A DNA stretch of 64,000 nucleotides, taken from NCBI RefSeq assembly GCF_018459925.1, contig NZ_CP075371.1, positions 3,286,001 to 3,350,000 of the forward strand, read 5' to 3'. The DNA is from Nocardioides aquaticus. Lineage in GTDB: Bacteria > Actinomycetota > Actinomycetes > Propionibacteriales > Nocardioidaceae. Made by a program: the position numbers and the translations under genes. This document shows, in pieces, positions 1-64,000 of the stretch (its first letter is position 1; the number at the start of each line of letters is the position of its first letter). Below the pieces are notes generated by a model. That model had not been told where the DNA came from. It saw only the letters and a list, made by a program, of their open reading frames with translations, and did no database searches.

Positions 1-768
1 CAGGATGCGGCGGTGGTCCTCGTCAGTAATGAGGGGTTCCCACACGGCGCGTCCGACGACGGTCCCTCGGTGGGCGCGTAGACCGACATAGCGGGGGTTG
101 ATCAACATCCCCTTGATCGTGGTGGTGGTCCACGTCTTGCCGGTCACGGTGGGGATGCCCTGGTCGTTGAGCCAGTTTGCGAGCGACCGGGTCGATTCCC
201 CGGCCAGGAACCGCGCCACGAGCTGCCGGTACACCCCGGCCTCGGTCTCTCGGATGCCGATCTTGTCGTCCTCGTAGCCAAACGGGCGGGCTCCGCCGTG
301 GGGCCGTCCCTGGGCTGCGACTTCCTCGACCTTGCGGCGTACCCGGCGGCTGATGTTGGCCGACTCCTTCGCAGCGAACGCGCCCAGGATGCGTGTCTGT
401 AACAGACCGTCGTCGGTGAGCATGTTGGCCTCACCCGTCACGAACTGGACGTGGGCGACACCTGCTGCCTGGATCGCGTCATGGAACGTCTCTAGCTCGC
501 TGGGGCGTCTGGTGAGGCGGTCGAGGTTGTAGACGACCACGGCGTCGAGGAGCCCGTCGGCCAGGTCGGTCATCATCCGGGCGTACTCGGGGCGGTGCTT
601 GCCGGAGTAGGCCGACAGGTCGTTGTCGACGTACTCCCCACCGATGCCCCAACCCAGGGCTTCGGCTTTCTTGCGGCAGTCTGTGAGCTGCCGCTCGACC
701 CCGGCATGGGTCGCTCCGGGGTCGCTGGAGATCCGGGCGTAGATCGCTGCCGCGCGAGGGGTCGTCAC
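1..768 (-). CDS. Large serine recombinase (site-specific integrase/resolvase), C-terminus beyond the window
   Basis: This is a site-specific DNA recombinase that cuts DNA through a serine-DNA link. The GTG start at 768 gives 256 in-frame residues with no stop before the edge, so the 3' end is missing. The resolvase fold begins at once: R12-I-S14 in YARISSD holds the presumed nucleophile Ser14, and LDRLTR (82-87) is the usual arginine-rich active-site motif. A recombinase domain (PF07508 type) starts near residue 157 (HGGARPFGYE) and includes GIPTVTGKTWT and NPRYVG. The zinc-ribbon and coiled coil of large serine integrases would lie past the edge. The gene points away from a truncated HNH gene, which suggests the end of an integrated element. 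Family is sure; whether it moves phage, plasmid or ICE DNA is unknown. Confidence 0.93.
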   Translation of the reverse strand, partial: MTTPRAAAIYARISSDPGATHAGVERQLTDCRKKAEALGWGIGGEYVDNDLSAYSGKHRPEYARMMTDLADGLLDAVVVYNLDRLTRRPSELETFHDAIQAAGVAHVQFVTGEANMLTDDGLLQTRILGAFAAKESANISRRVRRKVEEVAAQGRPHGGARPFGYEDDKIGIRETEAGVYRQLVARFLAGESTRSLANWLNDQGIPTVTGKTWTTTTIKGMLINPRYVGLRAHRGTVVGRAVWEPLITDEDHRRIL

Positions 769-783
769 GAGGGGTCACATTAG

Positions 784-900
784 CGACGTAACAGCGACGG
801 ACGCCTGCTCTGTCCCCACCACCACGCCCGGGCCCACGACCCCGCCTACGAGATGACCATCAATCCCGACAACAAGGTCACCTTCCACCGCAGGACATAG
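784..900 (+). pseudogene. 3' remnant of a DUF222/HNH endonuclease (13E12-repeat family) gene
   Basis: An open stretch between an in-frame TAG at 781 and TAG at 898-900 reads as the last HNH half-motif of DUF222 proteins: a short GRLLCPHHH segment, then ARAHDPAYEMT and a final FHRRT. The LC..HH..H pattern and the FHRRT end are typical of this family, which is abundant and repetitive in actinomycetes. No start codon or N-terminal region is present. The fragment begins where the recombinase gene starts in the opposite direction, so the rest of the gene was probably displaced to the far side of an inserted element. It is too short to be a functional protein. Confidence 0.72.
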
Positions 901-922
901 GCCGACCCGTTCGGCGGGCCGG

Positions 923-962
923 GGTCTCGTGACGCTCGCTTCGCTCGCTCCTCGACCACCGG
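923..962 (+). repeat. 40-bp direct repeat, copy 1
   Basis: This copy is identical over 40 bp to 1104-1143 and begins GGTCTCGTGACGCTCGC. The core is itself made of repeated CGCTCGCTTCGCTCGCTC words. It lies in the gene-free stretch between the HNH remnant and the DUF3352 gene, and a degenerate third copy follows at about 1143-1171. Similar dispersed words are common in intergenic DNA of high-GC actinomycetes. The function is unknown. Confidence 0.85.
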
Positions 963-992
963 TTCCGCGCGCCGTCGACCACCGGGTGCTGC

Positions 993-1032
993 GCGCCCTC
1001 GACCGCAGGGTCGCGCCCTTGACCGCAGGGTG
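993..1032 (+). repeat. Tandem 20-bp repeat, two units
   Basis: Two adjacent 20-bp units (993-1012 and 1013-1032) differ at only two positions. Both contain GACCGCAGGGT. They sit in the same repeat-rich gap as the 40-bp direct repeats. Confidence 0.7.
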
Positions 1033-1047
1033 CCGCACGCCGCGTCA

Positions 1048-1088
1048 ATGGGTAGATCGCACTCACCTGATGGCTGCGATCTACCCAT
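1048..1088. repeat. Perfect 14-bp inverted repeat (REP/MITE-like or binding site)
   Basis: The arms 1048-1061 (ATGGGTAGATCGCA) and 1075-1088 are exact reverse complements and are separated by 13 bp. The element is less GC-rich than its surroundings and lies between the two 40-bp direct repeats. There is no T-run, so it does not look like a simple terminator. It could be a dispersed palindromic element or a protein-binding site; nothing in the sequence decides this. Confidence 0.8.
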
Positions 1089-1103
1089 CGACCCCACCGC
1101 CCC

Positions 1104-1143
1104 GGTCTCGTGACGCTCGCTTCGCTCGCTCCTCGACCACCGG
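1104..1143 (+). repeat. 40-bp direct repeat, copy 2
   Basis: This is an exact second copy of 923-962, 181 bp downstream in the same orientation. A shorter degenerate copy (GACGCTTCGCTTGCTCC) follows immediately. Confidence 0.85.
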
Positions 1144-1180
1144 CGACGCTTCGCTTGCTCCTCGACCTCCGGGCACCGTC

Positions 1181-1246
1181 CTGTCCGCGAGTGTCATCTC
1201 GGCTGTCCGCGAGCGTCACCTCGGCTGTCCGGAAGCGTCATCTCGG
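1181..1246 (+). repeat. Tandem 22-bp repeat, three units
   Basis: Three head-to-tail 22-bp units (1181-1202, 1203-1224, 1225-1246) each begin CTGTCC and end TCTCGG or CCTCGG, with two or three mismatches between units. They lie about 80 bp beyond the stop of the DUF3352 gene. No coding potential is visible. Confidence 0.8.
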
Positions 1247-1328
1247 CGGGGCCGGACGCACACCGGCCCACCGGTGCGTCCCGGGTGGGGGACGTCGGTG
1301 GGCCGGTGGTGCGGCCGGTGGAGCGGGG

Positions 1329-2996
1329 TCAGTCCGTGGTGAGGCGCACCACGGTGTGGGAGACCTCGTCGTCGGCGTAGGCCGAGACGCCCAGCCCGCT
1401 GAGGGGGGCGAGGTTCTCGGTGACCATCGGGTCCCCGCCGGAGAGCGCCTCGGCGACGGACTCGAGCCCGTCGAAGTTCACGAAGAGCACCGCGCCGGCC
1501 TCGTCGACGTTCGGGACGACCTCCTCGAAAACCTCCGACCCGCCGAGGCCGCCGTCGCCGACGACGTCGGCGCGGTAGTCGGCGTTCGGGCCGACGACCA
1601 GGGCGTCGCCCTCGGCGTCGCTGGCCAGGAAGGTCTCCGCGGCCGGCTCCCCGCCCGCGGCCGAGCGCAGCTTCTCCAGCACCTGCTCGATCTCGTCGGG
1701 CTCACCCTGGACCTTGACCGCCACGGGGAGTGCGGAAAGGTCCTCGCTCGCGAAGACCGACGCCAGGTCGGCACCGCTGCCCAGCGAGACCGTGGCGGAG
1801 TCGCCGAAGAGGGTCTCGACGTCCTCCGGCAGGGTCAGGCCGGTCGCCTCCTCGGCGGCCTCCAGCTGGTCGCTGACCGTGCTGCCGCCGTCGGAGATCA
1901 CCTCGTCCGCGTAGGCCACGACCTCCTCGAACCAGCCGTCCTGGAACCCGACGCCGAAGGCGGCGACGGTGTCCTCGGGCAGCGACGACATCGCCGAGGC
2001 GCCCCGGTCGTTGCCGAGCATCGCCGCGGCCGGCGACGCGCCGCCGTCGACCGCGGTCTCGACCTCCACGGCGCCGTCGGAGAACCGCACGGTCATCGCC
2101 GCGCCCTCGAAGTCGGCCAGCGCCTCGGTGAGCTGGGGCGGGACGCCGGGCGTCACCGCCAGCGCGGACGGGTCCGCGGCAGGGTCGGACATCGGGTCGC
2201 CGAGGGCCTCGGCCGGGATCGCGCCACCCTCCTCGGCCAGCTTCGCCAGCAGCGGACCCGCCTCGGGGGCCAGGTAGCCCGAGATGACGCCCGGCTCGCC
2301 GGCCTCCTCGGTCCAGCGGGTGAAGTCCTCGTCGTCGGCCAGGGAGCCCTCGCCGGTCAGGGCCAGGACCTCCTCGGCGGTGTCGTCGTCCTCGGCCAGC
2401 AGCGCCCAGTCGCCGTCGACGGCCAGACCGCCCTCACCGTCGGCGCACTCCTGGATCGCGGAGCCCAGCGCGGACTCGGCCTCGCCGGCGTCGGAGACCT
2501 GCATCACCACAACCGGCGAGGGGGTCTCCTCGCCGAGGTCGACCGCCGCGACGGCGAACCGCTCGCCGATCCACGGGGCCACGTCGTCGTCGTAGTCCAG
2601 GCCGCACTCGTTCTCGGCCAGGACCTCCTCACCGATCACGCGGCGGAGGTCGTCCTCGGAGTCGATGTCGACCTCGTCGGTGAACGCCGGGAACTTCTGC
2701 AGCGTCCGCAGCGCCTCGAGCTTCTGCTCCCCGCTCGGGTCGAGGTCGACCGAGAGGTAGCCCACCGTGCTCGCGGGCAGCGCCTGGGCGGCCTGGTCGC
2801 CGGTGCCGAAGAAGCTCATCGCGGCCCAGGTGCCGCCGCCGGCCAGCGCCAGCGCGGCCACGCCGCCGACGCCGAGGACGGCCAGCCTCTTGCGGCCGCC
2901 GGAGGAACGGGTGGGTCCCACCGGGCTCCCGGCGCCCTGCTCGAGGGTCTCGCCGCGCGGCGGGGTGGGGCTGTCGGAGGGCGGGGTGCTGGACAC
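1329..2996 (-). CDS. DUF3352-domain membrane-anchored protein
   Basis: The protein has 555 residues from a GTG at 2996, chosen because GGGAG lies about six bases upstream; a GTG at 3038 would add 14 residues without a better ribosome site. A short proline/serine-rich cytoplasmic head is followed by one membrane segment (about residues 36-55, ending AALALAGGGTWAAMSFFG) and a long acidic extracytoplasmic part rich in D, E, A and G. That part matches DUF3352 (ALPASTVGYLSVDLDPSG at its start). Function is not known for the family. A -10-like TAGCCT lies at 3049-3054. The gene ends in the repeat-rich gap and faces away from dnaE's operon partner. Confidence 0.85.
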   Translation of the reverse strand: MSSTPPSDSPTPPRGETLEQGAGSPVGPTRSSGGRKRLAVLGVGGVAALALAGGGTWAAMSFFGTGDQAAQALPASTVGYLSVDLDPSGEQKLEALRTLQKFPAFTDEVDIDSEDDLRRVIGEEVLAENECGLDYDDDVAPWIGERFAVAAVDLGEETPSPVVVMQVSDAGEAESALGSAIQECADGEGGLAVDGDWALLAEDDDTAEEVLALTGEGSLADDEDFTRWTEEAGEPGVISGYLAPEAGPLLAKLAEEGGAIPAEALGDPMSDPAADPSALAVTPGVPPQLTEALADFEGAAMTVRFSDGAVEVETAVDGGASPAAAMLGNDRGASAMSSLPEDTVAAFGVGFQDGWFEEVVAYADEVISDGGSTVSDQLEAAEEATGLTLPEDVETLFGDSATVSLGSGADLASVFASEDLSALPVAVKVQGEPDEIEQVLEKLRSAAGGEPAAETFLASDAEGDALVVGPNADYRADVVGDGGLGGSEVFEEVVPNVDEAGAVLFVNFDGLESVAEALSGGDPMVTENLAPLSGLGVSAYADDEVSHTVVRLTTD

Positions 2997-3051
2997 GAGG
3001 TGCTCCCGGGCGGGTCGGTGACGAGGTGCGTGACGCACTGGTCAGACGAGG

Positions 3052-3573
3052 CTACCCAGCCGACGGCGTCCGCGGGGTGCTCTCGGCACGACCTGCGTCG
3101 GGCGAGAGGAAGAACACCGCCGCCAGGCCGGCCAGCGCGGCGGCCGGCAGGGTCAGGAACGGCGTCGACCCGGTGACCGTGAGCGCCCCCGGCACGCTCG
3201 TGCCGTCGGGCGCGTCCGCGGCCACCACCGCGGGGTCCGCGGGGCCCAGCCAGGTGCCGACCTGCCACATCACGTAGGCCGCCAGGGCGCCGCCCAGCAC
3301 CACCGCGAGCAGCGTCAGCAGCTCGTGGCGGGTCCCCACGAGCGCGGCCAGCACGCCGAGGACGAGCCCGCCGGCCGCGGCGACCAGGACGTACGAGCTG
3401 GTGCCCCGCGTCTGCAGCGACAGCGCCCGCTCGTCCAGCGGGAACCACTGCCCGCCCTGCACCGTGCCCGGCGGAGGGGTCCAGACCAGCTGCCCCCAGA
3501 CCACGCCCAGCACCGCCCCGGCGAGCACGAGACCCACCAGGACCGCCAGCGGTCGCCACGCGCCACGGCTCAT
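3052..3573 (-). CDS. Small integral membrane protein (DUF2567-like)
   Basis: This 173-residue protein has about four membrane segments (roughly 8-30, 60-80, 86-104 and 137-157). The loop between the first two carries WTPPPGTVQGG and WFPLDERALSL. The layout resembles actinobacterial DUF2567 proteins, but I am not certain of the family. Its ATG overlaps the dnaE stop in an ATGA arrangement (3570-3573), so it is probably translated by coupling with dnaE. No enzymatic motif is visible. Confidence 0.75.
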   Translation of the reverse strand: MSRGAWRPLAVLVGLVLAGAVLGVVWGQLVWTPPPGTVQGGQWFPLDERALSLQTRGTSSYVLVAAAGGLVLGVLAALVGTRHELLTLLAVVLGGALAAYVMWQVGTWLGPADPAVVAADAPDGTSVPGALTVTGSTPFLTLPAAALAGLAAVFFLSPDAGRAESTPRTPSAG

Positions 3574-6500
3574 CCGGTCAGGCACCCCGGTCCGAGCAGC
3601 GCCTTGAGGTCGGCGAACAGCGCCGAGCTCGGCGTCACGCGGAGCCGGTCGTCGAGCCGCATCACGGTCGTGGCCTCCCGGGTCAGCAGCCGCAGGCGTA
3701 CCTCGGTCATCCCGGGGTGGGTGCCCAGGACGTCGCGCAGCTGCTCGACCACGGGGCCGGTGCAGCGGGTGGAGGGCATCGAGATCACCACGGGCCCGGC
3801 CGGGCCGTCGTCGAGGTCCGGGACGCTGACCTCCTGCCCGTGCAGCTCGGGCTGGTCCTTGCTGCGCGAGAGCCGTCCGCGGACGGTGAGGATCGCGTCC
3901 TGCACCAGGTGCGGGCTCGCGAGCTGGTAGGAACTCGGGAACAGCAGCACCTCGATCGCGCCGTCGAGGTCCTCCAGCGTGATCATCGCCCAGGCGTCGC
4001 CCTTCTTGGTGATCTTGCGCTGGACCGCGGTGACCAGGCCGCTGACGGTGACCGTCGAGCCGTCGGCGCGCTCCTCGTCGAGCATCAGCTGGCCGATCGA
4101 GCAGTCCGCGCCGCGCTGCAGCACGTGCTCGAGGCCGAGCAGCGGGTGGTCGGAGACGTACAGCCCGAGCATGTCGCGCTCGTGGCCGAGCAGCGTCATC
4201 TTGTCCCACTCGTCGATGTCGGGCAGCGCGACGCTGACGCCGAACCCGCCGTCGGCGTCGTCGAGGCCCCCGAAGAGCGAGTCCTGGCCGATCGCCTCGT
4301 TGCGCTTGATGTCGACGTACTGGTCGACGGCACCCTCGTGGACCGCGACCAGGGCGCGCCGCTTGTGCTTCATCTCGTCGAAGGCGCCGGCCTTGACCAG
4401 CGACTCGATGACCCGCTTGTTGCACACGTGCAGCGGGACCTTGTCCAGGAAGTCGGCGAAGTCGGCGTAGCGTCCCTTCTCCTCGCGGCCGGCGACGATC
4501 CCGTCGACGACGTTGGCCCCGACGTTGCGCACGGCGGTGAGGCCGAAGCGCACGTCGGTGCCGACCGGGGTGAAGTCGTGCGCCGACTCGTTCACGTCGG
4601 GCGGCAGGACCTGGATCTTCATCCGCCGGCACTCGTTGAGGTAGATCGCCGACTTGTCCTTGTCGGACTGCGTCGAGGTCAGCAGCGCGGCCATGTACTC
4701 GGCCGGGTAGTGCGCCTTCAGGTAGGCCGTCCAGTACGACACCACGCCGTAGGCCGCCGAGTGCGCCTTGTTGAAGGCGTAGTCGGAGAACGGCAGCAGG
4801 ATGTCCCACAGGGTCTTCACCGCGGCCATCGAGTAGCCGCGCTCGGTCATCCCCGCGGAGAACCCGGCGAACTGCTTGTCCAGCTCGGCCTTCTTCTTCT
4901 TGCCCATCGCGCGGCGCAGGATGTCGGCCTGGCCCAGGCTGTAGCCCGCGAGCTTCTGCGCGATCGCCATCACCTGCTCCTGGTAGACGATCAGGCCGTA
5001 GGTCTCGCCCAGGATGTCGGCCAGCGGCTCGGCGAGCTCGGGGTGGATCGGGTCCACCGGCTCGCGGCCGTTCTTGCGGCGGGCGTACTTGTTGTGGGAG
5101 TCGGCGCCCATCGGGCCCGGCCGGTAGAGGGCGCCGACGGCCGAGATGTCCTCGAAGGCGTCCGGCTTCATGCTGCGCAGCAGCGCCCGCATCGGGCCGC
5201 CGTCGAGCTGGAAGACCCCGAGGGTGTCGCCGCGCTGCAGCAGCTCGTAGGTCAGCGGGTCGGTCAGCGGGAGGTCCTCGAGGACGACCTCCTCGCCGCG
5301 GTTCGCCCGGATGTTCTTCACCGCGTCGTCGAGGACCGTGAGGTTGCGCAGCCCCAGGAAGTCCATCTTGATCAGCCCGAGCGCCTCGCACGTCGGGTAG
5401 TCGAACTGGGTGATCATCGCGCCGTCGGCCGGGCGCCGCAGCAGCGGGATGACGTCGGCCAGCGGCTCGCTGGACATCAGCACCCCGGCGGCGTGCACGC
5501 CCCACTGGCGCTTGAGCCCCTCGATGCCGATCGCGGTGTCGACCACGCGCTTGACGTCCTGGTCGGCCTCGTAGAGCGAGCGGAACTCCCCGCCCTCGGA
5601 GTAGCGGGAGTGCCCGGGGTCGAAGACCTCGGTCAGCGGGACGTCCTTGCCCATCACCGCGGCCGGCATGGCCTTGGTGATCCGGTCGCCCATCGCGAAG
5701 GGGTACCCGAGGATCCGGCTGGAGTCCTTGACGGCCTGCTTGGCCTTGATCGTGCCGTAGGTGACGATGTAGGAGACCCGGTCGTCGCCGTACTTCTCGG
5801 TGACGTAGCGGATCACCTCGCCGCGACGACGCTCGTCGAAGTCGATGTCGAAGTCGGGCATCGAGACGCGGTCCGGGTTCAGGAAGCGCTCGAAGATCAG
5901 GCCGTGGACGAGCGGGTCGAGGTCGGTGATCCGCATCGCGTACGCCACCATCGAGCCGGCGCCGGACCCGCGGCCCGGGCCGACCCGGATCCCGTGGTCC
6001 TTGGCCCAGTTGATGAAGTCGGCGACCACCAGGAAGTAGCCCGGGAACCCCATCTGGGTGATCACGCCGATCTCGAACTCGGCCTGCTTGCGCGAGGCGT
6101 CCGGCACGCCCCCGGGGTAGCGCGCGGCGAGGCCGCGCTCGACCTCCTTGACCAGCCAGGAGTCCTCGTTCTCCCCCGGCGGGCAGGGGAAGCGGGGCAT
6201 GAACGTGCCGTTGCCCTCGGTGAAGGAGACGTCGCAGCGCTCGGCGATCAGCAGCGTGTTGTCGCAGGCCTCGCGCAGGTCGTACTTGTCGGCCCACAGC
6301 GAGCGCATCTCGGCCGCGGACTTCAGGTAGTAGCCGTTGCCGGAGAAGGCGAACCGCTGCCCGGGCCCGTCGCCGGCGGGGATGTCCATCGTCGAGCCGG
6401 AGTTGATGCACAGCAGGTGCTCCTGGGACAGCGAGTCCTCCTGCATCACGTAGTGCGAGTCGTTGGTGGCCAGGAACGGGATCTTCAGGTCCCGGCCCAG

Positions 6501-7127
6501 CCGCAGCAGGCCGTCGCGCACGCGGTTCTCGATGGACAGTCCGTGGTCCATCAGCTCGAGGAAGTAGTTCTCCTTGCCGAGGATGTCCTGGTACTCGGCG
6601 GCGACCTGGCGGGCGGCGTCGTAGTTGCCGTAGCGCAGGTGCACCTGCACCTCGCCCGAGGGGCACCCGGTGGTGCCGATGATGCCCTTGCCGTGCCGGC
6701 TCAGGAGCTCCTTGTCCATCCGGGGCTGCTTGAAGAACCCCTCCCGCCAGGCGCCGGTGGTGAGCCGGAAGAGGTTGTGCATGCCCTCGGTCGACTCCGA
6801 GAGCAGCGTCATGTGCGTGTAGGCACCGCGCGCCGAGACGTCGTCGGGACCGCCGTCGTAGAGGTTGACCCCGCGCCGCTCGGAGCGCGGGATGCCCGGG
6901 GTGAAGTACGCCTCGATGCCGATGATCGGCTTGACTCCGGCGGCCCGGGCCTTGGAGTAGAACTCGTAGGCGCCGAAGACGTTGCCGTGGTCGGTCATCG
7001 CGACCGCCGGCATCCCGAGCTCGGCGGCCCGCTCGGTGAGCTGGGTGAGCCGCGCGGCCCCGTCCAGCATGGAGTACTCGGTGTGGACGTGGAGGTGGAC
7101 GAAGGAGTCCCCGGATCCGCTCGTCAT
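3570..7127 (-). CDS. dnaE: DNA polymerase III subunit alpha (replicative)
   Basis: This is the main replicative polymerase. It has 1185 residues from ATG 7127; a GTG at 7196 would add 23 atypical residues. The PHP domain opens with HLHVHTEYSMLDG (about residues 11-23). The catalytic carboxylates sit in PDFDIDFDE near residue 420. Fingers, a helix-hairpin-helix region and a C-terminal OB fold (TVSGLVTAVQRKITKKGDAW) follow, with VLLFPSSY after it. Length and order match actinobacterial DnaE1. It lies 84 bp from the GNAT gene and is coupled to the small membrane protein downstream. Confidence 0.97.
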   Translation of the reverse strand: MTSGSGDSFVHLHVHTEYSMLDGAARLTQLTERAAELGMPAVAMTDHGNVFGAYEFYSKARAAGVKPIIGIEAYFTPGIPRSERRGVNLYDGGPDDVSARGAYTHMTLLSESTEGMHNLFRLTTGAWREGFFKQPRMDKELLSRHGKGIIGTTGCPSGEVQVHLRYGNYDAARQVAAEYQDILGKENYFLELMDHGLSIENRVRDGLLRLGRDLKIPFLATNDSHYVMQEDSLSQEHLLCINSGSTMDIPAGDGPGQRFAFSGNGYYLKSAAEMRSLWADKYDLREACDNTLLIAERCDVSFTEGNGTFMPRFPCPPGENEDSWLVKEVERGLAARYPGGVPDASRKQAEFEIGVITQMGFPGYFLVVADFINWAKDHGIRVGPGRGSGAGSMVAYAMRITDLDPLVHGLIFERFLNPDRVSMPDFDIDFDERRRGEVIRYVTEKYGDDRVSYIVTYGTIKAKQAVKDSSRILGYPFAMGDRITKAMPAAVMGKDVPLTEVFDPGHSRYSEGGEFRSLYEADQDVKRVVDTAIGIEGLKRQWGVHAAGVLMSSEPLADVIPLLRRPADGAMITQFDYPTCEALGLIKMDFLGLRNLTVLDDAVKNIRANRGEEVVLEDLPLTDPLTYELLQRGDTLGVFQLDGGPMRALLRSMKPDAFEDISAVGALYRPGPMGADSHNKYARRKNGREPVDPIHPELAEPLADILGETYGLIVYQEQVMAIAQKLAGYSLGQADILRRAMGKKKKAELDKQFAGFSAGMTERGYSMAAVKTLWDILLPFSDYAFNKAHSAAYGVVSYWTAYLKAHYPAEYMAALLTSTQSDKDKSAIYLNECRRMKIQVLPPDVNESAHDFTPVGTDVRFGLTAVRNVGANVVDGIVAGREEKGRYADFADFLDKVPLHVCNKRVIESLVKAGAFDEMKHKRRALVAVHEGAVDQYVDIKRNEAIGQDSLFGGLDDADGGFGVSVALPDIDEWDKMTLLGHERDMLGLYVSDHPLLGLEHVLQRGADCSIGQLMLDEERADGSTVTVSGLVTAVQRKITKKGDAWAMITLEDLDGAIEVLLFPSSYQLASPHLVQDAILTVRGRLSRSKDQPELHGQEVSVPDLDDGPAGPVVISMPSTRCTGPVVEQLRDVLGTHPGMTEVRLRLLTREATTVMRLDDRLRVTPSSALFADLKALLGPGCLTG

Positions 7128-7211
7128 GGGTGGCGTGGTGCTCCTCACCGGGTCGTCAGGGCGTGCGGCAACGGCGCGACCGGACCGGTCGGGCACCGCT
7201 GGGGAAGACGG

Positions 7212-7712
7212 TCAGCCTAGTTCACCACGCGGCGCCGACAGCCCCCGGACCGCGGACGCTCCCGCGGCCCGCAGCCGTACGTCGGGCTCGTGCTCCTCGT
7301 TGTCGGACCCGTCGGTCGAACCCACCTCGACGAGCCCGTGGCGGCGGTAGAACGCCCGGGCCGGGGCGTTGCTGGCGAAGACCCACAGGTCGAAGCCGCC
7401 GGGCCGCACCGCCCGGGCGAGGTCCAGCAGCGCGCCACCGATGCCCTGGCCCTGGTGGGCGGGGTCGACGTAGAGGTCGTCGAGCCAGGTGTCGGTCAGC
7501 AGGGCGTAGCCGACGACCCGGTCACCGACCTCGCCCAGCCACAGGTCGCACGCGGTGAGGTCGGTGCGCCCCAGGTGGGCGCGCACGGCGTCGTCGTCGT
7601 GCACCGGGGGCGGCATCGCCGGCACCGCGGCCCGGCGCGCCCGCAGGTGCACCTCGGCCACCGCGGCCAGGTCCCCGGTCGTGCCGGGACGCAGGACGAG
7701 GTCGGGGGTCAC
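7212..7712 (-). CDS. GNAT family N-acetyltransferase
   Basis: This 166-residue protein starts at GTG 7712, which overlaps the rluD stop (GTGA, 7709-7712). The acetyl-CoA loop is clear: [20 protein letters not shown] contains the Q/R-x-x-G-x-G/A pattern. It is followed by [19 protein letters not shown], the usual beta5/alpha4 region of single-domain GNATs. The substrate cannot be read from sequence. It is the last gene of the dksA-lspA-rluD-GNAT run, and 84 bp separate it from dnaE. Confidence 0.9.
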
Positions 7713-8644
7713 AGCCCGCGGACCACGTCCAGGGCACTCTCCAGGTCGGCGGGGTACTCGGTCGAGTACTCGACCTGCTCCCCCGTCGCCGGGTGCTCGA
7801 AGCCGAGGCGGACGGCGTGCAGCCACTGGCGGCGCAGCCCCAGCCGCTGGGCGAGCACGGGGTCGGCGCCGTAGGTGAGGTCCCCGACGCACGGGTGCTT
7901 CAACGCCGACATGTGCACCCGGATCTGGTGGGTGCGGCCGGTCTCGAGGTGGACCTCGAGCAGGCTGGCGAAGCGGTGCGCCTCGAGGGTCTCGTAGTGC
8001 GTGACGCTCGGCCGGCCGTCGGCCACCACGGCGAAGCGGTGGTCCGAGGTGCCGGGGTGCCGCCCGATCGGGGCGTCGACGGTGCCCTCCAGCGGGTCCG
8101 GGTAGCCCTGGACCAGCGCGTGGTAGGTCTTGTCGACCGTGCGCTCGCGGAAGGCGTTCTTGAGCAGGGAGTAGGCCCGCTCGCTCTTGGCGATCACCAT
8201 CACGCCGGAGGTGCCGACGTCGAGACGCTGGACGATGCCCTGGCGCTCCGAGGCGCCGCTGGTGGCGATCCGGAAGCCCGCCCCGGCGAGGTGGCCCACG
8301 ACGGTCGGACCGCTCCAGCCCGGGCTCGGGTGGACCGCGACCCCGACCGGCTTGTCGATGACGACGATCTCGTCGTCGTCGTGGACGATCCCGATCCCCT
8401 CGACGATCTCCGGCACCACCAGCAGGGGGTCCTGCTCGACCGGGAAGGTGACCTCGAGCCGGGCGCCACCGAGGACCCGGTCGCTCTTCGCCGCGGCGCC
8501 GCCGTCGAGCTCGACCAGGCCACGGGCGATCAGGTCGGCTGCCCGGCTGCGCGAGACGCCGAACAGCTGGGCCATGACGGCGTCGACGCGCTCGCCCTCC
8601 AGGCTGTCGGGCACGTCGAGCGTGCGGTGGTCGGCGGTGCTCAC
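7709..8644 (-). CDS. rluD: RluA/RluD-family pseudouridine synthase
   Basis: The enzyme isomerises uridine to pseudouridine in large-subunit rRNA. It has 311 residues from GTG 8644, overlapping the lspA stop (GTGA). An S4 RNA-binding domain covers about residues 11-70 ([17 protein letters not shown]). The catalytic domain carries the RLD signature in [12 protein letters not shown], with Asp142 as the catalytic residue. [13 protein letters not shown] and [10 protein letters not shown] are the other family motifs. Location next to lspA is common in actinomycetes. RluD is the likeliest assignment among RluA/C/D. Confidence 0.93.
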
Positions 8645-9228
8645 GCGGTCCCGTCCCGGTCCCCGGCGTCGACCGGCTCGCCGTCGACCCGGACGTTGCG
8701 GAACGCCTGGACCAGGATCAGCCCGGCGGCGACGTTGATCGCGATGTCGGCGAGGTTGAACACCGGCCAGCTCGGCAGCTGCAGGAAGTCGATGACGTGC
8801 CCCCGCAGCGGCGACGGCTCGCGCAGCAGCCGGTCGGTCAGGTTCCCGACCACGCCGGCCAGCAGCAGGCCGAGCGCGGTGGCCCACACGAGGCTGCCCA
8901 CACGTCGGGAGACCCACAGCACGACCAGCGTGGCGAGGATGGCGAAGCAGCTGAGCGCGACGGTGTACTCGGTGCCGGTGCTGAAGGCCGCGCCCGGGTT
9001 GCGGACCAGGGTCAGGTTCAGCACGCCGTCGACGACGCTCACGTCGCCGTCGGCGAGCCTGGCCACCGCCAGGGCCTTGGTGACCTGGTCCGCGGCGTAC
9101 CAGGTGGTGGCCAGCGTCACGAGCAGGACGACCGAGGCGACGCGTCGTCGGCGGGAGGGCACGGAGGGCGACACGGGGCCCGGGGACCCCTGCTCGTCGC
9201 TCAGCGACGTTCCTCGCGCTGCTTGCAT
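8641..9228 (-). CDS. lspA: Prolipoprotein signal peptidase (signal peptidase II)
   Basis: This membrane aspartyl protease removes signal peptides from diacylglyceryl-prolipoproteins. With ATG 9228 it has 195 residues. The two catalytic aspartates are in GNLTDR (Asp132) and FNLADIAIN (Asp161), and NPGAAFS is conserved. Four membrane segments can be drawn. The start is uncertain: ATG 9228 lies inside the dksA-like gene (28-bp overlap), and a GTG at 9174 would give a shorter N-terminus. The 3' end overlaps rluD by 4 bp. Confidence 0.93.
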
Positions 9229-9653
9229 GTCAGGCAGAGTGTCGCACGCGGGAACGCCATCAGCCTCATCTTGCCGATGGCCTCGCCGCAGGACTCGCAC
9301 CGCCCGTAGGTGCCGTCGTCGATGCGCGCGAGCGCGCGGTCGATCTGGGCCAGCTTGTCGCGCTCGTTGTTCAGCACGGTCAGCTCGTAGTCCCGCTCGA
9401 AGCTGCTCGCGCCCACGTCGGCCTGGTCGTGACCAGCGCCGTCGCCGGAGTCGCGCAGCAGCCCTTCGAGCTCCTCGGACTGGTCGTCGAGGATGCCCTG
9501 GCCGTGCTCGCGCTGCTGGTGCAGCTCGGTGAGGACCTCCTCGACCTCGGCGGCGGTCCAGGCGTCCTCACCCTCCTTCACCACGAGGTCGGCGACGGGT
9601 GCCTGCTGGGCCGCGGTGGCGGCCGAGGTCTTCTTCACGGGGACCAACTTCAT
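9201..9653 (-). CDS. DksA/TraR-type C4 zinc finger protein
   Basis: The protein has 150 residues. An N-terminal helical region holds a [11 protein letters not shown] coiled-coil-like stretch. The DksA/TraR signature is at the C-terminus: [18 protein letters not shown], then CLTCKQ, a CxxC-x17-CxxC zinc finger. DksA proteins bind the secondary channel of RNA polymerase and modulate the stringent response. Actinobacterial homologues are less well characterised, so the role is inferred. It precedes and slightly overlaps lspA, and is separated from divIVA by a strong hairpin. Confidence 0.9.
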
Positions 9654-9777
9654 CGTCGTCGGGCTGCGGGGTGGCCATGCTCGCGCGAGGCGGTCCGGAC
9701 GGTCGGCCCGGCCGGTGTCGCGGCGCTGCACGGAGGTTATCCGGTGCTCCCTCACCCTCCAACCCGAGGCCCGGACG

Positions 9778-9815
9778 CACCGGAGGCCGGCCCCGTGCGG
9801 GACCGGCCTCCGGTG
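9778..9815 (-). terminator. Hairpin terminator after divIVA
   Basis: A perfect 13-bp stem (9778-9790 with 9803-9815, CACCGGAGGCCGG and complement) surrounds a GC-rich loop that can pair further. It lies 20 bp past the divIVA stop. It has no T-run, as is common for actinobacterial terminators. Confidence 0.65.
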
Positions 9816-9834
9816 GTGTGCTGCGGGGAGCTGC

Positions 9835-10599
9835 TCAGCCCTCGTCCTCGCCGAGGATCGAGCGGAGCCGCTTCGGCGGGACCTGGTCCTCGTCGTCAGG
9901 CGCCTGGGACTCCCCGGCTCCGTCGAGGGACTCGAGCTGCTGGGTGAAGTAGCTCTTGAGGCGGGAGCGGTACTCGCGCTCGAAGGAGCGCAGGTTCTCC
10001 ACCTCGGCGTTGAGCTTGTTCCGCTCCTTCTCGAGGTCGCCGAAGAGCTGGGTGCGGCGCTCGGCGGTCTCGGTGTCAAGCATCTCGGCGCGGGTACGGG
10101 CCTCGGACTCGGTGCGGTCGGCCTTGGTCTTCGACTCGGACTCGAGGCGCTCGGCCTTGGTCCGGGCCTCGCCGACGATCTTGTCGGCCTCGTTCTTGGC
10201 CTCGTCGACGAGCTCGTCGGCGTTGCGGGTGGCGAGCTCGAGCAGCCGGGCCGCGGCGTTGGACGCCTCGGCGACGTTGGCCACCCGGGGCTTCTCGACC
10301 GGCGCCGCGGGGGCTGCAGCCGGCGCCGGGGCGGACGAGGACTCCGCGGCGGGCTCCGGGGTCGACTCCGGCGCGTCCTTGGTGGTCGCGGCCGAGGGCG
10401 TGGCCTGCGTCGGCGGCTCGAAGGACCCGCCCTGCGCTGCGGAGAGCTTGGCGCGGAGGTCGTCGTTGTCCTTGGTGAGACGGGCCAGCTCGGCCTCGAC
10501 CTCGTCCAGGAACTGGTCGACCTCGCCCATGTCGTAGCCCTCACGGAGCCGGACAGGCGTGAAGCGCTTGTTGCTCACGTCCTCAGGCGTCAGCGGCAT
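9835..10599 (-). CDS. divIVA: DivIVA/Wag31 polar growth scaffold
   Basis: DivIVA (Wag31) marks curved membrane at poles and septa and organises apical wall synthesis in actinomycetes. The protein has 254 residues from ATG 10599; an upstream TTG at 10611 is unlikely. The lipid-binding head is typical: MPLTPEDVSNKRFTPVRL and GYDMGEVDQFLDEVEAEL. A variable P/A/S-rich linker (about 60-110) leads to a long coiled coil rich in AKTEAE heptads, ending PPKRLRSILGEDEG. It is the last gene of the ftsZ-side run before a terminator. Confidence 0.95.
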   Translation of the reverse strand: MPLTPEDVSNKRFTPVRLREGYDMGEVDQFLDEVEAELARLTKDNDDLRAKLSAAQGGSFEPPTQATPSAATTKDAPESTPEPAAESSSAPAPAAAPAAPVEKPRVANVAEASNAAARLLELATRNADELVDEAKNEADKIVGEARTKAERLESESKTKADRTESEARTRAEMLDTETAERRTQLFGDLEKERNKLNAEVENLRSFEREYRSRLKSYFTQQLESLDGAGESQAPDDEDQVPPKRLRSILGEDEG

Positions 10600-10727
10600 G
10601 ACGTCACCCAATTCGTTCTCGAAGCTCTGTTGTCGGGGCCGGGGGGCCCGCGGTCGGCGTCGTCACAGGTCGCGGCGGACACCTCGCCAGACAATAACGT
10701 CTGGCTGGGGCCGGTGTGACCAGGGAG

Positions 10728-11021
10728 TCAGGAGAGCAGCAGCGAGCGGTTCAGCGACTGCAGGATCAGCGCGCTGATCAGCACGATGATGAACGACAGG
10801 TCCAGCGCCACGCTGCCCAGCCGCAGCGGCGGGACGACCTTGCGCAGAGCCTTGATCGGGGGGTCGGTGATGGAGTAGACCACCTCCAGCGCCACCAGCA
10901 GGGGGCCGCTGGGCGACCACGAGCGGGCGAACACCTGCACCCAGTCCACGACGAACCTGATCCACATGCACGCGATGAACAGCCAGAGGACGGTCTCGAT
11001 GACCTGTCCGACGATCTGCAA
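10728..11021 (-). CDS. yggT: YggT family membrane protein
   Basis: This 97-residue protein starts at TTG 11021; a GAGG sequence eight bases upstream supports this start. Two hydrophobic hairpins flank the YggT motif SITDPPIKALRKVVPPLRLGSVALDLS. The family is linked to cell shape and osmotic tolerance and is nearly always found between sepF and divIVA, as here. It lies 9 bp after the sepF stop. Confidence 0.93.
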   Translation of the reverse strand: MQIVGQVIETVLWLFIACMWIRFVVDWVQVFARSWSPSGPLLVALEVVYSITDPPIKALRKVVPPLRLGSVALDLSFIIVLISALILQSLNRSLLLS

Positions 11022-11030
11022 GGAACAGCC

Positions 11031-11549
11031 TCAGCTCTGGTTGAAGAACCCGCCCTCGGCGATCCGCTGCTTGTCCTCGGCAGCGACCGAGACGTTGGGC
11101 GGGGAGAGCAGGAACACCTTGTTGGTGATGCGCTCGATGCTGCCACGCGTGGCAAAGACGAGCCCGGCTGCGAAGTCGACCAGGCGCTTGGCGTCCGAGT
11201 CGTCCATCTCCGAGAGGTTCATGATGACCGGGGTGCCGTCGCGGAAGTTCTCCCCCACGGTACGGGCCTCGTTGTAGGTGCTGGGGTGCAGCGTGGTGAT
11301 CACCGACAGCTCCGCGACCGTCCCGACCGGGGCGCCGACGGGGCCCGGCGTCGCGACGGGGCCACGGCCCCGGCGCTCGGACAGGTCGGCGACGGCGGCC
11401 GGACGGAACTCCCGGGTACGGCTCGGGCGACCGGCGCCCACGGCGGCGGTCTCCTCGGCGTGGCGGTCCTCGAGGTCGTGCTCGTCGTACCGACCGGTGT
11501 CCTCGAGCAGGCCGAGGTACTCGCCGATCTTCCGCATTCCGCCGCTCAT
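11031..11549 (-). CDS. sepF: Cell division protein SepF
   Basis: SepF tethers FtsZ filaments to the membrane; actinomycetes lack FtsA and depend on it. The protein has 172 residues from ATG 11549, with AAGG upstream. The N-terminal amphipathic helix is [11 protein letters not shown] disordered linker with charged residues leads to the SepF core (about 80-165): [40 protein letters not shown], and [10 protein letters not shown]. It sits between yggS and yggT. Confidence 0.96.
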
Positions 11550-11610
11550 GAGATGAACCTTCCGCTACGTCGGTCGCGCCAGACGGCGGCGCTCCCAGGT
11601 GGTGTGGACA

Positions 11611-12312
11611 CTACGCGACCGACGGCCGCGATCCGAGGATGGCCGAACCCACGCGTACGCGTGTCGCTCCGGCCATCACGGCGGCCTCGAGGTCGCCGCT
11701 CATCCCGGCCGAGAGCTCCTCGGCGCGGGGGTGCTGCTCCCGCAGCCGGGCGTGCAGCCCGGTCAGCAGGTCGAAGGCGCGGGCGGGGTCGCCGTCGTTC
11801 GGTGCGACCGCCATCAGCCCGCGCAGGCGCAGTCCCTCGGCGGCCTCGACCGCGTCGGCGAGGGCCGGCAGGTCCTCGGGGTCGGCGCCGGCGCGCTGGT
11901 CGGCACCGGGCGGGTCCAGGGAGACCTGGACCAGCACGTCGATCTCGCGGCCCTCGCGCTCGGCGCCCCGCGCCAGCGGCGCGACGAGCTTGGCGCGGTC
12001 CACGGACTGCACCACGTCGGCCCAGCTCGCCAGGGCGGCGGCCTTGTTGGACTGCAGGCCCCCGACGAAGTGCCACCGCAGCCCGAGGTCGAGCAGCTCC
12101 TCACGCTTGGCCTGCGCCTCCTGGTGCCGGTTCTCGGCCACCTCGGTCACGCCGAGGCCGGCCAGCAGCCGCACGTCGGAGGCCGGGAAGAACTTCGTGA
12201 CCACGGTCAGGGCCACCCCGGCGGGGTCGCGCCCGGCGTCACGACAGGCCCCGGCCAGGCGCTCGCGCACCCGGTCCAGGCCTGCGGCCAGCTCGTCTCC
12301 GCGCGCACTCAC
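11611..12312 (-). CDS. YggS/PLPBP family pyridoxal phosphate homeostasis protein
   Basis: This 233-residue PLP-binding protein starts at GTG 12312, overlapping the stop of the preceding pgeF gene. VTVVTKFFP-type sequence places the PLP lysine at Lys40. ENRHQEAQAK, WHFVGGLQSNKA, and GMSGDLEAAVMAGATRVRVGSAI match the YggS family. The family buffers PLP and influences amino-acid metabolism; it has no known enzymatic reaction. It lies within the ftsZ-sepF interval in most actinomycetes. Confidence 0.94.
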   Translation of the reverse strand: MSARGDELAAGLDRVRERLAGACRDAGRDPAGVALTVVTKFFPASDVRLLAGLGVTEVAENRHQEAQAKREELLDLGLRWHFVGGLQSNKAAALASWADVVQSVDRAKLVAPLARGAEREGREIDVLVQVSLDPPGADQRAGADPEDLPALADAVEAAEGLRLRGLMAVAPNDGDPARAFDLLTGLHARLREQHPRAEELSAGMSGDLEAAVMAGATRVRVGSAILGSRPSVA

Positions 12313-12995
12313 GAGAGCCACACCAGACCGGCCAGCCGGCCGGAGCCGGCACCGTCGCGCCGGTAGGACGGCAGCGCCGGCTCCTCCCGGGTGCAGCCGC
12401 CGACGTCGACGACCTCGACGCCGGCCCGGTCGAGCTGGGTCCGGACACCCCGGCCGACGTCGACCGAGGGCGTGCCCCAGCTCGTCTCGGCCCACGCCTC
12501 GGGGACGACGGCACAGACCTCGTCGCGCATCGCGGCCGGGACCTCGTAGCAGGAGCCGCAGACGTGCGGCCCGACCCAGGCGTGGAGGTCACCGCGGGTC
12601 GCCCCCCGGGCCTCCATGGCCTCGACCGCCCGGGTGGTCACGTCCAGCACCATCCCGCCGCGCCCGGCGTGGACGGCCCCGACCACCCCGGCGACCGGGT
12701 CGGCGAGGACGACCGGGACGCAGTCCGCGGCACGCACCATCAGCCCGACGCCCGGGGTCGTGGTGACCAGGGCGTCGGCCGAGGGCACCTGGTCGGGTGC
12801 CGGGGCCTGGTCGACCGCCACCACCTCGTCACCGTGCACCTGGCTGAGCCGGGCGAACCGGACACCGCACGCCTCCTCCAGCCGACCGAGGTGGTCGGTG
12901 AAGCCGGGACGGAGCCCCTGGAGGTCGAGGGTGGCGTCGGTGAAGGCGACGTCCACGCGCACCCCGCCCTCCACCGACCCTCGGAACCAGAACAC
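12309..12995 (-). CDS. pgeF: Multicopper-oxidase-fold purine nucleoside phosphorylase (YfiH/LACC1 family)
   Basis: The protein has 228 residues from GTG 12995, 4 bp after the ftsZ stop. Zinc ligands are visible: His54 in LSQVHGD, Cys92 in AADCVPVVLAD, and His109 in GAVHAGRGG. GPHVCGSCYEV and the C-terminal SYRRDG are also conserved. Family members were long called laccases but act on purine nucleosides; some are implicated in peptidoglycan editing. Location beside ftsZ fits either role. The usual F in FYSYRRDG is replaced (ALPSYRRDG). Confidence 0.92.
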   Translation of the reverse strand: MFWFRGSVEGGVRVDVAFTDATLDLQGLRPGFTDHLGRLEEACGVRFARLSQVHGDEVVAVDQAPAPDQVPSADALVTTTPGVGLMVRAADCVPVVLADPVAGVVGAVHAGRGGMVLDVTTRAVEAMEARGATRGDLHAWVGPHVCGSCYEVPAAMRDEVCAVVPEAWAETSWGTPSVDVGRGVRTQLDRAGVEVVDVGGCTREEPALPSYRRDGAGSGRLAGLVWLS

Positions 12996-12999
12996 CGGA

Positions 13000-14268
13000 C
13001 TACTTCAGGAAGTCCGGGACGTCGAGCTCGTCGTCGTCGAACTGCACCGGCCGCGGGGCCGGGCGCGCGGGCTGCTGACGCTCGGGCTGGCGGTCCTGCT
13101 GCCGGTCCTGCTGCCGGTCCTGCTCGCGGTCCTGCTGGCGGTCCTGCTGGGCCGGGGCCGGCGGCGCGGTGCGCTGCTGGCCCACGCCCACCGGCTGCGG
13201 CTGACGGGGCTGCTCGGTGCGCTGCGGGCCCTGCTCGCGGCTCGGTGCGGGCGCCCGCACCTCGGCCGGCTGCGCCTTGGGCTCGCGACGCAGGACGGTG
13301 CCCTCGTCGCGACGCTTGGGCTGCCCGCCGTCGAACCCGGCGGCGATCACCGTCACCCGCACCTCGTCACCGAGGGCGTCGTCGATGGTCGCGCCGAAGA
13401 TGATGTTGGCGTCGGCGTGGGCGGCCTCGGCCACCAGCGCGGCGGCCTCGTTGATCTCGAACAGGCCGAGGTCGGAGCCTCCCGCGATCGAGAGGAGCAC
13501 GCCGTAGGCGCCGTCGATGGAGGCCTCGAGCAGCGGGCTGCTCACCGCCATCTCCGCCGCGGCGACCGAGCGGTCCTCGCCGCGGGCCGAGCCGATGCCC
13601 ATCAGGGCGGAGCCGGCGTTGGCCATGACCGACTTGACGTCGGCGAAGTCGAGGTTGATCAGGCCGGGGGTGGTGATCAGGTCGGTGATGCCCGAGACGC
13701 CCTGGAGGAGGACCTGGTCGGCCTGCTTGAAGGCGTCGAGCACCGAGACGTTGCGGTCGCTGATCGACAGCAGCCGGTCGTTGGGGATCACGATGAGGGT
13801 GTCGACCTCCTCGCGGAGACCGGCGATGCCCTCCTCGGCGGAGTTGGCCCGACGGCGGCCCTCGAAGGCGAACGGGCGGGTCACCACGCCGATGGTCAGC
13901 GCGCCGAGCGACCGGGCGATGCGCGCGACGACCGGCGCGCCGCCGGTGCCGGTGCCGCCGCCCTCGCCGGCGGTGACGAAGACCATGTCGGCGCCCTTGA
14001 GCACCTCCTCGATCTCGTCGGCGTGGTCCTCGGCGGCCTGTCCCCCGACCTCGGGGTTGGCGCCGGCGCCGAGGCCGCGGGTGAGCTCACGGCCGATGTC
14101 GAGCTTGACGTCGGCGTCGCTCATGAGCAGGGCCTGGGCGTCGGTGTTGATCGCGATGAACTCGACACCCTTGAGGCCGATCTCGATCATGCGGTTGACG
14201 GCGTTGACCCCGCCACCGCCGATGCCCACGACCTTGATGATGGCCAGGTAGTTCTGTGCAGCTGCCAC
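13000..14268 (-). CDS. ftsZ: Cell division protein FtsZ
   Basis: FtsZ is the tubulin-like GTPase that forms the division ring. It has 422 residues from GTG 14268, preceded by AGGTGGAG; a longer start at 14358 lacks this. The signature GGGTGTG is at about 103-109, and the T7 loop NLDFAD is at about 205-210. The globular core ends near residue 315. A linker of about 95 residues rich in Q, P and R follows, including five tandem QQDR-type units. The conserved tail [11 protein letters not shown] ends the protein and binds SepF and other partners. It is followed at 4 bp by pgeF. Confidence 0.98.
13091..13150 (-). repeat. Five 12-bp coding repeats in the FtsZ linker
   Basis: Five consecutive 12-bp units (CGGTCCTGCTGC and near copies on the plus strand) encode QQDR or EQDR on the minus strand. 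They fall in the disordered C-terminal linker of FtsZ. Unit number could vary by slippage between strains. Confidence 0.9.
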
Positions 14269-14360
14269 GGCGGCTCCACCTCTCGTGGTTGCTTGGGTGC
14301 TGGGGACGGACGATGCTGGACCTTGCCGACGAGGACCGGGGAAGCCTGCAGCTGACAACC

Positions 14361-14394
14361 TTGACCCTCAGGTGGAGGGTTATAGTTATGTCAA
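14361..14394 (-). promoter_or_regulatory. AT-richer palindromic region upstream of ftsZ, possible promoter
   Basis: On the minus strand a TTGACA (14394-14389) and a TATAAC (14384-14379) stand out in otherwise GC-rich DNA, about 95 bp before the ftsZ start. An inverted repeat ACCCTC/GAGGGT (14364-14369 and 14375-14380) overlaps them. The hexamers are not at canonical spacing to each other, so the exact promoter cannot be called. In actinomycetes ftsZ usually has its own promoters between ftsQ and ftsZ, and this gap is 238 bp. Confidence 0.4.
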
Positions 14395-14506
14395 CCTCGT
14401 CGTGGTGAAGAACCTAGGCAGGGCGAGGACCCGCCACGCGCAGACACGCCGCCGTGTCGACATATTTCTTCCCCGGCGACGGACGCCCCGTCCGGGACCG
14501 GTCGGG

Positions 14507-15301
14507 TCAGCCGCGGGTGGTGGGCAGGCCGGGCACGCTGACGTCGTACTCGGCGGCCTCGCCCTGGCGCAGCAGCGCGGCGAGCACGGCGGCCTTCTGC
14601 TCCGACTGCGCGGCGCTCCCCCACCGCACGAGCGCGCCGGCGCGCAGCTCCAGGGTGATCTGGTCCACGGTCTCGACCTCGAGGTGGTCGACGGCCGCGG
14701 CGAGGTCGTCGGGCATCGCCCCGACCACGCCGGCGGCCTCGGCCAGCGCCTCGGGCCCGACCTCGCGCGAGGTCTCGACCCGCGGCAGCCCGGAGTCCGG
14801 GCCGACCGGGGTGAGCACGGTGCCCTCCTCGTCGAGGCCGCGCACCTCCTGGCCGACCGCGACCGCGGCGACCGGCTCCCGCTCGACGACGTCGATGACG
14901 ACGGTGTCGGGCCAGGAGCGGGTCACCTCGACCTCGCGGACCAGGGCCAGGCTGCCGACGCGCAGGCGGACGGACTCGAGGTCGGCGGTGGCCAGCGGGC
15001 CACCGGTCGGCACGGCCGCGGCCTCGGTGACCTGGGCGGCCGACAGGGTCTGCTCCCCGCGCACCTCGACGTCGGACACCGCGAGCCAGGAGGAGAAGTA
15101 GACGGCGTGGACCGCACCCGCGACCAGCGCGGCGACCACCAGGAACGCGAGCACCAGGCGCCACACGCGCCAGCGACGACGCCACTGGCGGCGGGCGAAG
15201 CGGCGGCGGCTGCGCTCGACCTGGCGGGCCCGACGCGCCTGCTCGGGCGAGGGGGCCACGGCACGGGCGGCGGTCTGCGTGCGGTCGCTGACGTCGGTCA
15301 C
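14507..15301 (-). CDS. ftsQ: Cell division protein FtsQ
   Basis: FtsQ is the bitopic divisome scaffold protein. It has 264 residues from GTG 15301, overlapping the murC stop. A basic cytoplasmic head (RSRRRFARRQWRRRWR) leads to one membrane segment (about 48-68). The POTRA domain starts at VSDVEVRGEQTLSAAQV and ends near VIDVVEREPVA; the FtsQ beta domain follows. It is the last gene of the overlapping mur/fts run; the next gene, ftsZ, is 238 bp away. Confidence 0.95.
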   Translation of the reverse strand: MTDVSDRTQTAARAVAPSPEQARRARQVERSRRRFARRQWRRRWRVWRLVLAFLVVAALVAGAVHAVYFSSWLAVSDVEVRGEQTLSAAQVTEAAAVPTGGPLATADLESVRLRVGSLALVREVEVTRSWPDTVVIDVVEREPVAAVAVGQEVRGLDEEGTVLTPVGPDSGLPRVETSREVGPEALAEAAGVVGAMPDDLAAAVDHLEVETVDQITLELRAGALVRWGSAAQSEQKAAVLAALLRQGEAAEYDVSVPGLPTTRG

Positions 15302-16716
15302 CGTGCGTCCTCCCCGAGCCGTGCGAGCACCTGCGGCCCGAGCCGGGTGACGTCGCCGGCGCCGAGGGTCAGCACCAGGTCACCCGGGCGGGCGGCGGCC
15401 ACGACGGCGGCCACCGCGGCACCGTGGTCGGGCTCGAAGTGCACGTGGTCGGAGGGCAGCGGCACGGCGTCGGCGACCAGGGCGCCGGTCACGGCGGGGT
15501 CGGCGTCCTCGCGGGCGAGGTAGACGTCGAGGACGACCACCTCGTCGCCCGCGCCGAGCGCCTCACCCATGGCCGCGCCCAGCAGCCGGGTGCGCGAGAC
15601 CAGGTGGGGCTGGAAGACGACGAGCAGCCGGCCGGTCCCGGCCACGGCGCGGGCGGCCTCGAGGTCGGCGGCGATCTCGACGGGGTGGTGGGCGTAGGAG
15701 TCGTAGACCCGGACCCCACCGGCCTCCCCCTTCGGCTCCATCCGGCGCTGCGTGCCGGTGAAGGAGGCCAGGCCGCGGGCCAGGGCGTCGAACGGGTGCC
15801 CCAGGCGCAGGCCCACGGTGAGCGCGGCCAGCGCGTCGACGACGTAGTGCCGACCGGGGATGGCCAGCACGACCCGGCCGAGCTCGACCCCGCGGTCGAC
15901 CACGGTGAAGGCCGAGGTGGTGCCCTCGAGGACGAGGTCGGTCGCCCGCACCTCCGCGTCGGGGTGCTCGCCGACGGCCACCACCCTGCGCCCCTGGGCG
16001 CGCTGGCGCTCCGCGAGCCGGGCGGCGCCGGCGTTGTCGACGCAGGCGACCAGGAAGCCCTCGGGGTCGACGCGGTCGGCGAACTCGTCGAACGCCGCGG
16101 CGTACGCCTCCTCGGTCCCCCACTGGTCGAGGTGGTCGGACTCGACGTTGGTGACCAGCGCGGCGTACGGGTGGTAGACGAGGAACGCGCCGTCGCTCTC
16201 GTCGGCCTCCGCGACGAAGTCCCCGCCGGAGCCGTGGTCGGCGTTGCGGCCGGTCGCCGAGAGCACCCCGCCGACGGTGTAGGACGGGTCGGCCCCGGCC
16301 TCGAGCATCGCCACCGTGAGCAGCGAGGTGGTCGTGGTCTTGCCGTGCGTGCCGGCCACGGCCAGCAGCCTCCGGCCCCGCAGGACGGACTCGAGACCGG
16401 CCGAGCGCGGCAGCAGCAGCAGGCCGCGCCGGCGCGCCTCGAGCACCTCCGGGTTGTCCTCGCGGGCGGCCGTGGTCACCACCACGGTGTCGGCGTCGCC
16501 CAGGTGCTCGGCGGCGTAGCCGTGGTGCAGCCCGACACCGACCTCGCGCAGGGCCGGCAGGAAGGGCGTGTCCTGGTCGTCGCTGCCCGTCACCGGGAGG
16601 CCCCGCTGGGCCATCACCCGCGCGATGGCCGACAGCCCGGCACCGCCGGCCCCCACGAAGTGGACCCGGCCGAGGTCCTCGGCAGCCGGCACGTTCTCCG
16701 GCACGGGCAGCCTCAT
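15298..16716 (-). CDS. murC: UDP-N-acetylmuramate--L-alanine ligase
   Basis: MurC adds L-alanine to UDP-MurNAc. The protein has 472 residues from ATG 16716, overlapping the murG stop (ATGA). VHFVGAGGAGLSAIARV is the N-terminal Rossmann motif. The ATP loop AGTHGKTTTT is at 121-130. SDHLDQWG-type and HHPVEIAADL motifs follow, with the usual C-terminal domain. Length is normal for the family. Confidence 0.97.
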   Translation of the reverse strand: MRLPVPENVPAAEDLGRVHFVGAGGAGLSAIARVMAQRGLPVTGSDDQDTPFLPALREVGVGLHHGYAAEHLGDADTVVVTTAAREDNPEVLEARRRGLLLLPRSAGLESVLRGRRLLAVAGTHGKTTTTSLLTVAMLEAGADPSYTVGGVLSATGRNADHGSGGDFVAEADESDGAFLVYHPYAALVTNVESDHLDQWGTEEAYAAAFDEFADRVDPEGFLVACVDNAGAARLAERQRAQGRRVVAVGEHPDAEVRATDLVLEGTTSAFTVVDRGVELGRVVLAIPGRHYVVDALAALTVGLRLGHPFDALARGLASFTGTQRRMEPKGEAGGVRVYDSYAHHPVEIAADLEAARAVAGTGRLLVVFQPHLVSRTRLLGAAMGEALGAGDEVVVLDVYLAREDADPAVTGALVADAVPLPSDHVHFEPDHGAAVAAVVAAARPGDLVLTLGAGDVTRLGPQVLARLGEDAR

Positions 16717-17852
16717 GCGCCGCCGCCCCCGCGGCCGGCGGAGCCGCCGGCGGCGACCTCGAGCACGATCCTGGCCAGCCGCTCGTCGGCGTCGGCGGGC
16801 ACCAGCGTGGACGCGGCCCGGCCCATCACGGCCAGCTTGTCGGGGTCGGCCAGCAGGCCCGGGACCGTCGCGCTGACCCAGCCGGCGTCGAGGTCGGCGT
16901 CCTCGACCAGGAGGGCTCCCCCGGCGCTGACGACCGGCTCGGCGTTGCGGCGCTGCTCGCCGTTGCCGATCGGCAGCGGCACGAACACCGCGGGCAGCCC
17001 GACCGCCGCCGCCTCGGCCACGCTGTTGGCGCCGGCCCGGCAGATCATCAGGTCCCCGGCGGCCAGCAGCAGGTCCATCCGCTCCACGAACCGCTCGACG
17101 ACGTACGCCGGGCCGTCACCACCGTCGCGCCGCGACGTCCTGGCCACCTCGTCGGGCACCTCGCCCTTGGCGCCGATGACGTGGAGCACCTGCACACCCG
17201 ACAGCCCGAGCAGCTCGGCGGCGCCGGACACGGCCTGGTTGATCCGCCGGGCGCCCTGCGAACCGCCGGTGACGACCAGGGTCGGCACGTCGGGGTCGAG
17301 GCCGAAGAACCTGCGCGCCTCCTCCCGGACGGCGTCGCGGTCCAGCCCGGAGATCATCCGGCGCAGCGGCAGCCCGACGACCTCGGCGTGCCGGAGGTCG
17401 GTGCCGGGGAAGCTGACCGCGACCCGCTGCGCGACGCGTGCCCCCACCTTGTTGCCGAGACCGGGCAGGGCGTTCTGCTCGTGGACGACCACGGGCAGCC
17501 GGCGGCGGCGGGCGGCGAGGTAGGCCGGCACCGAGACGTAGCCGCCGTACCCGACGACGACGTCGGGGCGCACCCGGTCGAGGACCTCCCCTGCGGCCTT
17601 GGACGCAGCACGGACCCGGCCCGGCACCCGGAGCAGGTCGACCGACAGCGACCGGGGAAGCGGTACGGGCGGGACCAGCTCGAGCGGGTAGCCGGCGGCC
17701 GGGACCACCTGGTTCTCCAGGCCGCGCGGCGTGCCGAGGCAGGTGATCTCGACGCTCGGGTCGAGCCTGGTCAGCGCGTCGGCGGTGGCCAGCAGCGGCG
17801 AGGTGTGGCCGGCGGTGCCGCCACCGGCGAGGAGGATGCGCACCACGCTCAC
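16713..17852 (-). CDS. murG: Lipid II synthase MurG (GlcNAc transferase)
   Basis: MurG transfers GlcNAc to lipid I to make lipid II on the inner face of the membrane. It has 379 residues from GTG 17852, which overlaps the ftsW stop; two further GTG codons 6 and 9 bp inside are alternatives. GGGTAGH (10-16) is the first glycine loop. VVGYGGYVSVPAYLAA, VVHEQNALPGLGN, VTGGSQGARRIN and ICRAGANSVAEAAAVGLPAVFVP are all family motifs. Confidence 0.96.
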   Translation of the reverse strand: MSVVRILLAGGGTAGHTSPLLATADALTRLDPSVEITCLGTPRGLENQVVPAAGYPLELVPPVPLPRSLSVDLLRVPGRVRAASKAAGEVLDRVRPDVVVGYGGYVSVPAYLAARRRRLPVVVHEQNALPGLGNKVGARVAQRVAVSFPGTDLRHAEVVGLPLRRMISGLDRDAVREEARRFFGLDPDVPTLVVTGGSQGARRINQAVSGAAELLGLSGVQVLHVIGAKGEVPDEVARTSRRDGGDGPAYVVERFVERMDLLLAAGDLMICRAGANSVAEAAAVGLPAVFVPLPIGNGEQRRNAEPVVSAGGALLVEDADLDAGWVSATVPGLLADPDKLAVMGRAASTLVPADADERLARIVLEVAAGGSAGRGGGGA

Positions 17853-19126
17853 CGCCTCGCCATCAGGCCAGAGGAGGCACGGCGCCGACGCGCGGCCAGG
17901 GCCGCGGCGGCCTCGGGCTCGCGGCGGGCGAAGCCGACGAGCAGGCCGAGCGCGGCCAGGGTCGGCACGAGGCCGGAGCCGCCGTAGGAGACCAGGGGCA
18001 GGGGGATCCCGATCACGGGGAGCAGGGCGAGCACCATCCCGACGTTGACGATCATCTGGCCGATCAGCCAGACCACGATGCCGAAGGTCGCGTAGCGCAC
18101 GAACGGGTCGGTCGTTCGGCGCGCGATCCCGAGGGCGGCCCAGGCCAGGGCCAGGAACAGCCCGATCACGAGCAGGGTGCCGACCAGGCCGAGCTCCTCG
18201 CCGAGCACCGCGAAGATGAAGTCGGTGTGGGCGGCGGTCAGCGTCCCCCACTTCTGCTGGCTGGCGCCGATCCCCTCCCCGAACCAGCCGCCGCTGGACA
18301 TCGCGTAGAGGCCGTGGGCGGGTTGCCAGCCGGCGTCGTAGTAGTCCTGGAAGGGGTCCAGGAAGTTGGTCAGCCGCTTGAGCCGCTCGGCGTTCGTGGC
18401 CGCGAGCACGCCGGCCACCACGCTGACGAGGCTGAGGGAGAGCACGAAGAGGCGGGCCGGCGCCCCGACCACCCAGAGCATGCCGAGCAGGATCGCGAAG
18501 AAGACCATCGCGGTGCCGAGGTCGCGGCCGAGCACCACCAGGCCGGTGGCCAGCACCATGCCCGGGACCACCGGCACCAGCACCTCGTGCAGGCTGCCGA
18601 GGCGGCGCTCCTTGTTGGCGTAGATGTGCGCGGCCCACAGCACGAGCGAGAACTTCGCGATCTCGGAGGGCTGGATCAGCAGCGGGCCGACGGCCAGCCA
18701 GTTGGTGTTGCCGTTGACCTCGACGCCCAGGAAGGCGGTCATCAGCAGCAGGACCAGCGAGAAGGAGAAGGCCGGGTAGGCCAGGTTGCGCACCAAGCGG
18801 TGCGGCAGCCGGCTGGCCAGGAACGCCACCGGCAGGCCGACCGCGGCCCACATCAGCTGGCGCCGCACGATGGCGTACGAGTCCCCGGTGTCGGCGAAGG
18901 CCTGCACGCTCGAGGCCGACAGCACCATGATCAGCCCGATCGTGAGCAGCAGCGACGCCGACCCGATCAGCACGTAGTAGGTCGTCAGCGGGCGGTCCAT
19001 GGCGTCGCGCAGCGACCGCACCCACGGCACCCACGGCGCGCGCCGCAGCGGGCTGCGGACGCGGTCGCCCGACGGGCCGCCGGCAGGGGCGGTGGCCGAG
19101 GGACGCTCCGGCTCCACGGTGGTCAT
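17849..19126 (-). CDS. ftsW: Septal peptidoglycan polymerase FtsW
   Basis: This SEDS glycosyltransferase polymerises lipid II at the septum with FtsI. It has 425 residues from ATG 19126. A proline-rich cytoplasmic head of about 45 residues precedes ten or so membrane segments. SEDS motifs are present: GVEVNGNTNWLAVGPLLIQPSE with the catalytic-loop region, GRDLGTAMV, the extracytoplasmic loop QPAHGLYAMSSGGWFGEGIG, HTDFIFAVLGEELGLVG, and VSYGGSGL. It lies 55 bp after murD, the only sizeable gap in the rsmH-ftsQ run. Confidence 0.96.
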   Translation of the reverse strand: MTTVEPERPSATAPAGGPSGDRVRSPLRRAPWVPWVRSLRDAMDRPLTTYYVLIGSASLLLTIGLIMVLSASSVQAFADTGDSYAIVRRQLMWAAVGLPVAFLASRLPHRLVRNLAYPAFSFSLVLLLMTAFLGVEVNGNTNWLAVGPLLIQPSEIAKFSLVLWAAHIYANKERRLGSLHEVLVPVVPGMVLATGLVVLGRDLGTAMVFFAILLGMLWVVGAPARLFVLSLSLVSVVAGVLAATNAERLKRLTNFLDPFQDYYDAGWQPAHGLYAMSSGGWFGEGIGASQQKWGTLTAAHTDFIFAVLGEELGLVGTLLVIGLFLALAWAALGIARRTTDPFVRYATFGIVVWLIGQMIVNVGMVLALLPVIGIPLPLVSYGGSGLVPTLAALGLLVGFARREPEAAAALAARRRRASSGLMARR

Positions 19127-19181
19127 CGTGGGGCCTCCTCGTCGTCGGTCTTCTCGGCCCGGTCTCCCCGGCCTGGTCTGG

Positions 19182-20672
19182 TCAGCGGTCCTCGGCGGCG
19201 AGGGCCCGTACCGCGGCGGCGAACGCGTCGCCCCGCGCGGCGTAGGAGGTGAACTGGTCCATCGAGGCGCATCCCGGTGCCAGCAGCACCGTGTCCCCGG
19301 CGACGACCAGGTCGGCCGCCGCGGCGACGACCCGTCCCATCAGGTCCGCTCCACCGTCGTCTCGCGTGGCCCCATCCTCGCGGGCCTCCACCTGTCGGAC
19401 CGGCACATCCGGAGCGTGTCGCGAAAGGGCCTCGGCGATGACGGCGCGGTCGCGGCCGATCAGCACCACCCCGCGCAGCCGGTCGCGCACGGTGCGCACC
19501 AGCTCGTCGAACTGGGCGCCCTTCGCGAGCCCCCCGGCCACCCAGACCACGGGCTCGTAGGCCATCAGCGAGGACGCGGCGGCGTGCGGGTTGGTGGCCT
19601 TCGAGTCGTCGACCCACACGACGTCGCGGTGCCGGGCGACCTCGGTGATCCGGTGCCCGTCGGGCCGGAAGGCGCGCAGCCCGTCGCGCACCGCCGCCTG
19701 GCTGACGCCGTGGGCCCGGGCGAGCGCGGCCGCGGCCAACGCGTTCGAGACGTAGTGGGGCGCGGCGGAGGCGAGGTCGCCGACGGTGCACAGCTCGGCG
19801 GCGCTGGTGGCGCGCTCGGGGATGAAGGCCCGGTCGACCAGGATGTCCTCGACCAGGCCGAGCATGCCCACGGCCGGCATCTCGAGGCCGAACCCGACCG
19901 CGCGGGCACCCTCGACGACGTCGGCGTCGCGGACCAGCTGCTCGGTGAGCGGCTCGGCGGTGTTGTAGACGCAGGCGTCCCGCACGTGCTCGTAGACCCG
20001 ACCCTTGTCGGCGGCGTAGTCGGCCATCGAGGAGTACCAGTCCAGGTGGTCCTCGGCGATGTTCAGGACCACCGCGGCCTGCGGGCTCATCGAGCGCGTG
20101 TAGTGCAGCTGGAAGCTGGAGAGCTCCACGGCGAGGACGTCGTACGGCTCGGGGTCCATCACGGCCTCGACCACCGGGAGCCCGACGTTGCCGACCGCCA
20201 GGCTGCGCAGGCCGGCGGCGCGCAGGATGGTATCGAGCATCTGGGTGGTGGTGGTCTTGCCGTTGGTGCCCGTGACGCACAGCCACGGGGTGTCGTGCTC
20301 GGGGTGGCGCAGCCGCCAGGCCAGCTCGACCTCGCCCCAGACCGGGATGCCACGGGCCCGGGCCTGCGCCAGCAGCGGCGCGCTCGGCCGCCACCCCGGC
20401 GAGGTGACGACGAGGTCGACGTCGGGCGGCAGCTCCGCGGTGGAGCCGCTGCCGAGGCGGACCTCGGCGCCGAGGATCTCCAGCAGCTCGGCCTTCTCGG
20501 CGCGCTCCTGGTCGCCCTCGGACTCGTCGACGGCCAGGACCGAGGAGCCGAGGTGGGTCAGGTTGTCGGCGGCGGCGAAGCCGGAGACGCCGAACCCGGC
20601 CACGACCGTCCGCACGCCCTCCCAGGAGTCCAGGCGGCCGAGGTCGGTGGGGTCACGGGGCGCGGCGCTCAC
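19182..20672 (-). CDS. murD: UDP-N-acetylmuramoylalanine--D-glutamate ligase
   Basis: MurD adds D-glutamate to UDP-MurNAc-L-Ala. It has 496 residues from GTG 20672, overlapping the mraY stop. TVVAGFGVSGFAAADNL is the N-terminal Rossmann motif. GTNGKTTTT is at 135-143. ELSSFQLHYT, NIAEDHLDWY and WVDDSKATNPHAAASSL are typical of MurD. The C-terminal domain contains an unusual acidic insert (REDGATRDDGGADL). Confidence 0.96.
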   Translation of the reverse strand: MSAAPRDPTDLGRLDSWEGVRTVVAGFGVSGFAAADNLTHLGSSVLAVDESEGDQERAEKAELLEILGAEVRLGSGSTAELPPDVDLVVTSPGWRPSAPLLAQARARGIPVWGEVELAWRLRHPEHDTPWLCVTGTNGKTTTTQMLDTILRAAGLRSLAVGNVGLPVVEAVMDPEPYDVLAVELSSFQLHYTRSMSPQAAVVLNIAEDHLDWYSSMADYAADKGRVYEHVRDACVYNTAEPLTEQLVRDADVVEGARAVGFGLEMPAVGMLGLVEDILVDRAFIPERATSAAELCTVGDLASAAPHYVSNALAAAALARAHGVSQAAVRDGLRAFRPDGHRITEVARHRDVVWVDDSKATNPHAAASSLMAYEPVVWVAGGLAKGAQFDELVRTVRDRLRGVVLIGRDRAVIAEALSRHAPDVPVRQVEAREDGATRDDGGADLMGRVVAAAADLVVAGDTVLLAPGCASMDQFTSYAARGDAFAAAVRALAAEDR

Positions 20673-21754
20673 AGGCGGGCCACCCACTCGGCGTAGAAGA
20701 TCCCGAGCCCGGTGGCCACGAAGAGGCCGGTGATGATCCAGAACCGGACGACCACGGTCACCTGCTCCCAGCCGAGCATCTCGAAGTGGTGGTGGATCGG
20801 GGCGATCCGGAAGACCCGCCGACCGGTGCCGGTGAAGCGCTTCGTGGTCTTGAACCAGGTCACCTGGATCATCACCGACAGCGTCTCCAGCACGAAGATC
20901 CCGCCGAGGATCACCGCGAGCAGCTCGGTGCGGGTCAGGATGGCCAGCCCGGCCAGCGCGCCGCCGAGCGCGAGCGAGCCGGTGTCGCCCATGAAGATTG
21001 CGGCCGGTGAGGCGTTCCACCACAGGAACCCGAAGCACGCCCCCGTGATCGCCGCGGCCACCACGGCGAGGTCGAGGGGGTCGCGGACGTCGTAGCAGAA
21101 CGAGCCGGGGTTGGACTCGCACAGCTGGTTGTTCTGCCAGATGTTGACCAGGGTGTAGGCGCCGAAGACCATCACGCTCGCGCCGGTGGCCAGGCCGTCG
21201 AGGCCGTCGGTGAGGTTCACGGCGTTGCTGAAGCCGGTGCTGAGGAGCCAGATGAACAGGACGGCGATCACCGTCGGCAGGACCAGCCACTCGAGGTCGC
21301 GCAGGAAGCTGACGCTGTGCGAGGCGGGCGTCCGGCCGTAGTCGTCCTCCAGCCACGGCGAGAGCGCGAGCACGCCGAAGACCAGGGCCACCGAGGTCTG
21401 CCCGATCATCTTGGCCTTGCTCCGCAGGCCCAGGCTGCGCTGGCGGTAGATCTTGATGGCGTCGTCGAGGAAGCCGACCGCACCCATCCCGACGAAGAGG
21501 AACAGCAGCAGCAGCGCGGAGGCCGACGGCGCTTCCAGGGTGATCAGCTTGGCCAGTCCGTAGCCGACGACCGTGGCCAGGATGATCACCACACCCCCCA
21601 TCGTGGGCGTCCCGCGCTTGGTGTGGTGCGTGGTCGGTCCGTCGTCGCGGATCTCCTGGCCGTAGCCGCGACGGGTCAGCAGCGTGATGGCGACACGGGT
21701 GCCGAGCAGCGAGATCAGCAGCGCGAAGCCACCGCCGAGCAGGATCGCTCTCAT
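20669..21754 (-). CDS. mraY: Phospho-N-acetylmuramoyl-pentapeptide-transferase
   Basis: MraY moves phospho-MurNAc-pentapeptide to undecaprenyl phosphate, making lipid I. It has 361 residues and about ten membrane segments. GTPTMGGVVI, FLDDAIK (the DDxxK motif), NLTDGLDGLATG, FMGDTGSLALGG and the IHHHFE histidine motif are all present. The ATG overlaps the murF stop, and the stop overlaps the murD GTG. Confidence 0.97.
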   Translation of the reverse strand: MRAILLGGGFALLISLLGTRVAITLLTRRGYGQEIRDDGPTTHHTKRGTPTMGGVVIILATVVGYGLAKLITLEAPSASALLLLFLFVGMGAVGFLDDAIKIYRQRSLGLRSKAKMIGQTSVALVFGVLALSPWLEDDYGRTPASHSVSFLRDLEWLVLPTVIAVLFIWLLSTGFSNAVNLTDGLDGLATGASVMVFGAYTLVNIWQNNQLCESNPGSFCYDVRDPLDLAVVAAAITGACFGFLWWNASPAAIFMGDTGSLALGGALAGLAILTRTELLAVILGGIFVLETLSVMIQVTWFKTTKRFTGTGRRVFRIAPIHHHFEMLGWEQVTVVVRFWIITGLFVATGLGIFYAEWVARL

Positions 21755-23172
21755 CGGGCGCTCATCGGGGCGGGCCCCTCTCCGGTCGGGTCGTGGGTGC
21801 CGACGACCGCCGGGTCGGGCCCGACGAGCGCAGCGGCGACCTCCTCGAGCGCGGCGCCGCGGGAGGCCTTGACCAGGACGGCGTCCCGGGCACCGGCATT
21901 CTCCCTCACCCAGGCGGTCGCCTCGTCACGGCTCTCCGCGAGCACCACCTCGCCCGCCCAGCCGGCCACCTCGCGGGCGCCGTCGGCCAGGGCGGGGGCG
22001 CCCACGACGAGCAGCACGTCGGTGCCGCGCTCGGCGGCGGCCCGGCCGACGTCGCGGTGGGCCTGCTCGGCGCCGGGGCCGAGCTCGAGCATCTCCCCCA
22101 GCACCGCCACCGCGCGCCGCCCGGTGCGGCGGCGGATCGCGGCCAGCGCGTCGAGCGCGGCGACCATGGACGCGGGGTTGGCGTTGTAGGCGTCGTTGAG
22201 GACCACGAGGCCGTCCTCGCGCTCGGTCAGCTCCATCCGCCAGCGCGACGCGGCGCGGGCGGTCGCCAGCGAGCTGGCCACGGCCTCCAGGGGCACGCCG
22301 ACGGCCAGCGCCATCGCGGCGGCCGCGGTAGCGTTGGCCACCTGGTGCGCGCCGACCTGGGCCAGCCGTACCGCGGCGCGGTCCTCGCCGTGGGCCAGCA
22401 CGAAGGCGGGTCGCCCGAGGTCGTCCAGCTCGACGTCGAGACCGGACACGTCGGCCCCGGGCCCGCCGAAGGTCAGCACGCGGGCACGCGTGCGCGACGC
22501 CATCGCGGCGACCAGCGGGTCGTCGGCGTTCAGCACCGCGGTGCCGGCGGCCGGCAGCGCCTCGACGATCTCGCCCTTGGCGACCGCGATCGCCTCGGCG
22601 CTGCCGAACTCCCCGATGTGGGCCGTGCCGACGTTCAGCACGGCGGCGACCGTCGGGGGTGCCACCTCGCAGAGGTAGGCGACGTGGCCGATGCCCCGGG
22701 CGCCCATCTCGACCACGAGGTGCTCGGTGCCGGCGTCGGCGCGCAGCGCGGTCAGCGGCACCCCGAGCTCGTTGTTCAGGTTGCCGCGGGTGGCGACCGT
22801 CGGGCCGTGGTCGGCGAGGACGTGGGCGAGGTAGTCCTTGGTGCCGGTCTTGCCCTGCGAGCCCGTCATCGCCAGCGTCGGGACGCGGAGGCCGTCCAGG
22901 ACGTGGCGCGCGAGCCTCCCCAGCGCGACCACGGGGTCGTCGACCACCACGGTGGGGGCGTCGGTGGGCCTGCTGCCGAGCACGGCATGGGCGCCACCGG
23001 CGTGGACGTGGCCGTCGACCCGCTCCCCGACCACGGCGACGTAGAGGCCGCCCGGGACGGGGTCGCGGCTGTCGAGGTAGGCCGGGGCGTCCACGACGAC
23101 GCCGTGGTGACGGGGGTCGGCGACGGTGCCGCCGACGACGCGGGCCAGCTCCTCGAGGCGCAGCCGGATCAC
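21751..23172 (-). CDS. murF: UDP-N-acetylmuramoyl-tripeptide--D-alanyl-D-alanine ligase
   Basis: MurF adds D-Ala-D-Ala to the UDP-MurNAc tripeptide. It has 473 residues from GTG 23172, overlapping the murE stop. The ATP loop GSQGKTGTK at 104-112 is the MurF variant. NLNNELGVPLT, EMGARGIGHVAYL, LNDAYNANPASM and VLGEMLELG are diagnostic. It is coupled at both ends to murE and mraY. Confidence 0.97.
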   Translation of the reverse strand: MIRLRLEELARVVGGTVADPRHHGVVVDAPAYLDSRDPVPGGLYVAVVGERVDGHVHAGGAHAVLGSRPTDAPTVVVDDPVVALGRLARHVLDGLRVPTLAMTGSQGKTGTKDYLAHVLADHGPTVATRGNLNNELGVPLTALRADAGTEHLVVEMGARGIGHVAYLCEVAPPTVAAVLNVGTAHIGEFGSAEAIAVAKGEIVEALPAAGTAVLNADDPLVAAMASRTRARVLTFGGPGADVSGLDVELDDLGRPAFVLAHGEDRAAVRLAQVGAHQVANATAAAAMALAVGVPLEAVASSLATARAASRWRMELTEREDGLVVLNDAYNANPASMVAALDALAAIRRRTGRRAVAVLGEMLELGPGAEQAHRDVGRAAAERGTDVLLVVGAPALADGAREVAGWAGEVVLAESRDEATAWVRENAGARDAVLVKASRGAALEEVAAALVGPDPAVVGTHDPTGEGPAPMSAR

Positions 23173-24773
23173 CGGTCGCCCCCCTGCACGACCCGGGGGT
23201 CGGCGAGGAGCTCGCGGACGACGACGCGGTCGTCGAAGGGGTGCACGGTCCCGGCGACCTCCTGGCCGGTCTCGTGGCCCTTGCCGGCGACCAGCACGAC
23301 GTCGCCGGGGCCGGTCCGGCCCAGGGCCAGGGCGATCGCCTCGCGCCGCCCGGCCACCTCGACCACCTCGGCGCTCGCGCCCGCGGCCCCGTCGAGCACG
23401 GCGGCGCGGATCGCGGCGGGGTCCTCGGAGCGGGGGTTGTCGTCGGTGACCACGACCAGGTCGGCCAGGCGGCCCGCGGTCTCCCCCATCAGGGGCCGCT
23501 TGCCGCGGTCGCGGTCGCCCCCGGCCCCCACCACGACGACCAGCCGGCCGCGGGTGAGCGGGCGCAGGGTGCCCAGGGCGGCCTCGAGCGCGTCGGGCTT
23601 GTGGGCGTAGTCGACCAGCACGGTGCGGCGGCCGGCGCCACCGTCACCGACCTGCTCGAAGCGGCCGGGGACCCCGTCGGTGGTCCCCAGCGCCAGGGCC
23701 AGGGGACGCGGGTCGAGGCCGGCCTCCCCCGCCGCGGCCAGCGCGGCGAGGGCGTTGGCCACGTTGAAGGCGCCGGGCAGCGGGACCGTCGTGGGCTGCG
23801 CGAGGCCGCCCGGGCCGCGCAGGACGAAGGTCGACGAGGCCGGGTCGGCGCGGACGTCCTCGGCCCACCAGTCCGCCGGCGCCCCGGTGGCGGAGAAGGT
23901 CGAGACGGCCACGCCCCGCTCGCGGCACAGGTCGACCAGGCGGCGCCCGTGCTCGTCGTCGACGTTGACCAGGGCGCGGTGGGCGCGATCGGGGGCGAAG
24001 AGCGACGCCTTGGCGGCGAAGTACTCCTCGACGTCGGCGTGGAAGTCGAGGTGGTCGCGACCGAGGTTGAGGAAGACCGCGACGTCGAAGACGACGCCGT
24101 CGACCCTGCCGAGCACCAGCGCGTGGCTGGAGACCTCCATCGCGCAGTCGGTCACCCCGCGCTCGCGCATCAGCGCGAACAGGGCGTGCAGGTCGGGCGC
24201 CTCGGGCGTGGTGAGGGCCGTGGGCACGTCGACGCCGTCGACGCGGGTGCCCACGGTGCCGACGACGCCGGCGTGGCACCCGGAGGCCTGGAGCGCCGCC
24301 TCGAGCAGGCGCGTCGTGGTGGTCTTGCCCTGGGTTCCGGTCACCCCGACCAGGCGCAGGGCCGCGGCGGGGTCGCCGTGCAGCCGGGCGGCGAGCCGGC
24401 CGAGCACGCGCCGCGGGTCCGTGGTGACCAGCAGGGGCAGGTCGTCCGGCAGCCGGTCGGACAGCTCCGCGGCGGCGCGGGCACCGGCGGGGTCGGTGAG
24501 CACCGCGACGGCGCCGGCGGCCACCGCGTCGGGCGTGAAGGCGATGCCGTGCGCGCGGGCGCCGGGCAGCGCGGCGTACAGGTCACCGGGGACGGTGCGC
24601 AGCGAGCTCAGCGTCAGCCCCGTGACCAGCGACGCCCCGCCGTCGGCGGGCAGCCGGGTGGCCGGGTCGAGCGGACCGGCGAGCTCGGCGACCCAGCCGG
24701 CGACCTCGGCGGGAGAGCGGGGCGTGACCCCCGCGGGGCGGGCTCCGGACGTGGCAGGAGGAGACGGGGTCAC
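23169..24773 (-). CDS. murE: UDP-MurNAc-tripeptide synthetase, diaminopimelate type
   Basis: MurE adds the third residue of the stem peptide. It has 534 residues from GTG 24773, overlapping the ftsI stop. The ATP loop GTQGKTTTT is at 146-154. The substrate-selecting motif is DNPR (445-448, in TDDNPRSEDP), which marks a diaminopimelate-adding enzyme. LVDYAHKPDALEAAL and VVGAGGDRDRGKRPLMG are typical. The peptidoglycan of this organism therefore should carry DAP; which isomer cannot be read here. Confidence 0.97.
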   Translation of the reverse strand: MTPSPPATSGARPAGVTPRSPAEVAGWVAELAGPLDPATRLPADGGASLVTGLTLSSLRTVPGDLYAALPGARAHGIAFTPDAVAAGAVAVLTDPAGARAAAELSDRLPDDLPLLVTTDPRRVLGRLAARLHGDPAAALRLVGVTGTQGKTTTTRLLEAALQASGCHAGVVGTVGTRVDGVDVPTALTTPEAPDLHALFALMRERGVTDCAMEVSSHALVLGRVDGVVFDVAVFLNLGRDHLDFHADVEEYFAAKASLFAPDRAHRALVNVDDEHGRRLVDLCRERGVAVSTFSATGAPADWWAEDVRADPASSTFVLRGPGGLAQPTTVPLPGAFNVANALAALAAAGEAGLDPRPLALALGTTDGVPGRFEQVGDGGAGRRTVLVDYAHKPDALEAALGTLRPLTRGRLVVVVGAGGDRDRGKRPLMGETAGRLADLVVVTDDNPRSEDPAAIRAAVLDGAAGASAEVVEVAGRREAIALALGRTGPGDVVLVAGKGHETGQEVAGTVHPFDDRVVVRELLADPRVVQGGDR

Positions 24774-26626
24774 CGGGCGAGGTTATCGTCGCCCGGACCC
24801 CACTCGGTGGCCACCTTCTCCGGCTTCGACCCGGTCGGCGGGATGCCGTAGTGGCGCAGGGCGACGCCCATGATCTTGGCGAAGGCCGGCCCGGCGGTGG
24901 AGCCGCCGCCCGAGCCGGCGCGGGGGTCGTGCACCGCGACGTAGACGGTCAGCCGGGGGTCGTCGGCGGGGGCGAAGCCGCCGAAGGAGACGGTCGTCGA
25001 GCCGTCGTAGAAGCCCTCCTCGTTGACCCGCTGGGCGGTGCCGGTCTTGCCGGCCACCCGGTAGCCGGGCACCGCCGCGGCGGGGGCCGACCCCTCCTCG
25101 GGGTCGAGCACCTGCTCCATCATCAGCGAGGTCTGGCGGGCCGCCTCCTCGCTGACCACGCGGCGGCTGGTGGCCTGCTCGGTGCCGACGGTCGCGCCGC
25201 CGTCGGTGACCGCGGAGCCCTCGATGACGCTGGGGTCGACCCGCACGCCGCCGTTGGCGATCGTGTTCACGGCCGCGGTCATCTGCAGCGCGGTCACCGA
25301 CAGGGACTGGCCGAATGCGACCCGGGCCGCGGTGGCGTCGGTCCACTGCGCGGCCGTCGGCAGCAGGCCGGCCTGCTCGCCGGCCAGGCCGACCCCGGTC
25401 TTGCGGGTGATCCCGAACTGCTCGAGGTAGGAGCGCAGCTGGCCCTTGGCGAAGTACTCCGACGCCAGGACCGTGCCGACGTTCGAGGACTTGGCCACGA
25501 TGCCGGCGGTGGTGAGCCGGAGGACGCCGTGCTCCCAGTAGTCGTGCACGACCGTGTCGTCGGTCGCGAGCTCGCCGGGCACCGAGAACCTGGTGTCCAT
25601 CGTGAGCTTGCCGGCGTCGATGAGCGCCGCCATGGTCAGCACCTTCTCCACCGACCCGGGCTCGTAGATGTCGGTGACGGCGCGCGACTTGTAGAGCTCC
25701 TGGTCCGGGGTCGCCTCGGGGTCGCTGGCGTCGTACGTGGGGTGGTCGGCCATCGCGAGCACCTCGCCGGAGCTCGAGTCCATGACGATGGCGATCCCGG
25801 ACTCACCGCCGGCCTTGCGGACGGTGTCGCGCAGCGCACGCTGGACGTACCACTGCAGGTTCGAGTCCAGGGTGGTGGTGAGGTCCTGGCCGTCCTCCGG
25901 CTCCTGCAGCCTGCTCTCACCGAGCGGGAGCCGGTTGCCGTCGCCGACCTGGTAGCGGGCCTCGCCGTCGTGGCCGGCCAGCCAGTCGCCGAAGGTGGCC
26001 TCCAGACCGGCCAGCGGACGGGCCCGGCCGGACTCGGAGGGGCGGCCCAGGAAGCCGAGCACGTTGGCCGCGACGTCCCCGGCCGGGTAGGTGCGGATCG
26101 GGTCGTCGCGGGTGGTGAGGCCGACGAAGCCGGCCTCGGTGGCCTCGTCGACGACGCGCTGGGCCTGCGCCGCGGGCAGCTGACGGGCGACGTACTGGAA
26201 CTGGCTGTCCGGGACCCGCAGCCGCTCGAGGGTCTCGACGTAGTCGAGGTCCAGGCGGCGGGCCAGCAGGGTCGCCAGCGCCGGGGCCTGGGCGGCGGTC
26301 AGCCCGGGGTCGGCGATGATCATCAGGCCCGCGACCGAGTCCGCGAGGGGCTCGCCGTCGCGGTCCAGGATCTCGCCGCGGGTCGCGGGCAGCGCCACGA
26401 CCGCGGTGCCCTCGGCGGCGGCCATCGCGGCGTACGAGTTGGGGTCGAGGCCCTGGAGCTGGACCAGGCGGCCGGCGAAGACCGAGAGCACGACCGCGAT
26501 CACCAGGAAGCCGATGCGCAGCCGGAACGGGCTCGACCCGCGACCGCTGCCCAACCGGGGCCGACCCGCCCGCGGGCTGCTCGTCCGGGTCCGTCGCACG
26601 CGTCCGCTCCTGTCCGCGCCGCTCAC
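24770..26626 (-). CDS. ftsI: Septal transpeptidase FtsI (class B PBP3)
   Basis: FtsI cross-links septal peptidoglycan beside FtsW. It has 618 residues from GTG 26626, overlapping the ftsL stop. A short basic head and one membrane segment (about 38-56) precede the pedestal domain (RGEILDRDGEPLA). The transpeptidase motifs are SVEK (Ser325 to Lys328, in YEPGSVEKV), SSN (380-382) and KTGTA (527-531). The x-x pair in SxxK is VE rather than the common TF or TM; the catalytic Ser and Lys are intact. Confidence 0.96.
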   Translation of the reverse strand: MSGADRSGRVRRTRTSSPRAGRPRLGSGRGSSPFRLRIGFLVIAVVLSVFAGRLVQLQGLDPNSYAAMAAAEGTAVVALPATRGEILDRDGEPLADSVAGLMIIADPGLTAAQAPALATLLARRLDLDYVETLERLRVPDSQFQYVARQLPAAQAQRVVDEATEAGFVGLTTRDDPIRTYPAGDVAANVLGFLGRPSESGRARPLAGLEATFGDWLAGHDGEARYQVGDGNRLPLGESRLQEPEDGQDLTTTLDSNLQWYVQRALRDTVRKAGGESGIAIVMDSSSGEVLAMADHPTYDASDPEATPDQELYKSRAVTDIYEPGSVEKVLTMAALIDAGKLTMDTRFSVPGELATDDTVVHDYWEHGVLRLTTAGIVAKSSNVGTVLASEYFAKGQLRSYLEQFGITRKTGVGLAGEQAGLLPTAAQWTDATAARVAFGQSLSVTALQMTAAVNTIANGGVRVDPSVIEGSAVTDGGATVGTEQATSRRVVSEEAARQTSLMMEQVLDPEEGSAPAAAVPGYRVAGKTGTAQRVNEEGFYDGSTTVSFGGFAPADDPRLTVYVAVHDPRAGSGGGSTAGPAFAKIMGVALRHYGIPPTGSKPEKVATEWGPGDDNLAR

Positions 26627-27243
26627 CGCTGCGCCCGCTGTCCCTGCCGGTCCTCATTCGTACCGCCCGAGGCACGGGTCGGGCCGGACGCCGCGCCGTC
26701 GGCCCGGGGGTCGGCGTCGCCGGTCCGGTCCGGCGCCTGCCCCAGCACCTGCCCCGGTGCGGCGGCGGAGGGCAGGCCGCCGTACGGGTTCGGGGCCGGC
26801 GCCGGCTCGATCGAGAACCGGTCGGTCTCGGCGGCGGCCACGCGCTCGCCGCGGACGTCGCCGCCCAGGGTCAGGAAGGTCGGGACGGTCGGGATGACCA
26901 TGCCCATCCGCTGGGCGCGCTGGGCGATCTGCTGGGGGTCGCGCTGCTCGGCGATGTCCATCCGCAGCGCCTGCTCGCGGGCGCTGAGGGTGTCGGCCTC
27001 GGCCTCGAGCGCGGTGGCCGCGAAGGACGCCTGCTGCAACGAGGTGTTGAACAGCAGCAGCCCGACGACCCCGGTCAGCAGGATCAGGCTGACCAGCCCG
27101 ATGAACGGCACCCGCGCCGGCGGCCGGGCCGTGCGCGGCACCACCCGGAGCCGGGCGCGCTCGACGGCGTCGCCGGCCAGGCGCGGCAGGCGCTGCCGAC
27201 CGGTGGGCTGCCGGGAGGGACCGTGCGGTGCTGGGCTGCTCAT
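26623..27243 (-). CDS. ftsL: FtsL-like bitopic septum protein
   Basis: The protein has 206 residues from ATG 27243, overlapping the rsmH stop (ATGA). A basic proline-rich head is followed by one membrane segment (about 46-66, [16 protein letters not shown]) and a heptad-rich extracytoplasmic region (about 68-110). The tail is disordered, P/A/G-rich. Sequence conservation in this family is low; the call rests on position between rsmH and ftsI and on the topology of FtsL, which forms the FtsQLB complex. Confidence 0.85.
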
Positions 27244-28253
27244 CGGGGTGCTCCGTGGGTCGGGGGCGTACGTCGGGCGTCGCGCGGGTGGCCGGTGGTG
27301 GGCCGGTCGGGGTGGACGCGCTCGGCGGCGCGCAACCGGACCGAGGCGGCCCGGGGGTTGGCTGCGTGCTCCTCGTCGTCGGCCTTCTCGGCCCCGCGGG
27401 TCAGCATCCGCAGCGGCGGCTCCTGGCCCTCGGGGACGAACGGCAGGTCGTCGGGGACGTCGAGGCGGGTGGCGGCGGTGAGGACCTGCTTGACGAGGCG
27501 GTCCTCCAGGGAGTGGTAGGACTCCACGACGATCCGGCCGCCCACGACGAGGCTGGCGACCGCGGCGGGCATCGCGCGGCGCAGCACGCCGAGCTCGTCG
27601 TTGACCTCCATCCGCAGCGCCTGGAAGGTGCGCTTGGCGGGGTGCCCGCCGGTCCGGCGGGCCGGGGCGGGGATCTCGCGGTAGAGCAGCTCGACCAGGG
27701 CCTGCGAGGTGGTGAACGGCGCCTGCTCGCGCTGCCGGACGACCGCGCCGGCGATCTTGCGGGCGAACTTCTCCTCGCCGTAGTCCCGCAGGACCCGGGT
27801 GAGCTCGCGGGCGTCGTAGCCGTTGAGCACGTCGGCCGCGGTGGGCCCGGTCGAGGCGTCCATCCGCATGTCGAGGGGCGCGTCGACGGCGTAGGCGAAG
27901 CCGCGCTCGGCCCGGTCGAGCTGCATCGAGGAGACCCCGAGGTCGAACAGCACGCCGTCGGCGCCCGCGAGGCCGAGCTCGGCCAGGACGTCGGGGACCT
28001 CGTCGTAGACCGCGTGGACGCCGGTGAACCGGTCCCCGAACGGGGCGAGTCGCTCCCGGGCCAGGTCGAGCGCGTCGCGGTCCCGGTCCACGCCGACCAC
28101 GCGGGCCTGCGGGCACCGCTCCAGGACGGCCTCGGTGTGCCCGCCGGCGCCGAGGGTGGCGTCGACGAGGACGGCACCGGGCCGGGCGAGGGCGGGCGCG
28201 AGCAGTGCGACGACCCGGTCGAGCAGGACCGGGGCGTGGGCGGGGGCGGCCAT
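27240..28253 (-). CDS. rsmH: 16S rRNA (cytosine1402-N4)-methyltransferase
   Basis: RsmH (MraW) methylates C1402 in the 16S decoding centre. It has 337 residues from ATG 28253. [13 protein letters not shown] opens the protein, [16 protein letters not shown] is the SAM loop, and [28 protein letters not shown] and [11 protein letters not shown] are family motifs. It lies 8 bp after a small membrane-protein ORF and is coupled to ftsL. Confidence 0.97.
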
Positions 28254-28261
28254 CGTCGCGG

Positions 28262-28432
28262 TCAGCTGCCCGGGGCCAGCAGGACGGAGACGAGCAGGAG
28301 AAGCAGGGCCAGGCCCAGCGAGGTGCCGAGCGAGAAGACCATCAGGGTCACCGCGTCGCGCGCCTGGTGCCGCACGCGGCGCACCTCCGGCGCGGCCGGA
28401 CCGGCCACGGGGGTGAGGCGTGTGCTGCTCAT
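28262..28432 (-). CDS. Small single-pass membrane protein between mraZ and rsmH
   Basis: This ORF encodes 56 residues from ATG 28432, 8 bp before rsmH. A charged head ([12 protein letters not shown]) leads to one strong membrane helix ([18 protein letters not shown]) at the extreme C-terminus. Codon use has the high GC3 of the neighbours. I do not recognise the family. Position at the head of the division cluster makes a divisome or assembly role possible, but this is inference. Confidence 0.65.
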
Positions 28433-28688
28433 GATCTCGACCCTGCTGCTCGGTGACGGGGATGCGGGTGGTGCTGGTGGTGCGGGGTGCTGCTGGTGGA
28501 GCCGCAGGGCCAGGTCTCCTGTCCGCCTCGGCGGGGAAGCGGCAGCGCGCCTGGAGCCGGGGAAGGTGCCCCAGGAGGTGCTGCCGGGACCGGGGCGGAC
28601 CAGAGACCTGGCCCTGCGGTTCGGGTGTGGAGTTGTCGTGGTGGTGCGGGGGTGGGGCGTGGGTGGGGAGCTCAGCGCAGGGAGCGGG

Positions 28689-29111
28689 TCACTCGTCGTC
28701 CTCGTCGAGGTCGACGTACTCGGGGAGCGCCTGCTGCTCGTACTCACGCCAGCGCTCGGGGTTCCAGATCTCGAGGCGGTCCCGGGCGCCGATGACCACG
28801 ACGTCGCGGTCGAGCCCGGCGAAGTCGCGCAGCGTGGTGGGGATCGAGATGCGTCCCTGCTTGTCCAGCGCACCCTCGGCGCCGCTGGAGAAGAGCATGC
28901 GGGTGTAGGCACGTGCCGACTTGCTGGTCAGGGGGCGGGAGGAGACCCGGTCGGCCTCGGCGTCGAAGACGTCCTGGGGCCAGACCACGAGGCACTGCTC
29001 CTGTCCCTGCGTCACCACGAGCCCCTCCGCGAGCCGGTTCCTGAACTTGGCCGGGAGGAAGAGCCGGCCCTTCTCGTCGAGCTTCGGGGTGTAGGTGCCC
29101 ATGAAGTGCAT
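28689..29111 (-). CDS. mraZ: Transcriptional regulator MraZ
   Basis: MraZ is a ring-forming AbrB-fold DNA-binding protein that controls the dcw cluster. It has 140 residues from ATG 29111, with GGAGG eight bases upstream; the next ATG (29102) is less well placed. Two SpoVT-AbrB repeats are seen: GTYTPKLDEKGRLFLPAKFR and GALDKQGRISIPTTLRDFAG. The C-terminus is acidic (DLDEDDE). A 256-bp gap without recognisable genes separates it from the next ORF. Its operators lie just upstream. Confidence 0.97.
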   Translation of the reverse strand: MHFMGTYTPKLDEKGRLFLPAKFRNRLAEGLVVTQGQEQCLVVWPQDVFDAEADRVSSRPLTSKSARAYTRMLFSSGAEGALDKQGRISIPTTLRDFAGLDRDVVVIGARDRLEIWNPERWREYEQQALPEYVDLDEDDE

Positions 29112-29150
29112 GAGCAGTCCTCCCCGGTCGCCCCACGAACGTGGCCTCTT

Positions 29151-29210
29151 CCTCCACTTCGCTCCACACTACTCCACTTTGCCCCACCGTCAACCACTCT
29201 TCCCCACTTC
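29151..29210 (-). promoter_or_regulatory. Array of six phased MraZ operator repeats
   Basis: Read on the minus strand, six consecutive 10-bp blocks carry GTGG at the same place: GAAGTGGGGA, AGAGTGGTTG, ACGGTGGGGC, AAAGTGGAGT, AGTGTGGAGC and GAAGTGGAGG. The array ends 39 bp before the mraZ ATG and overlaps the promoter. Direct repeats of GTGG-type boxes upstream of mraZ are the known MraZ binding sites, so autoregulation is expected. Confidence 0.85.
29166..29193 (-). promoter_or_regulatory. Putative mraZ (dcw) promoter
   Basis: TTGACG (29193-29188) and TAGTGT (29171-29166) are separated by 16 bp on the minus strand. They place transcription start near 29160, about 50 bp before mraZ. Both hexamers lie inside the MraZ operator array, so bound MraZ would block polymerase. 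Confidence 0.65.
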
Positions 29211-29368
29211 CGCACCCCCCTCACCCACCGCGCTCCCCCACCGCCCCGCAGCCCGTCCCCCGGGCCCGTCGCGGGCGACGCGGGACACGGGTTGAGGCCA
29301 CGCCCTACGGTTGACCTCACCTCGCTCCAGCCCCGGCCCGACCCGGGCCGCACCCGGAAGGACCCCGC

Positions 29369-30376
29369 GTGGACCCCGCTCCCTCCCCTGCCGCCACCGG
29401 CCCCCGACCCACCTCGTCGGCGGACCTCGCGACCGTCGCCGCGGTGGTGGGGCGGATCCGCGCGAACATCGAGCGGGTGATCGAGGGGAAGCCCCAGGTC
29501 GTCGCCTCGGCGGTCACGGTGCTGCTGGCCGAGGGCCACCTCCTGATCGAGGACGTGCCCGGCGTCGGCAAGACCATGCTGAGCAAGGCGCTGGCGCGCA
29601 GCATCGACTGCAGCGTGCGGCGCATCCAGTTCACGCCCGACCTGCTGCCCTCCGACGTCACCGGCGTCTCCGTCTTCAACCAGGACACCCGGCAGTTCGA
29701 GTTCCGCCCCGGCGGGGTGTTCGCCAACGTGGTCGTCGGCGACGAGATCAACCGGGCCTCGCCGAAGACGCAGTCGGCGCTGCTGGAGTGCATGGAGGAG
29801 CGCCAGGTGACGGTGGACAACGCCACCTACGCCCTGGAGGCGCCGTTCATGGTCATCGCCACCCAGAACCCGGTGGAGATGGAGGGCACCTACTCGCTGC
29901 CCGAGGCGCAGCGCGACCGCTTCATGGCCCGCGTCTCGATGGGCTACCCCGTGGAGGCGGCCGAGATCGCCATGCTCGACTCGCACGCCGGGCACTCCCC
30001 GCTCGAGGACCTCGACGCCGTCACCGACGCCGCCGAGATCCGCAAGCTCTGCGAGATCGTCGCGGGGGTGCACGTCTCGGCCCCCGTCCAGCGCTACGCC
30101 GTGGCCATCACCGGCGCGACGCGACGCAGCGACCACCTCGTGCTCGGCGCGTCGCCCCGCGCCACGCTGCACCTGGTCCGGGCCGCCAAGGCCGTGGCGG
30201 CCATGGACGGTCGCGACTACGTGCTGCCCGACGACGTCCGCACGCTGACCGGGCCGGTGCTCACCCACCGGCTGATGCCCAGCGTCGAGGCGTCGATGAC
30301 CGGGCGCTCCGTCGGGCACGTCCTGGCCGACCTCGTCGACGCCGTGCCGGTGCCCCGGGGCGGCGGCGGTGCGTGA
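29369..30376 (+). CDS. MoxR family AAA+ ATPase
   Basis: The protein has 335 residues from GTG 29369, with GGAAGGA upstream. Walker A is GVGKT (65-69), Walker B is VVVGDEINRA (Asp125, Glu126), and the sensor region is FMVIATQNPVEMEGTYSLPEAQRDRF. MoxR ATPases act as chaperones for maturation of partner complexes. The genes that follow, DUF58 and a TgpA-like transglutaminase, form the standard MoxR-DUF58-transglutaminase operon. The stop overlaps the next start by 8 bp. Confidence 0.95.
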   Translation: MDPAPSPAATGPRPTSSADLATVAAVVGRIRANIERVIEGKPQVVASAVTVLLAEGHLLIEDVPGVGKTMLSKALARSIDCSVRRIQFTPDLLPSDVTGVSVFNQDTRQFEFRPGGVFANVVVGDEINRASPKTQSALLECMEERQVTVDNATYALEAPFMVIATQNPVEMEGTYSLPEAQRDRFMARVSMGYPVEAAEIAMLDSHAGHSPLEDLDAVTDAAEIRKLCEIVAGVHVSAPVQRYAVAITGATRRSDHLVLGASPRATLHLVRAAKAVAAMDGRDYVLPDDVRTLTGPVLTHRLMPSVEASMTGRSVGHVLADLVDAVPVPRGGGGA

Positions 30377-31646
30377 GGCCCTCTCCGGGCTGACCGTGCG
30401 CGGGCGCGCCTTCCTGGCCGCGGGCGTCACCGCCGTGGTCTGCGCGGTGCTCCTCGACCAGCGACCGCTGAGCCGGGTCGGCGTGCTGCTCGTGGCGCTG
30501 CCCCTGCTCGCCGCCGTGGTCCTCGCCCGCACCCGCTACCGGCTCTCGCTGGTGCGGGAGGTCTCCCCGCGCCAGGTCGTCGTGGGTCAGCCGGCCCAGG
30601 TCGCGCTCACCCTGACCAACGACGGTCGTACGCCCAGCGGGCTGCTCCTGCTCGAGGAGCAGGTGCCCTACGAGCTCGGCGCCCGGCCCCGCTTCGTCCT
30701 CGAGGGGATCGGCCACGGGTGGAGCAGGCACGCGGCCTACCAGGTGCGCTCGGACCTGCGCGGGCGCTTCGAGGTCGGACCGATGTCGGTGCGCGTCACC
30801 GATCCCTTCGGCCTGCTCGAGCTGGGCCGCGCCTTCCGCTCCACCGCCACCTTGACGGTGGTCCCGCGCACCGTGGACCTCCCGGCCGTCCCGCTCGGCC
30901 AGGGGTGGACCGGCTCCGGCGACGAGCGGCTGCGCGCCGCGGCCACCGGGTCGGCCGAGGACGTCACCGTGCGCACCTACCGCCGCGGCGACGACCTGCG
31001 CCGGGTGCACTGGCGCAGCTCCGCACGGACCGGTGAGCTCATGGTGCGGCGCGAGGAGCAGCCCTGGCAGGCCCGCGCCACCGTCTTCCTCGACGACCGG
31101 GTGGTCGCCCACCGCGGCGCGGGTCCGACGTCCTCCTTCGAGACCGCGGTGACCGCGGCCGCCTCGGTGGCCACCCACCTCGCCCGGCGCGGCTACACCG
31201 TGCGCCTGGTGACGGCCACCGGTGAGGACCCCGCGTCCGCCCGGCACGACGCCGCGCACGGTCCGGACGCCGCCCGGCTGCTGGAGTCGCTGGCCGTCCT
31301 GCGCCTGCACGCGGCCGTCCGGCTCGACCAGGGCTGGCTCGCCGACCACACCGCCGGGGTGACGGTCGCCGTCGTCGGCCTGCTGCAGGCCGCCGACGCA
31401 CCGGTGCTGCGCCGGATGGCCCACCCCGGACTCTCGCTGGCCATGGCCCTCGACCTGGACGCGTGGGGCAGGTCGGCCGGCGGACCCGGCGGGCCGGCGG
31501 CCCCGGTGCTGCTGCACCAGGGCTGGCGGGTCGCCTCCGTCGGGCCGGGCGACGACCTGGTCACGGCGTGGCAGGAGCTCGGCCGCGGCGGGGCGCGCCC
31601 CGCGGTGCGGACCGGTCTCGGCGAGCCCGTCGGGGGTGCGTCGTGA
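30369..31646 (+). CDS. DUF58 domain protein
   Basis: This 425-residue protein starts at GTG 30369 inside the end of the MoxR gene. Two membrane segments near the N-terminus (about 11-50) are followed by a beta-rich part and the DUF58 signature REYRxGD-like TYRRGDDLRRVHWRSSARTGELMVRREE. DUF58 proteins have a von Willebrand A-like fold and work with MoxR. The stop overlaps the GTG of the next gene. Confidence 0.93.
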   Translation: MREALSGLTVRGRAFLAAGVTAVVCAVLLDQRPLSRVGVLLVALPLLAAVVLARTRYRLSLVREVSPRQVVVGQPAQVALTLTNDGRTPSGLLLLEEQVPYELGARPRFVLEGIGHGWSRHAAYQVRSDLRGRFEVGPMSVRVTDPFGLLELGRAFRSTATLTVVPRTVDLPAVPLGQGWTGSGDERLRAAATGSAEDVTVRTYRRGDDLRRVHWRSSARTGELMVRREEQPWQARATVFLDDRVVAHRGAGPTSSFETAVTAAASVATHLARRGYTVRLVTATGEDPASARHDAAHGPDAARLLESLAVLRLHAAVRLDQGWLADHTAGVTVAVVGLLQAADAPVLRRMAHPGLSLAMALDLDAWGRSAGGPGGPAAPVLLHQGWRVASVGPGDDLVTAWQELGRGGARPAVRTGLGEPVGGAS

Positions 31647-33981
31647 GCACCCGACCGACCGGGTCCCGGGTCGGCCTGGCGCTGACCGGGGTGCTCACCG
31701 TCTGGGTCTCGGCCCTGTCCTGGCGGGGATTCACCGAGGCGTGGCCGGCCGCCCTGGTCCCGCTCCTGGGCATCGGGGCCGTCATCGCGCTCAGCGGTGC
31801 GCTCCTGCGCCGCCTCGCGGTGCCCGGGGTGCTCGTCGTGCTCGCCCAGGTGCTCCTCGGCGTCGGGACCTCGAGCCTGGTGCTGACCGGCTCCCCGGTG
31901 CCGCTGGGGGCGGCCGGCAGCGACCTGGCCCTCTCGTTCACCCAGGCGCTCGACTCCTCCACGAGGTACGCCGCCCCCGTCCCGGCCGGTGTGCCGGGCA
32001 TCGAGCCGCTGCTGATCGTCGGCGGCCTGGGCTGCCTGCTGCTGGTGGACGTCCTGGCCTGCACGCTGCGCCGCGTGCCGCTGGCCGGGCTGCCGCTGCT
32101 GGCGGTCTACAGCGTCCCGGTCGGGATCCTCGGCACGGGTGCGAGCTGGTGGGTGTTCGTCGCCGCGGCGGCCGGCTTCCTCTTGATGCTCCACCTCGAC
32201 GCCGGGGACGCGGTGACCCGGTGGGGCCGTGCCCTGGCCGACCCCGAGGACGACCGGGCCGCCGACTCCGCCGGCTTCGGCGTGCGCACGGGTGCCGCCA
32301 CCGCGGGCGCGGGCGCGCTCGGCGCCGGCGCGGTCGCCCTGGCCGTGGTGCTGCCGCTCGCGCTGCCGGCGCTCGACCTGGACCTGCTGGGCGGCGGCAC
32401 CGGCTCGGGCGGGGACGGTGAGATCCTGGTGACCAACCCCATGGTGGACCTGCGACGCGACCTCAAGCAGGGCAGGGACCTCCCCCTGGTCCGCATCCGC
32501 ACCGACGACCCGGACCCGGCGTACCTGCGGATCTCGGTGCTGGCCAACTTCACCGAGAACGAGTGGACCGCCGGGGACCGCAGCGTCCCCGGCAACCAGG
32601 TGGCCGACGGCGCCCTGCCCCCGCTCGAGGGCCTGGACCCCGGGGTGCCCCGGGAGGCCTACGGCTACGAGGTCCAGGTCACCGACGCGCTCTCCTCGAC
32701 CTGGCTGCCGACCCAGGCCCCCGTCTCGCGGGTCGAGGCGCCCGGCGACTGGCGCTTCGACACCAGCACCGTCGACTTCATCGCGGCCTCCGACGACCTG
32801 ACCACCTCCGGCCTGAGCTACGAGATGACGGCGGTGGAGCCGCAGGTGGAGGCCGCCGAGCTGGCCGAGGCCCCCGCCGAGCGCGGCGAGGTCGACTCCC
32901 GGTTCCTCCAGCTGCCGGCCGGCCTGCCCCCCGTCGTCGGGTCGTTGACCAACGACGTCACCGCGGGCCTGGCCAACAACTTCGACCGCGCGGTCGCCCT
33001 GCAGGACTTCTTCCGCACCGACGGCGGCTTCACCTACAGCCTCGCGCAGTCCGAGAACGGCAACGGCGCCGACGAGCTCGCGGCCTTCCTGACCCCGGGT
33101 CCCGACGGGAGGGTGGGCTACTGCGAGCAGTTCGCCTCCGCCATGGCCGTGATGGCCCGCCAGGTCGGGATCCCCTCCCGTGTGGCTGTCGGCTTCCTGG
33201 CCCCCAGCCGACTGCCCGACGGACGCTGGGAGTACAGCTCGCGCGACCTGCACGCCTGGCCGGAGCTCTACTTCCCCGGCGCCGGCTGGACCCGCTTCGA
33301 GCCCACGCCGCCCCAGCGCGCCGCGGACGTGCCCGACTACACCGCCGGCGACCAGGCGCCCGAGCAGCTTCCGGAGGCCCCGGAGGCAGGTCCCGACGCC
33401 GCTCGCGGCGACGAGGCCGACCGGGCCGAGAACCGGCCGCAGCCGGAGGTGGCCGAGCAGCCCGCCGCGGCCCCCGCGGCGGAGTCGTCCGGCCCGTGGC
33501 GCGCGGTCGGCCTGGTCGGGCTGCCGGTGGCCCTGGTCGCGCTGGTGCTCCTGGTGCCCGGTGCCGTACGCCGCCGCCGGCGCGAGCGACGCCTGGCCGG
33601 GGACGTGGTGGAGGGGTGGGACGAGCTGCGGGACACCGCGGTCGACCTCGACGTCCCCTGGCCCGACGACCGATCGCCGCGCGAGGTGCGGGCGGCGGTC
33701 TCGCGCCACCTCGGGACGACCACGGACCTCGACGTCGTCGTGGCGGCGGTGGAGCGCGCGAGCTACGCCTCCCCGGGTCCCGGGGGGAGGCGACCGACCC
33801 CGGGGTCGCCGCCGCCGTCCGTGCCTGCCTGGACACCCTGCAGGAGCGCTCGACGACGCGCCGCAGGCGCCGCGCCCGGTGGTGGCCGAGGACCGTGGTC
33901 ACCCGCCGTGGACGGCGCCGGGGGAAGAGCACAGACGGCGACCAGTCCGCCGACCGCCCCCTGGCAGAGCAGCTGCGCTGA
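31643..33981 (+). CDS. TgpA-like transmembrane transglutaminase, apparent 3' frameshift
   Basis: Several N-terminal membrane helices precede a transglutaminase-like domain with Cys494 (GYCEQFASAMAVMARQVG) and His537 (RDLHAWPELYFPG), then GWTRFEPTP and another membrane helix. TgpA proteins act on the outer face with MoxR and DUF58. The frame from GTG 31643 stays well coded to a G6 run at 33782-33787. After it, sensible coding (EATDPGVAAAVRACLDTLQ) continues one frame back and stops at 33981, just before a hairpin. The uncorrected frame runs to 34243, over the opposing DUF3040 gene. One missing G would give 779 residues. This is probably a sequence error or recent mutation. Confidence 0.85.
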
Positions 33982-33992
33982 CCTGGCCGTGC

Positions 33993-34010
33993 GGTCCGGG
34001 CGCCCGGACC
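33993..34010. terminator. Bidirectional hairpin between the transglutaminase and DUF3040 genes
   Basis: GGTCCGGG (33993-34000) and CCCGGACC (34003-34010) form a perfect stem between convergent genes. It lies 12 bp after the corrected stop of the transglutaminase gene and 17 bp from the DUF3040 stop. Confidence 0.6.
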
Positions 34011-34026
34011 CGGAGGTCGAGGACCG

Positions 34027-34506
34027 TCAGAAGCCGTTGCCCTCGCGGCGACGGCGCCAGCGCTGCTCCATGCGCTCCATGAAGGAGCCGGACGGGCGCG
34101 AGGCGCCCTTGCCGGAGCCCGGCGTACGCCCGCGGGACTTGCGCGGCTTCAGCGAGCGACCGCCGTCGATGACCGCGAGGCCGGGGCTGCCGGCACCGGG
34201 TGCCGCGCCGGAGGCGTCGTCGGGCACCCGGACCTGCGGCTGACCACGCAGCGACGTCAGCGCGAGGGTGGCGCTGCCCAGCATGACCACGAAGCCGACG
34301 ATGCCCACGACGACCTGGTTGGTGATGGCTCCGGTCATCAGCACGACGACCCCGACCACGAACACGACGGCGGCGAGCAGCGCACGGCGACGGGCTGTCC
34401 TGCGCATCGAGGTGCCCCGCAGGGTCGAGGCGAACTTCGGGTCCTCCTCGACGAGCGCGCGCTCCATCTGCTCGAGCAGTCGCAGCTCTTCTTCCGAGAG
34501 CGGCAC
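34027..34506 (-). CDS. DUF3040 membrane protein
   Basis: This 159-residue protein starts at GTG 34506 with GGGAGGA upstream. The DUF3040 start MPLSEEELRLLEQMERAL and DPKFASTL are clear. Two membrane helices (about 42-62 and 65-85) follow. The C-terminal half is basic and disordered (SLKPRKSRGRTPGSGKG). Function is unknown. It lies 53 bp after dinB and may be the last gene of the HEPN-methyltransferase-dinB unit. Confidence 0.92.
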   Translation of the reverse strand: MPLSEEELRLLEQMERALVEEDPKFASTLRGTSMRRTARRRALLAAVVFVVGVVVLMTGAITNQVVVGIVGFVVMLGSATLALTSLRGQPQVRVPDDASGAAPGAGSPGLAVIDGGRSLKPRKSRGRTPGSGKGASRPSGSFMERMEQRWRRRREGNGF

Positions 34507-34559
34507 CGGGTCCTCCCAGGGTCGGTCGTGCCCGGTCGATCCGGGCGTTGGTCGAAAGT

Positions 34560-35825
34560 CTAGGCAGGCCGCTCCACCGGCGGTAGGGACACCGGCGAAT
34601 TCGCCCCACCCCCGAGCAGGCTGGCAGGCCGCACGGCCGCCGAGCCGAACCGCCGCGCGGCCTGGTCGACCGCCCGGTCGGCCTCCGCCCAGCCCACCTC
34701 GCGCTCCCCGAGGACGTGCTGGTGGTGGATCCCCGCGCGGGGTCGCAACCCCTCCACCCGCACCCCGACCAGCCGCAGCCGCTCACCGCGCAGCCCCAGG
34801 GCGTCGTGCAGCGCGACGACGGCAGCGAAGACCTCCTGGGTGGCGTCGGTGGCCTCCCCCAGCGTCCGGGAACGGGTCAGGGTGGTGAAGTCCGAGAAGC
34901 GCACCGTCAGGGCCACCGTGCGGCCCGCGACACCGGCGGTCCGCATCCGGCCGGTGACCGAGGTGGTCAGGCGCAGCAGCTCGCGCAGCACCACGGCACG
35001 ATCGGCCGTGTCACGGCCGAAGGTCGACTGGGCGCCCATGGACTTGTCCGGGTCCTGGGTGACGCCGGCGAAGACGGGGGCGTGCCGCGAGCGCACCTGT
35101 CGCCGGTCCGCGCCCCACGCCAGGGTGTGCAGGTGGGGGCCGAGGTGCTCCCCGAGGTCACGGCGCAGCACCTCGACCTCGGTCCGCGCGAGGTCGCCCA
35201 CCGTGAGGTAGCCCCGACGGCGCAGCCGGTCCCGGGTCTTCTCCCCCACCCCGTGCAGGTCGCCGACGTCGCGGTGGTGCAAGAAGGCCGCCACCTCGTC
35301 GGGAAGCACCACCCGCACGCCGTCCGGCTTGGCGCGGGTGCTGGCCAGCTTGGCCACCGAGACGGTCGCGGCCACCCCGACCGAGCAGGTGATCCGCTGC
35401 TCGTCGGCGATCCGCGCCCGGAGCTGCTCGGCGATCGCCAGCGGGGTGCCCAGGAGGCGGACGGCGCCCGAGACGTCCAGGAACGCCTCGTCCATCGAGA
35501 CGCCCTCCACCAGCGGGGTCACCTGCCGGAAGGTCTCCATCACCGCGGCCGAGACGGTGGCGAACACCGCGTGGTCGGGCTTGAGCACCACCGCGTCCGG
35601 GCACAGCCGCAGGGCGCGCGACCCGGGCATCGCCGAGCGCACGCCGTGGGCCCGGGCCAGGTAGTTCGCCGACAGCACGACCCCGCGGTGCCCGCCACCG
35701 ACGAAGACCGGGGTGTCCTGCAGGTCCGGGCGGTCCCGCAGCGCGACCGAGGCGTAGAACGCGTCCATGTCGACGTGCAGCACCGGGCAGGCCCGCGAGC
35801 GCTCGTAGGCGTCCGGGACGCTCAC
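34560..35825 (-). CDS. dinB: DNA polymerase IV (Y-family translesion polymerase)
   Basis: The enzyme copies past damaged template bases at low fidelity. It has 421 residues from GTG 35825. Catalytic carboxylates are Asp19 in HVDMDAFYAS and Asp112/Glu113 in SMDEAFLDVS. SVGVAATVSVAKLASTRAKPDG is the fingers/palm motif, VGEKTRDRLRRRGYLTVGDLA the thumb helix-hairpin-helix, and a little-finger domain follows. No C-terminal beta-clamp motif of the QLSLF kind is obvious. It lies 48 bp after the methyltransferase gene; the nearest upstream LexA box heads the HEPN gene. Confidence 0.96.
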   Translation of the reverse strand: MSVPDAYERSRACPVLHVDMDAFYASVALRDRPDLQDTPVFVGGGHRGVVLSANYLARAHGVRSAMPGSRALRLCPDAVVLKPDHAVFATVSAAVMETFRQVTPLVEGVSMDEAFLDVSGAVRLLGTPLAIAEQLRARIADEQRITCSVGVAATVSVAKLASTRAKPDGVRVVLPDEVAAFLHHRDVGDLHGVGEKTRDRLRRRGYLTVGDLARTEVEVLRRDLGEHLGPHLHTLAWGADRRQVRSRHAPVFAGVTQDPDKSMGAQSTFGRDTADRAVVLRELLRLTTSVTGRMRTAGVAGRTVALTVRFSDFTTLTRSRTLGEATDATQEVFAAVVALHDALGLRGERLRLVGVRVEGLRPRAGIHHQHVLGEREVGWAEADRAVDQAARRFGSAAVRPASLLGGGANSPVSLPPVERPA

Positions 35826-35873
35826 CGCGCGACCCCGGCCGTGACGGCCGGCCGGACCGGCCCGGGACGTGTC

Positions 35874-36593
35874 TCAGCGGGCGAGCAGGTGGAGCTGGGT
35901 CGCCAGCGGGAGGTACTCCGGGCGCGAGGCCACCGCCCGCTCCAGGTCGAGCAGCGCGGTCGTCGCCCCGGGCTCGGCGTCGAGCAGGGCCCCGGGGACC
36001 AGGTCGGCGAAGACCCGGACGGCGTGCACCTCCCGGTCGGCGAACCCCGCCGTCGCGACGAGGTCGTCCAGCTCGTCGTGGGTGAAGCGGCGTCCGGCGC
36101 GGTCGAGCGGGGCGCCCGGCTCGAGCGCCTCGCGCGCAGCCACGAAGTGCCCGGCCATCGCCCGGGCCAGCACCGCGGCGTGCCGCTGGGCCACCAGGAG
36201 GCTGAGCGCGCCACCGTCACGCACGACCGCACGGAGGGTGTCCAGGGCCGTCCCCGGGTCGTCGACGACCTCGAGCACGCCGTGGCACAGCACGAGGTCG
36301 GCCCCGTCCGCGCCGAGGACGTGGAGCGTCGTGGACAGGTCGCCCTGCACCGCGGCCACCTCGACCCCGCGCTCGCGGGCCCGGCGTGCCAGCGAGGCCA
36401 GGGCGTCGGGGCTCGGGTCGACCACGGTGACCCGGTGCCCGCGCTCGGCGACGGCGACGGCCGAGCCGCCGGTCCCACCGCCGATGTCGAGCACGTCGAG
36501 GGGCCCGGCGTCGAGGACGGGCCGCAGCGCGTCCCACACCACGGCCGTGCGGATCGCGCTCCTGCGCTCGCTGGGTCGCTCCGTCGCCGGCAT
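35874..36593 (-). CDS. Class I SAM-dependent methyltransferase
   Basis: This 239-residue protein starts at ATG 36593. The SAM loop is LDVLDIGGGTGGSAVAVAERG (about 32-52), followed by VVDPSPDALASLARRA, an acidic motif II, and DLVLCHGVLEVVDDP. Insertions after strand 5 (HFVAAREALEPGAPLDRAGRRFT) resemble enzymes acting on small molecules or tRNA, but the substrate is not predictable. It sits between a HEPN gene and dinB with the same orientation. Confidence 0.88.
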   Translation of the reverse strand: MPATERPSERRSAIRTAVVWDALRPVLDAGPLDVLDIGGGTGGSAVAVAERGHRVTVVDPSPDALASLARRARERGVEVAAVQGDLSTTLHVLGADGADLVLCHGVLEVVDDPGTALDTLRAVVRDGGALSLLVAQRHAAVLARAMAGHFVAAREALEPGAPLDRAGRRFTHDELDDLVATAGFADREVHAVRVFADLVPGALLDAEPGATTALLDLERAVASRPEYLPLATQLHLLAR

Positions 36594-36693
36594 GACGCAC
36601 ACCCTAGGAGACCGCCGCCCGATCCGCCCCGCCGCGCCCCGCGGGTCGCGCCCGACGAGGCCGCCGTACGCCGGACGGACGCCCCGGCGCTGC

Positions 36694-37227
36694 TCACCCC
36701 GCGTAGCGGGTCGGGGCGGGCTGGCACGCAGCCCACGACGACGGCACCGCGGCGTGCGGGACCAGGCCCAGCATCTCCTCCACCACCGCCAGGAACCGGT
36801 CGGCGTCGCGGACCAGGTCGTCGGCCTCGCGCTCACCCACCGCGCGCGAGGACCCGGCCTCGGCCGCGGCCCGCTTGCCGGCCCCGGCGGCGAAGAACGT
36901 CGCCCACTCACCGAGCTCCGGTGCCACCTCGCTCAGCAGGACCCAGGCGTTCTTCTGCCGGCGCCCCCGGGACGGCTCGGGACGAGCACGCGCGGCGAGC
37001 AGGGCCGCCGCGGCGCGCAGCGCGGCGACGTGGGCGCAGGCGTAGCGCGTGGCGACGTCGGTGCTGCCGACCGCCTCGCTGAGGGACTCGGCGGACCGCC
37101 CGAGGTAGGAGTGGGTCGTGGCCGGCAGGCTCACCGGTCGCTCGACCACCGCGGTCCCCCGCCCGTGCTGCTGCCCGTGCTGCTGCCCGCGCCGCTGCCC
37201 CGTCCGGTCCTCGCGTCGTGCCGCCAT
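36694..37227 (-). CDS. SAV_6107-type HEPN domain protein under a LexA box
   Basis: The protein has 177 residues from ATG 37227, preceded by GAGGGGA. The head is rich in Q, H and G (RGQQHGQQHGRG). The HEPN core follows: a helix with RYACAH (Arg61 to His66) fits the RX4-6H motif of HEPN ribonucleases. A later helix pair (NAWVLLSEVAPELGEWATFF, READDLVRDADRFLAVVEEML) matches the SAV_6107 family of actinomycetes. A consensus LexA site lies 22 bp upstream, so DNA damage should induce it. The function of this family is not established; RNase activity is an inference. Confidence 0.85.
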   Translation of the reverse strand: MAARREDRTGQRRGQQHGQQHGRGTAVVERPVSLPATTHSYLGRSAESLSEAVGSTDVATRYACAHVAALRAAAALLAARARPEPSRGRRQKNAWVLLSEVAPELGEWATFFAAGAGKRAAAEAGSSRAVGEREADDLVRDADRFLAVVEEMLGLVPHAAVPSSWAACQPAPTRYAG

Positions 37228-37248
37228 GTCGCGTCCCCTCGCCGTCCG

Positions 37249-37264
37249 TCGAACACGTGTTCGA
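37249..37264. promoter_or_regulatory. LexA (SOS) box
   Basis: TCGAACACGTGTTCGA is a perfect 16-bp palindrome and fits the actinobacterial SOS box TCGAAC-N4-GTTCGA. Two further TCGAAC half-sites follow (37261-37266 and 37270-37275). It lies downstream of a -35/-10 pair for the minus strand, so bound LexA would sit over the transcription start of the HEPN gene. Confidence 0.88.
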
Positions 37265-37275
37265 ACGACTCGAAC

Positions 37276-37304
37276 GGTACACCGGTCCGCCGACACCCCG
37301 TCAA
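37276..37304 (-). promoter_or_regulatory. Putative SOS promoter of the HEPN-methyltransferase-dinB unit
   Basis: TTGACG (37304-37299) and TGTACC (37281-37276) are separated by 17 bp on the minus strand. The LexA box begins 11 bp downstream of the -10. Transcription would start at or inside the operator, about 40 bp before the HEPN ATG. Confidence 0.65.
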
Positions 37305-37328
37305 GACCTGTGGCTCACCCGGCGCGTG

Positions 37329-37820
37329 CTAGCGCGTGACCCCAGGCCGCTCGGAGTCGGCGACCCGTCGCAGGAAGAGCGAGACCGGCGGGCGCCACAG
37401 CGCCACCAGCGTCGCGACCTCGACCACCAGGCCGACGACCGACACCACCACGAACGACGTCGGCGGCGACGTGCGGAGGGCGGCCACGGTGGCCAGCACC
37501 ACGAAGGCGATGATCGCGGCCAGGCACCACCGCGCCCAGCCGTGCCCCGCACGGAGGAAGGCCAGCATCAGCAGCGCCGAGCCGACGAAGGTCCCGCAGC
37601 ACACCAGCGCCACCGGGACGAACGACAGCGGGGCGATGGTGCTGTCGGGCGGCTGCCCGGCCGTCCAGGCGTCCATCAGGGGCTCGCGCTGCACCACCAC
37701 CAGGGCCGCGGTGAGCACGCCCACCAGGACCTGGGCCCACACCCCGCGAGCCACCCAGGTCAGGGCCCGCGAACGGGGCGGGCCGGTCGTCGCCGAGGTC
37801 GGCTCCGCTGCTGTGCTCAC
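37329..37820 (-). CDS. Four-helix membrane protein of unknown function
   Basis: This 163-residue protein starts at GTG 37820, chosen because GGGAGA lies upstream; a longer start at 37910 would add a low-complexity head. Four hydrophobic segments (about 22-42, 68-90, 96-116 and 120-142) are separated by short loops, and the C-terminus is basic. I do not recognise a family. It lies upstream of the LexA box region and is transcribed toward it. Confidence 0.72.
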   Translation of the reverse strand: MSTAAEPTSATTGPPRSRALTWVARGVWAQVLVGVLTAALVVVQREPLMDAWTAGQPPDSTIAPLSFVPVALVCCGTFVGSALLMLAFLRAGHGWARWCLAAIIAFVVLATVAALRTSPPTSFVVVSVVGLVVEVATLVALWRPPVSLFLRRVADSERPGVTR

Positions 37821-37932
37821 GTGCTGGTCTCCCGCCGGGGCCGCGCCCCCTGCTCCGCTGTGCCCCCGGCGCCACGGCCGGGTCCGCTGGTCGGTCCGGG
37901 ACGCCCGCACGCCGCCCGTCTAGGGTCCGGGC

Positions 37933-38430
37933 ATGACGTCCGAGCATCCTGGTGTCACCCGGTTCCGAGCCGCGCACGCGGAGCGCGGCGGGACCGGTGA
38001 AGTGGTCATTCTGCCTGACGCCGCCCACACCGCCGTCCTCGCCGCCGCCGCGCTCGGCTGCGAGGTGGGCGCGATCGCCAACAGCCTGCTCTTCGAGGTC
38101 GACGGGCACCCCGTCCTGGTGCTGACCAGCGGCGCCCACCGGGTCGACACGTCGGCGGTGGCCGCCCGGATCGGCACCGGCCCGCTGCGTCGCGCCTCCG
38201 CCGAGCTCGTCCGGGCCGCGACCGGGCAGGTGATCGGGGGCGTGTCCCCCCTCGGCCACCCCACGCCGGTGCCCACCTACGTCGACACCTGGCTGCGCCG
38301 GCACCCCCGGGTCTGGGCGGCCGCCGGCCACCCGGCCGCGGTGTTCTCCACCGACGCCGACGAGCTGGTGAGGATGACCGGTGCCCACGAGATCGACGTC
38401 GAGCGATCCTCCGGGCCCGGCCGGACCTAG
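37933..38430 (+). CDS. YbaK/EbsC-type aminoacyl-tRNA deacylase
   Basis: This 165-residue protein matches the YbaK editing domain: TAVLAAAALGCEVGAIANSLLFEVDGHPVLVLTSG is the core, and GQVIGGVSPLGHP with PTYVDTWL follow. YbaK-type proteins hydrolyse mischarged tRNAs such as Cys- or Ala-tRNAPro. TAGGGT lies six bases before the ATG (37921-37926), which suggests a leaderless transcript. The stop codon is part of the next gene's -10-like element. Confidence 0.92.
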   Translation: MTSEHPGVTRFRAAHAERGGTGEVVILPDAAHTAVLAAAALGCEVGAIANSLLFEVDGHPVLVLTSGAHRVDTSAVAARIGTGPLRRASAELVRAATGQVIGGVSPLGHPTPVPTYVDTWLRRHPRVWAAAGHPAAVFSTDADELVRMTGAHEIDVERSSGPGRT

Positions 38431-38439
38431 GGTCGCGCC

Positions 38440-39747
38440 GTGGCACGCGTGGTGGTGGTGGGGGGCGGGCTCGGCGGTCTGGCGGTCGCCCTGCGGCTGG
38501 CCAAGCAGGGCGAGCAGGTCACCCTCGTCGAGCGCGCGCCGACCCTCGGGGGCGCCCTGCGCCCGGTCGAGGCCGACGGGTGGTCGTGGGACGGGGCCGT
38601 CACCTGGACCATGCTGCCCGCGGTGGTGCGCGACCTGGTGCACAAGACCGGTCGGCCGCTCGAGCGCGAGCTGGACCTGCAGCCGGTGCCGGTGCTGCGC
38701 GAGCACCGCTTCGTCGACGACACCCGGCTGCTGCTGCCCGGCGGGTCGCGGCAGGGGCAGCGCCGTGCGTTCGAGGCGCTCGGCGCCGGTCTCGGCGACC
38801 AGTGGCTGGCCCACACCGACGCGTACGCCCCGGTCTGGGAGACCCTGCGACGCGGCTACCTCGAGCCGTGGGAGACCACCGGCACCGGGCCCTCCCAGGA
38901 GGCGCTGGCCCTCCTCGGCTCGCGCGAGACCCTGCGTCGGCGGCTGCGCGGGTCGCTTCGTGACGACCGTCTGGCCGACGTCGCGGCCCACCCCCTCGTG
39001 GTCGACGGCCACGCCCCGCGTGACGTGCCGGCCTGGGCCGGCGTCACCTCCTGGCTGGAGCAGTGCTTCGGCGGCTGGCGGTTCACGGGCGGCACGGCCC
39101 GGTTGCTCGACCTGCTCGTCGACCGGCTCGCGCTGCGCCGGGTCGGGGTGCACACCGGCACCGACGTGCTCGACGTCGTGGTGCGCTCCGGGCGCGTCGC
39201 CGGCGTGGCCACGACCGCGGGCGTCCTCGACGCCGACGTGGTCGTGTGCGCCGTCGACCCCCGCCGGCTGCCCACCCTGGCCCCGCTGGTGCGGGCCACC
39301 GTGCCGGCGCTGCCCCCGGCGCTGACCCACGTCGGGCTCCACGACCCCCCGCCGCTCGACCACGAGCTCGTGCTGCACGGCGACCCCCTGGTCGTCGTCC
39401 GCCCCTCCGGCCCGGGCGCCTGGACCGTGCTCGGACGCGGACGCGGCGCCTCGGACCCCCTCGCCGACCTGGCGCGGGCCGGCCTCGACGTGCGCGACCA
39501 GGTCGCGGTCCGGGTCGACCGCTCCCCCCGCGCCCTCGTCGAGGAGTGGGGCGGCTCGCCGCTGGGCGTGCTCTGGCAGGGCCGGGGCACCGTGCGCCAC
39601 CGGATCGGCCCGCGCACCCCGGTCCCGGGCCTGTACGCCGCCGGGGCGCACGCCGTCCCCGGTCCCGGGGTCCCGTTCGTCGGGATGTCGGCGGCGCTCG
39701 TGGTGCACGCCGTGCTGGCCGACCTCGGCCGGCCGGTGGAGCCCTGA
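38440..39747 (+). CDS. CrtI/phytoene desaturase-like FAD oxidoreductase
   Basis: The protein has 435 residues from GTG 38440. The FAD-binding motif is VVVVGGGLGGLAVALRLAKQG (GGGLGG at 8-13), followed by LVERAPTLGGALRP. The C-terminal part has GLYAAGAHAVPGPGVPFVGMSAALV, the usual FAD-contact segment of the amine oxidase/phytoene desaturase superfamily. No other carotenoid gene is present apart from a prenyl synthase 1 kb away, so the substrate is open. TAGGGT six bases before the GTG suggests a leaderless start. Confidence 0.85.
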   Translation: MARVVVVGGGLGGLAVALRLAKQGEQVTLVERAPTLGGALRPVEADGWSWDGAVTWTMLPAVVRDLVHKTGRPLERELDLQPVPVLREHRFVDDTRLLLPGGSRQGQRRAFEALGAGLGDQWLAHTDAYAPVWETLRRGYLEPWETTGTGPSQEALALLGSRETLRRRLRGSLRDDRLADVAAHPLVVDGHAPRDVPAWAGVTSWLEQCFGGWRFTGGTARLLDLLVDRLALRRVGVHTGTDVLDVVVRSGRVAGVATTAGVLDADVVVCAVDPRRLPTLAPLVRATVPALPPALTHVGLHDPPPLDHELVLHGDPLVVVRPSGPGAWTVLGRGRGASDPLADLARAGLDVRDQVAVRVDRSPRALVEEWGGSPLGVLWQGRGTVRHRIGPRTPVPGLYAAGAHAVPGPGVPFVGMSAALVVHAVLADLGRPVEP

Positions 39748-39760
39748 GCCCCGGGCCGGA

Positions 39761-39812
39761 CCGGGTCTGCAGCCGGGTCTCAGGCCCGGTCTGGGACCCG
39801 GGTCAGACCCGG
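39761..39812. terminator. Nested inverted repeats between convergent genes
   Basis: CCGGGTCTG (39761-39769) pairs with CAGACCCGG (39804-39812), with further CCGGG/CCCGG pairs inside. The region separates the plus-strand oxidoreductase from the minus-strand metF, whose stop it covers. It is a plausible two-way terminator but is not a clean hairpin. Confidence 0.45.
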
Positions 39813-40693
39813 ACGTCGAGGGCGGAGAAGATCTCCAGCGTCGCCTTGGACCGGTTCAGCGTGTAGAAGTGGAGCCCCGGGGCGCCACCGTCCAGCAGGT
39901 CGCGGCACAGCTCGGCCGCCATCGCGACCCCCTCGGCCCGCATCGCCGCGGCGTCGCCCGCGTGCGAGGAGATCCGGTCGACGACGTCGCCCGGCACCGT
40001 GGTGCCGATCAGCTCGCCCTGCTTCTCGATGTTGGCCAGGTTCAGGATCGGCATGATCCCGGGCAGCACCGGGAGGTCGCAGCCGCGGTCGCGGACCCGC
40101 TGCACCAGGGAGAAGTAGTCCTCGGCGCGGAAGAACATCTGGGTGACCGCCCACTCCGCGCCGGCGCGGGCCTTGGCCACCAGCACGTCCGCGTCGTGGT
40201 CCAGGGACGCCGACGACGGGTGCTGCTCGGGGAAGGCCGCCACCCCGATCCGGAAGTCGCCGCGGGCGCGGGCCAGCTCGACGAGCTCCGTGGCGTGGTC
40301 GAGGCCCCCGGGGGTCGCCGTCCACGGGGCCCGCGGCCCCTCCTCGGGGTCGCCGCGCAGGGCGAGCACGTGGTGCACGCCGGCGGCGGCGTAGGTGTCC
40401 AGGATCGCCTCGAGCTCGGTGCGCGTGTGGCCGACGCAGGTCAGGTGCGCGATCGGCACCATCGAGGTCTCGTGGGCGATCCGGCTGGTGATCCGCACCG
40501 TCGAGTCACGGCTCGACCCGCCCGCGCCGTACGTCACCGAGACGAAGGTCGGCCGGTACGGCTCCAGCTCGCTGATCGCCCGCCAGAGCTGCTCCTCGCC
40601 GGCCTGGTCCTTCGGCGGGTAGAACTCGAAGGAGAACGACCGCCCGCCCTCCGCGAACAGCTCCGCCATGCTGCGCCCAGGCCCCGTCGACAT
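39803..40693 (-). CDS. metF: Methylenetetrahydrofolate reductase
   Basis: The enzyme reduces 5,10-methylene-THF to 5-methyl-THF for methionine synthesis. It has 296 residues from ATG 40693; ATG 40669 is an alternative. SFEFYPPKDQAGEEQLW, FVSVTYGAGGSSRD, HLTCVGHTRTELE, VLALRGDPEEG, PEQHPSS and TQMFFRAEDYF are all family motifs. TACGCT lies seven bases before the ATG, so transcription is probably leaderless. It diverges from the polyprenyl synthase gene across 74 bp. Confidence 0.95.
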   Translation of the reverse strand: MSTGPGRSMAELFAEGGRSFSFEFYPPKDQAGEEQLWRAISELEPYRPTFVSVTYGAGGSSRDSTVRITSRIAHETSMVPIAHLTCVGHTRTELEAILDTYAAAGVHHVLALRGDPEEGPRAPWTATPGGLDHATELVELARARGDFRIGVAAFPEQHPSSASLDHDADVLVAKARAGAEWAVTQMFFRAEDYFSLVQRVRDRGCDLPVLPGIMPILNLANIEKQGELIGTTVPGDVVDRISSHAGDAAAMRAEGVAMAAELCRDLLDGGAPGLHFYTLNRSKATLEIFSALDVRV

Positions 40694-40767
40694 GCTGCCG
40701 AGCGTAGGCGGGGCGCTCCCACCCCTCCCAATCCCGGCCGCACCCGCCCAGGGCCTAGCCTCGAGGC

Positions 40768-41859
40768 GTGAGCCCCTCCTCCGAGCCTGGCGCGCGGACG
40801 CCGTGGGACGCCACCGCCTTCCGCGCCGGGGTGCAGCACGCCCTCGACTCCTTCCTCGACGAGCAGGCCGTCCGTCTCGCCCCGGTCGGGCCGGACGCCG
40901 ACCTGCTGGTCGAGGAGGCGCGTCGGTTCGTGCGCGGGGGCAAGCGGTTGCGCGCGTCGTTCTGCTGGTGGGGCCACCTGGCCGTCGACCCCGAACCGGC
41001 CGACGAGGCCGCGCTGCTGCGCGCCTGCGCCGCCCTGGAGCTCCTGCACGCGAGCGCGCTGCTGCACGACGACGTCCTGGACGCGTCCGACACCCGGCGG
41101 GGGTCCCCCACCACGCACCGCATGCTGGAGGCACGGCACCGCGCTGCGGGGTGGACCGGCGGCGCCGCGGCGTACGGCGAGGCCGGCGCGATCCTGCTCG
41201 GCGACCTGGTGCTGTCCTGGGCCGACGAGCTGCTGCGCCGCTGCGGCCTGCCGGCGGACCGCGTCGCGGCCGCGATGGCCGTCTACGACCAGTGCCGCAG
41301 CGAGGTGATCGCCGGGCAGTTCCTCGACGTGTCGGTGCAGGCCCGTGGCCGCGCCGACGTCGACGCCGCGATGACCGTGCTGCGCTACAAGTCCGCGAAG
41401 TACTCCGTCGAGCGTCCGCTGCACATCGGCGCCGCGCTGGCCGGCGCCGGACCGGACGTGCTGGCCGACCTCTCCCGCTTCGGCCTCCCCCTCGGCGAGG
41501 CCTTCCAGCTGCGCGACGACCTCCTCGGGGTCCTGGGCGACCCGGCCGTGACCGGCAAGCCCGCCGGCGACGACCTCGTCGAGGGCAAGCGCACCGTGCT
41601 GGTGGCGCTGGCCCTGGACGGAGCCCCGCCGGCCGACCGCGCGCGTCTCGACGCGGCCCTCGGCACGCCGCTGGGACCCGACGACGTGGCCGACCTGCGC
41701 CGCATCATCGTCGACTCCGGCGCCGCGGAGCAGGTGGAGGAGGTCATCGGGGCGCTCTCGCAGCGGGCCCGGGAGGCCCTGGACCGGGCGCCGCTCGACG
41801 GGCACGCGCGCGCCGTGCTCGGTGACCTCGCGACCGCGGCCACCCAGCGCACCCTCTGA
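40768..41859 (+). CDS. Polyprenyl (geranylgeranyl-type) diphosphate synthase
   Basis: This trans-isoprenyl diphosphate synthase has 363 residues from GTG 40768. The first aspartate-rich motif is DDVLD (101-105) after SALLH, and the second is DDLLG (250-254) after QLR. GGKRLRA binds isopentenyl diphosphate. Chain length is not certain; the mycobacterial gene in this neighbourhood (idsA2) makes C15/C20 products. TAGCCT six bases before the GTG points to a leaderless mRNA. It ends 3 bp from the convergent barstar gene. Confidence 0.92.
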   Translation: MSPSSEPGARTPWDATAFRAGVQHALDSFLDEQAVRLAPVGPDADLLVEEARRFVRGGKRLRASFCWWGHLAVDPEPADEAALLRACAALELLHASALLHDDVLDASDTRRGSPTTHRMLEARHRAAGWTGGAAAYGEAGAILLGDLVLSWADELLRRCGLPADRVAAAMAVYDQCRSEVIAGQFLDVSVQARGRADVDAAMTVLRYKSAKYSVERPLHIGAALAGAGPDVLADLSRFGLPLGEAFQLRDDLLGVLGDPAVTGKPAGDDLVEGKRTVLVALALDGAPPADRARLDAALGTPLGPDDVADLRRIIVDSGAAEQVEEVIGALSQRAREALDRAPLDGHARAVLGDLATAATQRTL

Positions 41860-41862
41860 CGG

Positions 41863-42291
41863 TCAGCGCCGGTCCAGCAGGGGCAGGCCGAGGTCCGGGC
41901 CGTCGCCCAGCAGCAGCACGACGGTCGGGGCCTCCTCGTGGGCGGTGACCACGCGCAGCGCCCCCCGGGTCGCCCGGGGGTGCTCGGCGGCCAGGTCCGC
42001 CCAGTCGTCGCAGACCACCAGCAGCGGCGGGCGCGCCGGCAGCGCGCGCACCCGCTCCTCCAGGGCGTCCAGGTTGTGCCCGTGCAGCCCGGAGACCTCC
42101 AACGCGTCGCCCAGGGACGCGACCAGGTCCGCTCGACCCCCGAGACCGCCGGCGACCAGCCGGGTGGCGCGCCACCCGGCGCGACCGGCGACGCGGACCA
42201 CGCGGCCGGCGTCGTACGACGGGGGCGCCGTGGGCCACCGGTAGGCGCCGGGCGGCGTCGCGCCGGCGAGGAGGCCGGCCAGCGCGGTCAT
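41863..42291 (-). CDS. Barstar-like ribonuclease inhibitor
   Basis: This 142-residue protein starts at ATG 42291. The barstar core lies in the second half: ALEVSGLHGHNLDALEERVRAL corresponds to the helix with the N-L-D-A-L signature that inserts into the RNase active site, followed by LLVVCDDWADLA. Barstars bind and block barnase-type RNases in the cytoplasm. It lies 10 bp after a barnase-type gene in the same orientation, the expected partner. Confidence 0.85.
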   Translation of the reverse strand: MTALAGLLAGATPPGAYRWPTAPPSYDAGRVVRVAGRAGWRATRLVAGGLGGRADLVASLGDALEVSGLHGHNLDALEERVRALPARPPLLVVCDDWADLAAEHPRATRGALRVVTAHEEAPTVVLLLGDGPDLGLPLLDRR

Positions 42292-42301
42292 CGTCGCGCC
42301 G

Positions 42302-42819
42302 TCACGAGATGATGCGCTCGAAGGAGTCGTAGTGGTCGGCGGTCCAGAACAGCTCGTCCGGCTCCCCGGCCACGACCCGTCGCGCCCCGCGGTCCGACGA
42401 GCCGGGCGTCGGCACGGTGTACTCGGTGTAGTAGCCGTCCTGGCGGTCGGGCAGGATCCCCTCCCGGTTGTAGAACGTGCCGCCGTCCTCGTCCTCGGGG
42501 AACGGCCCGCCGTCGGCGATCAGCTCCACGGTGGCGAGGGCCTCGGGGGGAGCTCGTCCAGGGAGACCCAGGTCAGCCCGGTCTCGGGGTCGACCTCGCC
42601 GCTCTGCGGCACGGAGGCGGCGCCGCCGTCCGGGCCACCGTCGACGTCGTCCGCGGTCGAGGCGAAGCCCGGCGGGCTCCCGCTCCCGGTCGGGGTCCCG
42701 GGGTCGCCGCCGCTGACGAACCAGACGCCGACGACGACACCGACCACCAGCAGGATCGCCAGCAGCCCGGAGGGGTTCGGCTTCCACCCGGGCTCGCGGG
42801 GCGGCGCGGGCATCACCAC
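42302..42819 (-). pseudogene. Secreted barnase-type (N1/T1) ribonuclease, interrupted by a one-base frameshift
   Basis: Two frames join to one protein. The first (from GTG 42819, or 42816 or ATG 42813) has an N-terminal membrane/signal segment (LLAILLVVGVVVGVWFVSGG) and DPETGLTWVSLDELP. The second has ATVELIADGGPFPEDEDGGTF, GYYTEYTVP (general base Glu), RGARRVVAG (Arg) and TADHYDSFERI (His), the barnase/RNase N1 triad. The break is at a G6 run (plus strand 42545-42550); one extra base restores a 172-residue protein with a natural join. It may be a sequencing error. Its barstar partner follows at 10 bp. Confidence 0.8.
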
Positions 42820-42829
42820 GGCGCGAGTC

Positions 42830-43216
42830 CTAGAACGCCATCGCCTGGGCGCGCCGCTTGGCCTCCGAGCCGCGGTTCTCGCGCAGCGCGTCGATCGGGC
42901 GGCCGGGCAGGTCGAGGTCGAGGTAGAGCCAGGCGATCGCCTCGCGGTCGTCGTAGCCGCCGTCGTGCAGGACGGTGAGGATGCCCGGCAGGCCCTTGAC
43001 GGGCAGCATCTCCTCGTCGTCGACGAAGTCGGCCGGGACCTGCTGCCCGGTGCCGGGGACCGGCACGGCCGCCGCGAGCTCGTGGTCGCGGATCATCGTG
43101 CGGACCTTCGCCGGCGTGACGCCCAGGCGCTCGGCGGCCTGCGCCCAGGTGAGCCAGGCGGGCACGAGCGCTGCCAGGTCCTGGTCGGCGAGGCGGACGG
43201 GGGTGGACTCGCTCAT
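42830..43216 (-). CDS. Rv2175c-family DNA-binding protein
   Basis: The protein has 128 residues from ATG 43216. An N-terminal winged helix-turn-helix (WLTWAQAAERLGVTPAKVRTMIRDHEL) leads to the conserved C-terminal domain (LPVKGLPGILTVLHDGGYDDREAIAWLYLDLDLPGRPIDALRENRG, quoted in pieces as LPGILTVLHDGG and PIDALRENRG). In mycobacteria Rv2175c is a substrate of the kinase PknL encoded next to it; here it diverges from a PASTA kinase, the same arrangement. Confidence 0.9.
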   Translation of the reverse strand: MSESTPVRLADQDLAALVPAWLTWAQAAERLGVTPAKVRTMIRDHELAAAVPVPGTGQQVPADFVDDEEMLPVKGLPGILTVLHDGGYDDREAIAWLYLDLDLPGRPIDALRENRGSEAKRRAQAMAF

Positions 43217-43343
43217 GGCCGCATCGTCTCACCGTCGGCGCTCACCCGCCACGCCGGGAGCGGGCGTGGCCCGGGCCCCCGCGGCCCCGCCACCTACGAT
43301 GTGGGTCCCGGGCCCTCCCCGCCCGGACGCAGGAGGCCCACCC

Positions 43344-45401
43344 GTGCACACCGACCAGTCGGCACCCAGGCCGGCGCGCCGGCCCCGGCCGGGACCCGGT
43401 GCCGGACCTGTCGACCCCTTGCACGGCCGCTTGCTGGACGGGCGCTACCGCGTCGGGCCCACCATCGCCCGTGGCGGCATGGCCACCGTCTACGAGGCGA
43501 CCGACCTGCGCCTCGACCGGACCGTCGCGGTCAAGGTGATGCACGCCCACCTCGTCGGGCACGGTCACGACGGCGGGGTCGGCGACGACGTCGCGATGCG
43601 GTTCGTGCGCGAGGCCCGCGCGGCCGCCCGGCTCTCCCACCCCCACGTCGTGGCGGTCTTCGACCAGGGCGACGACGACGGCGTGGTGTTCCTCGCCCTG
43701 GAGATGGTGCGCGGCGGGACCCTGCGCGACGTGCTGGCCGCCGAGGCGCCGATGCCTCCGTCGCGTGCGCTGGCCCTGCTGGAGCCCGTGCTCTCGGCGC
43801 TCGCCGCAGCCCACCGCGCCGGGCTCGTCCACCGCGACGTCAAGCCGGAGAACGTCCTGATCGCCGAGGACGGCACCGTCAAGGTCGCCGACTTCGGCCT
43901 GGCCCGCGCCGTGGGCGCCGACACGCGCCACACCGCCACCCAGGGCGTCCTGATCGGCACCGTGTCCTACCTGGCCCCGGAGCTGGTCGTGGAGGGTCGT
44001 GGCGACGCGCGCGCCGACGTGTACGCCGCCGGGGTCGTGCTCTACGAGATGCTGACCGGCGCCAAGCCGCACGAGGGCGAGAGCCCGATCCACGTCGCCT
44101 ACCAGCACGTCCACGCCGACGTCCCCGCGCCGAGCGCACGGGTCCCGGGCCTGCCGGCCTACGTCGACGCACTGGTCGCCCGGGCGACGGCCCGGGACCG
44201 GGCGCAGCGCCCCGCCGACGCCGACGTGCTGCTGCGCCAGGTGCGCCGGGTGGCCCAGGCCCTGACCGACGGCGTCCCGGAGGACCCGGAGCTGGTGCTG
44301 GACCTGCGCCCCGTCCCGACCCCGACCGTGGCCCCGACCACGGCCCCGGACACGTCGCCGGAGGACGCCGACACCGGGCCCGTCGCACCCCGCGCGCCGG
44401 TGGTCGAGCACACCACCGCCTACGCCAGCCACGCCAGCCACGCCGCGCCTCCCGCGAGCGCGGCGTCGGCCCGCCCCGCCCGGCCCCGGGCCTCCGCGTC
44501 CCCGGCGGCACCCGCGCGCCGTCGGCGCGGCCTGCTGCTCGTCCTCGGGCTCGTCCTGGCCCTCGTCGTCGCCGGCGGCGGCTACTGGGTCGGCTGGGGG
44601 CGCTACACCGCCGCCCCCGCGGTGCTCGGCGTCGGCGTCGCCGCGGCCGAGGACCGGCTGGCGTCGGCCGGCCTCGAGCTGGACGTCGTGGACGAGACCT
44701 TCTCCGAGACCGTCGCCGAGGGGCGCGTCATCAGCACCGACCCCGGGCCCGGGGACCGGGTCCTGCCCGGAGGCACGGTGGAGGCCGTGGTGTCCCTCGG
44801 GCAGGAGCGCTACGACGTGCCGGCGCTGGCCGGGCGCGGGGTCGACGAGGCCCAGGACGCCCTGCTGGGCCTGAACCTGGACCCGGACGACACCGTCGAG
44901 CGGTGGTCCGAGGAGGTGCCGGAGGGCACCGTGGTCCGGACCCGACCCGCCGCCGGCACCACCCTGCGCTCCGGCTCCCCGGTCGACCTCGTGGTCAGCC
45001 GCGGCCCCCGGCCCCGGCAGGTCGGCGACTGGGTCGGTCAGGACTACGACACCGCGGCCGCGGCGCTCGAGCAGCGCGGCCTGCAGCCGGTGGTCGGCGG
45101 CGAGGCCTTCGACGACACGGTGCCCGAGGGGGCCGTCATCTCCCAGGAGCCCTCGGGAGGCACGCTCTTCCAGGGCGGGACGGTCACCTTCACCGTCTCC
45201 CAGGGTCCCGAGCTGGTCGCCGTGCCCGGCGTGCTGGCCGCCGGGATCGACTCGGCCACCGACACCCTCGAGGCCGCCGGGTTCGAGGTGGAGGTCGCCA
45301 ACGACGACTCCTTCGTCGGCCTCGGCTTCGTGGTCGGCTCCGACCCGGGCGAGGGCGAGATGGTCCCCCGCGGCAGCACGATCACGCTCTACGTGGTCTG
45401 A
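43344..45401 (+). CDS. PASTA-domain serine/threonine protein kinase (PknL-like)
   Basis: This receptor kinase has 685 residues from GTG 43344, with AGGAGG upstream. The kinase domain covers about 35-300: GGMATVYEA glycine loop, Lys64, Glu90, HRDVKPEN (163-170), DFG (183-185). A P/A-rich juxtamembrane stretch precedes one membrane helix (about 395-415), then four PASTA repeats that bind muropeptides or lipid II outside the cell. The last repeats each contain VxSxDPGxG-like signatures (STDPGPGDRV, GSDPGEGEMV). Neighbouring Rv2175c-like protein is a likely substrate. Confidence 0.94.
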   Translation: MHTDQSAPRPARRPRPGPGAGPVDPLHGRLLDGRYRVGPTIARGGMATVYEATDLRLDRTVAVKVMHAHLVGHGHDGGVGDDVAMRFVREARAAARLSHPHVVAVFDQGDDDGVVFLALEMVRGGTLRDVLAAEAPMPPSRALALLEPVLSALAAAHRAGLVHRDVKPENVLIAEDGTVKVADFGLARAVGADTRHTATQGVLIGTVSYLAPELVVEGRGDARADVYAAGVVLYEMLTGAKPHEGESPIHVAYQHVHADVPAPSARVPGLPAYVDALVARATARDRAQRPADADVLLRQVRRVAQALTDGVPEDPELVLDLRPVPTPTVAPTTAPDTSPEDADTGPVAPRAPVVEHTTAYASHASHAAPPASAASARPARPRASASPAAPARRRRGLLLVLGLVLALVVAGGGYWVGWGRYTAAPAVLGVGVAAAEDRLASAGLELDVVDETFSETVAEGRVISTDPGPGDRVLPGGTVEAVVSLGQERYDVPALAGRGVDEAQDALLGLNLDPDDTVERWSEEVPEGTVVRTRPAAGTTLRSGSPVDLVVSRGPRPRQVGDWVGQDYDTAAAALEQRGLQPVVGGEAFDDTVPEGAVISQEPSGGTLFQGGTVTFTVSQGPELVAVPGVLAAGIDSATDTLEAAGFEVEVANDDSFVGLGFVVGSDPGEGEMVPRGSTITLYVV

Positions 45402-45429
45402 GCGGGCCGCACCGCCCGGGCTGCGCGGG

Positions 45430-45858
45430 CTACGGGGACCCGACCCACTCCTCGGTGCCGTCGCCGAAGGCCTGGTGCTTCCAGATCGGGACCTCGTCCT
45501 TCAGGGTGTCGATCAGGTCGCGCGAGGCGTCGAAGGACGTGCCGCGGTGGGCCGACGCGGTCGCCACCACCACGGCGAGGTCGCCGATGGCCAGGGTGCC
45601 GACCCGGTGCACGGCGGCGAGCCCCGAGACGTCGTGACGCCCGGCCACCCGGTCGCAGACGTCCTGCAGGCGGGCCAGCGCACTGGGATGGGCCGAGTAC
45701 TCCAGCCCGTCGACGCCCTTGCCGCCGTCGTGGTCGCGGACCCGGCCGACGAACAGCGTCAGCCCGCCCGAGGAGTCGTCGTCGAGGGCGTCGACGACCT
45801 CGAGGACGTCGAGCGGGGTCTCACGGATGTCGACGAGCCGGACGGCGGGATGGGGCAC
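45430..45858 (-). CDS. moaE: Molybdopterin synthase catalytic subunit
   Basis: MoaE inserts sulfur into precursor Z to make molybdopterin, working with MoaD. The protein has 142 residues from GTG 45858. GGLTLFVGRVRDHDGGKGVDGLEYSAHPSA is the N-terminal core. AVHRVGTLAIGDLAVVVATASAHRG and the catalytic-lysine region VPIWKHQAF are conserved. No other moco gene is nearby. The start has no clear ribosome site, so it could be slightly longer. Confidence 0.92.
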   Translation of the reverse strand: MPHPAVRLVDIRETPLDVLEVVDALDDDSSGGLTLFVGRVRDHDGGKGVDGLEYSAHPSALARLQDVCDRVAGRHDVSGLAAVHRVGTLAIGDLAVVVATASAHRGTSFDASRDLIDTLKDEVPIWKHQAFGDGTEEWVGSP

Positions 45859-45904
45859 GGGCGCAGCATAGGAGACCGCTGGCGCCAGGACGTAGCCTGG
45901 AGCC

Positions 45905-47341
45905 ATGAGCGACAAGCCAGGCGACCCGTCCGACGAGGGCTCCGAGCAGGGCCAGAACCCCTTCAAGGGCACGCCCTTCGAGCAGCTGTTCTCCGCCTTC
46001 GGTGGAGGTGGGGCGTCCGGTGGCGCCGGAGGGGCCGGTGGCGCGGGCGGCTTCCCCGGGATGGCCGGCCTCGGTGGCCCGGGCGGCTTCGACCTGAGCC
46101 AGGTGCTCGGGCAGATCCAGTCCCTGATGCAGCCCTACGACGGCCCGCTGAACTGGGAGGTCGCCGCCGACCTGGCCCGCAAGCAGGCCGCCTCCTCCCC
46201 CGACCCGACCCCGACCCGGAAGCAGTCCGACGCGGTGGCCGACGCGGTCCGCCTCGCCGACCACTGGCTCGACACCACCACCGACCTCCCCTCCGGCGTC
46301 ACCTCCACCGCGGCCTGGAGCCGCGCCGAGTGGGTCGTGCACACCCTCGACGGCTGGAAGGTCCTCGTCGACCCCGTCGCCGAGCGCTCGGCCTCCGGCC
46401 TGGCCTCGGCGCTGCCCGAGGAGGCCCGCGCCGCGGCCGGGCCGATCCTCGGCTTCCTCGGCAAGGCAGTCGGCGCGATGCTCGCCACGCAGGTCGGCTC
46501 CGGCCTGGGCGCGCTCGCCGGTGAGGTGCTCAGCGTGTCGGAGGCCGGCGTACCCCTGGGGGAGCCCGGCCGCGCCGCGCTCGTGCCGGCCAACGTCGCC
46601 GTCTTCGCCGAGGGCCTCGACGTCGGTGAGGACGACGTGCTGCTCTACCTCGCGCTGCGCGAGGCCGCCCACCAGCGCCTCTTCGCCAACGTCCCCTGGC
46701 TGCGCGAGCACGTCGTCGGCGCGGTCACCGACTACGCCCGCGGCCTCGAGGTCAACGCCGAGGGCATGCAGCAGCGGATGCAGGAGCAGCTCCAGGGCAT
46801 CGACCCCTCGAACCCGGAGTCGTTGCAGCAGCTGATGGAGGGCGGGCTCTTCGACGTCCCGAGGTCCCCCGCCCAGGAGCAGGCGCTGGAGCGGCTCGAG
46901 ATCGTCCTGGCCCTGGTCGAGGGCTGGGTGGACGAGGTCGTCGACCAGGCCACGGTCGAGCGGATGCCCTCGGCCGGCAAGCTGCAGGAGGCCTTCCGGC
47001 GCCGTCGCGCGACGGGCGGTCCCGCCGAGCAGGCCTTCGCCGCGCTGGTCGGCCTGGAGCTGCGCCCGCGCCGGCTCCGCGACGCCTCGACCCTGTGGGG
47101 CTCGCTGCGCACCCGCCAGGGCGTGGAGGCACGCGACGGGGTGTGGACCCACCCGGACCTGCTGCCCACCGCGGCCGACCTCGACGACCCGCTCGGCTTC
47201 CGTGAGGACGCCGCCGCCCCCGAGGCGCTGTCGGAGGACGACTTCGACGCCGAGCTCCGGCGCCTGCTCGACGGGCCTGGGGACGCGGCGCCCGAGGACG
47301 CGGCACCCGAGGACGACGGTCCCGCCCCGACCGCGACGTGA
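45905..47341 (+). CDS. Zincin_2-type putative zinc-dependent metalloprotease
   Basis: This 478-residue protein has a G/A/P-rich head (about 30-65), then a conserved helical body. The presumed zinc site is LREAAHQRLFANVPWL near residue 252-256: a family variant with REAAH in place of HExxH, as in the actinobacterial Zincin_2 group. QLQGIDPSNPESLQQLMEGGLFDVP and a long C-terminal region match that family. Activity has not been shown for most members. TAGCCT lies six bases before the ATG, so the mRNA is probably leaderless. It is coupled to the NUDIX gene. Confidence 0.88.
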   Translation: MSDKPGDPSDEGSEQGQNPFKGTPFEQLFSAFGGGGASGGAGGAGGAGGFPGMAGLGGPGGFDLSQVLGQIQSLMQPYDGPLNWEVAADLARKQAASSPDPTPTRKQSDAVADAVRLADHWLDTTTDLPSGVTSTAAWSRAEWVVHTLDGWKVLVDPVAERSASGLASALPEEARAAAGPILGFLGKAVGAMLATQVGSGLGALAGEVLSVSEAGVPLGEPGRAALVPANVAVFAEGLDVGEDDVLLYLALREAAHQRLFANVPWLREHVVGAVTDYARGLEVNAEGMQQRMQEQLQGIDPSNPESLQQLMEGGLFDVPRSPAQEQALERLEIVLALVEGWVDEVVDQATVERMPSAGKLQEAFRRRRATGGPAEQAFAALVGLELRPRRLRDASTLWGSLRTRQGVEARDGVWTHPDLLPTAADLDDPLGFREDAAAPEALSEDDFDAELRRLLDGPGDAAPEDAAPEDDGPAPTAT

Positions 47342-47991
47342 GCCTGCACGCCGACGCCCTGGCCTCGTTGGAGGCCTGGGCGGCCCCCGACCGCGCCCAG
47401 GAGGCGCTGCGCGCCCGGTACGCCGCGCACCTGCGCGACCACCCGGACGGCCTCGACCGGGGGTGCCGGCCCGACCACCTCACGGCGAGCACGCTCGTGC
47501 TCGACCACGACCGCTCGCACGTGCTGCTGACGCTGCACGCGAAGGCGCGGCGCTGGTTCCAGCTCGGCGGCCACTGCGAGCCGGGTGACGAGACCCTGGC
47601 CGGCGCCGCGCTGCGGGAGGCCGTGGAGGAGTCCGGTCTCACCGGCCTCGACCTCGACGGCGTGCCCCTCGCGCTCGACGAGCACGAGGTGCCCTTCTGC
47701 GGGCCGGGCCCGGACGCGGAGCCGGACGGCCTGCTCGTGCACCACCTCGACGTGCGCTACGTCGCCGTCGCCCCGCCCGGGGCCACCCACGCGGTCAGCG
47801 AGGAGTCGCTCGACCTGCGGTGGTGGCCGGTCGACGCGTTGCCGGCGAGCGCCGGGGAGCTGGCCCCGGTGGTGCGTCGCGCCGTGGCGAGGGCTGCGGC
47901 GGGGGCGGGGGCGGGGGCGGCCCCGGGTCAGTCCACGTGGTCCGACGGGGGCGGCTCGACCCGGGACGCGGCCGACCAGCCGAGCAGGTAG
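47338..47991 (+). CDS. NUDIX hydrolase
   Basis: The protein starts at GTG 47338, overlapping the previous stop (GTGA). The Nudix box is GHCEPGDETLAGAALREAVEESGL (about 78-101), with the REx2EExG core intact. The substrate is not predictable. The last 38 residues (from RRAVARAAAGAG onward) are low-complexity and overlap the convergent peptidase gene by 64 bp. A (GGGGGC)3 run at about 47898-47917 precedes this tail, so a slippage error may have lengthened it. Confidence 0.88.
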   Translation: MSLHADALASLEAWAAPDRAQEALRARYAAHLRDHPDGLDRGCRPDHLTASTLVLDHDRSHVLLTLHAKARRWFQLGGHCEPGDETLAGAALREAVEESGLTGLDLDGVPLALDEHEVPFCGPGPDAEPDGLLVHHLDVRYVAVAPPGATHAVSEESLDLRWWPVDALPASAGELAPVVRRAVARAAAGAGAGAAPGQSTWSDGGGSTRDAADQPSR

Positions 47992-48488
47992 CCCTTGGCC
48001 TTCTCGGCCTGGGGGTAGGTGTCGACCCAGGCCCAGAAGCGCTCGTCGTGCCCCGGCTCGAGCAGGTGCGCCAGCTCGTGGACGAGGACGTAGTCCACCA
48101 CCCACGAGGGCATGCCCTGCAGCCGCGACGAGAGCCGGATGCTCCGGTCGCCCGGCGTGCAGGAGCCCCACCGCGACTGCTGGTTGTCGACCCACCGCAC
48201 TGAGTCCGGGGCGGCGAGGCCGCCCAGCCAGCGGTCGCTGAGCAGTCGGGCCCGCTCGGCCAGGTCGTCGTGGGACCACGTGGGGCGCTGCTCGGCACGG
48301 CGTACCCGGGCCACCATCTCGCGCACCCACCGGCGCTCCTCGCCCCGGCTCATCCCCGCGGGGACGAGCACCACGATGCGGTCGCCGTCGCGGCGGGCCG
48401 AGACCGTGCGCCGGCGCCGCGTGGAACGGCGGATCTCGACCTCGGGCTCGCCACCGGCCGGGTCGTCGGCGTCGGCGAGCGGGCTCAC
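47928..48488 (-). CDS. YgjP-like (M48/DUF45) metallopeptidase
   Basis: This 186-residue protein starts at GTG 48488. It has the YgjP pattern: VRWVDNQQSRWGSCTPGDRSIRLSSRL, then the zinc motif HELAH (137-141) in VLVHELAHLLEPGHDERFW, with His147 as a probable third ligand. It is cytoplasmic with no signal peptide. The biological substrate is unknown. It overlaps the NUDIX gene at its 3' end and lies 10 bp after the PHP gene. Confidence 0.9.
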   Translation of the reverse strand: MSPLADADDPAGGEPEVEIRRSTRRRRTVSARRDGDRIVVLVPAGMSRGEERRWVREMVARVRRAEQRPTWSHDDLAERARLLSDRWLGGLAAPDSVRWVDNQQSRWGSCTPGDRSIRLSSRLQGMPSWVVDYVLVHELAHLLEPGHDERFWAWVDTYPQAEKAKGYLLGWSAASRVEPPPSDHVD

Positions 48489-48498
48489 AGCCGCGAAC

Positions 48499-49551
48499 CT
48501 ATCCGTTCGCCCACGTCAGCAGCCGCTCCCGCGGCCAGGTGTTGACGATCCGTTCGGCATCGATCCCGGCGGCCTCGGCCCGCTCGCAGCCCAGCACCGG
48601 GAAGTCCAGCTGCCCCGGGGCGTGGGCGTCGCTGTCGATCGAGAACAGGCAGCCGGCGTCGCGGGCCTGCTCCAGCAGCCGGGTCGGCGGGTCCCGACGC
48701 TCGGGCCGGGCGTTGATCTCGACCGCGACGCCCTCCTCGGCGCAGGCCGCGAAGACCGCGGCCGCGTCGAACTGCGACTCCGCCCGCGTGCCACGGCCGC
48801 CGGTGACCAGACGCCCCGTGCAGTGGCCCAGCACGTTGCTGCGCGGGTGCCGCACCGCCGCGACCATCCGTCGGGTCATCGCGTCCGCGTCCATCGCCAG
48901 CTTGGAGTGGACGCTGGCGACCCGCAGGTCGAGGCGGGCCAGCATCGCGTCGGTCTGGTCCAGGCCACCGTCGTCGAGCACGTCGACCTCGATGCCCTTG
49001 AGCAGCGTGAAGGTGTGGCCCCCGGCCGCGAGGTGGTCGTTGACCGCGTCGACGACGTCGAGCTGGCGCGCCAGCCGCTCCGCGCTGAGCCCCCGGGCGA
49101 CCTTGAGCCGCGGCGAGTGGTCGGTCAGCACGAGGTAGTCGTGGCCGAGCTCGAGCGCGGTGAAGGCCATCTCCTCGATCGGGGAGCCGCCGTCGGACCA
49201 GTCCGAGTGCGAGTGCAGGTCGCCGCGCAGCGCCGCCCGCAGCTCCCGGCCCCCGCCGGTCAACGGACCACCGTGCTCCCGCTCGGCCCGCGCCAGCCGC
49301 TCGGGCAGCACGCCGCGGACGGCGTCGGCGACGACCGTCGCCGAGCTGGCGCCGATCCCGGGCAGGTCGGTCAGCGACCCCTCGTCCACCGCCCGGGCCA
49401 GCTCGTCGGCCGACAGCGTGAGCACCGCGGCGGCCGCGCCGCGGAACGCCTTGACCTTGTAGGTGTCCTCCCGCGCCCGCTCCAGGAGGAAGGCGATCCG
49501 GCGCAGCGCCGCCACCGGCCCCCCGTCGTACGCCGTCCCGGTGCCCGCCAT
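48499..49551 (-). CDS. HhH and PHP domain phosphoesterase (PolX-like without polymerase)
   Basis: The protein has 350 residues from ATG 49551. The N-terminal part resembles the 8-kDa and helix-hairpin-helix segments of PolX (AFRGAAAAVLTL; DLPGIGASSATVVADAV at 62-78). The PHP domain follows: GDLHSHSDWSDG (110-121), DYLVLTDHS, KGIEVDVL, ASVHSKL, VLGHCTGR, EINARPERRDPP and IDSDAHAPGQL, which hold the metal ligands. PHP domains of PolX have 3'-5' exonuclease or AP endonuclease activity; a repair role here is an inference. Confidence 0.9.
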   Translation of the reverse strand: MAGTGTAYDGGPVAALRRIAFLLERAREDTYKVKAFRGAAAAVLTLSADELARAVDEGSLTDLPGIGASSATVVADAVRGVLPERLARAEREHGGPLTGGGRELRAALRGDLHSHSDWSDGGSPIEEMAFTALELGHDYLVLTDHSPRLKVARGLSAERLARQLDVVDAVNDHLAAGGHTFTLLKGIEVDVLDDGGLDQTDAMLARLDLRVASVHSKLAMDADAMTRRMVAAVRHPRSNVLGHCTGRLVTGGRGTRAESQFDAAAVFAACAEEGVAVEINARPERRDPPTRLLEQARDAGCLFSIDSDAHAPGQLDFPVLGCERAEAAGIDAERIVNTWPRERLLTWANG

Positions 49552-50013
49552 CTGCCCGTCCCTTCGTCGTCCACACCCTGTGGAGAGGGATCCTCCCAGG
49601 TCACGCCGCACGTGCCCGCCTCCCTCCGGGCGGTCGTGCACAGCCTCCTCCCCAGGTCCTCCACCGCTGGGGGCGCGAGTGCACAGGATCGTCCACAGCT
49701 CTGTCCACACCGCCGTCCGCCCGGGTGACCGGGACCGTTGACCCACGACGCCCGCGGTCCTACCGTCGGTGCGGACGGGGCCTCCGGGCCACCGACCACC
49801 GCGGACTTGGGGAAGGCTCGCGGTGCGAGGTGGGCGGGGGCCTCCTCGTCGTCCCGGTGACGCCGACACGCGCCCGTGCCGCGTCCCGGCTGCGGATCTC
49901 GCCGGTGCCCTAGGCTCCGGGCACCGTCCGACGGCACCCGCCCTCGGACACCCACGGGCCAGGACCGACGGCGACGTCGTGACGACCGCCCGGCAGCGAC
50001 GAAGGAGTCCGTC
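49552..50013. other. Gene-free region with DnaA-box-like 9-mers
   Basis: No convincing ORF was found in this 462-bp stretch. Three TCGTCCACA or CTGTCCACA words, each one mismatch from the consensus TTGTCCACA, occur between about 49568 and 49707. A -10-like TAGGCT at 49911-49916 probably belongs to the DUF5679 gene, giving a leader of about 95 bases. The gap also holds divergent promoter space for the PHP gene. Confidence 0.4.
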
Positions 50014-50172
50014 ATGGCCGAGACCTGGAGCGGCGAGTTCTACTGCGTGAAGTGCAAGGAGAAGCGGGAGGCCGAGGGCGAGGTGCGCGTGAACGACAAG
50101 GGCACCCGGATGGCCAAGGCCCAGTGCCCGGTCTGCTCCACCAACCTCAACCGGATCCTCGGCCGGGCCTGA
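50014..50172 (+). CDS. DUF5679 small zinc-ribbon protein
   Basis: This 52-residue protein starts at ATG 50014, with AAGGAG upstream. CVKCKEKRE and CPVCSTN form a CxxC-x23-CxxC zinc ribbon (Cys11, 14, 38, 41). The family is widespread in actinomycetes and of unknown function; RNA or protein binding is plausible. A hairpin terminator follows immediately. Confidence 0.88.
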   Translation: MAETWSGEFYCVKCKEKREAEGEVRVNDKGTRMAKAQCPVCSTNLNRILGRA

Positions 50173-50176
50173 GACC

Positions 50177-50207
50177 GGTCCACAGGCCCGGACCGGGCCT
50201 GTGGACC
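50177..50207 (+). terminator. Hairpin terminator after the DUF5679 gene
   Basis: A perfect 14-bp stem (50177-50190, GGTCCACAGGCCCG, with 50194-50207) closes a 3-base loop, 4 bp after the stop. It has no T-run. Confidence 0.7.
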
Positions 50208-50247
50208 GCGGCCGCCGCAGGCCGCCGCGGCGTGCCAGGCTGGCGGC

Positions 50248-51135
50248 ATGCCCGATGCCGCGCGCACGCCGCCCTGGTCGCGGCTGCGACCGGGCGCCCC
50301 GGTCCTGGTCCGTGACGCGGGCGTGCTCCAGGTGGGGCTGGACCAGCCCGCCCGCGCCCTGCTCGCCGACACCCCGGCGGTCCGCGCGCTGCTGGCTCGG
50401 TTGCGGACCGGGGGGCCGCCTCCCCCGCTCGGACCCGGGTCGGACCCGGACCTGGTGATCGCCTGGCAGCGCCTGGACCAGGCGCTGCTCCTCGTGCCGG
50501 GCCCGGTCGGCGGGGCCGGGGCGGACGGCGCGGGCACCCTCGCCGCGACGGCCGCCTGGGCCGGGCCCCGGGCCGCCGAGCGCCTGGCCGCGCGTCGCGG
50601 CACCCTCGTCCGCGTCCTCGGACCGGCCTCCCTGGTCGAGCCGGTGGCCCGGCTCGGGCAGCTCGGCGGGCTGCGGGTCGACCCGGCCGGTGGCACGGTG
50701 CAGGACGACGACCCGGCCCTGGTCGTCGTCCTGCACGAGGGCGAGGCCCGGCGCCGTCAGCACGACGACCTGCAGGCCGCCGGACTGGCGCACCTGCCGG
50801 TGTGGTGGCGCGGCGGGCTCCCCCACGTCGGTCCGCTGGTGGTGCCGGGGACGACGGCGTGCCTGCGGTGCCTGGACGCCCACGACTCGGAGACCGACCC
50901 CCGCCGACCGCTCCTGGTCGAGCAGGCCGGCCGTGAACCCGCCCCGCCGCACGACCCGGTGCTGCTCGCGCTGGCCGTGGCCTGGACGGTCCGCGAGGCG
51001 CAGCGCTGGGTGGAGGGCGCGACCCCGACCAGCTGGTCGGCGACGGTGCGTCTGGGACCCGACGGCCCGCCCCTGGTCACCCCGTGGGCGCGGCACCCGT
51101 ACTGCGGCTGCGCGTGGGACGCGCCGGCCGCCTGA
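50248..51135 (+). CDS. ThiF/TOMM-cyclodehydratase-like protein (Rv3196-type)
   Basis: This 295-residue protein resembles the leader-peptide-binding or inactive E1-like domain of TOMM cyclodehydratases. VGPLVVPGTTACLRCLDAH and the C-terminal HPYCGCAW carry four cysteines (205, 208, 286, 288) that could bind zinc. The usual nucleotide-binding GxGxxG of an active ThiF/E1 is not evident. Mycobacteria have a similar gene (Rv3196) in the same whiB7-uvrD2 neighbourhood. No YcaO or precursor peptide gene is seen nearby, so a function in peptide modification is unproven. Confidence 0.75.
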   Translation: MPDAARTPPWSRLRPGAPVLVRDAGVLQVGLDQPARALLADTPAVRALLARLRTGGPPPPLGPGSDPDLVIAWQRLDQALLLVPGPVGGAGADGAGTLAATAAWAGPRAAERLAARRGTLVRVLGPASLVEPVARLGQLGGLRVDPAGGTVQDDDPALVVVLHEGEARRRQHDDLQAAGLAHLPVWWRGGLPHVGPLVVPGTTACLRCLDAHDSETDPRRPLLVEQAGREPAPPHDPVLLALAVAWTVREAQRWVEGATPTSWSATVRLGPDGPPLVTPWARHPYCGCAWDAPAA

Positions 51136-51159
51136 CGCCCCACCCGTCCCAGGAACCGA

Positions 51160-51342
51160 TCACCAGTGCTCGGGGTCGAGCCTGGCCTCCATCGCCCGCA
51201 GGTGCTCCCGCGAGCAGGGACCGCAGCAGCGGTGGGGACGGCCGCGCTCGACCGCCGTCGTCCAGGTGAGCAGCACCGCGGGGTCGCTCTCGGTGCGGCC
51301 ACAGAGGTCGCAGGTCGACACGGTGGGTGGCTCGCCGCTCAT
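51160..51342 (-). CDS. Small Cys-rich (zinc-finger-like) protein
   Basis: This 60-residue ORF starts at ATG 51342. Cysteines at 11, 14, 39, 40 and 43 form CDLCGR and HRCCGPCSREHL, a treble-clef-like pattern. Codon use matches the neighbours. The opposite-strand ThiF-like gene ends 24 bp away. I do not recognise the family beyond small actinobacterial zinc-ribbon proteins. Confidence 0.7.
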   Translation of the reverse strand: MSGEPPTVSTCDLCGRTESDPAVLLTWTTAVERGRPHRCCGPCSREHLRAMEARLDPEHW

Positions 51343-51401
51343 CCGGTCAACCTACGACGTGCAGGTCGGTGCAGGTCGGTGCATGGCCCGGCGCACGCGG
51401 C

Positions 51402-51434
51402 AGGACCCGGGACGACGACGTCGTCCCGGGTCCT
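51402..51434 (-). terminator. Hairpin terminator after the 54-residue ORF
   Basis: A perfect 16-bp stem (51402-51417 with 51419-51434, AGGACCCGGGACGACG and complement) lies 22 bp past the stop of the small ORF on the minus strand. It is among the strongest hairpins in the window. Confidence 0.7.
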
Positions 51435-51456
51435 GGTCGGGGTGCTGCTCGGGCGC

Positions 51457-51621
51457 CTAGAGGGCACGGGCAAGGGCGAGCCTGGCCTGCTGCGCGGCCC
51501 GCTCGGCCTTGCGGCTCAAGCGGCGGGCCCGCGCGAGCTGGCTGCCCGCGCGCAGCTGCTGCGCCTCTCCCTGGCGTGCGGCCATCCGGGCCCGCGCGAG
51601 GTCTTCGTGCATGAGGTTCAT
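51457..51621 (-). CDS. Small basic helical protein downstream of whiB7
   Basis: The ORF encodes 54 residues from ATG 51621, with AGGAG seven bases upstream. It is almost all A, R, L, Q, K and E, and would form one long amphipathic helix (LARARRLSRKAERAAQQARLALARAL). It lies between two hairpins, the whiB7 terminator and its own, so it may have its own transcript or be read through. No family is recognised. Confidence 0.65.
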   Translation of the reverse strand: MNLMHEDLARARMAARQGEAQQLRAGSQLARARRLSRKAERAAQQARLALARAL

Positions 51622-51685
51622 CGTGGTGCTCCTGGTCGTGTGGGTGGGTCTGCTGAGGGTGGACGGGCCGCCGTACCGGGCGCCC

Positions 51686-51709
51686 GACACCCGCCGCACG
51701 GCGGGTGTC
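51686..51709 (-). terminator. Hairpin terminator at the end of whiB7
   Basis: GACACCCGCCG (51686-51696) and CGGCGGGTGTC (51699-51709) form a perfect 11-bp stem with a 2-base loop. It begins at the whiB7 stop codon on the minus strand. Confidence 0.65.
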
Positions 51710-52007
51710 AGGCGACCGCGTCCTTGCGAGGACGGCCGCGGGGGCGCTTGCGGGGGATCACTGCTCCCTGCAGGAACAGCTCGCCTCCCCAGACGCCCCA
51801 CGGCTCGCCCCGGTCGAGCGCGCCGTCGAGGCACAGGCGGCGGACCGGGCAGTCCTGGCACAGCGCCTTGGCGTCCTCGACGTCGCTGGGCGACTCGGCG
51901 AACCACAGCTCCGGGTCGTAGACCCGGCACGGCAGCGTCTCTCGCTCCGCCTGGTCGGCGCTCTCGTGGAGCATGCCCAGGGTGGGTTCGAGGGTGCTGG
52001 TGGTCAT
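51708..52007 (-). CDS. whiB7: Redox-sensitive antibiotic-resistance activator WhiB7
   Basis: WhiB7 binds a [4Fe-4S] cluster and the primary sigma factor, and turns on intrinsic resistance to ribosome-targeting antibiotics. The protein has 99 residues from ATG 52007, preceded by GAGAGAGG. Cluster ligands are Cys27, 50, 53 and 59. GVWGGE (71-76) is the turn that contacts sigma. The C-terminal AT-hook RKRPRGRPRK (86-95) identifies WhiB7 among Wbl proteins. It has a leader of about 480 nt with an upstream ORF and an attenuator. Confidence 0.96.
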   Translation of the reverse strand: MTTSTLEPTLGMLHESADQAERETLPCRVYDPELWFAESPSDVEDAKALCQDCPVRRLCLDGALDRGEPWGVWGGELFLQGAVIPRKRPRGRPRKDAVA

Positions 52008-52120
52008 GGGGCCACCTCTCTCGGGTGTGTCCTTCGACGGATGGGTGAACAGGTCCGGCGCGGTGCGCCGGGAGCGGGAGGGGCCGAGGGCCTCTGCGTC
52101 CGGTCCGGATCAGGTCCGAG

Positions 52121-52163
52121 GAACACAAAAGGCCGCGGATCCCGGTGTGGGGATCCGCGGCCT
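52121..52163 (-). terminator. Intrinsic attenuator in the whiB7 leader
   Basis: On the minus strand a perfect 14-bp stem (52163-52150 with 52143-52130, AGGCCGCGGATCCC) has a 6-base loop and is followed by TTTTGTGTTC. It lies 24 bp after the upstream ORF and 114 bp before whiB7. This is a textbook intrinsic terminator, rare for a GC-rich genome. In mycobacterial whiB7 and streptomycete wblC, similar leaders attenuate transcription unless ribosomes stall. Confidence 0.85.
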
Positions 52164-52186
52164 GGAGGTGCCGAGCTGAGGTGGAC

Positions 52187-52405
52187 TCAGGTCGGTGGGC
52201 TCCAGGCAGGGGTCCCCGCAAAACCGGTGGCGTCGGCGCCGAGGCGCACGTGTCCCGCGGACATGGCCGTGGTCGGCGCGACGGCACGCTCACGGGCGCC
52301 CGGCTCGGTGATGACCGCGGACGGGTAGGTGGCGACGACGCGGGTGGGCACGCCGATGCGCACGGCATCCGTGGCCGCGGTGATCGTGGTGAGGTTGATC
52401 GTCAT
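52187..52405 (-). CDS. Putative 72-codon leader ORF of whiB7
   Basis: This ORF starts at ATG 52405, with GAGGAGG upstream, and stops at 52187, 24 bp before the attenuator. It begins MTINLTTITAATDAVRIG and is T/A/V-rich; no domain is seen. Leader ORFs in whiB7 mRNAs sense slowed translation, so ribosome stalling within it could favour antitermination. It may alternatively encode a small protein. The strong ribosome site argues that it is translated. Confidence 0.6.
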   Translation of the reverse strand: MTINLTTITAATDAVRIGVPTRVVATYPSAVITEPGARERAVAPTTAMSAGHVRLGADATGFAGTPAWSPPT

Positions 52406-52493
52406 CGTGTGGCACCTCCTCGTGTGCGTCGTGCGCCGGGATCGTCAGGCCCGTGGTGCGCGGTGGTGCTGCCTCGACCGAGGCAGTGCGTGC

Positions 52494-52532
52494 ACGCTAT
52501 CGCCGGGCGTTCGGGGGCGGCAACCGAATTAA
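52494..52532 (-). promoter_or_regulatory. Putative autoregulated whiB7 promoter
   Basis: On the minus strand TTAATT (52532-52527) is followed by C and GGTTGCC; the -35 is TTGCCG (52523-52518) and the -10 TAGCGT (52499-52494), with an 18-bp spacer. An AT-rich block just before a GGTTG -35 is the known WhiB7 target, since its AT-hook binds there. Start would be near 52487, giving a leader of about 480 nt. Confidence 0.65.
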
Positions 52533-52666
52533 CGGCCGCCACTCGGGCCCCGGTCCGAGCGACCGACGCCCGGCACCGTCCACCAACGCTCTGACCTGCG
52601 AAGACGGCGTCTCGCACTGGTCTGGACCAGTTCCGAAATCTGTCGCAGAACCCGGTCCCTGCGGGG

Positions 52667-54694
52667 TCAGCCGACCAGGCCCAGGACGTCCTCGCCGTAG
52701 CGCTCGATCTTCGCCGGCCCGACGCCGCTGATCGCTCCGAGCGCCTGGGGCGTGCGCGGACGGTGCTCGGCGATGAGCTCGAGCGTCGCGTCGGTGAAGA
52801 CCACGAACGCCGGGACCTCGTCGGCCGAGGACCGCTCCTTGCGCCACGCGCGCAACCGGTCGTACAGCTCCTCGTCGTAGGCGACCGGGCACCCGGCGCA
52901 GCGCCCGCGCTTCTTCTCGGCCGCCGACCCCAGCGGCGTGCCGCAGGTGCGGCAGGTGACCGCCTTGCGTCGGGTACGGCCCGGCGCCGAGGCCCGCGCG
53001 GTCTCCTCGGGCAGCAGCGCGTCGAGGAACCGCGACGGCTTGCGCTGCCCGCGACCCCCCGGTTGTCGCGCCGCCGCCCAGGACACGGCCAGCTCGCGGC
53101 GGGCGCGGGTCATCCCGACGTAGAGCAGCCGGCGCTCCTCCTCGATCGCCTCCGGGGTGTCGGCGTAGGTGATCGGCAGCGTGCCGTCGTGCACGCCGGC
53201 GCAGAAGACGACGTCCCACTCCAGGCCCTTGGCGGCGTGGAAGGTGGACAGCGTGACGCCCTCGGCGGTGGGCGCGTGCTGCTCGGAGGCGCGACGGTCG
53301 AGGTCGGCCACGAACAACGACAGGTCGGCGGCCGGCTCCTCGGCCACCAGGGCGGCGGCCTGGTCGACCAGGGCCTGCCAGGACTCCCAGCGGTCCCGGG
53401 TCTGCCCGCGGGCGGTCGGCGCCTCCGGGGACCAGCCCATCCCGGCCAGGGTGGCGCGCACCAGGTCGACCAGCGCGCCGTCGTCCTCGCCACCGCGGGC
53501 CGCGCCGCGCAGCCGGGTCACCGCCTCGCGGACCTCGGCACGGTCGAAGAAGCGACCGGCGCCGCGCACGACGTACGGGACCCCGCGGGAGGCCAGCGCC
53601 TCCTCGTAGGCCTCGGACTGGGCGTTGATCCGGAACAGCACCGCCACCTCCGACAGCGCCTGGCCCTCCGCACGCAGGGCGGCGACGCGGGCGGCGATCC
53701 GCTCGGCCTCGGCGACCTCGTCGGGGCTGCCCTCGTAGTGGACCTCGGGCCCCGCCGGTCGCTGGGCACGCAGCTCGACGCTGCGGCTGGGCGTGCCGCG
53801 CAGCAGGTCGTTGGCCGCGGTGACCACCTGGGGCGTCGAGCGGTAGTTGCGCACCAGCTCGACCGCGGTCGCGGTGGGGTGCTTGCGGGTGAAGTCGCGC
53901 AGGTAGGAGGCGTCGGCCCCGGCGAAGGAGTAGATGGTCTGGGCGGGGTCGCCGACCACGCAGATCTCGTCCCGTCCCCCGAGCCAGAGGTCGAGCAGCG
54001 CCGACTGCAGCGGCGAGACGTCCTGGAACTCGTCGACGACGAAGAACTTGTACTGCTGGCGCACCTGGGCCGCCACCCGCTCGTCCTCGGCGAGCAGGCC
54101 GGCGTCGAGCAGCAGCACGTCCTCCATGTCCATCACGCCCTGGTCGCGCTTGACCTCCTCGTAGGCGCCCAGGAGGCGGGCCACGGTCTCGGCGTCGACC
54201 CCGGTGACGTCACGTCGCCGGGCCGGCGCGATCCGCGGGTAGTCGTCGGGGTGGACGTTGCTGACCTTGGCCCACTCCACCTCCCCGGCGAGGTCGCGCA
54301 GCAGCGCCTGGTCGGGCCGGAGCCGCTGCCGCCGGGCCGCGGTCGCCACCAGGCCCAGCTTGGAGTCGACCAGCCGGGGCAGCTCGGTGCCGTGCACGTG
54401 GGGCCAGAAGTAGCGCAGCTGGCGCAGCGCGGCGGAGTGGAAGGTACGGGCCTGGACGCTGCCGGCGCCGAGGGCGCGCAGCCGGCCGCGCATCTCCCCC
54501 GCCGCCCGGGTGGTGAAGGTGACCGCCAGCACCTCGGTCGGGGCGTAGACGCCGGTCGCGACGCCGTGGGCGATGCGGTGGGTGATCGCACGCGTCTTGC
54601 CCGTCCCGGCCCCGGCGAGGACCCGGACCGGGCCGCGCAGGGTCTCGGCGACGCGTCGCTGCTCGGGGTCGAGCGCGTCGAGCAGCTCGCTCAC
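52667..54694 (-). CDS. uvrD2: ATP-dependent DNA helicase UvrD2
   Basis: This SF1A helicase has 675 residues from GTG 54694. Walker A is GAGTGKT (28-34); DEFQD lies near residue 222; GDPAQTIYSFAGA, NYRS, STFHAAKGLEWDVVF and LLYVGMTRARREL are the other helicase motifs. A tetracysteine module (CRTCG then CAGC, about residues 580-605) links to a C-terminal HRDC domain (residues about 612-675), as in mycobacterial UvrD2. In Mycobacterium this gene is essential. It diverges from the mycoredoxin gene. Confidence 0.95.
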   Translation of the reverse strand: MSELLDALDPEQRRVAETLRGPVRVLAGAGTGKTRAITHRIAHGVATGVYAPTEVLAVTFTTRAAGEMRGRLRALGAGSVQARTFHSAALRQLRYFWPHVHGTELPRLVDSKLGLVATAARRQRLRPDQALLRDLAGEVEWAKVSNVHPDDYPRIAPARRRDVTGVDAETVARLLGAYEEVKRDQGVMDMEDVLLLDAGLLAEDERVAAQVRQQYKFFVVDEFQDVSPLQSALLDLWLGGRDEICVVGDPAQTIYSFAGADASYLRDFTRKHPTATAVELVRNYRSTPQVVTAANDLLRGTPSRSVELRAQRPAGPEVHYEGSPDEVAEAERIAARVAALRAEGQALSEVAVLFRINAQSEAYEEALASRGVPYVVRGAGRFFDRAEVREAVTRLRGAARGGEDDGALVDLVRATLAGMGWSPEAPTARGQTRDRWESWQALVDQAAALVAEEPAADLSLFVADLDRRASEQHAPTAEGVTLSTFHAAKGLEWDVVFCAGVHDGTLPITYADTPEAIEEERRLLYVGMTRARRELAVSWAAARQPGGRGQRKPSRFLDALLPEETARASAPGRTRRKAVTCRTCGTPLGSAAEKKRGRCAGCPVAYDEELYDRLRAWRKERSSADEVPAFVVFTDATLELIAEHRPRTPQALGAISGVGPAKIERYGEDVLGLVG

Positions 54695-54794
54695 TGCGTG
54701 ATCACTGGTGGGCCCTCCCAGGGGAACAACTGCTGCGCGACGGTGGTTCGATCGGGTGTACGTCCGACCCTAGACCGCGGAGGCGACACCCCCG

Positions 54795-55040
54795 ATGAGC
54801 ACCTTCACCATGTACAGCACCCCCTGGTGCGGCTACTGCCACCGGCTCAAGAGCCAGCTCGACCGCGAGGGCATCGCCTTCGACATGGTCGACATCGAGC
54901 AGGAGCCGTCGGCGGTGCAGATCGTGGAGACGGCCAACAACGGCAACCAGACGGTGCCCACGCTCGTCTACAGCGACGGCTCCTCCCAGACCAACCCGTC
55001 CCTGGCGCAGGTCAAGGAGAAGCTGGCCAGCCTGGCCTGA
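54795..55040 (+). CDS. mrx1: Mycoredoxin (glutaredoxin-like)
   Basis: This 81-residue thioredoxin-fold protein starts at ATG 54795. Its active site is CGYC (Cys12, Cys15) in TPWCGYCHRLK, and TVPTLVYSDGSSQTNPS provides the cis-proline and thiol-binding loop. Mycoredoxins reduce mycothiol-mixed disulfides. It is in the same place relative to uvrD2 and nudC as in mycobacteria. One base separates its stop from the convergent nudC stop. Confidence 0.93.
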   Translation: MSTFTMYSTPWCGYCHRLKSQLDREGIAFDMVDIEQEPSAVQIVETANNGNQTVPTLVYSDGSSQTNPSLAQVKEKLASLA

Positions 55041-55041
55041 G

Positions 55042-55950
55042 TCACCAGGAGCCCGGCAGCGGGCCGCCGTACCAGCCCTCGATCAGCGCCCGGCTGATCG
55101 AGATCGGTCCCGGCAGCACCACCCGGCCGGCCTCGGCCTCGGTGCGCAGCTCCTCGCGGGTGAACCACCGCGCGTCCTCGATCTCGTCCTGGTCGACCGT
55201 GATCTCGGTGGTCGTCGCCCGGCCGACGAACCCCAGCATCAGGCTGGCCGGCAGCGGCCAGGGCTGGTTGCCGACGTAGGTGACCTCGCCGACGGTGATC
55301 CCGACCTCCTCGGCGACCTCCCGGCGCACGGCGTCCTCGAGGGTCTCACCGGGCTCGCAGAAGCCGGCGAGCGTCGAGTAGCGGCCCTCGGGCCACACGG
55401 ACTGGTGCCCGAGCAGGCACCGCTCGTCCGCGCTGCCGGGCTCGCCGCTGGTGACGGTCATGATCACCGCGGGGTCCGTCCGGGGGAACTGGCGGCGGCC
55501 GCACCGCGGGCACTGCAGCTCGTGGCCGGCCGCCACCGGCTCCAGGCCCGCTCCGCAGCGCGGGCAGAAGCGGGTGGAGGCCATCCACTCGGCCAGGCCG
55601 AGGGCGTGGAAGACCATCGGTGCGTCCTCGGCGGCCTCGCCGGACAGCACCGGGAGCAGGTCGCGCAGCGCCAGCCACCCGTCCTCGTCCCGGGCCCGGG
55701 TGGAGGGCGCGACCACGGCCGCGTACGTCGTGCCGGCCCGCTCGCCGAGCAGGACCCGGACGCCCTCGGGGGCCTCGCCGGGCGCCACCCACGCCGGCCG
55801 CCCCGCGACGGGACGCACCCGGGTGCCGGAGACGACCAGGACCCGGGTCGCCGGGTCCTCCCAGCGCTCGGCGAGCCACGACCCGTCCCGGCGCCGGACC
55901 CCGAGCCGGTCGTGGGGGTCGGCGGCCATCTGCTCGTAGGCGTGGATCAC
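55042..55950 (-). CDS. nudC: NAD(+) diphosphatase / NAD-cap hydrolase
   Basis: NudC hydrolyses NADH and removes NAD caps from RNA. It has 302 residues from GTG 55950. A zinc ribbon uses Cys129, 132, 147 and 150 (CPRCG twice). The Nudix box GFCEPGETLEDAVRREVAEEVG covers 196-217, and NQPWPLPAS (228-236) is the SQPWPFPxS subfamily signature. TAGCCT seven bases before the GTG suggests leaderless transcription. Confidence 0.95.
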   Translation of the reverse strand: MIHAYEQMAADPHDRLGVRRRDGSWLAERWEDPATRVLVVSGTRVRPVAGRPAWVAPGEAPEGVRVLLGERAGTTYAAVVAPSTRARDEDGWLALRDLLPVLSGEAAEDAPMVFHALGLAEWMASTRFCPRCGAGLEPVAAGHELQCPRCGRRQFPRTDPAVIMTVTSGEPGSADERCLLGHQSVWPEGRYSTLAGFCEPGETLEDAVRREVAEEVGITVGEVTYVGNQPWPLPASLMLGFVGRATTTEITVDQDEIEDARWFTREELRTEAEAGRVVLPGPISISRALIEGWYGGPLPGSW

Positions 55951-56021
55951 GTCGGCGAGGCTAGCCCGCCCGACCGGGGGGTTCGGGTCGGGCCGGGACT
56001 ACGGCGGCGGGGCGTGGTGTT

Positions 56022-57095
56022 GTGACCGACGTGGAGGTGGTGGACGCGGTCGTCGTCGGGGCCGGGCAGGCCGGGCTCTCGACCTCCTTCCACCTGCAGC
56101 GACGCGGGGTGCCGCACGTCGTGCTGGACGCCGACGCCGCCCCCGGTGGCGCGTGGCGGCACCGGTGGGACTCCCTGACGATGCGCGACGTGCACGGGGT
56201 GGCCGCGCTGCCCGACGCCGAGGAGCCGACCGGGGCAGGACCGGCCAACCTGGTGGTGCCGGCGTCCTTCGCGGCCTACGAGCGCGACCACGACCTGCCC
56301 GTCGAGAGGCCGGTCACGGTGCGCCGGGTCGAGGACGCCGCCGACGGCAGCGGGCTGCTCGTGGTGCGCACCGACCGCGGGGACCGCAGGACCCGGACCC
56401 TGGTCAACGCGACCGGCACCTGGACGCGGCCGTTCGTCCCGGCCTACCCCGGTCGCGCCGACTTCACCGGCCCCCAGTGGCACACCCACGACTACCCCGG
56501 GCCCGAGGCGTTCCGCGGGCTGCGCACCGCGGTCGTCGGTGGCGGCGCCTCGGCGGTGCAGCTGCTCGGCGAGGTCGCCCTGGTGACGCAGACCCTGTGG
56601 TTCACCCGGCGCCCGCCGGTGTGGCGCACCGACGACTTCACCCCCGAGGCCGGCCGGGCCGCGGTGGCCCAGGTCGAGGAGCGGGTCCGTCGCGGGCTCC
56701 CGCCGGCCAGCGTGGTCAGCGTGACGGGTCTGGCGCTGCGCGAGCAGGAGCGTGCCGCCGCCGACCTCGGGGCGTACCGGCGCCGGGCGATGTTCACCGC
56801 GCTCGAGGCCGGCGGGGTGCGCCTGGCCGACGGCACCCGGGAGCCGGTCGACGCCGTCCTCTGGGCCACCGGCTTCCGGCCGGCGGTGGGCCACCTCGCG
56901 CCCCTGCGGCTGCGCAGCGCGCTGGGCGGGATCACCCTCGACGGCACCACCGCGGTCGCCGACCCCCGGGTCCAGCTGGTGGGCTACGGCCCCTCGGCCA
57001 GCACGATCGGCGCCACCCGCGCCGGTCGGGCCGCCGCCCGGGCGGTGGTCGCCACGCTGGAACACCGCGGGGACGGCCTCAGCCGGACGGGCTGA
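56022..57095 (+). CDS. FAD/NAD(P)-dependent monooxygenase-like oxidoreductase
   Basis: This 357-residue protein starts at GTG 56022. The first Rossmann motif is VVVGAGQAGLSTSFHL (GAGQAG at 13-18), followed by APGGAWRHRWDSL; ATGTWTRPFVPAYPG marks the end of the FAD domain. A second dinucleotide motif is AVVGGGASAVQL. This layout resembles flavin monooxygenases of the YUCCA/CzcO type. The substrate is unknown. Its 3' end overlaps the convergent adnB stop by 17 bp. Confidence 0.88.
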   Translation: MTDVEVVDAVVVGAGQAGLSTSFHLQRRGVPHVVLDADAAPGGAWRHRWDSLTMRDVHGVAALPDAEEPTGAGPANLVVPASFAAYERDHDLPVERPVTVRRVEDAADGSGLLVVRTDRGDRRTRTLVNATGTWTRPFVPAYPGRADFTGPQWHTHDYPGPEAFRGLRTAVVGGGASAVQLLGEVALVTQTLWFTRRPPVWRTDDFTPEAGRAAVAQVEERVRRGLPPASVVSVTGLALREQERAAADLGAYRRRAMFTALEAGGVRLADGTREPVDAVLWATGFRPAVGHLAPLRLRSALGGITLDGTTAVADPRVQLVGYGPSASTIGATRAGRAAARAVVATLEHRGDGLSRTG

Positions 57096-60000
57096 GCAGG
57101 GCCTCCAGCTCCGGCCGTCCGGGCAGGTCCGGGGGCTCCACCAGCCGACCGGTGCGGACGTAGAAGAACGCGGCACGCACCTGCGCGGGCTCCATCCCGT
57201 GCAGCTCGGCCCAGGCCAGGCGGTAGACCGCGAGCTGCAGCGGGTCCGCGTTCGGCGCGCGGCTGGTCTTCCAGTCGACCAGCAGGAACCCGGGCCGGCC
57301 GTCGACCTCCTCGGCGTAGACGGCGTCGATCCGTCCGCGCACGACCTGTCCGGCCAGCACCAGCGCGAAGGACGGCTCGACGGCGTGCGGGGCCCGCTCG
57401 GCGAACTCGCTGCGCTCGAAGGAGGCCGCGAGCGCGGCCAGGTCCGCGTCGTCCTCGATGTCGCCGTCGGCCCGACCGGGGAGGTCGTCGGGGTCGAGCA
57501 GGAGCTGCTGGCCGAAGCGCGCCTCGACCCAGGCGTGGAACCGGGTGCCGAACCGGGCCTCGGGGGCCGGTGGGCGGGGCATCGGTCGGGCGAGGTCGCG
57601 GGCGAACGCCTCGGGGTCCTCCCGCAGCCGCCCGAGCGAGGTCGCCGACAGCGACGACGGCAGGGTCACCTCCCGGGAGCCGGCGCGCGCGGAGCGCGCC
57701 TCGGTCAGCAGCCGCTCGATCTCGTCGTCCCACTCCGCGATCCGGGCGGCCTCGATCACGTCGGGCTCCGCGCCCGGCGGGGGCGCGGCGGAGCGGTGGC
57801 TCGCCTCCCGCACCGCCTGCACCCGCGCGGCCGCCTCGAGGCGGAGCGCCGTCTCGGCGCCGCGTCCGGCGTGCGGCCACGGGACGCTGGTGTCCACGTC
57901 GGCGTACGGGTTCGGCTCCCCCTTCGCGGGTTTCTCGCGCCAGGACGCGACCTCCAGGCCACGCTCGGCGAGCAGCTCGCGCACGGTGCGCTGGTAGGCC
58001 GACGGACCGAACGGGGTGGAGCGCGACCCCCAGCAGTAGGACGAGACGTGCTCGCGGTGCTCGGCGCGGGTGAGCGCGACGTAGGCCAGCCGCAGCTCTT
58101 CTTGGGCGTCGTGGTCGCGGGTGGCCTGCCGGTACGCCTCGAGCGCCTCCTTGTCGTGCCCGGCCAGCTGGGGCAGGTCGTCGGCGTCGCCGCGCAGCGG
58201 CGCGGGCAGGACCGCCGGCGAGGAGGTCCACAGCGTGCGGGAGCGGTTCGAGGGGAAGCGGGTCTCCCCCACCCCGACCAGGAACACGGTCGGCCACTCC
58301 AGTCCCTTGGAACGGTGGACGGTGAGCAGCTTGACCGAGTCGGCCTCGGTCGGGGTCGCCAGGTCCAGGCCGGCGCCGTCCTCCTCGGCGGTGAGGTAGG
58401 CCAGCAGCGCCGGGAGGGTCACCTCGCCGTCGACGCCGCGGAAGTCGGCGACGGCCTTCACGAAGAGGTCGAGGTTCTCCCGGCGGGTCGCTGCCGCCGG
58501 CCCGACCGCCGAGGCCAGCTCGACGTCGACGCCGGAGGCGTCCATGATCCGCCGCACCAGGTCGAGCAGCGGCTCGCCCACGTGCCCCCGCAGCGAGCGC
58601 AGCTCGTCGACGAGCAGCGCGAACCGCTCCCGCGCGGCGGGTGAGTAGCCGCCGGGGCCCGGGTCGTGCAGCGCGTCGTCGAGCGCGGCCACCTCGGCCG
58701 GGTCCACCCCGTCGGCGATCGCCAGCAGCTGCTCGCCGATCCCGGCCGCGGCCTCTGTCGGGCGACCGCGGCCGCCGGCGAGCTCGGCGGCCCGCTGCTG
58801 CAGCAGGCGCAGGTCGCGCGGGCCCACGGCCCAGCGGGGGCCGGTCAGCAGGGTCAGCAACGCGGCGTTGGCGGTGACGTCCTGCATCAGGTGGAGGGTG
58901 GCCACGACCTCGGCGACCTCGGGCAGGCGCAGCAGGCCCGACAGCCCCACGATCTCCACCGGCACGTCGGCGCCGGAGAGCGCGTCGAACACCTCCGCGG
59001 CGTGGGAGTTGTCGCGCACCAGCACCCCGACGTCGGACCAGGCCCGTCCGTCGTCGTGCTCGGCACGGACCGCGCGGGCCAGCCAGGCGAGCTCGTCGGC
59101 GTGGGTCTCGTGGACGTGCAGGCCCACCTCCCCCGGGGCCGCCGTCGGGCTCGGGAGGAGCTGCTCGACCTCGTCGTAGAGGTCCATCAGGGGCGCCGCG
59201 ACGCGGTTGGCCACGTCGAGCACCAGGGTGTCGGAGCGCCGGTTCACCGACAGCGGGAAGCGCTGCGCCGTCCCGGTCGCCGGCGGGAAGGAGCGGGCGA
59301 ACCCCAGGATGTTCGACACCGACGCGCCCCGCCAGCCGTAGATGGCCTGGTTGGGGTCGCCGACGGCGGTCACCGCGTGACCCCGCCCCCGGGCCGGGTC
59401 GGGTCCGGAGAAGAGGCGGGACAGCATCAGCGCCTGGGCGACCGAGGTGTCCTGGTACTCGTCGAGGAGCACCACCGCGAACCGGCCGCGCTCGCGCTCG
59501 CCGACCTCGGGCCGCTCGTCGGCGAGCCGGGCGCCGAGCTCGATCTGGTCGGAGAAGTCCATCAGCCCGAGGTCGGCCTTCAGCCGGCGGTACGCCTTCA
59601 CCAGACCCAGCAGCTCGTCGCGGCGGTCGATCGCGTGGATCGCCTTCTCCACCGCCTCGCGGTGGCCCTTGCGGTCCTTGCCGGCCACCTCGGCGTCGCG
59701 GGCACGCACGAACGCCGCGCGCGCCTCGGCGTCGACGCGGCGCACGTCGTCGGCGTCGCGGAGGTGCTCGCTCATCGACCCGTCCAGGGCCAGCAGGTTC
59801 TGGATGGCGGTGGGCGGGTGGTCCGTGAGGTGCTGCACGTCGCCGGGGAACCGGTCGACGACCCGCCCGCCGAGCTGGAAGCGCGCCGCGTCGGTGACGA
59901 CCCGGGTGTCGGGCTCGTGGCCGATCAGCAGGCCGTGCTCGGTGAGCAGCTGCGCGGCGTAGGCGTTGTAGGTCAGCACGGTCGGCTCGACCGGGTCGTC

Positions 60001-60366
60001 GGCCCCGTCCGGACCGTCCGGACCGTCCGGACCGTCCGCGCCGGGCGGCGGCGCGGCCGTGACGGCGCCCGGCGCCGGCAGCGCCCCGGCCGCCACGAGC
60101 GCGTCCCGGATGCGGGTGCGCAGCTCGGCGGCGGCCTTGGTGGTGAAGGTCAGGCCGAGCACCTGCTCGGGGCGGACCTGCCCGGTCAGCACGAGGTAGA
60201 CCACCCGGGCCGCCATCAGCGTCGTCTTGCCCGACCCGGCCCCGGCGATGACCACGGCCGGGGCCAGCGGAGCGGTGATGGCCGCCCACTGCTGGGGGCT
60301 CGGCGGGTGCTCGGTGCGCATCGCGCGCTGGAGCTCCTCGGGCGTGTCGATCCGGCGGGGGGTCAC
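57079..60366 (-). CDS. adnB: AdnB-type helicase-nuclease subunit
   Basis: AdnAB is the actinobacterial end-resecting helicase-nuclease of homologous recombination. This subunit has 1095 residues from GTG 60366, overlapping the adnA stop. Walker A is GAGSGKTT (42-49), DEYQD lies near residue 300, and YGWRGA and LTVHRSKGLEWPTVF are helicase motifs. The C-terminal RecB-like nuclease has RGRIDAVY and VDWKTSR near residue 1028, then QLAVYRLAW. No Fe-S cysteine set is seen here. A GPD-repeat loop lies near 115-125. Confidence 0.94.
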   Translation of the reverse strand: MTPRRIDTPEELQRAMRTEHPPSPQQWAAITAPLAPAVVIAGAGSGKTTLMAARVVYLVLTGQVRPEQVLGLTFTTKAAAELRTRIRDALVAAGALPAPGAVTAAPPPGADGPDGPDGPDGADDPVEPTVLTYNAYAAQLLTEHGLLIGHEPDTRVVTDAARFQLGGRVVDRFPGDVQHLTDHPPTAIQNLLALDGSMSEHLRDADDVRRVDAEARAAFVRARDAEVAGKDRKGHREAVEKAIHAIDRRDELLGLVKAYRRLKADLGLMDFSDQIELGARLADERPEVGERERGRFAVVLLDEYQDTSVAQALMLSRLFSGPDPARGRGHAVTAVGDPNQAIYGWRGASVSNILGFARSFPPATGTAQRFPLSVNRRSDTLVLDVANRVAAPLMDLYDEVEQLLPSPTAAPGEVGLHVHETHADELAWLARAVRAEHDDGRAWSDVGVLVRDNSHAAEVFDALSGADVPVEIVGLSGLLRLPEVAEVVATLHLMQDVTANAALLTLLTGPRWAVGPRDLRLLQQRAAELAGGRGRPTEAAAGIGEQLLAIADGVDPAEVAALDDALHDPGPGGYSPAARERFALLVDELRSLRGHVGEPLLDLVRRIMDASGVDVELASAVGPAAATRRENLDLFVKAVADFRGVDGEVTLPALLAYLTAEEDGAGLDLATPTEADSVKLLTVHRSKGLEWPTVFLVGVGETRFPSNRSRTLWTSSPAVLPAPLRGDADDLPQLAGHDKEALEAYRQATRDHDAQEELRLAYVALTRAEHREHVSSYCWGSRSTPFGPSAYQRTVRELLAERGLEVASWREKPAKGEPNPYADVDTSVPWPHAGRGAETALRLEAAARVQAVREASHRSAAPPPGAEPDVIEAARIAEWDDEIERLLTEARSARAGSREVTLPSSLSATSLGRLREDPEAFARDLARPMPRPPAPEARFGTRFHAWVEARFGQQLLLDPDDLPGRADGDIEDDADLAALAASFERSEFAERAPHAVEPSFALVLAGQVVRGRIDAVYAEEVDGRPGFLLVDWKTSRAPNADPLQLAVYRLAWAELHGMEPAQVRAAFFYVRTGRLVEPPDLPGRPELEALLSPSG
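60011..60037 (-). repeat. Three 9-bp coding repeats in adnB
   Basis: GGACCGTCC is repeated three times in tandem (with a degenerate fourth before it) and encodes GPD triplets on the minus strand. It lies in an acidic loop of AdnB between helicase motifs. Confidence 0.8.
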
Positions 60367-63300
60367 TGCTGCACCACCGCCCCGGCGCTGCGGGCCGGGC
60401 AGATCGCCACGAACGGGCAGTCCCGGCACTGCGGCCCCGGCGTCGCCGGGAACACCTCGCTGCGCAGCACCTGCGCCGCCGCGCCGAGCCGCTCGCGCAG
60501 CGCGGCCCGTTCGGGGGCGTCGGCGTCGTGGGCGGCCTGGCGCTGGACGGTCGCCCCGGTGCCGTCGGCCAGCCCGAGCTGCACGAGCTCGGCACCGCCG
60601 GACCCCGCGTCCTCGGCGACCGGTGGCTCCTCGGACCGCGGCTCGGGCACGGACTCGGTCAGCGCCGGTCGCAGCCCGCCCTCGTCGACGGCGTACTGGT
60701 ACAGCGCGAGCTGGACGTGGCGCGCGACCTCCGGGGCGCTCGGCTTGGTCTTGCCCGTCTTGAGGTCGACGACGACGAGCCGGCCGTCGCGGTCGACCTC
60801 GAGCCGGTCGGCGTAGCCCCCGAGCCGCACCCGCTGGCCGTCGTCGAGCACCACCTCGGCCTCGAACCGGGCCTCGGTGGCCACCAGCCGCCGCGGGTTG
60901 GTGCGCGACCAGTGCACGAACCGCTCGAGGGCGAGCCGGACCCGGGCCTTCTCCCGGGCCGAGGACCAGGGCGTGCGGAAGCTGAGCCGGCCCCACACCT
61001 GCTCGACGTGCTCCATCAGCTCAGCCACGAGAGCGGGCTCGCCCTCGGGGTCGGTCGGGTCGGCCGCGACGTCGCCGCGGCCCACCCGCTCGGCGAGGGC
61101 GTGCACGACCTGACCGAGGTTCGCGGACTGGTGGGAGGCCGCCGACCCGCCGGCCTCGCGCTCGAAGAACCAGCGGGCGGGGCAGGTGGCCAGCGCGTCG
61201 AGGACGCTGGCCGAGAGCGGCACGGCCCGGTCGGGGTCGCGCAGCGGGACCTCCGAGCGGGACGCCGCCCGCGTGCCCCACCAGGTGCCGGGGTCCGCGG
61301 CCGGCACCAGGGCACGGGATCCCTGGGTCTCCCCGGCCAGCCGGGCCAGGCGTACGGCGGCCGCGTCGCGCAGGGCCGGCGGCGACGCGGGGTCGGCGAG
61401 GGTGCGGCGGAGGTCGCCGACCAGGCCGGTCATCGACAGCGGCCGGCGGGGGCGCCCCGTCGTGCGGCGCACCTCGCGGCCGAGCTCGGCCAGGAACGGC
61501 GAGGGCTGCTCGCCGTCGTCGTCGTCGGAGGCCACCGCAGTGACCACCAGCCGCTCGCGGGCACGGGTGCAGGCGACGTAGAACAGGCGCCGCTCCTCGG
61601 CGAGGAGCTCGCGGGTCGTCACCGGCGGGAGCAGCTCGTCGCGCCCGATCCGGTCGGCCTGGAGCAGCGTGGCGCGGCGGCGCAGGTCGGGCCACCCGCC
61701 CTGCTGCACGTGCGCCACGACGACCAGGCGCCACTCCAGGCCCTTGGCCCGGTGCGCGGTGAGCAGGCGCACCGCCGAGCCGCGGGCACCCCGCTCGGCC
61801 AGGGTGTCGCCGGGGATCTGCTGGGCCGTCAGCTGCTCGAGGAAGGTGACGACCCCGGTGTGGTCGCGCTGCTCCTCCACGCGGCCGGCCTGCTCGAAGA
61901 GCGCGACCACGGCGTCCAGGTCACGGTGGGCGCGCCGGGCGGTGGAGCCGCCCTGCTCGGCGGCGCGACGGAGCCGCCGGGGCCAGTCCGTGCCGGACCA
62001 GAGGGCCCAGAGCGCGTCCTCGGCCGAGGCCCCGTCGGCCAGCGAGGTGCGCACGCCGGCGACCAGGTCGCGCAGCGCCCGGGCGGCCGCCGCCTCGGGG
62101 CCCGCGAGCCCGTCGAGGAACCCCTCCTCCACCAGGACGCAGCGCAGCAGCGAGCGCGAGGTGCGAGGCGTTCGTCCGTCCTCGTGCGCCAGCTCCTTCT
62201 CCCGCTGACGCAGCGCCCGCCCCAGCCGCCGCACCTGGCTGGCGTCCATCTGGCCGAGCGGTCCCGTGAGCAGGGCCTCGGCCCGCGCCGCGTCGAGGTG
62301 GTCGGTGCGCTGGGGGTCCTCGACGTGCAGGTCGACCGCGGCGCGCAGCGCGTCGAGCAGCGGCAGCACCGCGGGGTCGTGCACCAGCGGGAGCTCGTCG
62401 GCGGCCACCTCGACCGGGACGCCGGCGGCGCCCAGCGAGCGTCGCAGGCCCGGGATCGAGCCGCGCCCGGAGCGCACCAGCACGGCCATCTCGTGCCAGG
62501 GCACGCCGTCCTCGAGGTGGGCGCGGCGCAGCAGGTCGGCGAGGTGCTCGGCCTCGGCGCGCTCGGAGTCGTAGGTCGTGACCTCGACCGAGCCCTGACC
62601 CAGCCCGGGCGGCGGGTCGGCCACGGGGTGGCGGAAGGCCTCCATCGCCTCCGCCGGCAGCGTCCCGGGCAGTCCCAGGCGGCCGGCGACCCGCTGCCCC
62701 GCGATCAGCAGCCGGGGCCCGAACCGGCGGGTGGTCCGCAGCGCCACCACGTCGGCGCGCGCACCACCACGCTGCGGGAACTGCGTGGGGAACTCCAGCA
62801 GCCCCCGCACCTCGGCGCCCCGGAAGGCGTAGATCGACTGGTGCGGGTCGCCGACCACGACCAGGTCCCGGCCGTCGCCGGCCAGCTGCCGCAGCAGCGC
62901 GACCTGCCCGGGGTCGGTGTCCTGGTACTCGTCGACGAAGACGTGGGAGACCTGCGCGCGCAGCTCGTCGCGGTGCTCGGCCGCCTCGATCGTGGCGCGC
63001 CGGATCAGGTCGGCGTAGTCGGTGGCCCCGAGGTAGTCCATCGTGGTCAGGTACTGGTCGAGGAACGCTCCGGCCGCGACCAGCTCCGGGGCGTCGTGGG
63101 CGTGTCCGAGGCCCGAGAGCTGCTCCCCGTCGAGGCCCTTCTCGCGGGCCCGGGCCAGCACCGCCCCCACCTCGCGGGCGAAGCCGCGGGTGCCCAGCGC
63201 CCGGTCCAGGGCCGGTGGCCACGGCACCGCCTCCGGGGTGCGCGCCAGCAGCTCGCGCAGCAGGACGTCGGACTCCGGGGCGGACAGCAGCCGCAGCGGC

Positions 63301-63674
63301 GCCTCGTAGAGCTCGGCCGGTGCGTAGCGGCGCAGGAGGCCGTAGGCGAAGGAGTGGAAGGTCGAGCTCAGGGTGGTCGCGGTGGTGCGACCCAGCCGGG
63401 CGGTCACCCGGTCGCGCAGCTGCTCGGCGGCCTTGCGCGAGAACGTCAGGGCCAGCACCGACTCCGGGCTGGCGCCGCGGTTCTCGACACGGTCCACGAT
63501 GGCCTCGACCAGCGTGGTCGTCTTGCCCGTGCCGGGCCCGGCCAGGACGAGCAGCGGACCGCCGTCGTGGTCCACGACGCGCCGCTGGTGCTCGTCGAGG
63601 GTCGGCACCGTCGGCGGCGCGGCGGGCGGGGCGAGCCGCCAGGCCGGGTGGTGACGGGCGTCGGTCGAGGGCAC
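60363..63674 (-). CDS. adnA: AdnA-type helicase-nuclease subunit with Fe-S nuclease
   Basis: This subunit has 1103 residues from GTG 63674. Walker A is GPGTGKTTT (46-54), DEYQD is near residue 247, and YAFRGAEV and LTAHRAKGLEWRLVV are present. The nuclease motif GGYADRLE with VVDLKTGK lies near residue 970, then QLALYQYAV. A cysteine near 831 (ATCPARWFF) and CRDCPFVAIC (1083-1092) form an AddB-type [4Fe-4S] staple. The stop overlaps adnB, so the two chains are made together. The upstream gene diverges across 46 bp. Confidence 0.94.
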   Translation of the reverse strand: MPSTDARHHPAWRLAPPAAPPTVPTLDEHQRRVVDHDGGPLLVLAGPGTGKTTTLVEAIVDRVENRGASPESVLALTFSRKAAEQLRDRVTARLGRTTATTLSSTFHSFAYGLLRRYAPAELYEAPLRLLSAPESDVLLRELLARTPEAVPWPPALDRALGTRGFAREVGAVLARAREKGLDGEQLSGLGHAHDAPELVAAGAFLDQYLTTMDYLGATDYADLIRRATIEAAEHRDELRAQVSHVFVDEYQDTDPGQVALLRQLAGDGRDLVVVGDPHQSIYAFRGAEVRGLLEFPTQFPQRGGARADVVALRTTRRFGPRLLIAGQRVAGRLGLPGTLPAEAMEAFRHPVADPPPGLGQGSVEVTTYDSERAEAEHLADLLRRAHLEDGVPWHEMAVLVRSGRGSIPGLRRSLGAAGVPVEVAADELPLVHDPAVLPLLDALRAAVDLHVEDPQRTDHLDAARAEALLTGPLGQMDASQVRRLGRALRQREKELAHEDGRTPRTSRSLLRCVLVEEGFLDGLAGPEAAAARALRDLVAGVRTSLADGASAEDALWALWSGTDWPRRLRRAAEQGGSTARRAHRDLDAVVALFEQAGRVEEQRDHTGVVTFLEQLTAQQIPGDTLAERGARGSAVRLLTAHRAKGLEWRLVVVAHVQQGGWPDLRRRATLLQADRIGRDELLPPVTTRELLAEERRLFYVACTRARERLVVTAVASDDDDGEQPSPFLAELGREVRRTTGRPRRPLSMTGLVGDLRRTLADPASPPALRDAAAVRLARLAGETQGSRALVPAADPGTWWGTRAASRSEVPLRDPDRAVPLSASVLDALATCPARWFFEREAGGSAASHQSANLGQVVHALAERVGRGDVAADPTDPEGEPALVAELMEHVEQVWGRLSFRTPWSSAREKARVRLALERFVHWSRTNPRRLVATEARFEAEVVLDDGQRVRLGGYADRLEVDRDGRLVVVDLKTGKTKPSAPEVARHVQLALYQYAVDEGGLRPALTESVPEPRSEEPPVAEDAGSGGAELVQLGLADGTGATVQRQAAHDADAPERAALRERLGAAAQVLRSEVFPATPGPQCRDCPFVAICPARSAGAVVQQ

Positions 63675-63720
63675 GGCCCCATCCCAGCACGAGCCGCCGA
63701 CAGGCTGCTTCACTGGAGCC

Positions 63721-64000
63721 GTGGACGACCAGGGGCGGCCCGGGCAGGACCCGGCCGAGGCGGAGCGGGTGGGGACCGTACGACGCCTGCTCGCCCGGGA
63801 GCTGCGCGAGCTGGGGGACGGCCCGGGCGCGGCGGTGCGGCTGCTGGTCCTGGGGGCCGGGGACGGCGGCGACGTGCTGCCGGTGCTGGCGGGGTCCCCC
63901 GCGACCGTGCGCGCGACCCTGGTCGAGCCCGACCCCGACCTGGCGGCGGCCGCCCGGAGCACGGCGCGCGACCTCGGTCTCGACGTCGACGTGCGCTGCG
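63721..64000 (+). CDS. Partial class I SAM-dependent methyltransferase
   Basis: The frame from GTG 63721 stays open to the window edge (93 codons). After a charged helix it has VRLLVLGAGDGGDVLPVL, a SAM-loop pattern, then LVEPDPDLAAAARSTARDLG, the acidic motif. The rest of the protein is beyond the window, so the class is tentative. Confidence 0.65.
   Translation, partial: MDDQGRPGQDPAEAERVGTVRRLLARELRELGDGPGAAVRLLVLGAGDGGDVLPVLAGSPATVRATLVEPDPDLAAAARSTARDLGLDVDVRC

Follow-up and report, generated by a model that had tools for sequence, protein, structure and literature searches.

A HEPN_SAV_6107 gene of Nocardioides aquaticus behind a conserved LexA box and a predicted RecA-NDp-type promoter

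The HEPN_SAV_6107 gene of N. aquaticus likely constitutes a damage-inducible unit of a single gene, situated beside separately driven MT-dinB and DUF3040 units. This reading is drawn from the sequence of the window, i.e., the whole 64,000-nucleotide stretch of DNA that was analyzed, and from the corresponding loci of relatives (Table 1). LexA, on a box just downstream of the -10 element, would repress the HEPN gene, and a PafBC-type activator would work through TGTCGG-N10-TACCGT; DNA damage would at once relieve the LexA repression and turn on the activator. MT-dinB would be driven by a leaderless promoter of its own, to which some read-through from the SOS promoter may add.

Table 1. Genes and predicted control elements of the HEPN locus (window coordinates)
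Feature	Position	Strand	Basis
DUF3040 / SCO2097-family membrane protein	34027..34506	-	PF11239, 4.7e-28
TAGACT, likely -10 for DUF3040, overlapping the dinB stop	34557..34562	-	conserved in relatives
dinB, Y-family DNA polymerase IV	34560..35825	-	IMS, 2.6e-48; IMS_C, 1.4e-25; NCBIfam DNA polymerase IV
Class I SAM-dependent methyltransferase (MT), predicted	35874..36593	-	Pfam Methyltransf_25/11
TAGGGT, likely -10 of leaderless MT promoter (TAGGGT-N7-ATG)	36601..36606	-	conserved in relatives
HEPN_SAV_6107 protein, 177 aa	36694..37227	-	
LexA box TCGAACACGTGTTCGA, perfect 16-base palindrome	37249..37264	.	motif scan; kept in relatives
RecA-NDp / PafBC-type element TGTCGGCG-N8-TACCGT	37274..37295	-	pattern match; published consensus
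TACCGT, likely -10 of HEPN promoter	37274-37279	-	within RecA-NDp element
TTGACG, -35-like hexamer of HEPN promoter	37299..37304	-	TTGAC common here in aligned promoters

Predicted control elements upstream of the HEPN gene

The perfect LexA palindrome reported by the first-pass annotation is present as claimed, at a distance of 21 bp from the ATG at 37227 rather than the 22 bp originally given. At the GC content of the window (0.751), chance would give 0.048 perfect 16-base boxes in 4.58 Mb, and the genome holds at least seven, including one at C1:2136065 (locus L230). Looser matches carry less weight than perfect ones, because 385 were found in the genome at up to two mismatches versus 203 for the backwards control, and a shorter box pattern with one mismatch allowed was at chance level in the window (2 found, 2.06 expected). 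The lexA gene itself (PF01726 and PF00717) is preceded by five near-boxes with 10 to 11 of the 12 fixed bases. As had also been noted, dinB has no box of its own; the sole other match in the window at up to one mismatch lies at 27437.

Because a box with at least 11 of the 12 fixed bases is kept in 73 of the 74 Nocardioides-type relatives with at least 800 bp of upstream sequence, the predicted LexA box at the HEPN promoter is not a matter of chance, and this conservation lends good support to the proposed SOS control of the HEPN gene, with LexA presumably acting at the box. The 80 Nocardioides-type loci contain 79 perfect boxes (0.01 expected), each of which, according to manual reading of the loci, lies upstream of DUF6504/HEPN, dnaE2, or MT. 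A recurrent TCGACCTSTCCTTCGA considered as a second box was discarded: it falls, by eye, inside the DUF6504 reading frame, the true box being located further upstream. Three HNH-like genes located behind other boxes matched no Pfam family (E <= 1e-4), and neither did the start of an ImuA-like frame in L230. Outside the genus, the association of box and HEPN gene, which the first-pass annotation had proposed to check in other actinomycetes, extends to 28 of 38 HEPN loci (box of at least 11/12 within 1.8 kb upstream; one locus, L168, counted by HMM only) and fails in the other ten, eight of them in family f3, with Streptomyces-sized genomes, and two in f4/g6. Since these ten are box-less, SOS control is not intrinsic to the HEPN_SAV_6107 family.

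For the promoter itself, the first-pass annotation had proposed TTGACG-N17-TGTACC. The letters are present, but TACCGT provides the better -10 element, and this single -35/-10 reading gives way to a putative RecA-NDp (PafBC-type) element that reads TGTCGG-N10-TACCGT and lies shortly upstream of the box; a search for strict sigma-70 consensus promoters in 33900-37900 found none. The published consensus is tTGTCRgtg-8 nt-TannnT (PMC5656591), and the window element shows one mismatch to TGTCRGTG-N8-TANNNT, in the gtg part. Among 103 box promoters, TGTCRG-N9..11-TANNNT occurs in 64 in its strict form (0.2% of random 80-mers) and in 75 in a relaxed form (0.34%), leaving 28 devoid of even the latter. 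Within the genome of N. aquaticus, the RecA-NDp element has 87 matches at up to one mismatch versus 9 for the backwards pattern. Ten sites are perfect. Judged by eye, DnaQ/UvrC-like and SbcD-like genes follow two of them and a DnaB-like gene follows a third; another two precede ABC-transporter-like genes, and the remaining five precede genes not placed in DNA repair. Two WYL matches in tandem, at C1:2456616 and 2457653, represent pafB-pafC and adjoin a PafA-like gene (recognized by eye), and PafBC would be the activator acting at the predicted HEPN promoter element.

Inner -10 elements and gene order in relatives

Re-measurement reproduced the reported gaps of 100, 48, and 53 bp between the four minus-strand genes, and the reported lack of hairpins between them also held (no terminator-like hairpin in 33900-37900, 0.2 expected). 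What found no support in this genome is the four-gene SOS unit deduced from this arrangement, because one conserved inner -10 element precedes MT-dinB and another precedes DUF3040. An intervening promoter had been named beforehand as an observation that would speak against the unit, and a conserved candidate is present before MT-dinB: in 63 of 65 relatives, the start of MT carries TANNNT-N6/7-ATG, in 45 of them as TAGGGT, whereas 2.3% of the ATGs overall in these loci show the pattern. Outside the genus, the pattern is seen in only 7 of 21 MT loci. Upstream of dinB, no TANNNT was found in 48 of 49 relatives, and a TANNNT hexamer, mostly TAGACT or TACACT, lies 30 to 65 bp upstream of DUF3040 in 32 of 33. 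These inner elements are probably promoters. With regard to the gene products, the best NCBIfam model for MT is CmoM with 86 bits, the cut-off of 366 being far higher, and the DUF3040 protein matches NF058603 (SCO2097 family morphological protein) with 145 bits (cut-off, 110). The upstream neighbor (37329-37910) gave only a sub-cut-off DUF805 match in Pfam.

A widespread arrangement in relatives is box-DUF6504-HEPN-dnaE2-MT-dinB-DUF3040. Of 64 Nocardioides-type loci with full flanks, 63 keep the box; 33 contain DUF6504 and dnaE2, 6 contain DUF6504 only, and 25 contain neither, dinB also not being found in 10 of the latter. The window locus has neither DUF6504 nor dnaE2. DUF6504 has no match anywhere in this genome, and the best matches to the dnaE2 of the relatives' locus, at 36% and 32%, both lie elsewhere. 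Like other loci lacking both genes, the HEPN gene of the window keeps its switch without DUF6504 and a close dnaE2. We infer that the fuller gene order is ancestral, and the window locus most plausibly represents an eroded actinomycete mutasome locus from which DUF6504 and dnaE2 appear to be missing. The earlier idea of a HEPN protein heading a translesion operon stands insofar as the HEPN gene resides in a translesion locus of the relatives, but there it is accompanied by dnaE2 and DUF6504. By our inference, DUF6504 would be a stand-alone ImuB-C domain; a comparison of 13 DUF6504 with 4 ImuB tail sequences by hhalign was unsupportive (probability of 1.8%), and a sequence search of solved structures with DUF6504 gave only two weak matches (E values of 2.3 and 2.4).

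It seems improbable that HEPN, MT, and dinB share no function and that a damage-induced HEPN gene came to lie by chance between conserved housekeeping genes. The separate -10 elements of MT and DUF3040 would fit such an origin, as would the presence of both genes in loci that lack the box and gave no dnaE2 or dinB match. Against it, HEPN and DUF6504 lie within 1.5 kb of each other in 49 of the 63 genomes with both places listed, and HEPN precedes dnaE2 in the DUF6504 layout as well as ImuB-like/DnaE2 in others: the order box-HEPN-ImuB-like-DnaE2 is found in locus L191 and indicated in L163 and L181.

Two further loci, L167 and L170, display box-HEPN-DUF3040 followed by mraW, with no polymerase found there. 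That HEPN and DUF3040 stay close in such loci would suit a division or wall checkpoint, in which damage-induced HEPN slows wall growth or septation via its neighbor DUF3040 during repair. The window locus likewise lies near the dcw cluster (mraW at 27240-28253), and SCO2097 is described as belonging to an MreB-organized wall complex (PMC4255298). However, DUF3040 has a -10 element of its own, the shared synteny with dcw may reflect history only, and no DUF3040 was found near HEPN in L187 and L190; we consider such a checkpoint unlikely.

The HEPN protein and its possible role

The HEPN protein matches PF18726 (HEPN_SAV_6107) with an E value of 5.8e-36 and 123.4 bits (curated cut-off, 27.2) and has the four-helix HEPN fold; a sequence search of solved structures gave no match. 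The family was found in 247 of the 394 genomes sampled from the class. Catalytic HEPN RNases carry the motif Rx4-6H where helix 3 ends (PMC3710099), but HEPN_SAV_6107 lacks it at this place: in 118 aligned HEPN sequences, R119 is conserved at 97%, and none of positions 118 to 130 has His as one of its three most frequent residues. In the HEPN survey, the SAV_6107 row reads "No" in what, judging from neighboring rows, is apparently the motif-conservation column, and the row lists no association (PMC3710099). With the standard RNase motif missing from where it normally lies, the RNA-level control suggested in the first-pass annotation is possible yet unsupported. H66, conserved at 94%, is positioned at the start of helix 2 and not within the insert between helices 2 and 3 known from AF0298 and AbiV (PMC3710099); the pair R61-X4-H66 was rejected as a standard HEPN active site, being in the wrong helix. 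RNase activity might possibly arise from an alternative His of the protein.

The survey row, the position of H66, and the inner -10 elements all speak against a single SOS-controlled operon whose RNase-like HEPN protein would stop growth or edit RNA as dinB bypasses lesions. So does the Pfam scan of six window genes, in which no nucleotidyltransferase (MNT) domain turned up; for the same reason, a HEPN-MNT toxin-antitoxin pair was dropped. We judge such an operon very improbable.

For the product of the single-gene unit, we tentatively suggest a non-catalytic helical adaptor that might bind nucleic acid or a partner and aid error-prone synthesis. If an adaptor of this kind could serve any of several polymerases, its occurrence with and without each of them would be accounted for; that it is present even in the absence of dnaE2 or dinB speaks against a partnership with one particular polymerase. 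A profile comparison of HEPN with the ImuB tail gave no useful result. More speculatively, and with low probability, HEPN_SAV_6107 could be an overlooked core effector of the actinomycete damage response, i.e., a nucleic-acid-binding protein, perhaps an alternative-site RNase. Induced jointly by LexA release and PafBC, it would link translation or the state of RNA to error-prone synthesis and operate with the DnaE2 or DinB system that a given lineage carries.

Comparison with known systems

In the open-licence papers searched, "SAV_6107" appeared in one, no assigned role for HEPN_SAV_6107 was found, and "DUF6504" was absent. The gene product shares name and fold with the actinobacterial HEPN-M (SAV_6107) family, including the apparent lack of a standard Rx4-6H (PMC3710099); unlike in the survey row, it is tied here to SOS and RecA-NDp elements and to mutasome genes. 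A likely ortholog is cg2381 of Corynebacterium glutamicum, based on its position and on a match to the family in C. glutamicum. It is listed as a LexA-regulon member, is upregulated on ciprofloxacin (M of 3.86), has a number close to that of mraZ (cg2378), and is named only "conserved hypothetical protein" (PMC5055667). The combination of an SOS box and a RecA-NDp element upstream of one gene resembles the recA-type dual control by LexA and PafBC in mycobacteria (PMC5656591, PMC8223512), except that the gene is HEPN and its LexA box comes immediately after the -10 of the RecA-NDp element.

The DnaE2-ImuB-C-PolY mutasome, reported only in Actinobacteria, likewise pairs a polymerase of the DnaE2 type with a small partner that stands alone; in one type, a Y-family polymerase is added (PMC12926913). 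The relatives studied here differ from it by a HEPN gene between DUF6504 and dnaE2, a LexA box, and, in many cases, a RecA-NDp element, and the window locus differs further by lacking DUF6504 and dnaE2. The main text of the mutasome paper makes no mention of HEPN (PMC12926913), and our findings suggest that HEPN_SAV_6107 may be a part missing from its recent module list. The predicted LexA and RecA-NDp promoter, together with the DnaE2 loci, makes HEPN_SAV_6107 a testable component of damage-induced mutagenesis.

The LexA box upstream of the HEPN gene

The first-pass annotation had described a perfect LexA box ahead of four minus-strand genes at the HEPN locus, and this observation was confirmed (see table). 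The nearest named relative of the HEPN protein is that of Nocardioides sp. AX2bis (fetched locus L035), at 92%.

Features of the HEPN locus (window coordinates)
Feature	Position	Strand	Remark
DUF3040	34027-34506	minus	
dinB	34560-35825	minus	
MT, class I methyltransferase	35874-36593	minus	
HEPN_SAV_6107	36694-37227	minus	
LexA box TCGAACACGTGTTCGA	37249-37264		perfect match
RecA-NDp element	37274-37295		one mismatch to consensus

Perfect LexA boxes number at least seven in the genome, six from a genome-wide pattern list and one at C1:2136065 (locus L230) that was absent from it, compared with about 0.05 expected from base composition, while boxes with up to two mismatches are less informative (385 versus 203 with a backwards control). 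Perfect or near-perfect boxes also lie beside HNH-endonuclease-like genes at L004, L006, and L009 (C1:3044161, 3781948, and 215382), which we take, by eye, to be of the 13E12 type and which gave no Pfam match at E ≤ 1e-4. Directly upstream of the HEPN promoter, positions 37329-37910 (minus) encode a small membrane-like protein. Many relatives have a match in the same position, and no family scored above its cut-off. A dcw cell-division/cell-wall cluster lies nearby on the same strand (window 16.7-28.3 kb); its mraW was identified with Pfam, and its remaining genes are presumed assignments made by eye.

Eighty loci with close HEPN relatives were fetched (763,612 bases). A box with no more than one mismatch among its 12 fixed bases was located at most 800 bp upstream of HEPN in 73 of the 74 loci having at least 800 bp upstream, the sole exception being L110, whose single box precedes MT; perfect boxes in the 80 loci numbered 79 versus 0.01 expected. 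Forty loci were fetched from outside the genus, with HEPN found in 37 by tblastn and in L168 by HMM only; two weak family matches (L174 and L175) were left out. Among the resulting 38, a box of this quality occurred within 1.8 kb upstream in 28 and was absent from 10 (eight of family f3, two of f4/g6). Family f3 comprises large, Streptomyces-sized genomes, and its box-less loci agree with the main text of a Streptomyces venezuelae LexA ChIP-seq paper, which mentions neither HEPN nor DUF3040 (PMC9380542). SOS control of HEPN is supported at the level of sequence. Boxes were also seen before dnaE2 in L058, L062, L063, and L066, where an insert (endonuclease I in L058) parts HEPN from dnaE2, and before MT in L041, L061, L069, and L110, in which dnaE2 was not found.

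Independent support comes from Corynebacterium glutamicum, in which the 'conserved hypothetical' gene cg2381 is listed in the LexA regulon and is raised by ciprofloxacin (M 3.86; PMC5055667). This is likely the HEPN gene of that species, because the PF18726 search found a match there, cg2378 is mraZ, and L167 and L170 (family f4) display the order box-HEPN-DUF3040-mraW.

Candidate promoters within the gene group

The window MT gene starts with TAGGGT-N7-ATG. Of 65 relatives, 63 have the general form TANNNT-N6/7-ATG where MT begins, 45 of them with TAGGGT, compared with a rate of 2.3% among all ATGs of these loci; the other two, L080 and L089, carry TACTGT-N7-ATG slightly outside the stretch scanned. 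Outside the genus, a similar pattern was seen in only 7 of 21 MT loci. DUF3040 is preceded, at a distance of 30 to 65 bp, by TANNNT in 32 of 33 relatives, the usual hexamer being TAGACT or TACACT; in 48 of 49, no TANNNT was present upstream of dinB. Since the -10-like element of MT is conserved and dinB generally has none, dinB is most likely paired with MT under a predicted promoter separate from that of HEPN. The earlier proposal of a single four-gene SOS unit is therefore not supported, given the conserved elements before MT and DUF3040. The absence of hairpins between the genes was borne out, as no terminator was found between HEPN, MT, dinB, and DUF3040, so that transcriptional read-through is possible.

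Possible relation to a DnaE2 mutasome locus

A fuller gene order seen in relatives is box-DUF6504-HEPN-dnaE2-MT-dinB-DUF3040, in which dnaE2 (1,269 residues in L084) is situated between HEPN and MT. Gene content was counted in the 64 loci whose flanks reached 800 bp or more upstream and 4.7 kb or more downstream. DUF6504 and dnaE2 occurred together in 33 and DUF6504 by itself in 6; 25 had neither, and none had dnaE2 alone. The box was kept in 63, and in 10 of the 25, dinB was not found either. In L086 and L090, where dnaE2 was not found, the apparent end of a dnaE2-like reading frame, seen by eye directly upstream of MT, suggests deletion. Outside the genus, all six genes follow the box in L162, L166, and L188, and L179 and L183 keep the box-led order as far as dinB, at which point the fetched sequence stops. 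In L191, HEPN is followed by an ImuB-like gene and DnaE2, a layout also indicated for L163 and L181; in L187 and L190, MT, dinB, dnaE2, and DUF3040 were not found beside the boxed HEPN. Across the class, 247 of 394 genomes contain the HEPN_SAV_6107 family. Among the 150 HEPN places listed, HEPN and DUF6504 are at most 1.5 kb apart in 49 of 63 genomes with listed places for both, and the other 14 all belong to family f90.

The N. aquaticus genome gave no match to DUF6504, and when it was compared with dnaE2 of L084 the two best matches reached 36% and 32%. The latter, inside the window, is presumably the replicative DnaE; the former, DnaE2-like, adjoins an ImuB-like gene, and both follow a perfect LexA box (L230, C1:2136065-2141289). 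As a tentative best guess, the HEPN protein would be an accessory of error-prone synthesis; rival readings would have it act in a division checkpoint or as an RNase. DnaE2-[ImuB-C] systems of Actinobacteria are included in a recent module list, the main text of which does not contain the word HEPN (PMC12926913). DUF6504 may be the ImuB-C part of such systems; a profile comparison gave no support for this.

A probable second damage-response element in the HEPN promoter

A strict sigma-70 scan of the region returned 0 promoters. Many aligned promoters display the order TTGAC, TGTCGG-N10-TANNNT, and box. TGTCRG-N9..11-TANNNT was present in 64 of 103 box promoters versus 0.2% of 80-mers drawn at random from these loci, and a relaxed form in 75 versus 0.34%. 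This motif matches the published LexA/RecA-independent consensus, tTGTCRgtg-8 nt-TannnT (PMC5656591), the element described as used by PafBC (PMC6789036, PMC8223512), and it adds to the picture of SOS control at HEPN. At one mismatch or fewer, the genome contains 87 such RecA-NDp sites, compared with 9 for a backwards control, and ten are perfect. As judged by eye, two of the ten lie ahead of DnaQ/UvrC-like and SbcD-like genes and another ahead of a DnaB-like gene; two more stand before genes resembling ABC transporters, and the genes at the remaining five were not assigned to DNA repair. A tandem WYL pair adjoins a PafA-like gene in the same genome. Genes carrying both an SOS box and a RecA-NDp element are known from mycobacteria, recA being one example (PMC8223512).
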